Positions 1 through 44,858 of a stretch of DNA of 44,858 nt are shown piece after piece (position 1 is the stretch's first letter; every line of letters begins with the position of its first letter). The stretch is from Myxococcaceae bacterium (lineage in GTDB: Bacteria; Myxococcota; Myxococcia; Myxococcales; Myxococcaceae), in NCBI GenBank assembly GCA_019694575.1, contig JAIBBR010000028.1, positions 1 to 44,858 on the forward strand. The letters are read 5' to 3'. A program made the position numbers and the translations under genes. Below the pieces are notes generated by a model. That model ran no database searches. It was given only the letters and a program-made list of their open reading frames with translations, and was not told the DNA's origin.

Positions 1-1739
1 TCAGCCTGGCCGAGAAAGTCTTTTCCCTGCTTCTTGGCCTCGGGGTGCGCGAACTCATGTGGCCCACGCACCACCTGTGGCACATACAAGAAGTTGTACC
101 ACGGCGGAGGCGACGGCACGCTCCACTCGAGCGTGCTGACCTCCCAGGGGTTGGCCGAAGCGCGTTTGCCCTTCACCATGCTGTAGAAAAAGTTGAACAC
201 GAAGAGCAGCTGCGCCGCGGCGAGCGTGAAGGCCGCGTGCGAGGTGGCCTTGTTCAACGGCAGCAAGTGCTTGAGCAAGTCGTACTGGTACGGGTCAAAC
301 AACCGCCGCTGCTGCCCCGAATAGCCCGCCCATAGCTGCCCAGTGAAGACGAGCGTGATGAGCACGGTCGAAAGCCAGAAGTGCGTCTTGCCCAACGCCG
401 AATTCATTTCGCGACCGAACATTTTGGGGAACCAAAAGTAGATACCGGCGAAGCTGCCCAAGAACGCCGCCGCCGCCATGGTGAGGTGAAAATGCCCCAC
501 CACCCACATCGTGTCGTGCAGGTAAATGTCAGTCATCATCGCGGCGAGCGTAAGGCCGGTGACACCTCCGTAACCAAAGACAAACACCGTGCCCAACGCG
601 AAGAGCATTGGCGTCTCGAGCCGGTTGCTACCTTTCCACAACGTTTGCAGCCAGTTCAGCACCAACAACATCGACGGCGCTGAAATGGCCATCGTCAAAA
701 ACTGAAACGCTTTGCCCAACATTGGGCTCATGCCCGTTTGGTACATGTGGTGGCCATAGACGAGCGCCGAGAGCACGGTGACGGTGATGAGCGCGTACAC
801 CGTGCCGCGGTACCAGAACGCCGGCTTGCGCCCAAAGAACGAGAGCAAGTCAGAGACAATGCCCCACACCGGAAGAATGAGAATGTAGACCTCGGGGTGG
901 CCGAAAATCCAAAACAGGTGCTGGTACAGCATCGGGTCTCCGCCGGTGCGCGTGGCGGCGGTGGCGGCAATGAAAAACTGCGTGCCCAACGTGCGGTCGA
1001 GCAAGAGCAGCAGCGCGGCCGTACCCAGCACCGGAGCGAAGAGCACATTCAACACCGCGGTGAGAAACAGCCCCCAAATGGTGAGGGGCAGGCGCATCCA
1101 CGTCATGCCGGGAGCGCGCAACCGCACCACGGTGGTGACGTAATTGACGCCGCCCATCACCGTAGACACACCCGTGACGAACACCGCTGCCACCACCAGC
1201 GTCTGTCCCAGCCCAGGCATGCCCACGTTCGTCGAGAGCGGCGGGTAGCCGGTCCACCCGGCTCCGGCGGTACCCATGGGCACCCAATAGCTGGCGAGCA
1301 AAAGCACACCTGACAACACGAAAGTCCAAAAGCTCAACATGTTGAGCTTGGGAAAAGCCATGTCCCGCGCGCCGATGAGCAGGGGAATGAGGTAGTTGCC
1401 GAACGCTCCGATGAGAATGGGCGTCACCGCCCAAAAAATCATCACCAGCCCGTGCATGGTGAAGAGCCCTTGGTACATCGCCGGAGTGATGGCGCCGTCA
1501 CTCGAGGGCAGCGCCGCTCCCACCAGCGGCACGCGCACGCCGGGGTACGCCCACTGCCAGCGAATCATCATCGCCAGCGCGCCACCCAGCGCCATGAAGA
1601 CCAGCCCCGCCCACAAGAACTGCTTGCCGATGACTTTGTGGTCCAGCGAAAAAACGCAGCGCGCGATGAAGCCCTTCGGCTCAGGGTGCACGCCCGCTAT
1701 TTCTTGCCCATCAATGACGGCCCACGGCCCGTGACTCAT
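1..1739 (-). CDS. ctaD: Cytochrome c oxidase subunit I (C-terminus beyond window)
   Basis: Catalytic subunit of the haem-copper oxidase that reduces O2 to water in the inner membrane. The frame is open from the ATG at 1739 to the window edge (about 579 residues), so the C-terminus is missing. The expected metal ligands are visible: His96 in TMHGLVMIF (low-spin haem), HPEVY at 281-285 (CuB His and the cross-linked Tyr), the His330-His331 pair in YGHHMYQTG (CuB), and His416/His418 in GHFHLTM (haem a3 and low-spin haem). Many hydrophobic segments match the usual 12-helix core. The start overlaps the stop of subunit II (ATGA), so translation is probably coupled. The motifs point to the A-type family, though subclass was not tested. 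Subunit III is not adjacent; it lies near 19.2-19.8 kb. Confidence 0.96.
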   Translation of the reverse strand, partial: MSHGPWAVIDGQEIAGVHPEPKGFIARCVFSLDHKVIGKQFLWAGLVFMALGGALAMMIRWQWAYPGVRVPLVGAALPSSDGAITPAMYQGLFTMHGLVMIFWAVTPILIGAFGNYLIPLLIGARDMAFPKLNMLSFWTFVLSGVLLLASYWVPMGTAGAGWTGYPPLSTNVGMPGLGQTLVVAAVFVTGVSTVMGGVNYVTTVVRLRAPGMTWMRLPLTIWGLFLTAVLNVLFAPVLGTAALLLLLDRTLGTQFFIAATAATRTGGDPMLYQHLFWIFGHPEVYILILPVWGIVSDLLSFFGRKPAFWYRGTVYALITVTVLSALVYGHHMYQTGMSPMLGKAFQFLTMAISAPSMLLVLNWLQTLWKGSNRLETPMLFALGTVFVFGYGGVTGLTLAAMMTDIYLHDTMWVVGHFHLTMAAAAFLGSFAGIYFWFPKMFGREMNSALGKTHFWLSTVLITLVFTGQLWAGYSGQQRRLFDPYQYDLLKHLLPLNKATSHAAFTLAAAQLLFVFNFFYSMVKGKRASANPWEVSTLEWSVPSPPPWYNFLYVPQVVRGPHEFAHPEAKKQGKDFLGQA

Positions 1740-2536
1740 GGCTTCCAGTCCCAGCCCCAACGCGCGTTCACGTCTTCGGCGTCGAAGCCCAATTCACCCA
1801 AGCGCCCCATGCGTTTTTCCCACTCGTGAAATTCAGCCGCCGGCAACACGTGCAACAACCCGCGCATTTTGTAGTGGTTGGTGCCGCAATGTTGCGTGCA
1901 GCCGAACTCGAAAACGCCCGTCTCGGCCGCTTCGAACCACAGCTGATTCACCGTGCCCGGCACCGCATCGACCTTGACGCGAAAGTTGGGCAGCGAAAAA
2001 CCGTGCACCACGTCAGTCGACGTGAGCTGCACATGCACTGGCGTATTCACCGGCACCCACAGCTCATTCCACACCACGATGTCGTCGCTGCTCGCGCGGG
2101 CTGGCGTGGCGAACTGTCTGTCGGCGCCGGCATAGCGAATGTCCCACGCCCATTGGTGCGCGTTGATTTCGATGCGCACCGTATCGAGATTGCTCGCGGG
2201 TATGGCGAAGTTCCAGAAGATTTCGCGCAGGCCCTTTTCTGATGAATAGAGCAAGCCACCGTCGACGCCGAGCACCACCAACGCCACCAACGTCACCGTG
2301 CGCAGCTTCTGCGTGCCGGCTTCGCCCTTGTCGTAAATGGCGGTGTGTTTGCGCCCGTAACGCAGCACCGCGAAGACGATGCCCAGCAACACCAGCCCGA
2401 GCATCGCGGCGTCGGTGAGGTGGCTGAACGCCAAAACGTCGTCGATGAGCTTGCCGTGCTTCGACGCGTCATGCGGCAGCCCAATGCCGAGAACGCCGAA
2501 CAGAGAGGGAAGCGAGAGCGCCACCGACGGCTGCAA
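1736..2536 (-). CDS. ctaC: Cytochrome c oxidase subunit II, CuA-binding
   Basis: Carries the dinuclear CuA centre that takes electrons from cytochrome c and passes them to subunit I. The 266-residue protein has two N-terminal hydrophobic segments (about 44-60 and 80-97) and then an extracytoplasmic cupredoxin domain. The HQWAWDIRY signature is at about 127-135. CuA ligands are His178 (DVVHGFSLPNF), Cys213, Cys217, His221 and Met224 (CTQHCGTNHYKM). Position 215 is Gln, where most homologues have Glu; that residue binds copper through its backbone carbonyl, so function need not be lost. No haem-binding CxxCH is present, so it is not a caa3-type fusion. The given start is TTG; a GTG at 2524 is an alternative, and neither has a clear ribosome-binding site. 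It overlaps ctaD by 4 bases. Confidence 0.95.
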   Translation of the reverse strand: MQPSVALSLPSLFGVLGIGLPHDASKHGKLIDDVLAFSHLTDAAMLGLVLLGIVFAVLRYGRKHTAIYDKGEAGTQKLRTVTLVALVVLGVDGGLLYSSEKGLREIFWNFAIPASNLDTVRIEINAHQWAWDIRYAGADRQFATPARASSDDIVVWNELWVPVNTPVHVQLTSTDVVHGFSLPNFRVKVDAVPGTVNQLWFEAAETGVFEFGCTQHCGTNHYKMRGLLHVLPAAEFHEWEKRMGRLGELGFDAEDVNARWGWDWKP

Positions 2537-2598
2537 GTAGCACAGAGTGACTTAGCGAACTGTTCGAAATTTACGCCGTCAGCGAGACAGCAGTTTGG

Positions 2599-2967
2599 TC
2601 AACGCATCAACACCATGCCGAGCGCGGTGGCGCCCAAACCGCAGAGCAGGCTCAGGGTGACGTAGAGCGCCGCGGCGGCCCACTGCCCCCTTTGCGCCAG
2701 GGTGACGGTCTCGAAGCTGAAGGAAGAGAAGGTGGTGAAGCCACCAAGTATGCCGGTGGCGAAGAAAAGCTTGGCTTCAGAAGAAATGGCTTCTCCTCGC
2801 AGGGTGAGCCCCATCACCACTGAGATGAGAAACGCGCCGACGATGTTCACCGCCAGCGTGGCGTAGGGAAAAGCGGTTGCGTTCCAGCGAGCACCGAGCA
2901 GCGCTGCGGCGTAGCGGGCTCCGCTGCCGAGACCACCGCCGAAGCAAACAAGAAGAAAACGGTTCAC
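2599..2967 (-). CDS. crcB: Fluoride exporter CrcB/Fluc
   Basis: A small dual-topology membrane channel that lets fluoride leave the cytoplasm. The 122-residue length is normal. Four hydrophobic segments are visible, with the family motifs GGGLGSGARY near the N-terminus and GILGGFTTFSSFSFE at about 72-86, which holds the conserved Phe/Thr/Ser residues of the fluoride pathway. It starts with GTG, whose bases overlap the TGA of a small upstream secreted-peptide gene (GTGA), so its translation probably depends on that gene. No fluoride riboswitch could be recognised upstream. The oxidase subunit II gene begins 62 bases downstream on the same strand, possibly in the same transcript. Confidence 0.93.
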   Translation of the reverse strand: MNRFLLVCFGGGLGSGARYAAALLGARWNATAFPYATLAVNIVGAFLISVVMGLTLRGEAISSEAKLFFATGILGGFTTFSSFSFETVTLAQRGQWAAAALYVTLSLLCGLGATALGMVLMR

Positions 2968-3131
2968 GCTGGCGTTAAAAAGTGAGGGCGTACGCTGTCG
3001 TCACGGCCGGGGCGAACACTGCGGTGAACAGTTGGAGCAACGCTCTGGGTCTCTTCTTCAGCATGAGACGCCAGCGGCAGGAGCAACAGCGACGAAACTG
3101 CGAGAAAAAATGAATTTCTTGGTGCAGGCAT
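2964..3131 (-). CDS. Small secreted peptide coupled to crcB
   Basis: A 55-residue product with a clear signal peptide: Arg5, a hydrophobic core at about 8-20 and a likely cleavage site after ASHA at 24, leaving a mature peptide of about 31 residues rich in Glu, Arg and Pro. I do not recognise the mature part. The start is supported by AGGAG seven bases upstream of the ATG at 3131. The stop overlaps the GTG of crcB, which suggests it is a translated leader as well as, or rather than, a functional peptide. It could also be a remnant of a longer secreted protein. Confidence 0.6.
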   Translation of the reverse strand: MPAPRNSFFLAVSSLLLLPLASHAEEETQSVAPTVHRSVRPGRDDSVRPHFLTPA

Positions 3132-3475
3132 AGCGCACTCCTGACGGACCGGCCAAAGTCGGTTCGCGGTGACATAACTGCCTCTGATCAGATTTGAAAG
3201 ACGGCCGTCGAACCAAACGATACGCACCCGAGAAGGCGTGAAACAACGCCGCTGAAAATCGCGCCAGTGGCCCCGTACCCCTGAAACAGCCATTTGCTCC
3301 CCAAGAAGCCCCGGCCGGGGTGTCCGACTGATTGCGGCCTTTCCCAACCGCTCTTTAAAGCCCCCTGTGCACTCACGAACACCGAGAGCCGCCTGGGCAC
3401 CTCTTGCCGTTAGCCGCGAGCGCACGCTAGAGCAGTGCACGAAGGCCGATTTTTCCACCGGAAAAAAGCGAAGGC
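3132..3475. other. Intergenic region between divergent genes
   Basis: About 340 bases between the small secreted-peptide gene (minus) and the glycosyltransferase gene (plus), so it should hold both promoters. I see no convincing gene, tRNA or riboswitch. One perfect 12-base palindrome, CCCCGGCCGGGG, lies at 3309-3320. Its role is unknown, and in GC-rich DNA it may be chance. Confidence 0.5.
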
Positions 3476-6265
3476 ATGTTCCAAGACACTTTGAACGCCT
3501 GGAGCGCGAACGTGGCGTGGCTGGCGCTCGCCTTCGCGCTGACGCTGCTGGCCCTCTGGTTTGAGCGCACCTACCGCGAGCGTTTTCCCCGGCTCGCCGC
3601 GGTGCTGAGCGGCGCCTCTATTACCTGCGCGCTCGTCATCGGCCTCTTCAAGGCGTGGAAGGTGCTTTGGCTGTGTGACGACGCGTACATCACACTGCAT
3701 TACTCAGCGAACTTCGCCCGCGGGCACGGCCTGGTCTTCAACCTCGGCGAATGGGTCGAGGGCTACACCAATTTTCTCTGGGCGCTCGGCTTGGGCTTGC
3801 TGGCGAAAGTGGGTTTCGACTTGCCGCGCACCGCACTGTTCGGCAACCTGGCCTGCTTCGCCTTAGCGTTGGTGCTGCTCACCGCCTTTGTGCGCAAGGT
3901 CTGCCGCGAGCTGTCATTGCCGGCGCCGGTCATCGTCTACGCGATGTGGGCAATGGCATTGTCGAGCGCCTTCACCACCTTTGGCAGCTCGGGCTTAGAA
4001 ACAATGCCCGCTGCATTTTGGGTGCTGCTCGGGCTCTACGCGTCGACCTTCTCACGCGGGCCGTTGCTGAGCGGCTTGGCCTTCACCGCCGCCGCGCTTA
4101 CCCGGCCTGACCATATTCTCTACGGCGTGGCGATGGGCGTGGGCTTCGTCGTCGAAGGCTTTTTTCATCACCGCGATTTGCCCTTTTTTCGCCGCATTCC
4201 GTGGAAGCGCGCCCTCACCTTCGCCGCGCCCTTCATTTTAATTTTCATTCCCTATTGGTTCTGGCGGTGGCACGCGTACGGCGATTTCTACCCCAACACC
4301 TATTACGCAAAGTCGGGCGGAGAAACGTACCTCGCGCAGGGCTTCGTTTACCTCGCTCACTTCTTGCTCACCACCGGGGCGTGGCTCGGCGCTCCGGCGT
4401 TGCTGCTCGCGGTGCTCGGTTGGCCGTCGAACGGTTTAGAAGCACGGCTGCGCGTGTTCGCGCTCGCCTCGGTGGCGCTGATGGGCACCTACGTGGTGCG
4501 CGTGGGCGGCGATTTCATGGAGCACCGCTTCTTCATCACCCTGCTGCCGTTGATGGCCGCGCTCACCGAAGTGTCGCTGCGTTCTCGCGCCCATTTGCGA
4601 GGCCGCCTAGGCCATGGCCTGTGGCGCGGCGCGGTGACCATGGCCGCGGTGGCGGCGTTCGCTTTCGCCGTGGTGCCCACCAAAATCATCGGGCCGCTCG
4701 AGAAGAAGTGGAACCTCGCCGCCGAAGAGACATTTTACCCAGTGAAGCAGGTCTACCCGCAGGTGGAGCTGCAAGGCGGGCTCTACGGCGTCGGCAAATC
4801 GCTCGAGAAAACGTTCCCGGTGGAGGGCGTACAACCCGTCTTCGCCACCGGCTGCGTGGGCATGGTGGGCTACTACTCGCGCCTGCCTATTATCGACACC
4901 TACGGGCTGGTGAATCGCCGCGTCGCACACAAACCCATTGCCGCGCGCGGCCGGCCCGGCCACGAGAAACACGCTGACTTCGACGACGTGTGGGAGCAAC
5001 AGACGGTGCTCGCCGACGTGCCGTTGTGGGGCGACTGGAAAGACGAGACCGCCGCGTCGGTGCCCGGGCTGCCCATGTGGTTCGTTCGCTACGACGGCAA
5101 GGTGGCCTCGGCGATGGTCAAAGGCGGCGGCTCAGCTCCCAACGTCGAGGGCGACATTCAGCGCTTCGCTGCTTCGAATGACCGCGCCCAGGTGTTGAAG
5201 GCGTTCGGGTTTTATCGGCGCTTTCTCGAAAAAGACTCCGAAGGGCCACGCCGGTTGGCGCGGTTAGAAGCACGGCTCGCGGCGATTGCTGACTTCGAAG
5301 GACACGTACCCAAAACAGTCAGCCTGAGCGGCAGTTTTCATCTCGAAAAGGGGGCCGCTCCCGTGGGCGCGAGCGGTGAAGGTTGGCTCAGCTCACAAGG
5401 CGGCGCCGGCACTTTTCAGTGGGAAGACGCGGCGCAGAGCGGTCAGGTGCTGCGCGTTTCGCTCGGAGGCCTGGCGCAAAAAGGCAGCGTGAAGGTGAGC
5501 GCACAGACGGCCGAAGGTTGGCAAGTGGTGGCCGAAGAAGCGCTCGAGCCACAAACGGGCCTGGTTACCCACGAATGGGCGATGCCGGCGGGCGCGACGC
5601 GCGCCAAGCTCGAAGTGAGCGACGACGACGCGGGGCCCGGCCGCGAAGTGCTCATCGACGCGCTGCGTTTTCAGCCGGTGGGTGAAGCCGCGCGACTCGC
5701 GTTTCTCGAGGGCAAGGGCGATGGCGCGGCCTTGGGTGAGCTGCGCAAGCTGGAGCACGAATTGCCGCCCGCCACCCTTGCACGCGCTACTTGGTACAGC
5801 TCACTGGCGCAGCGGTTTTCGTTTGAAGAAGAGCAGTTCCCCAAAGAAATGACCGTCGAGGGCAACGCCTTCGGCAAGCCGGTGTCAGGCCCACTGCCGC
5901 AGCAGTCGGCGGTGACGGGCATTCACGGTGCGCGCTTCGCCAACAGCTACCACGGCACTGACGTCACCACTGGCCGCTTGAGTTGGCAGCTGCCCGACAC
6001 GTCGCATGTTTTCGTGAATTTGCTCGTGGGCGGCGGCGGCGACTGCAACACGGTCTATGTCGCGCTGAAAGTGGGAGCAAAAGAAGCGGCGCGCACCTGC
6101 GGGCGTGGCGATGAAGTGTTGCGGCCCGCGGTGCTCGAAGCGAAGAACCCCAAAGGCGAGCCACTTTTGTTGGAAGTGGTAGACAAATCGACCACGGGCT
6201 GGGGGCACATTCTGGTCGACGACGTGATGGTGCTCGTCACTCCGCCCGAAATCAGCGCCCGCTGA
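3476..6265 (+). CDS. GT-C-like membrane glycosyltransferase with large C-terminal domain
   Basis: A 929-residue membrane protein. The N-terminal half (about 1-420) has about ten hydrophobic segments. A loop at about 67-100 carries DDAYITLHYSANFARGHGLV followed by NLGEWVEGYTNFLW, the pattern seen in polyprenyl-phosphate-sugar-using GT-C enzymes such as mycobacterial arabinofuranosyltransferase AftB and related uncharacterised proteins. The paired Asp residues are the likely catalytic or metal-binding acids. The soluble second half (about 430-929) looks extracytoplasmic and contains two stretches resembling galactose-binding beta-sandwiches (about 625-735 and 800-925). A role in transferring a sugar to an envelope glycan or protein is inference; donor and acceptor cannot be read. 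It stands alone between divergent and convergent neighbours, with GAAGG just before the ATG. Confidence 0.75.
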   Translation: MFQDTLNAWSANVAWLALAFALTLLALWFERTYRERFPRLAAVLSGASITCALVIGLFKAWKVLWLCDDAYITLHYSANFARGHGLVFNLGEWVEGYTNFLWALGLGLLAKVGFDLPRTALFGNLACFALALVLLTAFVRKVCRELSLPAPVIVYAMWAMALSSAFTTFGSSGLETMPAAFWVLLGLYASTFSRGPLLSGLAFTAAALTRPDHILYGVAMGVGFVVEGFFHHRDLPFFRRIPWKRALTFAAPFILIFIPYWFWRWHAYGDFYPNTYYAKSGGETYLAQGFVYLAHFLLTTGAWLGAPALLLAVLGWPSNGLEARLRVFALASVALMGTYVVRVGGDFMEHRFFITLLPLMAALTEVSLRSRAHLRGRLGHGLWRGAVTMAAVAAFAFAVVPTKIIGPLEKKWNLAAEETFYPVKQVYPQVELQGGLYGVGKSLEKTFPVEGVQPVFATGCVGMVGYYSRLPIIDTYGLVNRRVAHKPIAARGRPGHEKHADFDDVWEQQTVLADVPLWGDWKDETAASVPGLPMWFVRYDGKVASAMVKGGGSAPNVEGDIQRFAASNDRAQVLKAFGFYRRFLEKDSEGPRRLARLEARLAAIADFEGHVPKTVSLSGSFHLEKGAAPVGASGEGWLSSQGGAGTFQWEDAAQSGQVLRVSLGGLAQKGSVKVSAQTAEGWQVVAEEALEPQTGLVTHEWAMPAGATRAKLEVSDDDAGPGREVLIDALRFQPVGEAARLAFLEGKGDGAALGELRKLEHELPPATLARATWYSSLAQRFSFEEEQFPKEMTVEGNAFGKPVSGPLPQQSAVTGIHGARFANSYHGTDVTTGRLSWQLPDTSHVFVNLLVGGGGDCNTVYVALKVGAKEAARTCGRGDEVLRPAVLEAKNPKGEPLLLEVVDKSTTGWGHILVDDVMVLVTPPEISAR

Positions 6266-6283
6266 TAGCTGCTGAGTGCTTGT

Positions 6284-6628
6284 TCAGTTCATCATCGAGC
6301 GCGACGCGGGAGCCGCTTCAGCTCGCTGCAGCATCAACGCCAACCCCTGGCGCGTGAGCAAAAAGCGCACTTCGGCTTTGCCGCGTTCAGTCTCGAGCTC
6401 GGCCTCGAACATCGGCCCGCCGCTGGTGCCCAGCATCGCGTCGCGCCTCGCGTTGCGCACCACGCCGTGCGCCAAGGGTTGGTCTACCGCGCCCTCGTTG
6501 TCGCCACTTTGGTAGAGCTCAAAAGCCACTTGGTGCAGCGACATCGCCAGCGCCGCAGTCAGCGGCACCGAGCTGAAGAGCACGCTTATCAGCACCCAAT
6601 ACGGAATGTCGTCGTCTTCGCCAGCCAT
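6284..6628 (-). CDS. Hypothetical single-pass membrane protein
   Basis: A 114-residue protein I do not recognise. An acidic N-terminus (GEDDDIPYW) precedes one hydrophobic segment at about 11-33, followed by a soluble domain of about 80 residues with alternating beta-like stretches (EAELETERGKAEVRFLLT). It converges on the glycosyltransferase gene, whose stop is 18 bases away, and diverges from tetR. There is no clear link to either neighbour. Confidence 0.6.
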   Translation of the reverse strand: MAGEDDDIPYWVLISVLFSSVPLTAALAMSLHQVAFELYQSGDNEGAVDQPLAHGVVRNARRDAMLGTSGGPMFEAELETERGKAEVRFLLTRQGLALMLQRAEAAPASRSMMN

Positions 6629-6689
6629 CGCATCTGTGCCGTAACACTCGGCTTTTCACTTGGCCAGCACAACGGCTTGCGCTCAAGAC

Positions 6690-6699
6690 CGACCGGTCG
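6690..6699. promoter_or_regulatory. Probable TetR operator upstream of tetR
   Basis: The perfect palindrome CGACCGGTCG lies 12 bases before the tetR start codon. The same core followed by TA recurs at 7360-7371 in the downstream hydrolase gene. GACCGGTC-type palindromes are common TetR-family operators. Its position close to the start fits autorepression; binding is inferred, not shown. Confidence 0.65.
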
Positions 6700-6711
6700 T
6701 ACTATTTTTAC

Positions 6712-7302
6712 ATGTCAAAAGGCGAAAGCACCCGAGAACGAATCATCGAGCGGGCTTTCTTGCTGGCAGGCCGCGATGGGCTCAATGGCTTGTCGTTGGG
6801 CTCGCTTTCAGACGCGCTCAACATGTCGAAGAGCGGTTTGTTCGCTCACTTTGGCTCCAAAGAAGAGCTGCAGGTGGCGGTGCTCAAGCACGCGGCCGAC
6901 ACCTTCACTGAGCAGGTCATCAAGCCTGCACTCAAAGCCCCTCGTGGGCTGCCGCGTTTGGAGGCAATGTTCAACCACTGGCTTGAATGGGGCACCGACC
7001 CCAAGATGCCCGGCGGGTGTCTTTTTCCTCAGGCGAGCGCCGAGCTCGATGACCACTGGGGCGCGCCGCGTTCGGTGCTGGTCAGCTCACAACAGGCGCT
7101 GCTCGCCACCATCGCCCGCGCCGCCCGGCTGTGCGTCGAAGAAGGCCACTTTCGCTCCGGTCTCGATACCGAGCAGTTCGCTTTCGAAGCCCAAGGCCTC
7201 ATCTTGGGCTTTCACCATTCGTTTAGGCTTCTTCGCGACCCCAAAGCGATGAAGCGCGCCCGGGCCGCCTTCGCGCGCCTGCTCGATTCGGCCAAACCGT
7301 AA
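6712..7302 (+). CDS. TetR-family transcriptional repressor
   Basis: A 196-residue regulator. The N-terminal TetR DNA-binding domain spans about 7-55 (TRERIIERAFLLAGRDGLNG, then a helix-turn-helix ending KSGLFAHFGSKEEL). The C-terminal ligand-binding part (about 60-196) includes the GGCLFPQASAELDD stretch. The effector cannot be predicted. No ribosome-binding site is visible before the ATG, so the message may be leaderless. A perfect palindrome sits just upstream and the same sequence lies in the 5' codons of the next gene, an alpha/beta hydrolase, so the repressor probably controls both itself and the hydrolase. Confidence 0.93.
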   Translation: MSKGESTRERIIERAFLLAGRDGLNGLSLGSLSDALNMSKSGLFAHFGSKEELQVAVLKHAADTFTEQVIKPALKAPRGLPRLEAMFNHWLEWGTDPKMPGGCLFPQASAELDDHWGAPRSVLVSSQQALLATIARAARLCVEEGHFRSGLDTEQFAFEAQGLILGFHHSFRLLRDPKAMKRARAAFARLLDSAKP

Positions 7303-7314
7303 AACCTCGCGATG

Positions 7315-7320
7315 AAGGAG
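7315..7320 (+). promoter_or_regulatory. Ribosome-binding site fixing the hydrolase start
   Basis: AAGGAG lies six bases upstream of the ATG at 7327. It overlaps the codons after an alternative ATG at 7312, so it argues for 7327 as the real start. Confidence 0.75.
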
Positions 7321-7326
7321 CCCGCC

Positions 7327-8271
7327 ATGAAACCCGCCTCACAACCCACCCATAAAAGCACGACCGGTCGTATTCTGCTCGCCGCGTTAGAGCGTGTCGC
7401 TCCAGGTTGGCTGGAGCAAACAGCGCTGGCGCGTTTCGGAAAACCCCGGCGGCCCCGTGTGCCCAGAGAGCCGGCGGTTCCCGGCGCGCGCAAGTTCAAC
7501 CTCGAGGCGGCGGGCCACCCGTTGATGGCGTGGGAATGGGGCGAAGGCCCCACCGTGCTGCTGGTGCACGGGTGGAGCGGTTATTCGGGACAAATGCAGC
7601 ACTTCGTACCGCCGCTGCTCAAAGCGGGCTTTCACGTGGTGGCGATTGACTTGCCCGCGCACGGCCAGAGTGAAGGCCACTGGCTCACCTTGCCGGCGTT
7701 GGCCGACACACTGACGTCGGTCTTCTTGCGGCTGCGCCCCCAGGCGGTCATTTCGCATTCATTCGGAGCTGCTGCCTCTGCCCTCGCGCTGCGCGAAGGG
7801 TTTCAGCCCCAGAAGGTGCTGCTCATTGCCCCCCCGGTCGAAATGGAGACCTTCGTACGCCGCTCTGTCGCCGCGGCCGGCCTGTCACCCGCGCGTGCTG
7901 ACGGCATGCTGCGACGCATTGAAAAAATTTTCGGCCCCATTTCGCAGTTCGACTTGCGTGTTGTCAGCACGCGGCTTTCAACGCCCGCGGTGCTGGTGCA
8001 CGACCGTGGCGACGACGAAGTGCCGTTCGCGCTGTTACAGCAAGTGGCGCAGAAATGGCCGCAGAGTCAGCTCATCGAAACCATAGGTTACGGCCACTCG
8101 GGCCACCTGCGCGCCGAAGCGTTCTGCGAAGCCGCGGCGGCCTTCATTTCGGGCAAAACGAAGACGCTCGAATTTCCACTCAGCGGCAACGAGACCGGGC
8201 CGCGCCTTCGTTCAGTGCGCGAAAAAGTGAAGACACTGGCCGAAGCGGTGGTTCATTCCACGGCTCCTTGA
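7327..8271 (+). CDS. Alpha/beta hydrolase, TetR-controlled
   Basis: A 314-residue cytoplasmic hydrolase of unknown substrate. It shows the oxyanion-hole motif HGWSGYSG at about 75-82, the nucleophile Ser145 in ISHSFGAAAS (Ser replaces the first Gly of the usual GxSxG), a probable acid in DRGDDEVP and the catalytic His257 in GYGHSGHL. The start at 7327 is chosen over the ATG at 7312 because AAGGAG sits six bases before it. The palindrome ACGACCGGTCGT at 7360-7371 falls in codons 12-15, so a bound TetR protein would act as a roadblock, unless the true start lies further downstream. It is preceded by tetR (24-base gap) and followed by rlmN. Confidence 0.9.
   Translation: MKPASQPTHKSTTGRILLAALERVAPGWLEQTALARFGKPRRPRVPREPAVPGARKFNLEAAGHPLMAWEWGEGPTVLLVHGWSGYSGQMQHFVPPLLKAGFHVVAIDLPAHGQSEGHWLTLPALADTLTSVFLRLRPQAVISHSFGAAASALALREGFQPQKVLLIAPPVEMETFVRRSVAAAGLSPARADGMLRRIEKIFGPISQFDLRVVSTRLSTPAVLVHDRGDDEVPFALLQQVAQKWPQSQLIETIGYGHSGHLRAEAFCEAAAAFISGKTKTLEFPLSGNETGPRLRSVREKVKTLAEAVVHSTAP
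7360..7371. promoter_or_regulatory. Second TetR-type operator, inside hydrolase codons 12-15
   Basis: The perfect 12-base palindrome ACGACCGGTCGT shares its core and the following TA with the site before tetR. An operator within the translated region is unusual. It would fit repression by blocking elongation, or an internal promoter. Two identical sites within 700 bases are unlikely by chance. Confidence 0.6.
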
Positions 8272-8333
8272 AAACACGCAGGGCCCACGCCTTGCTTCGA
8301 GCCGGGCGCCAGGGCTACAGGGCGTGGCCCACC

Positions 8334-9413
8334 GTGCAACAAGCCAAGCTCAACTTGAAGAACCTCGACTTCGAGGGCCTCACCGCTGCGCTGGCGCCGT
8401 TCAACCCCAGCAAAACCGCGGTGCTCAAACTCTTCGCTTCGGTCTTCGCGCACCACGCCCAGTCGCTCGACGACGTGAAAGCCGCTCCTCAGGTGCCCAA
8501 GCGCGTGTCTGACTGGGTGGTGGCGAACAGCGAGCTACCGTCGCTCACCATCGTCGAGCGCCGCAAGGCTGACGACGGCTTCGTGAAGTACCTCTTTTCG
8601 TCTTCCCTCGGAGGTCGCTTCGAGGCAGTGCGCATTCCCCTCTTTGATACCAAGTACATCGTCTGCGTTTCTTCACAGGTGGGCTGCGCGCTGGCGTGCG
8701 ACTTTTGCCAAACCGGCAAGCTCGGCTTCAAACGCAACTTGGAGTCATGGGAAATCGTCGACCAGGTGATGGCCATTCGCTCTGAAGCCGACCGCCCCGT
8801 GCGCGGCGTGGTGTTCATGGGCATGGGCGAGCCGCTGCTCAATTACAACGAAGCCACCCGCGCCGCCCGCGTCATGTGCCACCCCGCGGGGCTCGCTATT
8901 TCAGGCCGCGCCATCACCTTTTCGACCGCGGGTTGGGTGCCCGGCATTCGTCGTTTTCTGCGCGAAGACTTGCCGTACCGGTTGGCTTTTTCACTGACCT
9001 CGGCGATTGCCGAAAAGCGCGCCCAGGTGCTGCCGGTGGAAAAAACGCACCCCTTGCCCTCATTGGTCGAAGTCATTCGCGAGTACGCGCTCACCCGCAA
9101 AGAACGCGCGATGCTGGCGTACGTGGTGATTGCCGGCTTCAACACCGGGCGTGAAGACGCCGAAGCGCTGGCCCAAACGTTCGACGGCATTCCCATTAAA
9201 GTCGACCTCATCGACGTGTCGGATCCCACGGGAAAGTACCTGCCTCCCGGTGCTGAAGAGCTGAAACGTTTTCGCGACCACCTGCAGATTTTGAAAGCGC
9301 CCATCGCGCGGCGCTATTCAGGAGGCAAAGACATCGCGGCGGCGTGCGGCATGCTCGAAGCCTCGCAGACAGGTGGTGTGCTGCTGCCACAACCTCGGGC
9401 CACGGCGCCGTAA
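8334..9413 (+). CDS. rlmN: Dual-specificity 23S rRNA (A2503)/tRNA (A37) methyltransferase RlmN
   Basis: A radical-SAM enzyme that methylates C2 of A2503 in 23S rRNA and, in studied bacteria, A37 of some tRNAs. The iron-sulfur cluster ligands are Cys118, Cys122 and Cys125 in CALACDFCQTG (CxxxCxxC). GMGEPLLNYNE is the SAM-binding motif, and Cys338 in AACGML is the C-terminal methyl-transfer cysteine; the second is probably Cys118-region chemistry typical of the RlmN/Cfr family. The frame is open further upstream, but that part overlaps the hydrolase gene in another frame. A GTG at 8334 gives 359 residues, the normal family length; a TTG at 8268 is a weaker alternative. The motifs fit RlmN better than the resistance enzyme Cfr. 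Confidence 0.92.
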   Translation: MQQAKLNLKNLDFEGLTAALAPFNPSKTAVLKLFASVFAHHAQSLDDVKAAPQVPKRVSDWVVANSELPSLTIVERRKADDGFVKYLFSSSLGGRFEAVRIPLFDTKYIVCVSSQVGCALACDFCQTGKLGFKRNLESWEIVDQVMAIRSEADRPVRGVVFMGMGEPLLNYNEATRAARVMCHPAGLAISGRAITFSTAGWVPGIRRFLREDLPYRLAFSLTSAIAEKRAQVLPVEKTHPLPSLVEVIREYALTRKERAMLAYVVIAGFNTGREDAEALAQTFDGIPIKVDLIDVSDPTGKYLPPGAEELKRFRDHLQILKAPIARRYSGGKDIAAACGMLEASQTGGVLLPQPRATAP

Positions 9414-9492
9414 AAAAGGTTTGTTGCACCCCATTCGTGCCTCGCGGGTTTGGCGTGCGGCTGATTCATCGGCCACTTTTTCAAAGGTCGCC

Positions 9493-10995
9493 ATGGGCTC
9501 ACGCACAAAAATGTCGAAGGTTTCTGCTCGTTTTCTCGCCGTGGGTTTCACGCTGGGGTTTCTGCTTGCCGTGGTGCCCGCTTGCAGCACGGCTCCCGCG
9601 CCCACGTGCAGCGCTGATTGCAGAGGCTGCTGCTCATCAACCGGCCAGTGCGAGGGCGGCTTCGCGCCCGGCGCCTGTGGCATCAACGGCAACGCGTGCG
9701 TGCAGTGCCCCTTCAACCAAACCTGCATCGGCGGTTTGTGCGGCCTGATTACCGGCTCTGGCGGCAACAGCGGCACGGGCGGAGGTACCAACGCTGGTGG
9801 TGGTAACACTCCAACGGGTGGCGGCAACACCGGCGGCGGCGAAACACCAATGGGAGGCGGGCCCGGCGGCGGCATCAATACCGGCGGCGGTAACACTCCA
9901 ACGGGCGGTGGCGTCAACACCGGCGGCGGTGAAGCACCGATGGGAGGCGGGCCTGGCGGCGGAGGCGGCATCGCCCCATGCAACAGCAACAATTGCGCTG
10001 GCTGTTGCGCCAACAATGTCTGTTGGCCGGGCGTCGCATCGAACAATTGCGGCAGCGGGGGAAAAAGCTGCGCCATTTGCCAGGTGAACCAGGCCTGCAT
10101 CGCAGGTGATTGCATGCAGACCGGTACGGGTGGCAGTACCGGCACCGGTGGAGGTGGAGGAACGGGCGGCGGACAAGGCAACGGCCAAATCGGCAGCGCG
10201 TGCACCACCGACAACGACTGCTCGGCGTTGGGCACGGGCTTCAAATGTCGCAAAGTGACCGACAACGGCGTCACCTACCCACAGGGCTACTGCACTTCAC
10301 CTTGCTCGACACCCCATATGCCGTGCGGCATCAATGCCGCAGGCCTTTGCCGTGGTGGCCCCGAGGACATTACCGTGTGGGGCCGAGGTGAGAAAGCCGG
10401 CATGTGCTTCGCGCGTTGCCCAACGCCCGGTCAAAACACCGGTTGCCGCAGCGGCTACACCTGCATTGACGTCACCGGACCAGACGACCCGGGCATCTGC
10501 TGGCTCAACCCTCTTCCCGATTGGTACGGAGGCACCCCGGCGAACAAAGTAGGCAACGCTTGCACCAACAATTCGCAATGCCAAAACCCGCCCGACCCGG
10601 TGCTCGGCTTCTGTCAGCCACAAGCTGCGAGCGGCAGCTTTCAAGGCGGCATGTGCAGCGCAGCTTGCTATGATGACGCCACCGGCACCCTCTGCGGCAT
10701 AGGTAAACTCTGCGCAAGAGACGTCGACTCACAAACAATGCAGTACACCGGCGCCGGCTTCTGCGTCACCCGCTGTACGCCGAGCAGCGGCAAGAGCGAG
10801 GCAAACCGGCCGGGTTACACCTGCTACACCATCAGCGACCCCAACGGTTTCGACACGGGCATGCTCTTTCCCTCATGCGACAGCCAAAGCGGCTTCTGCT
10901 CTCAATACCCGGGCACAACGTGCAACAGCAGCACCGGTTACTGCTGCACGGGCGACGGCGGGTGCGCAGAATTCTTACCCTTCATCGGCCAGTAA
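9493..10995 (+). CDS. Cys-rich, Gly-linker lipoprotein
   Basis: A 500-residue predicted lipoprotein of unknown function. The signal sequence ends in VVPAC with Cys31 as the lipidated residue. Two related Cys-rich modules follow (about 36-80 and 168-210), each with the pattern C..C.GCC....C, then CG..G..C..C...Q.C....C. A Gly/Thr/Asn-rich linker of tandem repeats separates them, and a second Gly linker follows at about 211-230. The rest holds further Cys-containing segments (GSACTTDNDCSALGTGFKC and similar) like those in other myxobacterial surface proteins. The start at 9493 has AAAGGT five bases upstream; an ATG at 9511 is possible. It is probably anchored to the outer membrane, with the disulfide-rich modules outside. 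Confidence 0.85.
   Translation: MGSRTKMSKVSARFLAVGFTLGFLLAVVPACSTAPAPTCSADCRGCCSSTGQCEGGFAPGACGINGNACVQCPFNQTCIGGLCGLITGSGGNSGTGGGTNAGGGNTPTGGGNTGGGETPMGGGPGGGINTGGGNTPTGGGVNTGGGEAPMGGGPGGGGGIAPCNSNNCAGCCANNVCWPGVASNNCGSGGKSCAICQVNQACIAGDCMQTGTGGSTGTGGGGGTGGGQGNGQIGSACTTDNDCSALGTGFKCRKVTDNGVTYPQGYCTSPCSTPHMPCGINAAGLCRGGPEDITVWGRGEKAGMCFARCPTPGQNTGCRSGYTCIDVTGPDDPGICWLNPLPDWYGGTPANKVGNACTNNSQCQNPPDPVLGFCQPQAASGSFQGGMCSAACYDDATGTLCGIGKLCARDVDSQTMQYTGAGFCVTRCTPSSGKSEANRPGYTCYTISDPNGFDTGMLFPSCDSQSGFCSQYPGTTCNSSTGYCCTGDGGCAEFLPFIGQ
9805..9978 (+). repeat. 87-base tandem repeat coding for a Gly-rich linker
   Basis: Two consecutive copies of a 29-codon unit begin at AACACT at 9805 and 9892. They encode NTPTGGG-NTGGG-E(T/A)PMGGGPGGG linkers in the lipoprotein; the second copy has a one-codon insertion. 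The copies are nearly identical at the DNA level, which suggests a recent duplication and likely length variation between strains. Confidence 0.8.
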
Positions 10996-11100
10996 ACGCT
11001 TGTTGCGGCAGCGGGTTTGCCACGAAAGAATGTCGACCCCAGACGCCGCGTCAGTTTCGGCGCGGTTTTGAAAAAAAGCATTCTTTACAAGGAGCATTCG

Positions 11101-11748
11101 ATGCGGCACTTGCTGGTGGTGGGTGTACTGCTGTGCGCAGCGCAGACCTGGGCCGACGACCGGGGCGGCTGGCGCAACGACGACGTGGTGCTCGACAAGA
11201 GCGATTTGCTGCGTCAGGTGCAGACCGCGCTCCAGAACGTCAATGACGCGCTCGCCCGCGCTTCGCGGCGTGACCGCCAAGTGCTGACTTTGCTGCAGAA
11301 CGCCCGCGCCGAGTTAGAACGCACCCGCAGTGCGCTCGAAGCGGCGCCCCGGGCCCGCGACTGGAGCCGTGACAACCGTCGAGATGACAGACGAGATGAC
11401 AGACGTGATGACCGTCGCGACGAGGGGGTGGTGCCGCCCCCTCCGCCGGTGGCCGCTCCAGTGGTGTACCCAATGGCCGCGCCACAGTTTGGTGCGCTGC
11501 GCCGGGCGATTCGCGGTGAATCATTTTCAGCCAACAAGCTGCGCGTGCTCGAGCAAGCGGTGACGGCGCATTATTTCGTGGTGGCGCAAGTGGCCGAGGT
11601 GCTGGGCGACTTCGACTTCTCGCAAGACAAGCTGCAGGCGGCGCGGCTGCTTCAGCCGCGCATTTTAGACCCCGAAAACAAATTCAAGCTCTACGAAGTG
11701 TTCACCTTTGGGAACGACAAAGAAGAGCTGAAGCGCATTTTGCAATAG
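11101..11748 (+). CDS. Secreted DUF4476-like protein
   Basis: A 215-residue exported protein. A signal peptide (about 1-18, ending TWADD) is followed by a helical, probably coiled-coil region (about 35-80), then a charged RRDD repeat (about 93-105) encoded by a 12-base DNA repeat, a short proline run, and a C-terminal domain (about 130-215). That domain fits DUF4476: FGALRRAIRGESFSANKL, HYFVVAQVAEVLGDFDF, then DPENKFKLYEVFTFGNDKEEL. The function of DUF4476 is not established. AAGGAG before the ATG supports the start. Its 3' end converges on the next gene 12 bases away. Confidence 0.8.
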   Translation: MRHLLVVGVLLCAAQTWADDRGGWRNDDVVLDKSDLLRQVQTALQNVNDALARASRRDRQVLTLLQNARAELERTRSALEAAPRARDWSRDNRRDDRRDDRRDDRRDEGVVPPPPPVAAPVVYPMAAPQFGALRRAIRGESFSANKLRVLEQAVTAHYFVVAQVAEVLGDFDFSQDKLQAARLLQPRILDPENKFKLYEVFTFGNDKEELKRILQ

Positions 11749-11760
11749 CGCGGGGCTGCT

Positions 11761-12561
11761 TCAGCGCAAGTTGCGAATCTGGTTAAGAATCTCTGCGCGG
11801 TTGGCGAGATTCGCAGCGATGCGCGATTCGAAGATGCTTAGGGCGGTTTTTAACTTCGCCTGCTCACTCAGCAAATCTTTCAACTGGCCAGCGACCGTTT
11901 TGTACTCGTCGGTGCCCGGAGTCAGCGTCGACAACAAGGTCTCGGTCTTCTGAAGATTGCCGTTCAAGACATTCAGCTGCTCAGTCACCTGTGTGAATTC
12001 GGTGTCGATGTCGCGAAGTATTCCGTCAATTTGGGCAACGTTGCCGCCAATCGCTTCGGTGAGCGCTTGCTGCTGCTTAGGCGGCAAAGCTTGGGCCACG
12101 CGCCGGGGCTCCAAAGGCCGAAGCGCCAACGACAATCGCTCGTACAAGTCACCCAACTCGGCCCGCGCAGGGTTCGCGTAGAAGGCCTTCGCCGACTCCA
12201 CCTGCGTGAAAGTCGGCTGACCCGTTAAGCCCTTGAGGGGTGAGCCTGCCTCAAGCGTGTCGATACGGGTGCGAAGCGCTCCAATGTCTTCTTTCGCCAG
12301 CCAACCCGCCGGCAGGTCCGTGCGCACCGGAGTCGGCACACCACGATCAACCGCACCACGGTATTGAAACTCGTGATTCTTGGCCGCGAGCTGAATGAAC
12401 CCGAAAACCTCGTCGCCACTCTGCCGGTTCAAATAGAGCGTATAGTCGGCCATTTCGCTGGCTGCGTTGCTCCAATGATTTTTGTCGATCTTTGAATTTG
12501 AAATAGGGCCGTTCGAAGAAGAGATGGCCGTGCTCAAAATTGAAGGCGAAAGAGCAACCAT
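11761..12561 (-). CDS. Unrecognised protein with C-terminal coiled coil
   Basis: A 266-residue protein I do not recognise. The N-terminal 35 residues are Ser/Asn/Ile-rich and disorder-like, with no signal peptide. Residues about 38-70 (DYTLYLNRQSGDEVFGFIQL) look like a small beta domain. The C-terminal half (about 150-266) is strongly helical with heptad-like spacing (IDTEFTQVTEQLNVLNGNL and onward), suggesting a coiled coil. The first part and upstream DNA are richer in A and T than the neighbours. It has its own transcription unit, converging on the DUF4476 gene. Confidence 0.65.
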   Translation of the reverse strand: MVALSPSILSTAISSSNGPISNSKIDKNHWSNAASEMADYTLYLNRQSGDEVFGFIQLAAKNHEFQYRGAVDRGVPTPVRTDLPAGWLAKEDIGALRTRIDTLEAGSPLKGLTGQPTFTQVESAKAFYANPARAELGDLYERLSLALRPLEPRRVAQALPPKQQQALTEAIGGNVAQIDGILRDIDTEFTQVTEQLNVLNGNLQKTETLLSTLTPGTDEYKTVAGQLKDLLSEQAKLKTALSIFESRIAANLANRAEILNQIRNLR

Positions 12562-12705
12562 AGAGAACTCCCGAGAAAGTGTTTTAGCTGTCCTACATCA
12601 ACCTTCATGCCAACACCCCGTGTCCAAAAATCAAGCAGTTGTAGAGGCAATCGTTGCGATCATGCTTCTTTTATAGGTGGCGCTGCCTCACCGAACGCGC
12701 GGGAA

Positions 12706-13215
12706 CTACACCGCGGGAGCCGCCGCACCGGGCTCCACCGTCGCCGCACGAGGCTCGAGCGCGTAGGTCAACTTCGACAGCACTTCTTGTGCGTGCTCAA
12801 TCTTGACGGCTTCAAGCTCGGCGATGGCCTGCTTCACCGCTGCTTCAACCGTACCTTCTGAATTCAAATCGGTTTCACGGCCCTTCTGGGTCAGCCCCAA
12901 AAAGGCGCGCCGGCGGTCTCGCGGGTGAGGCCTTCGGGTAATCAGCTCCAACGCTTCGAGCCGCTTCAAAATGCCCGTCAGCGTGCTGGGGTGAATATGC
13001 AGAATGCCCGCCAGCTCGCGCGCGGCAATGCCGGGAAAACGGCCCACCATGCGAACCACCAACCGCTGCGGCCCGGTCACTCCCAACTGGGTCACCATGC
13101 GCTTCGACGACTTTTGCAATGCGTGATCAAGCGCCCAAATGACACGCAAGAACTCAAGCACGTCGCCCAACGGGGGCACGGCCTCACTCTCTCTCATCGA
13201 ACTTTCGGTGGTCAC
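12706..13215 (-). CDS. MarR-family regulator of the trehalose operon (predicted)
   Basis: A 169-residue winged-helix regulator. The core includes LGVTGPQRLVVRMVGRFPG, the recognition region ARELAGILHIHPSTLTGILK and the wing RPHPRDRRRAFLGLT, in the order expected for MarR. A Pro/Ala tail ends the protein. The GTG start at 13215 is fixed by AGGAGG five bases upstream and lies 1 base beyond the otsB stop, so it is the last gene of an otsA-otsB-marR operon. An AT-rich MarR-like palindrome in the otsA/GH15 divergent region at about 16.26 kb is the obvious candidate target. The ligand is unknown. Confidence 0.9.
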   Translation of the reverse strand: MTTESSMRESEAVPPLGDVLEFLRVIWALDHALQKSSKRMVTQLGVTGPQRLVVRMVGRFPGIAARELAGILHIHPSTLTGILKRLEALELITRRPHPRDRRRAFLGLTQKGRETDLNSEGTVEAAVKQAIAELEAVKIEHAQEVLSKLTYALEPRAATVEPGAAAPAV

Positions 13216-13216
13216 T

Positions 13217-13993
13217 TTAGCCTCCTGCTCGCTGTTGATGTTCACCGCCCGCGCGTAGCTCGAGCAGCACCTTGAGAAGCTCGTCAATTTCTCCCTGATT
13301 CAACAAACAATATGTCGCCAAAGACTTCGCGCTCGAGCCAACTCGAATGGTGAGGAGCCTGCCGGGTTGGTCTAACGTGAAAACGTCTTCGTCGGTTTCG
13401 TCATCTCCCACGTAAATGGCGGTATCGCAATGAAGCCGCGCCCTTTCTCGTTCGAGCGCCATGCCTTTGTGCGGTGCATCGAAGGGCAAAATGTTCACCA
13501 CCGCCTTACCGCCGATGATGCGTACCGGCCCCAAACCGACCGCCGCCTTCAAAATGGCCCGCCGCGCCTTCTTCTTCGCGCGCGAACGGCGGTAATGCAC
13601 CGCCACCGAGAAATTTTTGTCTTCCACGCGCACGCCCGGCAACGTCTTGGCCAGTTGCTGCAGTGCCGGCAGCCACCCGCGCACTTCTTTGACAAAGCGC
13701 TCGCTGCCTTCCCACGGTTCAAGGCCATGGTTGCCGACGATGCTCACCACCTTCACCCCTTGCAGCCGCTCCCGCGCGTCGGCTTGCGCCCGCCCCGAAA
13801 TCACCGCGCAGGGGTAGCGCTGGGTCACTTGTTCTAACAAGGCATGCGTCGAAGGCCGCATGAAGGCTTGCTTGGGGTCAGTCACAATGGGAGCCAACGT
13901 ACCGTCGTAATCGAAGGCCAACAGCACGCTCGACCACGCGAATTGCTGCAGCACGCTGCGGTTGGTCTTCGAGAGTATGCGCATCATGGTCAT
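13217..13993 (-). CDS. otsB: Trehalose-6-phosphate phosphatase
   Basis: A HAD-superfamily phosphatase that removes phosphate from trehalose 6-phosphate, the second step of the OtsAB pathway. The nucleophile motif FDYDGTLAPI lies near residue 30, the second motif is VISGR, and the Mg-binding motif GDDETDEDVF is near residue 200. The length of about 258 residues is typical. The ATG at 13993 is chosen; a GTG at 14005 is possible and would extend it by four codons. Either way it abuts or overlaps the otsA stop at 13998-14000, so the two are translated from one message. Confidence 0.93.
   Translation of the reverse strand: MTMMRILSKTNRSVLQQFAWSSVLLAFDYDGTLAPIVTDPKQAFMRPSTHALLEQVTQRYPCAVISGRAQADARERLQGVKVVSIVGNHGLEPWEGSERFVKEVRGWLPALQQLAKTLPGVRVEDKNFSVAVHYRRSRAKKKARRAILKAAVGLGPVRIIGGKAVVNILPFDAPHKGMALERERARLHCDTAIYVGDDETDEDVFTLDQPGRLLTIRVGSSAKSLATYCLLNQGEIDELLKVLLELRAGGEHQQRAGG
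13221..13226 (-). promoter_or_regulatory. Shine-Dalgarno AGGAGG for marR
   Basis: AGGAGG lies within the last codons of otsB, five bases before the GTG at 13215. It decides the marR start against upstream in-frame alternatives that would overlap otsB. Confidence 0.8.
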
Positions 13994-13997
13994 GGCT

Positions 13998-16241
13998 TCA
14001 CCCACCTTCCGCGGTCAACAAATGCTCACTGAGCCTGCCGGTCAGGCGGTCACGGCGACGCAACCGCGCGGCGTCGACCAACATGCGGCCCGCCCAACGG
14101 TACACGTTGAACTCAGCCACGAATGACCGCATCGAGCGCATGCGGTCTTGCTGCTCTTCTACGCTCATGTTGAGCGCCATCACCAAAGCCGACGCGGCTT
14201 CGTCGAAGTCGTACGGGTTGACGATGAGCGCTTCGGTCAGCTCGTGCGACGCACCGGTGAAGCTCGAGAGCACCAGCACGCCCTTTTCGTCGTCGCGCGC
14301 GGCGATGAACTCTTTCGCCACCAAGTTCATGCCGTCATGCAGGCTGCTCACGTAACAAAGGTCGGCCGCCCGGTAATACTTGAAGACGGTGGGCGGCTCG
14401 TGGTGCGCGCGAAACAGAACAATCGGCCGGTAATCGTCGCGGCCGAAGCGCTGGTTGATGCGCTGGGCCGTGGCCTCGATTTGCGCGTTGAGCTGCTGGT
14501 AGCGCTCAATCACCGTGCGGCTGGGGGCGGCCAACTGCACGAAGGTGAACCGGCCCACGAAGGCGGGGTAGCGCTCGAGCATGCGCTCCACGGCCAAGAG
14601 CCGCTCTTCGATGCCCTTGGTGTAGTCGAGCCGGTCGACGCCCACGCCCAAAAGCGCGTCAGGCTTCAAACCCAGCTCGGCAAAAACCGCGGCCCGGCAT
14701 TCGGCCACCGGGGGCGAGAGCTGCGCCCAGTGGTTCGGCCACTCCACTGAAATGGGGTACGGCCGCACCAAGGTGGCGCGCTGGTGGTGCACGATGGCGC
14801 TCTGCCCACGGTCGGTGCGCGACTCCATGAAACGCTCGACGCTGTCGACGAAGTTGTTGCAGTGCACGGGGGTGTGAAAACCCAGAATCGAGCTGCCCAA
14901 CATGCCTTCCAACAATTCGTTGCGCCACGGGCAAATGCCGAAGCGCTCTGAATTGGGCCACGGTATGTGCCAGAACATCAGCACCGTCGCGCGCGGCAGA
15001 CGGTCGCGAATCATCTTCGGGGCCAGCGCGAAGTGATAGTCCTGCACCAAGATAATGGGGTCGGGCGAGTCGACTTCTTCACACACCGCGTCGGCGAACT
15101 TTTGATTCACCGCGCGGTAGCACTTGTAGTCTTCACCGCGAAAGAGCGGTCGGGTGTGCGCCAAGTGACACAACGGCCACAGCCCTTCGTTGGAAAAACC
15201 GTAATAGTAGCCTTTCTCTTCTTCGGGGCTGAGCCACACCCGCCGCACCACGTACGACTCTTCGCCGGGAGGCACCTTCACCCGCCCCTTCGCATCGACC
15301 GTGGCCCGGTCAGCTGAGCCGCCGCCATGCGCCACCCAGGTGCCTGAGCAGGCGCGCATCACCGGTTCGAGCGCCGTCACCAAACCACTCGCCGGGTGCA
15401 ACACCTTGGTGCGGCCGTCTTCGGTGCGCTCATGAATGTACGGCTCGCGGTTGGCGAGAATCACCACCTTCTCGCCGTGCAAGTGACGGTTGAGCGTGTG
15501 CTTCAAGCGCTGCGGAGTCCACGCGCCGCCCTGAATGTCGGCCTCGCGCTCGGTAGAAATGCGGTCTATCAGCTCACGCACGTCTTGCAGCAGAGGCTGA
15601 AACTCTGGCCGCGGCCCGCCGCCTCGCACCAAGCGCCGCAACTCATTTGACCAACTGCGCCATGAGAGCCGTATCGCCACCAGGGTGATGAGCGACGCCG
15701 CGCCCGCCAACACCGCGAAGGCCACCAAAATGAAGCGCTGGGTTTTACCCTCGCGCCGCGCCACGAAATTGAGGTCGTGCACCAGGGCCACGAAGCCGAG
15801 CGGCACGTCTTGGTCGAGCACCGGTATGGTGCTCACTTGCACATCACCGCCGGGCAGAGTGGCCTTGGTCCACCACACTTTCCACTCCGGGCCGGGCGCG
15901 TTGGCCGCCGGCCGTACGTGCAAGCCAAGCTCATTGCAATTGAACCGACGGGGAAAATCTTGGGTCTCGGCGAGCAACGAAGCGTCGGCGTTGCAAGCAG
16001 CCACTCCCATGATGCGCTCGTCGTGCAGAATTTCGGTGAGCAACCCTTTCAGCCCATCGCCCGGGGTTTCCCAATGGCGAATCAAACCCTGCCGGGCTCC
16101 GTTCACCACCAACTGCGCACGCAGGTTGATGTCTTTTTCCCACCAGTCGCGGGTGGTGTCGTGAACCACCCGCCACGCCAAGTAGGTGAGTACCCCCAGG
16201 CAAACCATCAAAACGCCTAGGAACTTAACGACTCTGAACAT
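13998..16241 (-). CDS. otsA: Membrane-anchored trehalose-6-phosphate synthase with N-terminal sensor-like region
   Basis: Makes trehalose 6-phosphate from UDP-glucose and glucose 6-phosphate. The 747-residue protein is far longer than the usual 450-500. The GT20 catalytic domain occupies about 258-730, with ILANREPY at its start, VQDYHFALAP near 399-408, GVDRLDYTKGIEERL near 534-548 and SLHDGMNLVAKEF near 633-645, the motifs holding the substrate-contacting residues. Ahead of it are a transmembrane helix (about 4-24), an extracytoplasmic region of about 145 residues, a second helix (about 170-192) and a linker resembling HAMP/signalling helices, an arrangement typical of receptor inputs. Regulation by an external signal is inference. 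AAAGG precedes the ATG. Confidence 0.93.
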   Translation of the reverse strand: MFRVVKFLGVLMVCLGVLTYLAWRVVHDTTRDWWEKDINLRAQLVVNGARQGLIRHWETPGDGLKGLLTEILHDERIMGVAACNADASLLAETQDFPRRFNCNELGLHVRPAANAPGPEWKVWWTKATLPGGDVQVSTIPVLDQDVPLGFVALVHDLNFVARREGKTQRFILVAFAVLAGAASLITLVAIRLSWRSWSNELRRLVRGGGPRPEFQPLLQDVRELIDRISTEREADIQGGAWTPQRLKHTLNRHLHGEKVVILANREPYIHERTEDGRTKVLHPASGLVTALEPVMRACSGTWVAHGGGSADRATVDAKGRVKVPPGEESYVVRRVWLSPEEEKGYYYGFSNEGLWPLCHLAHTRPLFRGEDYKCYRAVNQKFADAVCEEVDSPDPIILVQDYHFALAPKMIRDRLPRATVLMFWHIPWPNSERFGICPWRNELLEGMLGSSILGFHTPVHCNNFVDSVERFMESRTDRGQSAIVHHQRATLVRPYPISVEWPNHWAQLSPPVAECRAAVFAELGLKPDALLGVGVDRLDYTKGIEERLLAVERMLERYPAFVGRFTFVQLAAPSRTVIERYQQLNAQIEATAQRINQRFGRDDYRPIVLFRAHHEPPTVFKYYRAADLCYVSSLHDGMNLVAKEFIAARDDEKGVLVLSSFTGASHELTEALIVNPYDFDEAASALVMALNMSVEEQQDRMRSMRSFVAEFNVYRWAGRMLVDAARLRRRDRLTGRLSEHLLTAEGG

Positions 16242-16254
16242 AATGCCTTTTTAC

Positions 16255-16301
16255 GCATAAATTTGTTTGTAAGCAAATCAATTAATGCTTACTGTTTATG
16301 C
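16255..16301. promoter_or_regulatory. Nested inverted repeats in the otsA/GH15 divergent promoter region
   Basis: An AT-rich element with two sets of exact 7-base arms: GCATAAA at 16255-16261 pairs with TTTATGC at 16295-16301, and GTAAGCA at 16269-16275 pairs with TGCTTAC at 16286-16292. Inside it, ATTTGTTTGTAAGCAAAT (16261-16278) is an imperfect palindrome of the size MarR proteins bind. It covers the only space between the divergent trehalose genes, so it probably controls both directions. The regulator is inferred to be the MarR protein at the end of the ots operon. Confidence 0.6.
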
Positions 16302-16330
16302 CTGAAACCCGACACCAAGGCGAAAGGGCC

Positions 16331-18097
16331 ATGCGACTCGAAGAAATGGGGTTGATAGGTAACTGCCAGTATTCAGCGCTCATTGACCGCTGGGGCTCGG
16401 TGGTGTGGTGCTGCTGGCCACGGTTCGACTCAGAACCGGTCTTCGGCGCACTGCTCGACGAGAATGACCCAGGCCGCTTCGTGGTGGGCGCCGCTGACGG
16501 CAGCCCCGGCGTGCAGCGTTATCTCGAAAACAGCAACGTGCTCGAGACGCGCTTCAAAACCGACACCGGCAGCTTTCGGGTCATCGACTTGGCGCCGCGT
16601 TACGTGCAGTATGACCGGCTTTTTCGCCCCACCCAGCTCACCCGGGTGATTGAGCCGCTCGACGGTTCACCCCGCGTCAAAGTGCAGTGCCTGCCCAAAT
16701 TGGGCTGGTCAAAGCAGACGCCGCAAGTGCTGCAGGGCAGTAACCACCTGCGCTACGAAGGTTTTCAAAGCCAGCTGCGGCTCACCACCGACATTCCGCT
16801 CTCGTACGTCAACGGCCAACCCTTCACGTTGAACCAGCGGCAACACTTGGTGCTCACTTGGGGGCCCCCCGTCGAAGAAGCGCTTTCGCCGTTGTGCGAA
16901 AAGCAAACCAACGAAACGCTGCGCTATTGGCGGCGCTGGGTGAAGGGCTGCAACATTCCTCCCGCGTACCAGCAAGAAGTCATTCGTTCGGCGTTGGTGC
17001 TCAAGCTGCACTGCTTCGAAGACACCGGCGCCATCGTGGCGTCGATGACCACTTCGATTCCTGAATCGCCCGGCTCAGGCCGCACGTGGGACTACCGCTA
17101 TTGCTGGCTGCGCGACGCGTACTACGCGCTCAACGCGTTTCGGCTGCTGGGGCAATTTGAAGAACGTGAAGCCTTCGCGGCTTACCTGCTCAACATTGTC
17201 GGAGCCCACCCCGACCTCAACCTGCACCCGCTCTACCGGGTCGACGGCCGCTCTGACTTAGACGAAAGCACCTTGCGGCACTGGGCGGGCTTCAACGGCG
17301 AAGGGCCGGTGCGCGTGGGCAACGCCGCGGCCGTGCATTCGCAGCACGACATTTTCGGCGAAATGGTGCTCGCCTTGACACCGGTTTTCTTAGACGACCG
17401 CTTCGCGGCTGAACGCTCCAAAAGCGCGCTCGAGCTGCTCGAGCAGCTGGCACGCAAAGCCATTTCTCTGGCGGGCGTGCCCGACGCCGGCATTTGGGAA
17501 TACCGCACCCAGTGGCAGCCGCAGACCTTCTCGAGCTTAATGTGCTGGGCCGCGGCCGACCGCATGACCACCGTGGCCTCTCGCCATGCGCCGCATTTGC
17601 GCGACGAATTCGCGCAATCAGCCGAGAAAATTCGACAAGAGATACTGACCCAAGCGTGGAACGCCGACGCCCACAGCTTCGTCGGCAGCTACGGCGGCCA
17701 CGAGCTCGATGCGTCGCTGCTGCAGATGGCGCATTTGCGATTCTTGCCGGCTGACGACGCGCGGCTCAACGCCACCCTCGACGCCATTTGGACCACCCTT
17801 TCACGTGACGGCTGGTTGTTTCGCTACAAGCTCGACGACGGCTTTGGCAAACCGAGCGTGGCCTTCATTATCTGCACGTTTTGGTTGGTCGAAGCGCTCG
17901 CGGTGACCCGGCGGTACGACGACGCGCAAAAGGTCATGAAGCACGTGCACGCGGCCCTGTCGCCGCTGGGGCTGCTCTCTGAAGACTACGAGACGTCGAC
18001 TTTGCGCATGTGGGGCAATTTTCCGCAGGCGTACTCACATGTCGGCCTGATTCACGCGGCGTTCTCGGCCAGCCCACGGTGGGCCGACATTCTGTAG
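16331..18097 (+). CDS. GH15 glycoside hydrolase (glucoamylase/trehalase-like)
   Basis: A 588-residue cytoplasmic enzyme of the GH15 family, whose members cleave alpha-glucosidic bonds by inversion. The N-terminal beta domain begins GLIGNCQYSALIDRWGSVVW. The (alpha/alpha)6 barrel shows GSGRTWDYRYCWLRDA. Likely catalytic acids are Glu390 in GIWEYR and Glu551 in LSEDYE, followed by FPQAYSHVGLIHAA. Bacterial homologues include glucoamylases and trehalases; sitting divergent to otsAB, trehalose or a related glucoside is the best guess. The ATG at 16331 with AAAGGG just upstream is preferred, because the ATG at 16298 lies inside the inverted-repeat operator and has no ribosome-binding site. Confidence 0.92.
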   Translation: MRLEEMGLIGNCQYSALIDRWGSVVWCCWPRFDSEPVFGALLDENDPGRFVVGAADGSPGVQRYLENSNVLETRFKTDTGSFRVIDLAPRYVQYDRLFRPTQLTRVIEPLDGSPRVKVQCLPKLGWSKQTPQVLQGSNHLRYEGFQSQLRLTTDIPLSYVNGQPFTLNQRQHLVLTWGPPVEEALSPLCEKQTNETLRYWRRWVKGCNIPPAYQQEVIRSALVLKLHCFEDTGAIVASMTTSIPESPGSGRTWDYRYCWLRDAYYALNAFRLLGQFEEREAFAAYLLNIVGAHPDLNLHPLYRVDGRSDLDESTLRHWAGFNGEGPVRVGNAAAVHSQHDIFGEMVLALTPVFLDDRFAAERSKSALELLEQLARKAISLAGVPDAGIWEYRTQWQPQTFSSLMCWAAADRMTTVASRHAPHLRDEFAQSAEKIRQEILTQAWNADAHSFVGSYGGHELDASLLQMAHLRFLPADDARLNATLDAIWTTLSRDGWLFRYKLDDGFGKPSVAFIICTFWLVEALAVTRRYDDAQKVMKHVHAALSPLGLLSEDYETSTLRMWGNFPQAYSHVGLIHAAFSASPRWADIL

Positions 18098-18158
18098 CGA
18101 ATTGATTCGAAGAGCATTCTTGCCAGCGTGGCGTGGCGCGGTGAAACTCACCCGCCAT

Positions 18159-19067
18159 ATGACCATGCGAATTCTGACGGCCGCGGCGGTGTGCACCCTG
18201 GCAATGGCGTGCGGCCCAGGCGGCGCCGCCGACGCGGGAACGATGCTTGGCCCGTGCGGAGTGGTGAATGAAGTCGAGCCCAATGAAACACGCGACACCG
18301 CGGCTGCGTACACCTTTGGCACCAGCATCAATGGGTGCCTCGACGTCAAGGCCAACCCAGCCGATGAAGACTGGTACGAAATCACCGCGCCCAACGATCT
18401 CACCGGTGGCTTCGTGCAAATGAAGCTGACCAACGTGGGCGCCGGCACCATTCAAGGCTCGATTTACGCGGTGGCCGACAACGGCGCGATTCGAAACGAG
18501 TACGCGAGCGGTGACGGCGCCAACTTGAGCCTCTTCTTTTCGGCCAAGGCGGGCGCGAAATACCGCCTCGCGATTGAGAACATTTTCGCGGCTGACGCTC
18601 CGTACAGGTACACCATGCAAACCACGTACACGAAAGTGAACGACGCGTACGAGCCCAACGACACGCGCGCCGACGCCAAGGCGATGACGCTGGGCACCCC
18701 CGTGAACGGCACGTTGTTCGCCGGTTACTCGAGCGGCAGCGCGCCGGGCGACGACGACTATGCCGACTGGTTCTCAGTCACGCTCGCCGCGAACAAGGCG
18801 GTGCAAGTGAAGCTCGAAAACGTGCCCACCAGCTTGAACGGCCACCTGCTGCTCTACGACAGCGGCGGCACCGAAATCGCCAGCATGTACAGCAGCAACG
18901 AAGGCGCCAGCGTCACCCTCAACGTTACCGCCGACAAAATTCTCTCTGCGGGCACTTATTACGTGCTGGCGAAGAAAATTTTCGTCACCGGTGACGCGGC
19001 GGGCAGAGACGACACCCTGCCCACGCACTTCACGTCGCAGTACAAGCTGACCGTCACTCAGCCTTAA
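18159..19067 (+). CDS. Lipoprotein with two PPC-like domains
   Basis: A 302-residue predicted lipoprotein (LAMAC, Cys18). The mature part has two repeats starting EVEPNETRDTAAAYTFGTSI (about 38) and DAYEPNDTRADAKAMTLGTP (about 165), each leading to an acidic DEDWYEI or DYADWFSV stretch and a beta-rich segment. This is the pattern of bacterial pre-peptidase C-terminal (PPC) beta-sandwich domains, often found on secreted enzymes. No catalytic domain is present. Its role is unknown; it is probably displayed on the cell surface. The same EPN-type domain occurs in the extracytoplasmic part of the kinase at 30025-32208. It converges on the CxxC protein gene, with overlapping 3' ends. Confidence 0.8.
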   Translation: MTMRILTAAAVCTLAMACGPGGAADAGTMLGPCGVVNEVEPNETRDTAAAYTFGTSINGCLDVKANPADEDWYEITAPNDLTGGFVQMKLTNVGAGTIQGSIYAVADNGAIRNEYASGDGANLSLFFSAKAGAKYRLAIENIFAADAPYRYTMQTTYTKVNDAYEPNDTRADAKAMTLGTPVNGTLFAGYSSGSAPGDDDYADWFSVTLAANKAVQVKLENVPTSLNGHLLLYDSGGTEIASMYSSNEGASVTLNVTADKILSAGTYYVLAKKIFVTGDAAGRDDTLPTHFTSQYKLTVTQP

Positions 19068-19206
19068 CGCTTCGCGCCAACTGCCACGTCACCACCCCCG
19101 CGACGACAAAGGGGGTGAGCACCATCAGCACGATGGCCAGTTGGCGCAGCCCGCTCGGCGGCGCCGATTGCGCACAGTGCGCACAAGCGAGCAACAGCGC
19201 GGTCAT
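19054..19206 (-). CDS. Small CxxC membrane protein coupled to oxidase subunit III
   Basis: A 50-residue protein with Cys8 and Cys11 (CAHC) in a hydrophobic N-terminal segment, then a single transmembrane helix at about 22-42 ending WQLARSVKAE. Its ATG overlaps the TGA of the subunit III gene (ATGA), so it is almost certainly translated together with it. Such short proteins often act as oxidase subunit IV or as assembly factors, but no family could be recognised; that role is inference from position. The CxxC pair might bind copper or form a disulfide. Confidence 0.65.
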   Translation of the reverse strand: MTALLLACAHCAQSAPPSGLRQLAIVLMVLTPFVVAGVVTWQLARSVKAE

Positions 19207-19787
19207 CAGAAGTACACCGCTCCGAAAATGAACAGCCACACCCCGTCGACGAACTGCACCCACAGGCCAATGACTGAAAGGGTGTCGGCTGAAAATTTTT
19301 GCCGCAGCAACCCCACACTGGCCACCCCGGTCAGCACCACGCACGACAACACGTGCAGGCCGTGAAAAGCAGTCAGCGCGTAAAACAAATTGGCGAAGGC
19401 GCTCTGACCCAAGCGCAAGCCTTCGCGGTGCAAGCCAAAGAGAATGCCCGCGAGCCCGAAATATTCTTCGAGCTGCATGGCGATGAAGAGCGCGCCGCTG
19501 AACGCCGTGACGCCCGTAGCCCATGCAGAAAGACGCCACTTTTCTCGTTGGGCGTAACGGGTGGCCAGACCCATGGCCACGCTCGAGAGCACCAACACGC
19601 CCGTGAGCGCCGCGCCCCACCCCGCGCTGACCTTCGGTTCAGCCGCGTCGTGAAAACCCACCGCGTAGTTGCGCGACCAAGCGAAGGCGAAGAACAGGGC
19701 CGCGAACGAGAAAGCGTCAGACACCATGAGCCAGAGCATGCCGGTGCGACCCACCGGGTGCGGCGCCTGCGCGGCGGCTTCACTCAT
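19206..19787 (-). CDS. ctaE: Cytochrome c oxidase subunit III
   Basis: A 193-residue inner-membrane protein of the haem-copper oxidase subunit III family, which stabilises subunit I and helps its proton uptake. Five hydrophobic segments are visible. Family features are the glutamate in a helix (FIAMQLEEYFGL), FYALTAFHGLHVLSC at about 135-150 and WVQFVDGVWLFIFGAVYF at the C-terminus. The length fits the five-helix bacterial form rather than the seven-helix one. It overlaps the TPR gene upstream by 8 bases and the CxxC gene downstream by 3. It lies 17 kb from subunits II and I but may serve the same complex. Confidence 0.9.
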   Translation of the reverse strand: MSEAAAQAPHPVGRTGMLWLMVSDAFSFAALFFAFAWSRNYAVGFHDAAEPKVSAGWGAALTGVLVLSSVAMGLATRYAQREKWRLSAWATGVTAFSGALFIAMQLEEYFGLAGILFGLHREGLRLGQSAFANLFYALTAFHGLHVLSCVVLTGVASVGLLRQKFSADTLSVIGLWVQFVDGVWLFIFGAVYF

Positions 19788-20409
19788 CGCTCACCGACGG
19801 CGTGCCTTCGAGCGCTTTCAATTTGCGCTCTGCTTCATGCCCCGAAGGCCCGTGGGCATCGAGCGCCATCGCCGCTTTGAACGCCTTGCGCGCGGCACTT
19901 AAGTCACCCTTCAACTTGTAGGCCACGCCCAAGTTCAAATGCACTTTGGGGTTGGTACGCTCCATCGCCAGCGCTTGGTTGAAGAGCGTGAGCGCCGCTT
20001 CGAGCTCGCCCGCCAAGAGCTGCTCTTTGCCTTCGTGCAGCTTGCGCTCTGAATCGTTAATCAATTCAACGTCGAGCACGGTTTTGCCAGCCAAGTTGAA
20101 GACCAGCGCGCGCAGCAAGCCTCCCCAATAAAACGTGACGCCTTCTACGGCGGCCACCGCCGCGAGGGGAATGTCGGGCAGCAACTGCTTGCCGCGAAAC
20201 TTGAACCGCACCTTGGTGTAGCGGCCCTTGTTGGCCCAATCGACGAGCTGGGTCTTCAACTTCTCGAGCGTGTCGTCGAGCTGCGCGGGGTCAATTTCGA
20301 AAGGCAGCGTGCCTCCGCTCTTCGCTTTGACCTTTTTTTTGGCCAAAGCAGCGGGCTGAGAACGCGAGCGCTTGCGTGAATGAGCCATAGACAAGAACGC
20401 TAGCGCCAT
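19780..20409 (-). CDS. TPR-repeat protein
   Basis: A 209-residue protein. The N-terminus is very basic (KRSRSQPAALAKKKVKAKS). The middle (about 40-120) is a domain I do not recognise, with TKVRFKFRGKQLLPDIPL and LRALVFNLAGKTVLDVELIN. The C-terminal part (about 120-200) holds two to three tetratricopeptide repeats, including AALTLFNQALAMERTNPKVH and AARKAFKAAMALD, which mediate protein contacts. Its end overlaps the subunit III start by 8 bases, suggesting coexpression with the oxidase. The start could instead be the ATG at 20388 (MAHSRKRSR), which drops a hydrophobic run of doubtful value. Confidence 0.75.
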   Translation of the reverse strand: MALAFLSMAHSRKRSRSQPAALAKKKVKAKSGGTLPFEIDPAQLDDTLEKLKTQLVDWANKGRYTKVRFKFRGKQLLPDIPLAAVAAVEGVTFYWGGLLRALVFNLAGKTVLDVELINDSERKLHEGKEQLLAGELEAALTLFNQALAMERTNPKVHLNLGVAYKLKGDLSAARKAFKAAMALDAHGPSGHEAERKLKALEGTPSVSDE

Positions 20410-20448
20410 GCGCTTTACGCCGGCAATCGATTAGCATCGCTCGCAGCC

Positions 20449-22095
20449 ATGACCTTGTTTGCCGAGTCGTTGAAGGCGTTTTTGAAGCCAGTGCTGTCGT
20501 TTCTCGATGACGATTCGGTGAGTGAAATTCTCATCAACGCGCCCGACGACATTTGGGTAGAGCGCAAAGGCAAGCTCAGTAAAACCGAGGCGCGCTTCAC
20601 CGAAGAAGGCCTGCTCGGCGCGGCGCGCAACATCGCGCAATTCGTCGGCCGCCCGCTGACCGATGAACGCCCCCGGCTCGACGCGCGTTTGCCCGACGGC
20701 AGCCGCATTCACGTGGTGTTGCCTCCCATCGCGCGGCGCGGCGCTTCGATTGCCATTCGCAAGTTCTTCAAAGACAAGCTCGGCACCGACGCGCTGATTG
20801 GTTTCGGCGCGCTCACCCCTGAAATGGTGCGCTTCATCGAAGCCTGCATTGCCACCAAGATGAACGTGGTGGTGTCGGGCGGCACGGGCTCGGGCAAAAC
20901 CACGTTGCTCAACATCATCTCGTCGCTGATACCCAACGATGAGCGCATTTTGACGCTCGAAGATTCGGCCGAGCTGCAGCTCAACCAAGAACACCAGGTG
21001 AACTTCGAGAGCCGCCCCGCCGACAAGTTCGGCAAGGGCCAGGTGACGATTGGCGACTTGCTCCAGTCGGCGTTGCGCTTGCGGCCCGACCGCATCGTGG
21101 TGGGCGAAGTGCGCGGCGGCGAAGCGTTCGACCTGATTCAAGCGATGAACACCGGCCACGGCGGCTCAATGTCGACCACCCACGCCAACACGCCCGTCGA
21201 CACCTTGCGCCGGTTAGAGAGCCTGGCCTTAATGAGCGCGGTCGAGCTGCCGTTGGTGGCGGTGCGCGCCCAGGTGGCGTCGGCCATCAACGTGGTTATT
21301 TGCTGCGAGCGGTTGCACGACGGCACGCGCAAGGTGACGGCGATTTCTGAAGTGCTGCCGCTCAATGAAAAGGGCGAGTACCGCACGCAAGACATTTTCG
21401 TTTTTTCTCCCGTGGCCAAAGACGAGCAAGGCCACATTTTGGGCTACCACGCTCCCACCGGAGTGCTCCCGCTGCTCTTGCCCAAGGCCCAAACGCTGGG
21501 CTTCAACGATTTGACCGACGTTTTTTTCGACCCCGCTGCGTACGGTGTGCCACCTCCCGCGCAAGTGCACGCCCGAGAAACTGTAGCGGTGCAATGGGCG
21601 CCTTCACTCAAACACCGTGAAGCAGGCTTGCCCGACCCCGAGGGCGCGAGCGACCGACTGCGCGCTTTTGAGCAGCAGCTGCGCGCCGACGCGCTGGCCA
21701 AAGCGCACCTGGAGCAAGCCACGCAACCGCGGGCGCGGCAACCCATCGCCACGCCGACACAAGTCGTCGCTGTCAGCAACGTGCCGGCTTCGAAAACAGT
21801 TCGCATTGCCCAGCCGATTCCACCCGCGACGGCGCCCGTACCCCGCGCCCAGCCCTCTGCACGAGCGCTGCCGCGGCCGGCCAAGACCAACGTCGATGAC
21901 GACACCGGCGACAGCCACATCACTGCCGATGAAGAAGCGAAAGTCGAGCTCTCACAGTCGATGCTGGGCGAAATGCAAGAATACGAATCAGCTCCGCGCC
22001 CGGCCATTCGCAACGCGCCACGGCCGTCGGCGGGCAGCGGCACCACCCGGCCTCCTGTGCGTGCGCAGCCTTCGCGGCTGCCGCCTAAACGCTAA
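20449..22095 (+). CDS. CpaF/TadA-type secretion ATPase with disordered tail
   Basis: A 548-residue ATPase of the type II/IV secretion superfamily, which powers assembly of Tad-type pili or related systems. The N-terminal domain is at about 1-110. Walker A is GGTGSGKT at 144-151. The Asp box is ILTLEDSAELQL, Walker B is RIVVGEVRGGEAFD, and the His box includes GHGGSMSTTHANTP. After about residue 345 the protein runs into a Pro/Ala/Arg-rich, probably disordered extension of some 150-200 residues, longer than in usual CpaF proteins. No other tad or cpa genes adjoin it, so its partner system lies elsewhere. It diverges from the TPR/oxidase genes. Confidence 0.9.
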   Translation: MTLFAESLKAFLKPVLSFLDDDSVSEILINAPDDIWVERKGKLSKTEARFTEEGLLGAARNIAQFVGRPLTDERPRLDARLPDGSRIHVVLPPIARRGASIAIRKFFKDKLGTDALIGFGALTPEMVRFIEACIATKMNVVVSGGTGSGKTTLLNIISSLIPNDERILTLEDSAELQLNQEHQVNFESRPADKFGKGQVTIGDLLQSALRLRPDRIVVGEVRGGEAFDLIQAMNTGHGGSMSTTHANTPVDTLRRLESLALMSAVELPLVAVRAQVASAINVVICCERLHDGTRKVTAISEVLPLNEKGEYRTQDIFVFSPVAKDEQGHILGYHAPTGVLPLLLPKAQTLGFNDLTDVFFDPAAYGVPPPAQVHARETVAVQWAPSLKHREAGLPDPEGASDRLRAFEQQLRADALAKAHLEQATQPRARQPIATPTQVVAVSNVPASKTVRIAQPIPPATAPVPRAQPSARALPRPAKTNVDDDTGDSHITADEEAKVELSQSMLGEMQEYESAPRPAIRNAPRPSAGSGTTRPPVRAQPSRLPPKR

Positions 22096-22101
22096 AGCGC
22101 C

Positions 22102-22980
22102 ATGGACACACCGACTTCTGCTGCGCGCACCACCACGGTCGCGGCGCTGCTGCTGCTGCTGTACGGCGTGTGGGGTTCTACGTACTTGGTGCTGCACATT
22201 GCCGTTCACGAGATGCCGCCGTTCTATATCGGCGCGCTCCGCTATCTCATCGCCGGGTCTGCATTGTGGGGGCTTCTGGGGCTGCGGGGTGAAGCCCATG
22301 CGTCACTCAAGCAGTGGGCTTGGTCAGCCCCGGTGGGCGCGCTGATGTTTGTCTTCGGCAACGGGTTGGTCGCCTGGGCTCAGACGCGCTTGTCTTCGTC
22401 AGTCGCAGCGATTGTCTGCGCCACCATGCCGTTGTGCGCCGCGGCCATGGGCCCTTTTTTCGGCCAAACCGGCACCGCACGTGAATGGCTGGGCATGGTG
22501 CTGGGGTTTATCGGCGTGGCCGTGCTGAGTCTGGGCGGAGAATTGCGCGCCGAGCCTTTTTTCGCATTCGTGTTGTTTCTCGCTCCGTTGGGTTGGGCGC
22601 TCGGCTCATTGCTCGCGCGCCGTTGGCCGCTGCCGGGCGGGCTGATGTCATCGGTGACGCAAATGCTCACCGGTGGCGTGGCGATGTTGTTGGTCAGCGC
22701 GATAAAGGGTGAAGCGTGGTCGCTGCAGGCTCCGCGCTCAACCTGGGCCGCGCTCGCTTATTTGGCGTTCGCCGGCTCGCTGCTCGGCTTCACTGCGTAC
22801 ACCTGGCTGCTTAAGAATACCCGCCCCGCTCTGGCGATGAGCTACGCCTATGTCAACCCGGTGGTGGCGGTGCTGCTCGGCGCTTTCGTCGGCGCAGAGC
22901 ACATTGATGTGCAAACCATCGCCGCCACGGGCTTGGTGGTGGGCGCGACGGTGCTTTTGGTGCGCGCGCGGGCGACGTGA
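22102..22980 (+). CDS. EamA/DMT-family membrane transporter
   Basis: A 292-residue inner-membrane transporter of the drug/metabolite superfamily. About ten hydrophobic segments form two EamA repeats of five; the first includes LYGVWGSTYLVLHIAVHEMP and the second ends AMSYAYVNPVVAVLLGAFVG, both typical. The substrate cannot be predicted; relatives export amino acids or metabolites. It starts 6 bases after the CpaF-like gene stop, so the two are probably cotranscribed without an obvious functional tie. Confidence 0.88.
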   Translation: MDTPTSAARTTTVAALLLLLYGVWGSTYLVLHIAVHEMPPFYIGALRYLIAGSALWGLLGLRGEAHASLKQWAWSAPVGALMFVFGNGLVAWAQTRLSSSVAAIVCATMPLCAAAMGPFFGQTGTAREWLGMVLGFIGVAVLSLGGELRAEPFFAFVLFLAPLGWALGSLLARRWPLPGGLMSSVTQMLTGGVAMLLVSAIKGEAWSLQAPRSTWAALAYLAFAGSLLGFTAYTWLLKNTRPALAMSYAYVNPVVAVLLGAFVGAEHIDVQTIAATGLVVGATVLLVRARAT

Positions 22981-23015
22981 GCTTGGGCTAGCGGCGGTTT
23001 TCTTTGCGAGTTGGG

Positions 23016-23252
23016 TTAGCGCGGCCGTGGAGTAGGCGGCGGCGGAGGTGATGGTGGCGGCGTAAACTGATTCGAGTACGAGTGCTGCACGGCCCCAGTG
23101 CTCGGGTTGTACGAGCCGGGGGGAACAAGGGTGCCTGCTTGCTGATGCGCCGGAGGGGGACTGTGTCCACCTTGAGTCGACGCATTGTCGATGACACAGC
23201 CACTTGAGGTGATGGCCAGCAATGACGCCAAAATTGAAAAATAACGGTTCAT
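23016..23252 (-). CDS. Small Pro-rich lipoprotein
   Basis: A 78-residue predicted lipoprotein. The signal peptide ends at about Cys19 (ITSSGC, a loose lipobox). The mature part is rich in Ser, Gln and Pro and ends in a polyproline stretch (PPPSPPPPPTPRPR). No domain is recognised. It is monocistronic, converging on the EamA gene. Confidence 0.6.
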   Translation of the reverse strand: MNRYFSILASLLAITSSGCVIDNASTQGGHSPPPAHQQAGTLVPPGSYNPSTGAVQHSYSNQFTPPPSPPPPPTPRPR

Positions 23253-23394
23253 GACCGATGACGGGCCGAGCCGAGATTGGTTGCAATCAAGCTGTGGGTC
23301 GTGACTTCTCATGCGCCTCGTACGCCGCGGTTTATTCGTGGGCACCGTCGATGCAACCGATGGCTAAACCTCGCGTCTTTGGCCCGTGAGTCCA

Positions 23395-24822
23395 ATGTCA
23401 GGTAAGGGCGTTTTCCTCGGGCGTAACGGGCTGATTATCATCAGCCTTTGTTCGTGGCTTGGCTGCCAGTGCGGCGTTCTCGAGCAGAGCGTCGACGCGG
23501 GGGCAGACGTCGATGCTTCCGTTCCAGATGGTGGCAACACCGACGCGGGCACACCTGACGCGGGGAACTCTGACGCCGGCACTCCCGATGCTGGCTCCTT
23601 TGATGCGGGTGGGGACGCCGGCTTCGACGCAAAAGCTGCCCTCATCGACGGCGGCATCGCGTTCACCATCGTCAACTACCGTCTCGGCGCCGACCCCAGC
23701 CCTCCAGATTGGGCGGGCGTACAGCAAGGCAGCATGGCATTTCGCGCACTGGCCATAGACGGTGGCACGGCGGTGGTGACGGTAGACCCGTCGTTGCCGC
23801 TCACCGTCGCAGTGGTGTGCGCCAGCGGGGGCGACGTCGAGGTGCGCCTGTACCACGTGACCCTCGCCGAGACGCATTCAATCGTCAACGCGTGCCGGAC
23901 ACCTCCCGGCTCGTTCTCGAATTGGTTTCGGTTGTCTTTCAGCTATGCGGGCCTAACGTCAGGGCTTACCCCCACGTCTTGGCCTGGGTGGGGCTACCCG
24001 AGCCTTGCGAGCGACCTCGTTCACCTCGAAGGCAAGCAAGGGTCCGGCGCCTACCCGCCTGCGCAGAGTCACGTCATCGTGGAGCGACATGTGCCCAACG
24101 ACCCCGCGCCTCGCACGGTCGACTACTCGACCGCCTGGGCGACCGTTCCCTTCAGCGCCTCGGGGTTGAATGGCTTCGCGGGACCCGAGTGCCACTGGCT
24201 CACCGCGGGTGGCACGTGGGCAGACATCGGCCCTCTTTCGCAGAATTACGGCAGCCCGGTGCCCTGCGCTGGCATTCCGGCCGCGGCGCAACAACCCGGC
24301 GACGTTCACTTTCTTCACCACGCGGGCGTCGGCACCGAGAACTTCCGGTTCTTCGCGGTACCGGCCAACACCGCGCTCGCCGAACCCAAGCTCGCGATGC
24401 TGGCACCCACCGTCACCCTCGCCCAGAGCGGTACTTATGAACGGCTCCATGTCACCTGGTCGGCGGTGGCAGGAGCCCGCGGGTACCTCTTCGCAAGCGA
24501 AAATTCTCCGTTCTTCAACAGCACTCCGCGATGGTCGTCGGTGATTAGCAATGGCTACCTGGCCGGCGTGATGAGCTACACGCAGCCTGACTTGAGCTCG
24601 GCTCCGGGCTTCCTTCCCGGCTGGAACCTCAGCCCCGGGCAAGGTCGAATGCTCGCGGCGCTCGTCACCAACAAGTCGCTGTCTGATTTAATCGGCACGG
24701 CGGCCCTGGTGCCGTCGTGGCCGTACCTGCCTATTCGGTCCACCGTGCTTCGCTCGGGCCCGACCACCGATGGTCTGGATCTCGAGATTCCGTACCACTA
24801 CGCGTACGGCACGGGGCCTTGA
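23395..24822 (+). CDS. Lipoprotein with Asp-Ala-Gly linker
   Basis: A 475-residue predicted lipoprotein of unknown function. The signal peptide ends WLGC (Cys24). A repetitive linker follows (about 33-78) built from DAG, TPDAG and NSDAG units, typical of myxobacterial surface lipoproteins. The large C-terminal region (about 85-475) is beta-rich with many Trp, Tyr and Ser residues; it includes a stretch resembling a fibronectin-like strand pattern (YERLHVTWSAVAGARGYLFA) near 350. No catalytic motif is seen. The start is uncertain between the ATG at 23395 and a GTG at 23386; neither has a strong ribosome-binding site. Confidence 0.75.
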   Translation: MSGKGVFLGRNGLIIISLCSWLGCQCGVLEQSVDAGADVDASVPDGGNTDAGTPDAGNSDAGTPDAGSFDAGGDAGFDAKAALIDGGIAFTIVNYRLGADPSPPDWAGVQQGSMAFRALAIDGGTAVVTVDPSLPLTVAVVCASGGDVEVRLYHVTLAETHSIVNACRTPPGSFSNWFRLSFSYAGLTSGLTPTSWPGWGYPSLASDLVHLEGKQGSGAYPPAQSHVIVERHVPNDPAPRTVDYSTAWATVPFSASGLNGFAGPECHWLTAGGTWADIGPLSQNYGSPVPCAGIPAAAQQPGDVHFLHHAGVGTENFRFFAVPANTALAEPKLAMLAPTVTLAQSGTYERLHVTWSAVAGARGYLFASENSPFFNSTPRWSSVISNGYLAGVMSYTQPDLSSAPGFLPGWNLSPGQGRMLAALVTNKSLSDLIGTAALVPSWPYLPIRSTVLRSGPTTDGLDLEIPYHYAYGTGP

Positions 24823-24906
24823 ACGCGGGGCGGTGCTGACGCCTCGCCTGCTGCCCCTTCGCGACTTCATCTGACGGATCAGCAAGGCCTGACCCAACTG
24901 AAGGTC

Positions 24907-25398
24907 ATGGTGCCTATTCCAGTCGTACGTCAGACCGCTCGCATCGAAACCAAGAACCTCAGGTACTACGAATGTCGCTTCTGCGGCTTCGAAGACAAGG
25001 TACTGGTGAAAGCCAGCGGAACCGGCCTGTCGACGGCCTATGGGATTTCAGGTGAAGCGATAGACGCTGCGCGACATAGCGCACGTGTAGACGAGAACGA
25101 CATGCTGAAGCTGTGCCCGTGCCCCCAGTGCGGCCAGCGCGACAGTGCTCACTTCATCGCGAAATGGGTGATTGCAATGCTGCTGACCAGCAGCTTGGCT
25201 GCGCTGCTCCCAATAGGCATGTCCGCGATGTTCGGCGACACGGAGCTACCAGGCGTGATGCTGGCATTTGGTAGCGTGCTCGCGCTGGCTCTGGTCGGAA
25301 TCGTGTTCTGGCAATTTTTCGCCAAGTGGATCAATTCAACGTGTTCGGTCGTCTTTGGCGTCAGCGGCAGCTTGGCAGCGACGGACGACCACCTGTAG
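24907..25398 (+). CDS. Zinc-ribbon membrane protein
   Basis: A 163-residue protein. Two CxxC pairs (CRFC at about 23-26 and CPQC at about 72-75) flank a charged region and probably bind one zinc ion. Two transmembrane helices follow, at about 86-110 and 117-138, then a short tail. I do not recognise the family. The local sequence looks slightly less biased in codon use than its neighbours. GAAGG lies close before the ATG. Confidence 0.7.
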   Translation: MVPIPVVRQTARIETKNLRYYECRFCGFEDKVLVKASGTGLSTAYGISGEAIDAARHSARVDENDMLKLCPCPQCGQRDSAHFIAKWVIAMLLTSSLAALLPIGMSAMFGDTELPGVMLAFGSVLALALVGIVFWQFFAKWINSTCSVVFGVSGSLAATDDHL

Positions 25399-25484
25399 AG
25401 CGGCCACAGCGTTTCCGCGCCGCAGCACGGCGTCGTTTGCAACAACCGTAGCGACAGGCAGGGCGTGGAGCGACTGCGCCGTGG

Positions 25485-26402
25485 TTACGGCGTCGTCAAC
25501 ACCACCGAGCGAAACTCAGCGATGTTACCCGCGGTGAAAACCTCTGATGACACCGCGAGCCCCACGAAAACCGGGTCGGTGAAAGGGTCAGGCAAGCTAC
25601 CGAACGCAACGAAGGCCCCACCGTCTGCCGACTGGTAAGCAGTGATGACGCCATTCTGACGCACCAACCGCACCCAATAAGGCGCACGCTCGGGCTGCGG
25701 AGCGAGGTTTGCTCCCGGCCCGGTGTAACCCAAGCCGGCGTCACGCATTTGAAAGCCATACGCATGGTCGCGGCTGAACATCACGAAAGCATTGGGAGAC
25801 GAACGGGTGAGCGCCTGACGCACCATCACCCCGGCTTTTCCCCATTCAGAGCCGGCGTCGATGCTGAAAACCTGCGCGGTGATTTGTAAATCCCCCGAGC
25901 GCACTTGGTACAAGAAATAAAAGTCGTCTAAGTCGTTCCAAATGTCTCCCGCGTGCATCGCCACCGTGATGCGGTTGCCGCTGTAATTGACCGTGCCCGG
26001 CGCGACGAAATTGCCAATGTCGATAGCGGTCCACGCGGGCCCTCCGTCGAACGGCGGCCCTGCATCAGGAGCTCCGGCGTCAAACCCGGCGTCCCTGTCG
26101 TCTCCCGCGTCACTTCCCGCATCGACGCCGGCATCGGCACCGCCGTCGGGTGCACCTGCGTCGATACCGGCATCGCGTACGCCCGCATCGGTAGGCCCTG
26201 CATCTGCTGGGCCGGCATCTCGGCCAGCGTCGAAGAGAAAATCGCCCGCCTGACAAATGCCCTCGCGGCAAGAGAAACCGGGCGCGCACTGGTTGCTCGA
26301 GCTGCAAGCGAAAGAGGCGTCGAAAGAAAACAGCGGCTCACAACTACAGGCAGCGAAGAACAGGCACCCCAAGCTGGCGGCCGCAGGCGAGAGCCCTTTC
26401 AT
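25485..26402 (-). CDS. Lipoprotein with Cys module, DAG linker and lectin-like domain
   Basis: A 305-residue predicted lipoprotein (FFAAC, Cys19). A short Cys module follows (FACSSSNQCAPGFSCREGIC, about 32-51), then a long Asp-Ala-Gly linker (about 58-120), then a C-terminal domain of about 180 residues. That domain resembles DUF1349/concanavalin-like folds: DFYFLYQVRSGDLQITAQVF, GKAGVMVRQALTRSSPNAFV and YWVRLVRQNGVITAYQS. Such domains often bind carbohydrates, but the ligand is unknown. The start at 26402 fits the signal peptide; the frame extends upstream without one. The next gene upstream on the same strand is a short paralogue of its first part. Confidence 0.78.
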   Translation of the reverse strand: MKGLSPAAASLGCLFFAACSCEPLFSFDASFACSSSNQCAPGFSCREGICQAGDFLFDAGRDAGPADAGPTDAGVRDAGIDAGAPDGGADAGVDAGSDAGDDRDAGFDAGAPDAGPPFDGGPAWTAIDIGNFVAPGTVNYSGNRITVAMHAGDIWNDLDDFYFLYQVRSGDLQITAQVFSIDAGSEWGKAGVMVRQALTRSSPNAFVMFSRDHAYGFQMRDAGLGYTGPGANLAPQPERAPYWVRLVRQNGVITAYQSADGGAFVAFGSLPDPFTDPVFVGLAVSSEVFTAGNIAEFRSVVLTTP

Positions 26403-26480
26403 TTCATTTCGAAGGATACTCGCGAATGGCACCACGTCGAATTGACACCCACTGCGCACCACCTTCAGCAGGCAGCTGTC

Positions 26481-26738
26481 TTAGTCGAAGCCCGCGTCGG
26501 GTTTGCACGACACGGTGCTGGCTGGGCAATCAGCACCCGCATCGAAATGACCGGCGTCGCGCTCTGCGTCTTCGTCTCGACACACGCCTTCGACGCAGGT
26601 GAAACCCGAAGTGCAGTCTGTCGACGTGGCGCAGGCGAATACGGTGTCGTCGCGCAGAAATATCGGCTCGAGCGTGCACGCGGTGAAGAACACACCGCCG
26701 CACAAAACACCGATGGCCACAGACCGAAAGCCAGACAT
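26481..26738 (-). CDS. Short lipoprotein, paralogue of the N-terminus of its neighbour
   Basis: An 85-residue predicted lipoprotein (FFTAC, Cys21). After the lipid site come LEPIFLRDD and the Cys module FACATSTDCTSGFTCVEGVC, which matches the module in the 25485-26402 protein (LEP/CEP, FAC, C, GF.C..G.C). It then stops after a short Asp-Ala-Gly stretch with two more Cys, lacking the lectin-like domain. It is either a minimal family member or the product of a duplication that lost its 3' part. Confidence 0.65.
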   Translation of the reverse strand: MSGFRSVAIGVLCGGVFFTACTLEPIFLRDDTVFACATSTDCTSGFTCVEGVCRDEDAERDAGHFDAGADCPASTVSCKPDAGFD

Positions 26739-26834
26739 TGAGCCGACACCCTACACCCAGGCCCCTTGCATTTGCAGCTGCTCAGCCAAGTCTCTTTTCA
26801 CTCACCACGCCGTCTGTTGGGTATTCCCTCAAGC

Positions 26835-27185
26835 ATGAAACCTTTGTTTCTCACCTGGAGTGCCCTTCTCGCGCTTTCGCTTGGCCGCCCGGCCTGGGCC
26901 GATGACCCGTGCCTGTACGACGCGAAAGACCAAACGTACAAACACTGCGTTCACTTGAGCGCCGGCAAGTGCATGCATTTTAGCTCCACGTGCGAGCCAG
27001 AATGCATGTTCGAACCCAAGACGCAGACCTACAAAGCGTGCGCGCACAAAAGCGCAGGCCAATGCCGGCACTACACGGTGACCTGCGAGCCAAAGTGCAT
27101 GTTCGACCCGAAAGACGGCACGCACAAAAACTGCGCGCACGCGAGCTCAGGCCAATGCCTCCACTACACGACGACCTGTCCTTAA
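26835..27185 (+). CDS. Secreted protein of three Cys/His-rich repeats
   Basis: A 116-residue exported protein. The signal peptide ends near RPAWADDP (about 20-25). The whole mature protein is three tandem 31-residue repeats, starting at codons 26, 57 and 88. Each has Cys at positions 1, 13, 21 and 28 and His at 15 and 23, giving C-x(11)-C-x-H-x(5)-C-x-H-x(4)-C. The conserved pattern could form two disulfides per repeat or bind metal through the CxH pairs. I do not recognise the family. It converges on mreB with a 12-base gap. Confidence 0.75.
   Translation: MKPLFLTWSALLALSLGRPAWADDPCLYDAKDQTYKHCVHLSAGKCMHFSSTCEPECMFEPKTQTYKACAHKSAGQCRHYTVTCEPKCMFDPKDGTHKNCAHASSGQCLHYTTTCP
26910..27185 (+). 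repeat. Three 93-base coding repeats
   Basis: Direct repeats start at 26910, 27003 and 27096 with an exact 93-base period (31 codons); the third copy is slightly short at the gene end. They have diverged more at silent than at Cys/His codons, so the repeat protein seems to be under selection rather than newly expanded. Confidence 0.75.
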
Positions 27186-27197
27186 GTAATTGACGCT

Positions 27198-28256
<1,059 letters not shown>

Positions 28257-28488
28257 TCAACTTCAGGCACGTCAAACGTCATTCCAAAACGAATGCCCCC
28301 AAGACGCTGGGAGCGAGATTACACTCCTGTTGCACTGTCGCCAAGCGCACTACCTGTCTTTTTCGAGGGTTACCACACAACGCGTCGCGTTAGCGCACAG
28401 AAAGCCGAAAAGTAGGCTTCGGCCGCGTTTTCGCACCTGCTTTTTAAGCTGTAGACACGCCCGTTCTTTCGCTGACATGGAGTCATTC

Positions 28489-29370
28489 ATGCGCGTTCAT
28501 TTAATCGACGGCACGTATGAGCTCTTTCGTGCCCACTTTTCGAAGCGCCCTCCACACACCACCCCACAGGGAAAAGACGCCAAGGCCACGGTGGGCGTGG
28601 TGAGCTCGCTGCTGGGCCTCTTGGCTGACCCCCATGAAAACGTGACGCACTTGGCGGTGGCGTTCGACAACCCGATTCGTTCATTTCGCAACGCGCTTTT
28701 CGACGGGTACAAGACTGAAGAGGGCGTGCCCGAAGAGTTGCTCGCTCAATTCGATTGGGTCGAAGAAGGCGTCGCTGCGCTCGGCATCACCGTCTGGTCG
28801 ATGGACACCTTCGAAGCCGACGACGCGCTCGCCACCGGCGCGGCGATGTTCGCCAAGCACAAATCAGTCGAACAGGTGCGCATTCTCACGCCCGACAAAG
28901 ACTTAAGTCAGTGTTTGGTGGGTACGAAGGTGGTGCAGCTTGACCGGCGGCAAGAAAAGCTCATCGACGCCCAGTCATTCGAAGCCGACAAAGGTTTCGC
29001 GCCCGAGAGCGTGCCCGACTTTCTCGCGCTGGTGGGTGACACCGCTGACGGCATTCCCGGGTTAGACGGCTGGGGAGAAAAAAGCGCCGCCACGGTGCTG
29101 CGCGACTACCAGCACCTCGAAGACATTCCACGTGACGTGACGAAGTGGAAAACCCAGCCCCGCGGGGCACAGAAGCTGTCAGCGGTGCTGAACGCGAGCC
29201 TGACCGAAGCGAAGCTGTATCGAACGCTGGCCACGGTGCGCACCGACGTGCCGCTCAAAACAACGCTCGAGCAACTTCGGTACGCCGGTACGGAAAAGAA
29301 ACAATTTCTCGAATGGTGTCAGCGCATTGGCAGCCGCTCGTTGCCACAGCGGCCGACGCGTTGGGTGTAA
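28489..29370 (+). CDS. 5'-3' exonuclease (FEN family, Pol I N-terminal type)
   Basis: A 293-residue stand-alone nuclease resembling the 5' nuclease domain of DNA polymerase I, used to remove RNA primers or flaps. Visible metal-site motifs are LIDGTYELFRAHF at the N-terminus, the acidic cluster FEADDALATG at about 105-114, ILTPDKDLSQ near 131-140 and GDTADGIPGLDGWGEKSAATVL near 183-205, which includes the helix-hairpin-helix DNA-binding element. The start at 28489 is preferred because GGAG lies six bases before it; an ATG at 28477 is also in frame. It diverges from mreB across 256 bases in which I see no gene. Confidence 0.9.
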   Translation: MRVHLIDGTYELFRAHFSKRPPHTTPQGKDAKATVGVVSSLLGLLADPHENVTHLAVAFDNPIRSFRNALFDGYKTEEGVPEELLAQFDWVEEGVAALGITVWSMDTFEADDALATGAAMFAKHKSVEQVRILTPDKDLSQCLVGTKVVQLDRRQEKLIDAQSFEADKGFAPESVPDFLALVGDTADGIPGLDGWGEKSAATVLRDYQHLEDIPRDVTKWKTQPRGAQKLSAVLNASLTEAKLYRTLATVRTDVPLKTTLEQLRYAGTEKKQFLEWCQRIGSRSLPQRPTRWV

Positions 29371-29380
29371 CGCCCTTCGC

Positions 29381-29668
29381 TTACGGCAACGCGAAGCGGT
29401 CAGCTGCGACGTAAATGCGAAAGCGGTGCTCGCCGTCGGCGGTTTGAATCACCGCGTAGGTGTGGCCTTTGGCCAGCCCATGCAGCGTGACCTTGTGGCC
29501 TGACTGAGTGGCTTCGACCAGCGAAGGGTCATCGATTTTCACCGAGGTCACCGTGGCGGGCAGTGACAAGGTGGTCGATTGGTCAACCGTAAACGCTAAC
29601 CGAGCGGGCTCAGCCGCCAGCGTGGGAGCGGCAGACAACAGCAAAAGTACGACAGCAGTTCGGAACAT
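29381..29668 (-). CDS. Secreted CpaC/RhcA N-terminal-like domain protein
   Basis: A 95-residue exported protein. A signal peptide (about 1-19, ending TLAAEP) leads into one small beta domain: FTVDQSTTLSLPATVTSVKI, DDPSLVEATQSGHKVTLHGL, then GHTYAVIQTADGEHRFRIYV. This matches the pilus-formation N-terminal domain found at the start of CpaC-type secretins, here without a secretin. It may bind or assist an outer-membrane pore, possibly with the orphan CpaF-like ATPase 9 kb away; that link is speculative. A TTG at 29686 could extend it, but the ATG fits the signal peptide better. Confidence 0.75.
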   Translation of the reverse strand: MFRTAVVLLLLSAAPTLAAEPARLAFTVDQSTTLSLPATVTSVKIDDPSLVEATQSGHKVTLHGLAKGHTYAVIQTADGEHRFRIYVAADRFALP

Positions 29669-29808
29669 GTGAACTGGAGTTATCAAGTCTTGGGCCAGCG
29701 CTCGAGCATCATGTTTTCAATGAGTTACAAATTTCAACAGGGTAGGGAGTCCGCGCTTGCGCACTCCAATGGTGCGCCGATGCCTCGACATGTAGGCAGG
29801 AGCAAAAG

Positions 29809-30012
29809 GTGCCGGACTTTCCAAAGTTCCAAACTTTTTCTCCTCCAAAGCGCCGCTTTCTCTTCGAGAGCATGCACTTCGCGAGACCTTCGCCCCGAAC
29901 GGAAGTTTGGAATTTTGGAAAGTCCGGCACCCAAACCCCGCGGCCCTTTCGCGCCGAATGGAAACATGGAAAGTCTGGCACCCTGCCCGTAGAGTTCCCG
30001 ACGGGGCGAAAG
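29809..30012. repeat. Inverted and direct repeat cluster before the kinase gene
   Basis: Arm A (29809-29836, beginning GTGCCGGACTTTCCAAAG) and arm B (29903-29930, ending GGAAAGTCCGGCAC) are inverted copies of 28 bases that differ at one position, separated by 66 bases. A third, degenerate copy of the B end (GGAAAGTCTGGCAC) lies at about 29948-29981, preceded by TCGCGCCGAATGGAA, which resembles TCGCCCCGAACGGAA before B, so B and this copy are direct repeats. The region 29995-30012 again resembles the inverse of that flank. The transcript could fold into a long hairpin. It may be a REP-like mobile repeat family or a regulatory leader. The 29669-30024 gap has no other gene. Confidence 0.75.
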
Positions 30013-30024
30013 GCGAAGCGAGGC

Positions 30025-32208
30025 GTGGAAAGCACTGTCATCTGTGGTGCGTGCGGCAAGGTGCTGGCCAACGAGCCCAACTTTTGCCCAGCCTGCGGTG
30101 CCGACTTGCGGGGCCTCTCACCCACCGCTGACACCCTGTCAGGCCCACTCAACGGCCAAGTGCTCGACGGGCGCTACCGCATCATCGAGAAACTCGGCGA
30201 AGGTGGCATGGGCACGGTGTTCAAAGTCGAGCACGTGCGCATGGGCAAAATACTCGCGCTCAAAGTGCTTGACCCCGACCACGCGCTCGACCGCAACAGC
30301 AAAGCCCGCTTCAAGCAAGAAGCGCGCGTGGTGGCCAAGCTCTCGCACCCCAACACCGTGCAGGTTTTCGATACCGGAGAGCTCGAAGACGGTTCACTCT
30401 TCATCGCGATGGAATACCTGCCCGGCCGCGACTTGGCGTGGCACCTGCGCGCGCACGGGCCGATGACTGAAGAGCGCGCGATTCACATTGGCATTGGGCT
30501 GCTCCAGTCGCTCTCTGAAGCGCACGGTTTGGGCATCGTGCACCGAGACCTCAAACCCGCCAACGTCATGTTGGTTCGCCGCAAAGACAGCGATGACCAA
30601 GTGAAGCTGCTCGACTTCGGCATCGCCAAGCTCAACGAGACTGAATCAAAAAAGCACACCACCGGAGTCAACGAATTCATCGGCACGCCTTCGTACATGT
30701 CACCTGAACAAGGGCGGGGCGAACCGTTAGACGCACGCAGCGACCTGTACTCGCTCGGGGCGATGCTTTTCGAGTTGGTGGCTGGTCGCGGCCCCTTCGT
30801 CGGCGAAACCCCGATGAGCGTGGTGACCATGCACTTGACGCAAATGCCTCCCCGCGTGGCGACGGTGGCACCTGGCCGCACGGTAAGCCCAGCGTTCGAA
30901 GCCGTGTTGAGCAAGGCGCTCACCAAAGAACGCGAGCACCGTTTTTCCAGCGCCGACGCGATGCGGGCAGCGCTCGAGAAAGCGCGACGTGAGTTGGGCG
31001 CTTTTCCCGGCGACTTCACGCCAGTGCCTGACGAGCTCGAAGAGAACATGGTGCGCCGCAGCGACTTCGACGCCTTCGAACGCTCGCTGCGCGTTCGCCG
31101 GGTGCTGACACCCTTGCTGGTCATCACCGTGTTGGTGCTGTTGGTGGCGAGCACCAGCTACTATTTCTGGGGAGCTCATTCCGGCGGTATGACCCACGAA
31201 GTCGAGCCCAACAACGACCCCGCGCAAGCCAACCCCATCGCGCTGGGTGCCGACGTCACGGGCACAATCGGCGCCGCCAACCAAGGTGAAAAAAGCGAGC
31301 GCGACCTCTTCATCGCGCAAGTGGCCGGCGGGCCCGTGCGGGTGACGCTCTCGGGCGTCGAAGATTTGAACCTCACGCTCGAGCTGCTGCAGCTCGAAAA
31401 GCAAAGCGAAGGTGGCGGTGAAAAATTGGTGCGCCGCGTGCTGATTGATGACCAAGGCCCGTCGCTGCCTGAGCGCATCGACGCCTTCGACGCCAAGCCC
31501 GGAGCGCTGTACCTGCGCGTTGAAGAAAATGGCTTCTTCACCGAGCCACCGCGCAAGGCGCGCGAAAAGAGCCGCGTGCCGTACACCTTGAAAGTCGAAG
31601 CGATTGAAGACGCCAGCGCAGTGGAAACCGAGCCCAATGACACGCTCGAAACCGCCACCGCCGCGCCGCTCTCGCGCCCACTCACCGGCTATTTGGGAGC
31701 CGTGCTCCCCGACATCGACGCGCTGGTTTTCGAACGGCCGACGCTCGCGTTCTCTTCACCCGACTTCTTCAAAGTCGAAACGGGCGATGAGTCTGAAAAA
31801 GTCGGCGTGCTGGTGGTGCCTCCTGCTTCGGGCAAAATTCTCGCGCTCGACGCAGCGGCCTTCGAGAGCTGGCAACAAAAGCGCGCAACCGGCACCACCC
31901 CGACGGCGCGCACCCTGCCGGCCCCAGGCTCGGTGGTGGTCGAAAAAAAACCTGCACTGCTGCTGCTCAAGCCCGGCAGCCGAGGGCGCGGAGTGCGCAT
32001 CGCGGCGGGTGAAGGTTCGCAGCCGGGTGCGACTTATCAGCTCGCTTTTCTCACCGACGCGCCGAACGGCCTGGCGTCAGTCATCGATTTGGCTCGGCAA
32101 CTCGAGGCGCAAGGCCGCAGTGCTGAGCGTCAAAAGGTGTTGGAAATGGCCGCCAACCACTTCGCTTCTTCATCACAAGTGGCGCAAGTGAAAGCGCTGC
32201 TCAAATAG
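30025..32208 (+). CDS. Transmembrane Ser/Thr protein kinase with zinc ribbon and PPC-like sensor domains
   Basis: A 727-residue Hanks-type kinase. It begins with a zinc ribbon (CGACGK...CPACG, about 6-23). The kinase domain (about 50-315) has the Gly loop LGEGGMGTVF, Lys80, HRDLKPANVM with catalytic Asp175, DFGIAK with Asp197 and GTPSYMSPEQ, so it should be active. One transmembrane helix lies at about 363-382. The extracytoplasmic part has two PPC-like domains starting EVEPNNDPAQANPIALG (about 392) and ETEPNDTLETATAA (about 535), which may sense envelope state or ligand. The GTG at 30025 is chosen because upstream sequence in frame is repeat DNA; the true start is not certain. It converges on the kelch gene with a 2-base gap. 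Confidence 0.92.
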   Translation: MESTVICGACGKVLANEPNFCPACGADLRGLSPTADTLSGPLNGQVLDGRYRIIEKLGEGGMGTVFKVEHVRMGKILALKVLDPDHALDRNSKARFKQEARVVAKLSHPNTVQVFDTGELEDGSLFIAMEYLPGRDLAWHLRAHGPMTEERAIHIGIGLLQSLSEAHGLGIVHRDLKPANVMLVRRKDSDDQVKLLDFGIAKLNETESKKHTTGVNEFIGTPSYMSPEQGRGEPLDARSDLYSLGAMLFELVAGRGPFVGETPMSVVTMHLTQMPPRVATVAPGRTVSPAFEAVLSKALTKEREHRFSSADAMRAALEKARRELGAFPGDFTPVPDELEENMVRRSDFDAFERSLRVRRVLTPLLVITVLVLLVASTSYYFWGAHSGGMTHEVEPNNDPAQANPIALGADVTGTIGAANQGEKSERDLFIAQVAGGPVRVTLSGVEDLNLTLELLQLEKQSEGGGEKLVRRVLIDDQGPSLPERIDAFDAKPGALYLRVEENGFFTEPPRKAREKSRVPYTLKVEAIEDASAVETEPNDTLETATAAPLSRPLTGYLGAVLPDIDALVFERPTLAFSSPDFFKVETGDESEKVGVLVVPPASGKILALDAAAFESWQQKRATGTTPTARTLPAPGSVVVEKKPALLLLKPGSRGRGVRIAAGEGSQPGATYQLAFLTDAPNGLASVIDLARQLEAQGRSAERQKVLEMAANHFASSSQVAQVKALLK

Positions 32209-32210
32209 CG

Positions 32211-34358
32211 TCACGTTTTTCGACGGGCCCCGCGCAACAGCAACAAGGCGAAGAGAGCGGCGAAGGGCCACGCCGCGTTGGCCTGTGCGCAACCACAGGT
32301 TCCCACCACCAAGCCCCTGTTGCCCACGTCTCCGCCGGTAAGCCCTGTGCTGCCTCCTGTACCCCGGCCTCCCCCTGTACCGCCATTGGCCCCGCCTGTG
32401 CCTGTGTTGCCACCCCCTGCGCCACCACCACTGCCGCTGTCGCAAGGTACGCCGGTCTGACACAGCCGAAATTCCCACACGTCAGACATTGCGCCTTGTA
32501 TCGCGCTGCGACCACCGACCAAGACCACGTGGCCTGTTTGGGTGTCATACGTCATGGCGTGTTGGTCACGTGCCGTCGGCGATTCGACCGGCGTCAACTG
32601 CTCCCAATTGTTGCCATCGTACTGCCAGGTTTGGTTATCGACGCCGCCTTCGACTTCTCCGCCGAACAAAATGACGCGGTTCGCCTCGCGGGCATAAACC
32701 ATTTGGTGGCTGATTCGAGGCTTCGGGCTGTTGACGGTTTTCTTTTGCGACCAATTGTTGCCGTCCCATTCCCAGGTGTCGTTGTAGAGCGTTCGCGAGT
32801 GGGTGTCGGTGAACTGACCTCCAAAGAGCACGGTGACTTTTCGGGCCATGTCGTAAACCAAAGCCGCGTCGGCCCGCGGCGGAGGTGAGTCAACTGGGTT
32901 GTGCTGTGTCCACGAGGTGCCGTTCCATTCCCATATTTGGCTGACGCCCGGCGGCGGGTCGATGGTCGTCGTGTACAACCAAACACTTTTTCGCTCTTCG
33001 TCGTAAGCGAGGGCGTTGTTCCACCGCGCATTGGGTGCCGACAGTGATGACACGGCCGACCATGCGGTGCCGTTCCACCGCAGCGTTTGCCCGTCGAAAA
33101 AGAGCAGCGGTGAAGCGGCGGCGGTTTCGTAAATCAAATGCGGGACACCCCACTGGGGCCCTACCAACTTGCCTTGGCCCAGCCGCCACGTGCCGTCTTT
33201 ACCCACCCACGTCTGGTTCACTTCAGACAACGGCGTGACTTCGCCTCCAAAGAGCACCTGCTCATTGCGAGCACTGTCGAAGGCCAGCCCATGGTTTCGT
33301 CGAGGTGATAACCCACCCGGCACCGGCCGCTCGGTCCAATCGACACTGTCATATTCCCACGCCGAGACGCCGTTCGACCAAACCACCCTGAACCTTTCGC
33401 TGTCGTAAGCCAGGGTGAACCCCGAACCCGCAGGAGGCGCTCGCTGGGTGTGCACTTCACTCCAAGCGGTACCGTCCCATTCCCAGGTGTCGTTCAAAGA
33501 GCCATTGGGCCCGTCGCCCCCGAAGAGAATGACCCGCTTGCGCGCGGTATCGGCGACCATCAGCGCGCCACGGCGTTTTCCAGGGCCGCCCGAAAGTTGT
33601 ACCCAGCCGGCGCCGTTCCAACGCCAGGTGTCGTCATACAGCGTCTGTGCAAAGGGCACAGGGTTCACGCCCGGCATGGGAGGTGGGGGAACCCATTGCC
33701 CTCCATAGAGGAGCACGCCGCCCCCCGTGGGGTCACGGGCCAACGCATGGCCAATGCGTCCAGGAGGCACTTGAGCCGGGGCCATTTCTGTCCAGTCGCT
33801 GCCGTTCCATTCCCACGTATCGTTGCTGTGGGTATCGTTGATGAACCCGCCAAAGAGCACCACCACGTTGCGCTCAGGATCAAAAGCCAGAGAGTGATAC
33901 GAGCGCGGTGGGGGTTTGTGCGCCGGTGACTTTTCAGTCCAATTTTCACCCTCCTTGACCCATGTATCGTCAAGCCGCTGACTGTCGCCGGCCCCTCCGA
34001 ACAGCACCACTTGGTTTCGAGCCGAGTCGAAAGTCATCGAGAAAACGTTTCGCCCAAAAGGCAACCCCGTCACACGGTTAGACCAAGCGGTACCGTCGTA
34101 TTCCCATTCGTCTCGCGCTGGGCGGCTGTGCGTTTCTGAATAGCCTCCGAAAAGAAGGGTGCGCTTGCGCTGCGCGTCAAACACGCTCGCGCTGCCGGTG
34201 CGCCATGAAGGAGCTCCCTGTGAGCGCAAAACCCAATTCACCGAGAGCAGAGGTTGCCGTGTCACCGCGACTTCGACATTTTTTTCGGCTGAGCCGCAGT
34301 TGGTAAAGCTGCCCACGACAATGAACAGCGTCGCATGCAGTACACAGTTGGCTCTCAT
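32211..34358 (-). CDS. Surface kelch-propeller protein with MYXO-CTERM-like tail
   Basis: A 715-residue exported protein. A signal-like N-terminus (about 1-21, with Cys at 21) is followed by about ten kelch-type repeats of the form DxxRxxxVLFGG...NDTWEWDGxxW, spread over about 45-620, which should fold as one or two beta-propellers. A Gly/Thr-rich linker (about 640-675) leads to a C-terminal GTCGCAQANA, a hydrophobic helix and RRKT, the layout of the MYXO-CTERM sorting signal that anchors proteins to the cell surface of myxobacteria. The function is unknown; kelch propellers usually bind proteins or glycans. The frame is intact throughout. Confidence 0.88.
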   Translation of the reverse strand: MRANCVLHATLFIVVGSFTNCGSAEKNVEVAVTRQPLLSVNWVLRSQGAPSWRTGSASVFDAQRKRTLLFGGYSETHSRPARDEWEYDGTAWSNRVTGLPFGRNVFSMTFDSARNQVVLFGGAGDSQRLDDTWVKEGENWTEKSPAHKPPPRSYHSLAFDPERNVVVLFGGFINDTHSNDTWEWNGSDWTEMAPAQVPPGRIGHALARDPTGGGVLLYGGQWVPPPPMPGVNPVPFAQTLYDDTWRWNGAGWVQLSGGPGKRRGALMVADTARKRVILFGGDGPNGSLNDTWEWDGTAWSEVHTQRAPPAGSGFTLAYDSERFRVVWSNGVSAWEYDSVDWTERPVPGGLSPRRNHGLAFDSARNEQVLFGGEVTPLSEVNQTWVGKDGTWRLGQGKLVGPQWGVPHLIYETAAASPLLFFDGQTLRWNGTAWSAVSSLSAPNARWNNALAYDEERKSVWLYTTTIDPPPGVSQIWEWNGTSWTQHNPVDSPPPRADAALVYDMARKVTVLFGGQFTDTHSRTLYNDTWEWDGNNWSQKKTVNSPKPRISHQMVYAREANRVILFGGEVEGGVDNQTWQYDGNNWEQLTPVESPTARDQHAMTYDTQTGHVVLVGGRSAIQGAMSDVWEFRLCQTGVPCDSGSGGGAGGGNTGTGGANGGTGGGRGTGGSTGLTGGDVGNRGLVVGTCGCAQANAAWPFAALFALLLLRGARRKT

Positions 34359-34492
34359 AGGAAATTATCGCGCTTTGCCGATAAAAGTTTCAAGCGGTGC
34401 GTGACGTTTTTTCATCGACGGCAACGCGCAAAATCTGCGCGTCAACACCGTTCGCGTTTGATCAGCACCCACCTTGGCGCTATTGAACGAGC

Positions 34493-35992
34493 ATGACGAC
34501 TTCGACTTCTGCAGAGAAAAAATTTCACAACTTCATCGGTGGCGAGTGGCTTCCTCCCTCGAGCGGTACCTACGCGCCCAACCGCAACCCGGCCAACACC
34601 GACGATGTCATTGGCCATTACCCAGTGTCAGCCAAGCAAGACGCGCTCGACGCGATTGCCGCGGCGAAAGACGCTTTTCCCGCGTGGTCGTCGCTGCCCG
34701 CCCCTGCCCGCGGCCGCATTTTGTGGAAGGCGGTCGACCTCTTTCGCGCCCGCCACGAAGACTTGGCGCGCATGTTGTGCCGTGAAGAAGGCAAGACGTT
34801 TGCCGAGTCGAAAGGTGAAGTCGGCAAGGGCATTAACCTGCTCGAGTTTTATGCCGGCGAAGGCTTTCGCATGCACGGCCGCACCTTGCCGTCAGAAATG
34901 AAGCAGACGTTCACTTACACGCTGCGTCAGCCGCTGGGCGTGGTGGCGCTGATTACCCCGTGGAATTTTCCCTTCGCGATACCGGTGTGGAAGAGCGCAC
35001 CCGCGTTGGTCATGGGTAACACCGTGGTGATGAAACCGGCGTCGAATACGCCCGGCACCGCGACGATGATTACCGAGTTGTTCCAAGAAGCCGGAGTGCC
35101 CAAAGGCGTATTTAATTTGGTCACCGGCCCTGGCGGCGCGGTGGGCAACACGTTGGTTGACCACCCCGAGGTGAAAGCCGTCTCATTCACCGGCAGCAAC
35201 GGCGTGGGCTTGGCGCTGAACGAGCGCGCCGCCAAACGCGGCATCAAAGTGTTGTGCGAAATGGGCGGCAAAAACCCGGTGGTGGTGATGGACGACGCCG
35301 ATTTGGACTTGGCGATTACCGGCATTCTGCAGGGCGCGTACGGGTCTACGGGCCAACGCTGCACCGCGACTTCGCGCGTGGTGGTGCAACGCGGCGTGAA
35401 AGACAAGCTCACTGAAGCGTTGGTGGCGGGCGCGCAAAAATTGCGCGTCGGCAACGGCATGGAAGCAGGCATCGACATGGGCCCCGCAGTCGACGAGTCG
35501 CAGCTGAAAACCGACTTGAGCTACATCGACATCGGCAAGTCTGAAGGCGCCAAGCTGCTCTGCGGCGGCGAGCGCATCACCGATGGAGCGATGGGCAAGG
35601 GTTACTTCGTGCGCCCCGCGGTGTTCAGCGGCGTGAAGGTCGGCATGCGGCTGCACCAAGAAGAAGTGTTCGGCCCAGTCATCTCTATCGTCGAGGTGGG
35701 CGACTTCGAAGAAGCGCTGCACGCGGCGAACGCGGTGGAGTTCGGCCTCTCCGCCTCCATCTACACGCGCGATGCCAACACCGCGATGAAGTTCGTGGAG
35801 CGCTCTGAAGTGGGCATGGTGCACGTCAACAACCCCACCGTGGGTGGCGAAGCGCAGTTGCCATTCGGAGGGTGGAAGTCGACGGGCGTGGGCGGCCGCG
35901 AGATGGCGCAAGAAGGCGGTGAGTTCTTCACTCAGTTGAAGACGGTTTTCTTCGACTACACCGGTGCTGCGCGCACTTCGAAGATTTACTAA
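34493..35992 (+). CDS. NAD(P)-dependent aldehyde dehydrogenase, KGSA-dehydrogenase-like
   Basis: A 499-residue soluble enzyme that oxidises an aldehyde to a carboxylic acid. Visible are the Rossmann and cofactor region ITPWNFPFAIPVWKSAPAL with its Asn, FTGSNGVG, the general base Glu256 in CEMGGKNPVVV and the nucleophile Cys290 in GQRCTATSR, plus EEVFGP and PFGGWKSTG near the end. The GQRCTATSR version resembles alpha-ketoglutaric-semialdehyde dehydrogenases, but substrate assignment from sequence alone is weak. The gene is preceded by a gap of about 134 bases after the divergent kelch gene and followed by a small lipoprotein. Confidence 0.92.
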   Translation: MTTSTSAEKKFHNFIGGEWLPPSSGTYAPNRNPANTDDVIGHYPVSAKQDALDAIAAAKDAFPAWSSLPAPARGRILWKAVDLFRARHEDLARMLCREEGKTFAESKGEVGKGINLLEFYAGEGFRMHGRTLPSEMKQTFTYTLRQPLGVVALITPWNFPFAIPVWKSAPALVMGNTVVMKPASNTPGTATMITELFQEAGVPKGVFNLVTGPGGAVGNTLVDHPEVKAVSFTGSNGVGLALNERAAKRGIKVLCEMGGKNPVVVMDDADLDLAITGILQGAYGSTGQRCTATSRVVVQRGVKDKLTEALVAGAQKLRVGNGMEAGIDMGPAVDESQLKTDLSYIDIGKSEGAKLLCGGERITDGAMGKGYFVRPAVFSGVKVGMRLHQEEVFGPVISIVEVGDFEEALHAANAVEFGLSASIYTRDANTAMKFVERSEVGMVHVNNPTVGGEAQLPFGGWKSTGVGGREMAQEGGEFFTQLKTVFFDYTGAARTSKIY

Positions 35993-36019
35993 GCACCCCC
36001 CTCTCAAGGGAGCTCTCAC

Positions 36020-36328
36020 ATGAAGCGTTTGGTCCTGGCTGCGGTGCTGGCGGTGGCGTCGTTCAGCGGTTGCGAAACAACCCGCGCGAGCATGCTTCCG
36101 ACGCCGAAAGAGCGGGTCACCGAGTGCGAAGAAATTTGCACCGGCGTGGGCATGAAGCTGAGCGCGCTGGTGGTGATTATGAGCAGCGCCGGCTGCGTGT
36201 GCGAAGTGGTGAAGACAACCACGACCCAGCAAGGCGCGGGGGGCGTGAGCGGTGGGGCGATTATTTCCGCCGCGGCCGCTGCTGCTCAAGCCAGTCAGCA
36301 ACGACAGCAACAGCAAATGCGCCGTTAA
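36020..36328 (+). CDS. Small Ala/Gln-rich lipoprotein
   Basis: A 102-residue predicted lipoprotein (FSGC, Cys18). The mature protein has four further Cys (ECEEIC at about 36-41, AGCVC at about 57-62), a Thr/Gly stretch and an Ala-rich tail ending in a Gln/Arg run (QQRQQQQMRR). No family is recognised. AAGGGAG before the ATG supports the start. It lies 27 bases after the dehydrogenase and may share its transcript. Confidence 0.7.
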   Translation: MKRLVLAAVLAVASFSGCETTRASMLPTPKERVTECEEICTGVGMKLSALVVIMSSAGCVCEVVKTTTTQQGAGGVSGGAIISAAAAAAQASQQRQQQQMRR

Positions 36329-36352
36329 GCTGAAGGGCACCAGTCACCTAGC

Positions 36353-36390
36353 GAGTGCCAATACGGTCATTAGGCGCCGCAACGGCACTC
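36353..36390. terminator. Possible hairpin after the small lipoprotein gene
   Basis: GAGTGCC at 36353-36359 pairs with GGCACTC at 36384-36390 around a 24-base loop. No T-run follows, so it is at best a Rho-assisted or processing structure between two convergent genes. Confidence 0.3.
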
Positions 36391-36437
36391 ACTACGTGTC
36401 GCTTGAAAGAGCGAAGCCCTCGCCCCAATTCGGAGCC

Positions 36438-36471
36438 CGGGCACGCCACCTTCTCGAAGGCAGCGTGCCCG
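36438..36471. terminator. Strong bidirectional hairpin between convergent genes
   Basis: CGGGCACGC at 36438-36446 pairs with GCGTGCCCG at 36463-36471; inside, CCTTC pairs with GAAGG around a 2-base loop, with a small internal bulge between. It stands in the gap between the plus-strand lipoprotein and the minus-strand LprI-like gene. It lacks a U-tract, so terminator function is likely but not certain. Confidence 0.5.
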
Positions 36472-36494
36472 CAAAACTCCAAACCCCAAAATCG

Positions 36495-36908
36495 TTACCC
36501 CCCGAGGTTTGAAATCAACAGGCCCACCGCGGCGATGCGGCTTTGGGTGGTGCGGTACAAGCAGGCCGAACGCGAAATGGCAGCGACGGCCGTGCCCGCT
36601 TCAGCCTTCTCGATGAACTCGCAATGCGAAGTGCGCGACACCACCCAGTCGTATTGTGACTTCTTCAGCACTTCGACCAGCGCGTCTTTCTTCGCGGCCT
36701 TCAACTTGTCGCTCGCGGCGGCGATTTTTTCATTCAGCGTCACTTGCACCGCGCTCACTTCTTTCGCCCAACAAGAAGTCGCTTCGGCTCCTGCCAACCC
36801 TTCGCACGGTCCCGCGGGCGCAGCAGCGGCGGCTGGGGCCGGCGGTGCAGCCAACGCGCTGGAAACCCAGACAAACACGCTCGACGCAATCAACAAACGC
36901 AACTTCAT
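36495..36908 (-). CDS. Secreted LprI-like (DUF1311) protein
   Basis: A 137-residue exported protein. The signal peptide ends near SSALAAPP (about 21). The mature part has four Cys and a helical pattern seen in LprI/DUF1311 proteins, some of which inhibit lysozyme: CEGLAGAEATSCWAKEVS, VTLNEKIAAASDKLK, SQYDWVVSRTSHCEFIEK, GTAVAAISRSACLYRTTQSR. Protection against lysozymes is only family-based inference. The start at 36908 is backed by AGGGGGA upstream; a longer in-frame extension to 37001 would bury the signal peptide. Confidence 0.78.
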   Translation of the reverse strand: MKLRLLIASSVFVWVSSALAAPPAPAAAAAPAGPCEGLAGAEATSCWAKEVSAVQVTLNEKIAAASDKLKAAKKDALVEVLKKSQYDWVVSRTSHCEFIEKAEAGTAVAAISRSACLYRTTQSRIAAVGLLISNLGG

Positions 36909-37061
36909 GAGCTTCCCCCTTGATTGAACTGCAATGAATGAAGTGATGGCCCACCAGCCTGCGGCTCGACCAACGGGCATGTAGAAGTTTAACCCAACCA
37001 AAACTGAAGGCTAAGCCCGCAAACAAAATATCTTGTCACGATGTATGTGCCGCACCCAGTT

Positions 37062-38066
37062 TCACTGCCGAAAGAGGAACGGGTAGTGAATGGTGTACTG
37101 CGCGGCCGCCGCGCTTCGGGGAAAAGCAATGCCGCGAATACGGTTGAGAACGCATTGCGTCATCAGCGCATCGTCGAGGGAGCTCTCTGCCGCTTCCGCA
37201 CCGCGCACCACTCCGTCGGCACCGAAGGTGAAGCGCACGGTGAGCTTGCCCGCCAAGTTCGGCCGGGTGGTCAACGCGTACTCGTAGCAAGCGCGTATCG
37301 CGCTTTTGGCTTTTCGAATCGACTCGCGAATCAGCTCCTTGTCGAGACAACCCGTGCCAGGAGCGCTGCAAATGAAGCGCGGCGGCTCGTTGAGAGGTGC
37401 ATCAATCGCGGGCCCTTTGCCCTTTCGCAGCAGCGCGCCGCAGTCGGGCGTATCGCATTGAACCTGTCGCTTTGCCGTCAAGCCCAAATCGCCGATGGTG
37501 AAGCCCACACCCAGACGACCGCCGCGGTTGTCTCCTCGTAAACCGCTGCCTGCACCTGGCCCACTAAAGCTCGACGCATTGGCGTTGCGCAAACCTTGCA
37601 GCGCCACCTCGAGCTCTTTGCCCAGCCCCGCGCCCAACAGCGACGAGCCCTGCAAGACATGGCGCACGTTCGATAGCGCGCGCGCTTCTGGGGGCGGTGC
37701 AGAGCGCACTTCTTCTGTCTTGCCTCTCAAAGGAGGTAACGGACGAACCAGCGTGTTCCCAAAGCGGTAGTCGATTGGCCCGGTCGACCGCACTGCGCGG
37801 GGCGCTTGGCTGGGCGTCACCACGATTTCAAATGCACCCAGCTGCGTACGGGGCTGAAAGAAGGGCTCGTCTTTTTCCCACTGAATAAGCGGTTGAAGCG
37901 GGGCGTACGAGCGCGGCAGGGGCAGCTCTAAGTCGCATGCGGGTAACCGGCCCACGCAGTACGGCGCGCGACGCGAAGGGGGCACGAATTCAGAATGAAT
38001 GCAAAAGTCACCCCAGAAAACGCGCACAGACATTCCGTGCGATGCGCGCGAAGTTTGCTGCGTCAT
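37062..38066 (-). CDS. AgmX/PglI C-terminal-domain protein (TonB-like)
   Basis: A 334-residue protein. The C-terminal domain (about 240-334) matches the AgmX/PglI and TonB-like pattern: IRESIRKAKSAIRACYEYAL, GKLTVRFTFGADGVVRGAEA, CVLNRIRGIAFPR, then TIHYPFLF. The middle is Gly/Arg-rich and probably disordered. The N-terminus (about 12-85, SVRVFWGDFCIHSEF, YCVGRLPACDLELP) resembles an FHA-like fold seen ahead of such domains. Homologues in Myxococcus are tied to adventurous gliding motility or to unknown envelope roles. No transmembrane helix is obvious. GGAG precedes the ATG. Confidence 0.8.
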   Translation of the reverse strand: MTQQTSRASHGMSVRVFWGDFCIHSEFVPPSRRAPYCVGRLPACDLELPLPRSYAPLQPLIQWEKDEPFFQPRTQLGAFEIVVTPSQAPRAVRSTGPIDYRFGNTLVRPLPPLRGKTEEVRSAPPPEARALSNVRHVLQGSSLLGAGLGKELEVALQGLRNANASSFSGPGAGSGLRGDNRGGRLGVGFTIGDLGLTAKRQVQCDTPDCGALLRKGKGPAIDAPLNEPPRFICSAPGTGCLDKELIRESIRKAKSAIRACYEYALTTRPNLAGKLTVRFTFGADGVVRGAEAAESSLDDALMTQCVLNRIRGIAFPRSAAAAQYTIHYPFLFRQ

Positions 38067-38146
38067 CGTGAGGACTCCTCGAAAATGAAGCTTTTGCAGC
38101 TAGACAGCCGTGCCAACAGCGGGTTCCCTTTGACAATGGAGAAACA

Positions 38147-38977
38147 ATGAAGCGCGTGACGGGTTGGGTGTTGTGCAGCGTGGTTTTCTTCAGCGGTTGC
38201 GCGTTGCTGCGCGATTTACTCGCCACCACTTTTCAGCAGCCGCGGTTCGCCTTCAAACGGGTTGAGCTGGCCAACCTCTCGCTCTCGAGCGTCACCTTGA
38301 ACACGGTGTGGAGCTTAGAGAACCCCAACAACATCGGCCTGCGCATCGCCAAGGTCGACTATGCGCTCTTCATCGAAGGCAAGCAGGTGGTGGCGGGCGC
38401 GCCGGCGCTGGGTTTGGAAATGTCGCCCAATGGCACCACTGAAATCGTCTTTCCCGCCAACGTGCGTTTTCGCGACGTGGTGCCAGTGTTAGAAACTTTT
38501 CTCACCAAAGAAACCGCGCGCTACCGGGCCGAGGGCTCGCTCGGCTTCGACACGCCTTTGGGCGTGGTGAGTTTTCCCCTGGCGAAAGAGGGCGACTTCG
38601 AGGTACCAAAGGCGCCGCAAATCGCGCTGCGCAACCCGCGCATGACGCAGGTCAACTTGGGGGGAGCCACGGTTGAATTTCCCTTCACGGTTACCAACCG
38701 CAACGGTTTTCCCCTTTCGCTGGGGCGTTTGACGGGCCGGCTGTACGTGGGCTCCTCGAGCGTGGGTGAAGTATCGACGCCCGAATTGGGTCAGCTGGCG
38801 GCAAAAGGCACCCGCACGTTGAGTGTGCCGTTGACGCTCAACTTCTTGAGCACCGGCGTGGCGGTGGCCAATGCCGTGGCCGGGCAACCTTCGCAGGTGC
38901 GTTTCGACGGCCGGCTCGAGGCGGGGTCCGAGCCCTTCCCCATCAATGCAGAGCAAGTGCTCAAGTTCATTCGCTAA
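38147..38977 (+). CDS. LEA14/WHy-domain lipoprotein
   Basis: A 276-residue predicted lipoprotein (FFSGC, Cys18). Two LEA_2/WHy-type beta domains follow, roughly 35-145 and 155-265. Each opens with conserved N-P-N or T-N-R-N-G turns (WSLENPNNIGLRIAKVDYAL; FTVTNRNGFPLSLGRLTGRL). Such proteins are linked to desiccation or stress tolerance in plants and occur widely as bacterial lipoproteins of unknown role. It diverges from the AgmX-type gene and is followed by the desaturase gene on the same strand. Confidence 0.85.
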   Translation: MKRVTGWVLCSVVFFSGCALLRDLLATTFQQPRFAFKRVELANLSLSSVTLNTVWSLENPNNIGLRIAKVDYALFIEGKQVVAGAPALGLEMSPNGTTEIVFPANVRFRDVVPVLETFLTKETARYRAEGSLGFDTPLGVVSFPLAKEGDFEVPKAPQIALRNPRMTQVNLGGATVEFPFTVTNRNGFPLSLGRLTGRLYVGSSSVGEVSTPELGQLAAKGTRTLSVPLTLNFLSTGVAVANAVAGQPSQVRFDGRLEAGSEPFPINAEQVLKFIR

Positions 38978-39037
38978 TTGCAGAGCTCGTCGTTGGCTTG
39001 AGCAAAACGTCATCTCTTGCTACCTGGGCTCGTCACC

Positions 39038-40066
39038 ATGTCCACGGTTGCAGCCGAAGACAAAGCGCTATTGGTCGCGAGCAAGGCCTTCACGGTCGAG
39101 TCCGTTTCTCAAAGCTGGGCCTACTTACTGAGCACCATTGCTATTTTGGCGGGGTTGACTGCCGCGGCAGTGCTTTTGCCATGGTGGCCGGCGCGGCTGC
39201 TCACCGCCGTGGTGGCGGGCCTCACCATCGTGCGGTTGTTCTGCCTGTACCATGACTTTCAACACGGAGCCCTGCTGCGCGGCTCGAAGCTGGCGCGGGG
39301 CATTTTCTGGCTCTACGGCGAGTTGGCGCTCACCCCACCCACCGTCTGGCGTGAGACGCACAACTACCACCACGCGCACACCGCCAAGTTGATCGGCTCG
39401 CACATCGGCTCGTACCCGATGGTGACGCCGCGCATGTATGCAGCGCTGTCTCCGGTAAAGAAATGGCTGTACCGGGCGGCGCGGCACCCGCTCAACGTGG
39501 CGTCGGCGCTTGTGACGGTTTTCGCGGTGGGCATGTGCGCGCGGGCTTTTTTGCGAGCACCGAAAGCCCATTGGGACGGTGCCGTTTCACTGCTCATGGT
39601 GACGGGTTTGGGCGCAGCGTCGATTTTCACGGGCCACACCGAAGCCTGGCTCTTCGGTTACGTGGTGCCAATGGCCGTGGCCACCGCCGCCGGCGCTTAC
39701 CTGTTCTACGCACAGCACAATTACCCCGGCGTCAAAGTGGCTCCGCGCGAAACATGGCGCTTCGTCACCGCGGCAACCGAATCGTCGAGCTACATGAAGA
39801 TGAGCCCGCTGATGAATTGGTTCACCGCCAACATCGGCTATCACCACGTGCACCACTTGAACGCGGCGATTCCCTTTTACCGGTTGCCCGAAGCGATGGC
39901 GGCGCTGCCTGCATTGCAGAACCCGGGCGTGACGGGCTTGAGCCCACGCGACATTGTGGCCTGCTTTCAGTTGAAGCTGTGGGACCCCGAGAAAAACGCG
40001 ATGGTCGGTTACGAAGCCGTCGATGCGCTTGGTGATGGCGGGTTGAAGCCTTCGCAAGCAGCGTAA
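39038..40066 (+). CDS. Membrane fatty acid desaturase
   Basis: A 342-residue di-iron membrane enzyme that introduces a double bond into an acyl chain. All three histidine boxes are present: HDFQH at 72-76, HNYHH at 108-112 and HHVHH at 269-273. Four or so hydrophobic segments surround them. It belongs to the delta-12/beta-carotene-hydroxylase-like desaturase superfamily; regiospecificity cannot be told. The ATG at 39038 is preferred over an upstream alternative at 39017. The stop TAA shares one base with the ATG of the dipeptidase gene, so the two are probably cotranscribed. Confidence 0.9.
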   Translation: MSTVAAEDKALLVASKAFTVESVSQSWAYLLSTIAILAGLTAAAVLLPWWPARLLTAVVAGLTIVRLFCLYHDFQHGALLRGSKLARGIFWLYGELALTPPTVWRETHNYHHAHTAKLIGSHIGSYPMVTPRMYAALSPVKKWLYRAARHPLNVASALVTVFAVGMCARAFLRAPKAHWDGAVSLLMVTGLGAASIFTGHTEAWLFGYVVPMAVATAAGAYLFYAQHNYPGVKVAPRETWRFVTAATESSSYMKMSPLMNWFTANIGYHHVHHLNAAIPFYRLPEAMAALPALQNPGVTGLSPRDIVACFQLKLWDPEKNAMVGYEAVDALGDGGLKPSQAA

Positions 40067-41247
40067 TGTGCGGGTGGCAACGAGCGGCGGCGCTTTTGCT
40101 CGTTGCCGGCTGCGCCACCACGCCTGACGCACCCAACCTTTCTGCTCCCGCGCGATTTGGCGCTGATGTGCACGTGCACTTCGCGCTGGGCCGTGCGCTG
40201 CCCTTTTTTCAGCAGCCGGGGCTGCCCACTTCGGCGAGCCAAACGACGGGTGAGCAATTCGATGAAGCGACGTTGCACCGCGCGGGTAACCGTTTGCTCA
40301 TCGGCGTGGCGTGGCCGGCGCTGGCGACTCGGGCGGGCATCGACGCGAGAGGCGAAACACTGCGCGCGGTGGCTGCGTTACAGCGCGATGTAAAGGAGCG
40401 TCGCGGCTTCGCGCTCGTGTACACGCCGGCGCAAGCAGCGCGGGTGACAAAGGCGGGGCTCATCGCGGTGATACCCGGAGTGGAAGGCGCAGAAGCAATT
40501 GCGTCGGTTGAAGACGTCGACTGGCTCTATTCCATCGGAGTGCGCGCCGTGGGCCTGGTGCATTTCACCGACAACGCGATAGCCGATGCCGAAGACGGGC
40601 AATTCACCTCACTGCTCAACGGGCGCGACGGCGGGTTGACTGCGCTGGGCCGCGACGCGGTGAAGCGCATGGTGGCGTTGGGCATGGTGATTGACGTGGC
40701 GCACTCGAGCGACCGCACCGTGCGTGACGTGCTCGATGTGACAGAGCCGCTGGGTGCGCCCATTCTTTCTTCGCACGTGGGTTCAGGCATGGCCTTGGGG
40801 CGCACACTCGAAGACGCTTCGGCCGAGCGCATCGCCAAGGGCAAGGGCCTCATCGGCATCGGCCTCTACCGCAGCCGTTTTTTGGTGCCGTTGCCGCAAG
40901 AAGACCGGCTGCCGAACCACGTGCTGGGCACCTGTGATGACCCGATTGGGCACTGGCTGCACTATGGCAAGCGGGTGGGCTTCGAAGCGGTGTTGCTGGG
41001 CAGCGACCTCTCGTCGCTCATCACCCGGCCCGCTCCAAGCAAGGCGTGCCCTAACGGCATTCGTCACGCGGGCGACGTGGCAGCGTTCTACGACGCGCTG
41101 GTCAGCCATGGCGTGCCGCGTGAACGACTCGACGACGCGGGCGAGCGGCTGCTGCGTTTTTGGCAACGGGTGCAGTCGAAGGCTTCTGCTGTTCAACCGC
41201 GCAGACAGACACCCTCACCCGTGAACGCCTTCAACGTGCCGCTCTGA
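40066..41247 (+). CDS. M19 membrane-dipeptidase-like lipoprotein
   Basis: A 393-residue predicted lipoprotein (VAGC, Cys16) of the renal/membrane dipeptidase family, zinc enzymes that cleave dipeptides. Metal-site motifs are DVHVHF at 34-39, the bridging glutamate in IPGVEGAEAI, DVAHSS and SSHVGSG with their histidines, and the late aspartate in LLGSDLSS. The second position of the first motif is His-Val-His, where D-x-H-x-D/N is usual, so activity is not certain. The start overlaps the desaturase stop by one base. It converges with 1 base on the frameshifted hydrolase gene. Confidence 0.85.
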   Translation: MCGWQRAAALLLVAGCATTPDAPNLSAPARFGADVHVHFALGRALPFFQQPGLPTSASQTTGEQFDEATLHRAGNRLLIGVAWPALATRAGIDARGETLRAVAALQRDVKERRGFALVYTPAQAARVTKAGLIAVIPGVEGAEAIASVEDVDWLYSIGVRAVGLVHFTDNAIADAEDGQFTSLLNGRDGGLTALGRDAVKRMVALGMVIDVAHSSDRTVRDVLDVTEPLGAPILSSHVGSGMALGRTLEDASAERIAKGKGLIGIGLYRSRFLVPLPQEDRLPNHVLGTCDDPIGHWLHYGKRVGFEAVLLGSDLSSLITRPAPSKACPNGIRHAGDVAAFYDALVSHGVPRERLDDAGERLLRFWQRVQSKASAVQPRRQTPSPVNAFNVPL

Positions 41248-41248
41248 C

Positions 41249-42039
41249 TTATTTCGCGGTCAGAAAGTTCAGCAGCGCAGCGTGCACCAGTGTCAGCGGT
41301 TGGTCTTTCAACGAGTGCTTCGCGCCCGGCATGATGAACAGTTGCGCATTCGGAATAGCGCGGCGATTTCTACCGTGTGCTCGAGGCGAATATCGTCGTT
41401 GTCTCCCGCGGCAATCAGCGCGGGCGCCGTAATCTTCGACAACGCTTCATTGGTGAAGGTGGGCAGCGTGGTCCACATTGTCTTCAACTTTTCTACCACC
41501 ACTGGCCAGTGCGAAGGGTTCAACGCATTCTTGGCGTAGTCGTCGTTCTTCCATTCTTCTGGCGTGACTTCGGCCACCCACTTTTGCATCGCCGGGGTCA
41601 GCCCCTCAGGCCGCGCGTTGGCTCCGAAGGTCGCTATGCGGTCGACCCGGCCGGGGTGCTGCATTGCCAATTGCAAAGCGACGACGCCACCGTCGCTCCA
41701 GCCCACCACGTGCGCCCGCGGGTGCCCTAACGCGTCGAGCAGTGCGAGCATGTCGTCGGCCATTGCTTCGTAGGTAAACGGTGCGTCGACATCTGAAGAA
41801 CGGCCCCGGCCTCGGCAGTCAGGAGTGATGACGGTGAAGAACTTGGCGAGCATTGGTGCCAGGGTGTCGAAGCGGTGCAAGTCTGAACCGCCTCCGTGAA
41901 TCAGCAGCAGCGGCGGTCCTCTCCCTTGCGTTTGGTAGTGGAGCGTGAAGCCTGACACTTGCAGGTCGCCGGTCTTCACCTTGGGAGCCGCGACGCTGTT
42001 TCCCCCCCACAGCATCAGAGCCATTGCTAAAAATTTCAT
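41249..42039 (-). pseudogene. Secreted alpha/beta hydrolase broken by a one-base frameshift
   Basis: An exported alpha/beta hydrolase. The signal peptide (about 1-18), HGGGSDLHRF oxyanion region, nucleophile Ser115 in VGWSDGGVV and acid GDNDD at about 212-216 are intact. After about Leu228 (near 41355) the frame goes off into FRMRNCSSC and stops at 41308. Skipping one base back restores IPNAQLFIMPGAKHSLKDQP and a normal C-terminus ending LLNFLTAK at 41249, including the catalytic His. A single missing base therefore removes the His. The site is not a homopolymer, so it may be a true mutation; an assembly error remains possible. Confidence 0.75.
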
Positions 42040-42128
42040 CGCCCTGTGCGATAGCAGGCTGGGGTCGATTATGCATGCAACGAGGTAACAATCTCGGCGT
42101 CTTCTCTACACACATGAAAGGTGCATCG

Positions 42129-42665
42129 ATGAAAGTTGTGTTGCTTTGTGCTCTGGCCGTCGCCTCGTTGAGCGCGTGCGGTGCACCTTTGCGTGCGCAC
42201 TACCGTACCTTTGGCCTGGCACAACCCGCCGCTGACGCCAAGGTGGTGACGCAGTACGAAGCCGCCGCAGAACAACGCGCGAATCAGCGTGAAAGTTATG
42301 GCGACAAGGGTGTTACGAAGCCGCCCGAGAGCATCATGGTGTTAATCGACACCTTGCCCGAGGGCATTGAAGCCAGTAGCAGCGGCATTCACGTCATACC
42401 GGGTTACCCCTTCGAGATTCTGGGGCGGGGAGTGTTGAAAAGTTATGCGTTGGGGGCCAACGGCGCCATCAGCACTGAGAGGCTAATCAACGAGTTCAAA
42501 TTTCTCGCCAAAGAAGTCGGTGCAACGCTGGTCTTGATGTCAGTTATCGAAGGCTTGTCTCAAGACAATGTAGCTGGCGGCGTGGCAATCATGATTCGTG
42601 CCGACACCAGCAAAATAGACCTCAAGAAATCGGTGCAAAAGAAGTTGCCGCTCAACGAGACATAA
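42129..42665 (+). CDS. Hypothetical lipoprotein
   Basis: A 178-residue predicted lipoprotein (SLSAC, Cys17). The mature part has a helical stretch rich in Glu, Arg and Gln (about 40-65) and an alpha/beta region (IMVLIDTLPEGIEASSSGIH, then EVGATLVLMSVIEGL near 125-140) of a type seen in outer-membrane lipoproteins of unknown role. No family is recognised. The start at 42129 has AAAGGTG six bases upstream; an in-frame ATG at 42114 is less likely. It diverges from the frameshifted hydrolase. Confidence 0.72.
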   Translation: MKVVLLCALAVASLSACGAPLRAHYRTFGLAQPAADAKVVTQYEAAAEQRANQRESYGDKGVTKPPESIMVLIDTLPEGIEASSSGIHVIPGYPFEILGRGVLKSYALGANGAISTERLINEFKFLAKEVGATLVLMSVIEGLSQDNVAGGVAIMIRADTSKIDLKKSVQKKLPLNET

Positions 42666-42915
42666 GAGCCGGCAGACTGTTGGTGCACGTCTCGGCGCAC
42701 AGCCTTGTTTGGCTCCAACGTGCGCGGCGTGTTGCCGTCAAGAGGGTTTGCTCGGGTGATTTTGGGGCTGCTTCGCGGCCGACCGAAGGCTTCGGCGCCC
42801 CTTTCGGACATGAGCACGTCGGCACCCAGAATCTGACGAGACATTTACCTGGCCCTCGTCTCATTCGAGCCAGCTGTTTTTCCTTCCGCGAATTTCAAGC
42901 GTTGGGCCGCACAGC

Positions 42916-43359
42916 TCACGCCGCCAGCGCGGGCGCGTACGGCATCTTGGGCGCATCGTCACCCACCGGCACCACTTCACGCTGAGTGACTTGGCCCACC
43001 ACCACGCAACCGTCGAGCACCGGCACGACATAGGTGTTGTTATCGCGCATCAACTGCACGGCTTCGGTGGCGGTGGCGTCGAGCTCGACACACACGCCGT
43101 CGCGCTCCATGATTTCTTCAACCGTGAAGCCGTTCACAAGTTGCTCGTACTCGGCTTGATTGTCTGCCGCGAGCGCAGGGCCCACCGCGCGCTGCACCTC
43201 ACGCTCTGACAAAACGCCCATCAACTTGTCGGGAGTGCCCACGAAGAGATGACTCACCCGCAAAATGCGCAGCCGGGTAATCGCGTCGTCGAGCAGCATT
43301 TCAGGAGGCACCCAGTGCATCCAGGCTGACATCACGTCTTTCACCATTGAATGGCCCAT
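42916..43359 (-). CDS. CBS-domain pair protein
   Basis: A 147-residue protein made almost entirely of two CBS motifs, which bind adenine nucleotides and regulate partner proteins. The first is about 5-60 (VKDVMSAWMHWVPPEMLLDD, ITRLRILRVSHLFVGTPDKL). The second is about 80-135 (TVEEIMERDGVCVELDATAT, EAVQLMRDNNTYVVPVLDG). No catalytic domain accompanies them, so it probably acts as a stand-alone sensor. AGGAGC before the ATG at 43359 fixes the start against an upstream in-frame one. The 250 bases downstream to the lipoprotein gene hold nothing I can support. Confidence 0.9.
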   Translation of the reverse strand: MGHSMVKDVMSAWMHWVPPEMLLDDAITRLRILRVSHLFVGTPDKLMGVLSEREVQRAVGPALAADNQAEYEQLVNGFTVEEIMERDGVCVELDATATEAVQLMRDNNTYVVPVLDGCVVVGQVTQREVVPVGDDAPKMPYAPALAA

Positions 43360-43494
43360 GTCGTTGCTCCTGCTAAGGGGGCTGCTGCTGACAAAAGCAA
43401 CCACCGGGCCAGCTGTAACTGCGCCAAAGCGCTGCGCGCGGGGCCGGGTTGAAAATGACCGAACGGGGTCACCGTGGCCTGGTGCGACGAAAAC

Positions 43495-44709
43495 TTACAG
43501 CGCCCGTTGGTAAAGGCGAAACGTCTTGATGTGCCGCGCGCCAACCGCTTGCACCATGCGGTTAATCAACTTGTCGTCGTCAGCCACCCAGCCCAATTCG
43601 CCGCTCACGTAGCCGAGCCGCTGCGCTTCATGAAATGTCTCGTACGCAAGCAACGCGTCGATGCCGCGCCGACGGTAACCGGGCTTAATGCCGAAGAGCA
43701 GCACACGCACCCGGTCGAGCTTGCGGGCAGCCCAGAGCATTTTCAACAGACCAATGGGCAAACCAAATTTCGACAAGTACCCATTCGCTTCACGCTGCGC
43801 CAAGTTGGTGTCAGGCACGGTGATAGAAAACGCCACCGGTTCACCCCGCGCTTCAGCAATGAGACAGAGCTCGGGGCGCGCCACCACCAAGGGTTTGAGA
43901 CGCGCCACCGCATGGTCAAATTCCGCGTCGCTAATCGGCGCGAAGCCCCAACCCGGCTTCAACATCGAATCGTAAATGGCTTTGATGCGACGCACTTCGC
44001 CTTCGGTGTCGTCAAGGTTGACGCGGCGAATACGCACCCGGCCGGTGCCTTTGATGCGCTCGGCCATGCGGGTGACTTTTTCGGGCAGCGGGTCTGACGC
44101 CGACCGCTCGTAACTGTAAAGGTCGTGGTAACGCACGAAACCGTTGGCCTCGAGCAGCCGCCCATAACCACGCGGGTTGTACGGCATCATCATCGACGGA
44201 GGCCGGTCAAACCCTTCAACCAACAAGCCGCAGTCGTGGTGAAAGGCCAGGTTCATGGGCCCAATCAAAGTGCGCGGGCCGGTTTGCCGCACCCACTCGG
44301 CGGCGCGGTCGAGCAGCGTGGCCGCCACCGCCGGCTCGTTGATGCTCTCGAAAAAGCCAAAAGAGCCGACGTCGGTGTCGTGAAACGCGTTGTACCGCTC
44401 GTCGTTGATAGCGGCGATGCGCCCCACCACCCGGCCGTGGCGACGGGCGAGAAACAGCGCCGAGCGCGCGTGCTTGAAAAAAGGGTTGGTGTGCGGGTCT
44501 AAAAAATCGCGCCGCTCCGCGATGATGGGAGGCACGAAATGCGGGTCACCCGCGTAATGCTGGTTTTGAAAACGGGCAAAGGCTTCGCGGCCCGCTTCGG
44601 TGGTGACCGCTTCTAACGTGACGTCGGGCGCATGCACGCTGCGCGAAATGAGCGGCGCTTCGTCGATAAACGAACCCTGCCGCGCAGTACGTTTGCGGTC
44701 AGCGCGCAT
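43495..44709 (-). CDS. GNAT-superfamily protein (YghO-like)
   Basis: A 404-residue protein whose pattern matches the YghO-like branch of the GNAT acyltransferases: an N-terminal segment with YAGDPHFVPPIIAERRDFLD and FKHARSALFLARRHGRVVGR, a middle MNLAFHHDCGLLVEGF and a C-terminal acetyl-CoA-site-like GIKPGYRRRGIDALL. The substrate is unknown. No ribosome-binding site is visible at the ATG. The upstream DNA is interrupted about 50 bases away by the IS200-type element, which may have displaced its native promoter. Confidence 0.8.
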   Translation of the reverse strand: MRADRKRTARQGSFIDEAPLISRSVHAPDVTLEAVTTEAGREAFARFQNQHYAGDPHFVPPIIAERRDFLDPHTNPFFKHARSALFLARRHGRVVGRIAAINDERYNAFHDTDVGSFGFFESINEPAVAATLLDRAAEWVRQTGPRTLIGPMNLAFHHDCGLLVEGFDRPPSMMMPYNPRGYGRLLEANGFVRYHDLYSYERSASDPLPEKVTRMAERIKGTGRVRIRRVNLDDTEGEVRRIKAIYDSMLKPGWGFAPISDAEFDHAVARLKPLVVARPELCLIAEARGEPVAFSITVPDTNLAQREANGYLSKFGLPIGLLKMLWAARKLDRVRVLLFGIKPGYRRRGIDALLAYETFHEAQRLGYVSGELGWVADDDKLINRMVQAVGARHIKTFRLYQRAL

Positions 44710-44758
44710 TGGCGTACGTTTCCACAGGCGGCTTTAGTATCAATCCTCTGGGATGGGT

Positions 44759-44858
44759 GAAACCCCTCGCCTTTAGGCGAAGCCTTCAGGAGGGTTTCGG
44801 TACGATGAGGGTGTGACAGCATACCGGAAGTCAGCGCACACAGTGTATCAGCTGCATT
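44759..44858 (+). mobile_element. Left end of an IS200/IS605-family insertion sequence (cut by window edge)
   Basis: Just upstream of a transposase start are nested inverted repeats: GAAACCC (44759-44765) with GGGTTTC (44792-44798), and inside them TCGCC-TTTA-GGCGA (44767-44780). Subterminal hairpins like these are the recognition sites of the single-strand HUH transposases of this family, which lack terminal inverted repeats. The exact left boundary and the target tetranucleotide cannot be fixed without the right end. Confidence 0.7.
44813..44858 (+). CDS. tnpA: IS200-type transposase TnpA, N-terminal fragment
   Basis: The frame from GTG at 44813 reads TAYRKSAHTVYQLH to the window end. This matches the conserved start of Y1 transposases of the IS200/IS605 family (YRxxSHxVYxxxYHxVW). 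Only 15 residues are visible, so the catalytic HUH motif and Tyr lie outside. Whether the gene is intact is unknown. Confidence 0.75.
   Translation, partial: MTAYRKSAHTVYQLH

Follow-up and report, generated by a model that had tools for sequence, protein, structure and literature searches.

Genes and inverted repeats at the trehalose locus

The stretch of DNA that we analyzed as a whole (hereafter the window) comprises 44,858 nucleotides of a Myxococcaceae contig and carries a locus for trehalose, a protective sugar, in which an operon on the minus strand, in the order otsA, otsB, marR, is divergent from a GH15 gene. The first gene, otsA (13998-16241, minus strand), encodes a trehalose-6-phosphate synthase of the GT20 family (PF00982, E = 1.5e-120), to which a structural model and a fold search add a predicted N-terminal membrane sensor part. 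It is followed by otsB (13217-13993, minus strand; start ATG 13993 read from the sequence), encoding a trehalose-6-phosphate phosphatase (PF02358, 5.2e-27), and by marR (12706-13215, minus strand; start GTG 13215), the last gene of the operon, which encodes our proposed repressor. The original prediction had described marR as joined to otsB with 1 base between them at the end of the operon, and otsA and GH15 as divergent around the gap, and both statements were confirmed: the junction reads TAA-A-GTG, with AGGAGG directly in front. The MarR protein, with 169 residues and zero cysteines in translation, has a winged helix-turn-helix of the MarR type (PF01047, 2.4e-13; PF12802, 1.7e-12; both over the cut-off) and is the sole strong match in its own genome, where no second match to the MarR profile was found at E = 1e-10. 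The GH15 protein (16331-18097, plus strand) has both a catalytic domain (PF00723, 6.2e-45) and a trehalase-like N-terminal domain (PF19291, 8.2e-16) and is a probable trehalase; the sole solved sequence relative found for it is a glucoamylase (7.4e-6). The likely start of this gene is ATG 16331, the codon aligned with the starts of relatives, and not the ORF start at 16298, so that the gap between otsA and GH15 (16242-16330) is 89 bases long.

Within this AT-rich gap, the original prediction had singled out nested inverted repeats as the probable target of the operon's MarR. The repeats are present as it described them: GCATAAA (16255-16261) pairs with TTTATGC (16295-16301), and can be extended by a tool to a 13-nt pair that is 85% complementary; GTAAGCA (16269-16275) pairs with TGCTTAC (16286-16292); and an imperfect 18-base palindrome (16261-16278) is matched in 7 of its 9 pairs. 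Among 5,000 dinucleotide shuffles of the gap, however, 13.4% contained at least two exact 7-base arm pairs, making the arms unremarkable, and 19.5% contained an 18-mer palindrome that was equally good or better. In the other otsA upstream regions examined, only TGCTTAC recurs among the four arms, and it does so once. The combination of arms and 18-mer, being at chance level and without conservation, was therefore rejected as a functional element and is not supported as a MarR target. A function of the arms in their own right, whether as multi-site operator or as hairpin, is very improbable on the same counts, exact and symmetric around the gap as the arms are.

A conserved palindrome upstream of otsA and its association with marR

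The conservation in relatives that the arms lacked was found instead for a 12-base palindrome that overlaps them. The pattern recurring upstream of otsA is TT[T/G]GnnnnC[A/C]AA, often TTGGATATCCAA, and its copy in the window, TTTGTAAGCAAA (16266-16277), lies 24 nt from the otsA start codon and within the 18-mer, the two centres being two bases apart. In 19 of 22 matching loci, the window included, the 12-mer starts at -35 to -39 from otsA, while in the other three (L135, L136, L151) it is found at -26 to -30. Of the 5,000 shuffled gaps, 4.6% contained a match at any position, and 0.46% contained one that began at -35 to -39 from otsA. The part of the gap that goes beyond chance, by position and conservation, is this 12-mer.

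We propose the 14-mer of which it is the core, GTTTGTAAGCAAAT (16265-16278, no strand assigned), as the MarR operator, based on its conserved position and pattern upstream of otsA and its tie to marR. With a matrix made from 23 operators of other genomes, leaving the window site out, this site ranks second of 44,845 positions, and with a matrix from the 12 operators of its own His type (see below) it ranks fourth; it is nonetheless a weak member, scoring 12.6 bits versus 9.9-21.6 for the 23 matrix members. The pattern by itself shows no enrichment in the window (5 found versus 4.04 expected), and no regulon is readable genome-wide, since a search with GTTTGNNNNCAAA gave 28 matches versus 26 for the reversed control. 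The top matrix match in the window, GTTTGAAATCAACA (36507-36520), falls within an ORF (36355-36927), and chance probably accounts for it.

The association with marR was assessed in 40 stretches from genomes of the same family and order and in 80 further loci, some contigs being present in both samples. The counts cover 107 otsA loci with usable upstream sequence, for which start codons were set by rule as the nearest start to the aligned one. Duplicates (L115, L118, L131, L171) and loci in which the match begins after residue 100 (L099, L100, L105, L132, L161) were left out; the short-type operons L087-L089 also stand outside these counts, the motif being complete in L088, partial in L089 and absent from L087. 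We called a marR gene a strong ortholog at E < 1e-40 with profile A2, there being zero hits between 1e-40 and 1e-22, and adjacent when it lies in or beside the operon, which takes in L067, whose marR is located about 2.7 kb downstream, and L072, where it is on the far side of GH15. The 12-mer was found upstream of otsA in 14/19 loci with adjacent marR, 7/19 with an ortholog elsewhere and 1/69 without an ortholog (Fisher tests against the last class, 2.5e-11 and 5.5e-5), where shuffling leads one to expect 0.08, 0.07 and 0.38 loci, respectively. Many of the genomes are drafts, and those of relatives are not independent of one another; when loci are collapsed at 80% OtsA identity, the counts become 14/19, 5/14 and 1/49 (1.3e-9 and 1.5e-3). 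The first relatives supplied the pattern itself, so that testing it on them is partly circular, and the loci found after the pattern was fixed provide a fairer test: among them, the 12-mer is present in 7/9 with adjacent marR and 1/65 without an ortholog. Two loci had the motif without an adjacent marR (L109, L113), and a later search of their genomes revealed strong orthologs in both (2.6e-54 and 2.3e-49).

Full matches also lie directly upstream of four marR genes that are unlinked to otsA, all from genus g38 (L008, L014, L016, L020), and a fifth such gene (L004; G086) has a near match, in which 12 of 14 letters are the same as in the G086 otsA site. These four are the only ones among 31 distinct unlinked genes with a full 12-mer within 220 nt, the other 27 having none; the orthologs of L188, L192 and L193 have no full match within 160 nt upstream. 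At otsA itself, a full match is absent from 12/19 loci with an unlinked ortholog and from 5/19 with adjacent marR, and the motif was looked for and not found at the short-type OtsA loci L057-L060. Five loci (L135, L136, L145, L149, L151) count less, because a AAAGTAAACT-like stretch beside their palindrome also occurs without marR and because their marR genes belong to a distant subfamily. When these are set aside (leaving OtsA identities of at least 55%), the 12-mer is found in 11/15 loci with adjacent marR and in 0/20 without an ortholog.

The AAAGTAAACT-like stretch was seen by eye shortly before otsA, with or without marR, in L135, L145, L151, L156, L158 and L172; it occurs in Bdellovibrionota, Nitrospira and some deltaproteobacterial loci and may be a further element belonging to a promoter or a regulator. 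In many genomes of the same family (L003-L030), a close ortholog of the window MarR (about 50-58% identical) is encoded apart from otsA, and the palindrome is missing upstream of it. The nearest relative of the window MarR is its sister in G002, where the contig ends inside otsA and the otsA upstream region is off the contig.

The recognition helix of these MarR proteins carries Asp or His at one position, with Thr in one further row. The operator centre is ATAT in 10/11 cases with Asp and in 3/17 with His, all three from the distant subfamily; the Asp type forms one clade, so that this covariation amounts to one or few events. For this comparison, the L074 site was paired with the MarR of a congener, G079 (L098), and not with that of G083 itself. 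Covariation between helix and operator is the pattern that direct contact would give.

Promoter geometry and a proposed repressor circuit

On the otsA side of the relatives, the first half of the palindrome reads TTGGAn and is followed in many of them, after 17 nt, by TA. Of the 22 motif loci, 11 have a TA placed 12 nt ahead of the otsA ATG, a spacing that would put the transcription start at about the otsA start codon. By eye, the GH15 side mirrors the otsA geometry in L064, L066, L120 and L125. It follows from this geometry that two such promoters sharing the 12-mer need 35 + 35 - 12 = 58 bases, and the gap measures 55 to 60 bases in 10 of the 13 adjacent-marR loci with divergent GH15. Read in the same way, the window would hold an otsA promoter at 16248-16276 (minus strand; TTGCTT at 16276-16271, 17 nt, TAAAAA at 16253-16248, then 6 nt to the ATG at 16241) and, as its mirror, a GH15 promoter at 16267-16295 (plus strand; TTGTAA at 16267-16272, 17 nt, TACTGT at 16290-16295). 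Both are weak candidates, and a sigma-70 scan of the gap reported no promoter. The GH15 leader in the window would be about 29 nt long, a ribosome site preceding 16331.

We consider it likely that 16265-16278 is the operator of the operon's own MarR, from which otsAB, marR and the probable trehalase gene GH15 would be jointly repressed until a ligand releases the protein. A MarR dimer on the palindrome would cover the otsA -35 region and, given the symmetry of the palindrome and its place between back-to-back promoters, that of GH15 too; with both -35 boxes blocked, otsA-otsB-marR and GH15 would be repressed. As marR is the last operon gene behind this operator, MarR would limit its own level, acting as a local, self-limiting repressor, and it would be released by a ligand, which may be a sugar or sugar phosphate of the pathway. 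The comparison of sequences supports the operator position, the co-occurrence with marR, the putatively autoregulatory copies in one genus and the covariation of helix and operator. We infer binding, repression rather than activation (proposed from the position of the palindrome), the effect on GH15, the ligand and the GH15 substrate. In naming this gap as the target of the operon's own MarR, the original prediction thus chose the regulator and the gap well, as argued by marR co-occurrence, autoregulatory copies, a prediction that was borne out in two genomes and helix/operator covariation, and missed most of the letters. Its further claim, that synthesis and hydrolysis are switched together, may hold, given that the palindrome lies at the -35 of both genes in relatives; the GH15 half is weaker in the window, where GH15 starts 53 nt from the palindrome versus about 23 in relatives, which is further than in most.

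This distance would fit a narrower reading, in which MarR controls otsAB and itself from the site while GH15 in the window escapes its control, the GH15 promoter lying elsewhere or being unaffected. We regard this as rather unlikely, though well short of negligible. The weakness of both proposed promoters and the sigma-70 scan speak for it, and in three loci with adjacent marR (L065, L069, L130) the palindrome is present although no divergent GH15 lies within 350 bp; on the other side stand the mirrored TTGTAA-17-TACTGT that can be read in the window, the four relatives in which the GH15 side has the otsA geometry by eye, and the palindrome lying between both genes in 11 of 13 adjacent-marR loci with divergent GH15. 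The same loci bear on whether the palindrome merely arises where two divergent -35 boxes overlap, TTGGAn being read on either strand, and binds no regulator. A palindrome half does fit a -35 box followed by TA, 11 of 22 motif loci having the TA 17 nt on (offset 23) and another 4 at offset 24, but of the 20 loci in which GH15 is divergent and a marR ortholog is absent, just 1 has the palindrome. Tested in this way, a by-product of overlapping promoters is disfavoured, and it appears improbable also because palindromes without divergent GH15 occur at otsA of L065, L069 and L130 and at the unlinked marR genes of L008, L014, L016 and L020, and because the operator centre varies with the MarR helix. 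There is a similarly slim chance that a regulator other than the operon's MarR binds the palindrome: L151 has the motif in a genome with only a weak MarR match (3.2e-12), and five adjacent-marR loci are without a full match, but motif and marR ortholog co-occur across the sample, also in trans, and the MarR profile has a single match in the window's own genome at the threshold given above.

Known MarR regulators and the sensor part of OtsA

Members of the MarR family act as dimers on a short palindromic operator, and local and self regulation are common among them. The nearest solved MarR sequences to that of the window are Tm0710 and OhrR (2a61, 9.4e-10; 1z91, 6.7e-9). The OhrR subgroup has a redox-active cysteine that serves as a thiol switch; no OhrR-type redox cysteine is present in the 169 residues of the window MarR, which makes such a switch unlikely here. 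EctR1 and CosR are MarR-type repressors of genes for ectoine and other compatible solutes (PMC7876524). They resemble the proposed repressor by role, as local MarR regulators tied to a compatible-solute biosynthesis operon and repressing there; the solute is ectoine or betaine and not trehalose, and the portion of that account used here describes no palindrome that the operon shares with a divergent hydrolase gene (PMC7876524). In Corynebacterium glutamicum, the MarR repressor CrtR represses a biosynthetic operon and itself, and pathway metabolites prevent its binding in vitro (PMC5401885); by analogy, our guess is that the MarR ligand may be a pathway sugar. CrtR differs in acting on carotenoid genes, in being encoded divergently to the operon and not by its last gene, and in a target described as TTAA-containing (PMC5401885).

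With an OtsAB pathway accompanied by a GH15 enzyme, the locus shares the otsA, otsB and GH15 families, while OtsA additionally has a membrane sensor part here. Our literature searches, judged from their entries, turned up no MarR regulator acting on otsAB. MarR control of compatible-solute genes is already known from EctR1 and CosR, and control of otsAB would be a new example of a familiar type of switch. For Myxococcota and some other bacteria, the proposal would name an operator and a regulator of trehalose synthesis that are concrete enough to be tested. If a single site does govern both the synthase and the probable trehalase, the cell would be regulating trehalose turnover, and not accumulation alone.

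The first ~255 residues of OtsA (15477-16241, minus strand) match no Pfam family. The N-terminal parts have two invariant cysteines in 34/34 sequences from several phyla. By fold, the model of this part (pLDDT 89) hits sensor kinases, namely WalK (best E, 4.5e-6) and CitA, mostly in their outer domains, so that residues 1-255 are predicted to form a membrane part of two helices bearing a Cache-like outer domain. Judged from this fold, OtsA looks like a membrane receptor with the synthase as its output; literature searches on a membrane-sensor OtsA showed nothing relevant among their entries. A tentative extension, to which we give only limited credence, would be a two-layer circuit: MarR on a palindrome that is the -35 of two back-to-back, nearly leaderless promoters would always switch synthesis and hydrolysis together, and a receptor-like synthase, through an outer Cache-like domain with two invariant cysteines, would set activity from an extracytoplasmic signal. 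Relatives of the sensor-bearing OtsA are found in Acidobacteriota, Nitrospira, Burkholderiales, Geobacter and Bdellovibrionota.
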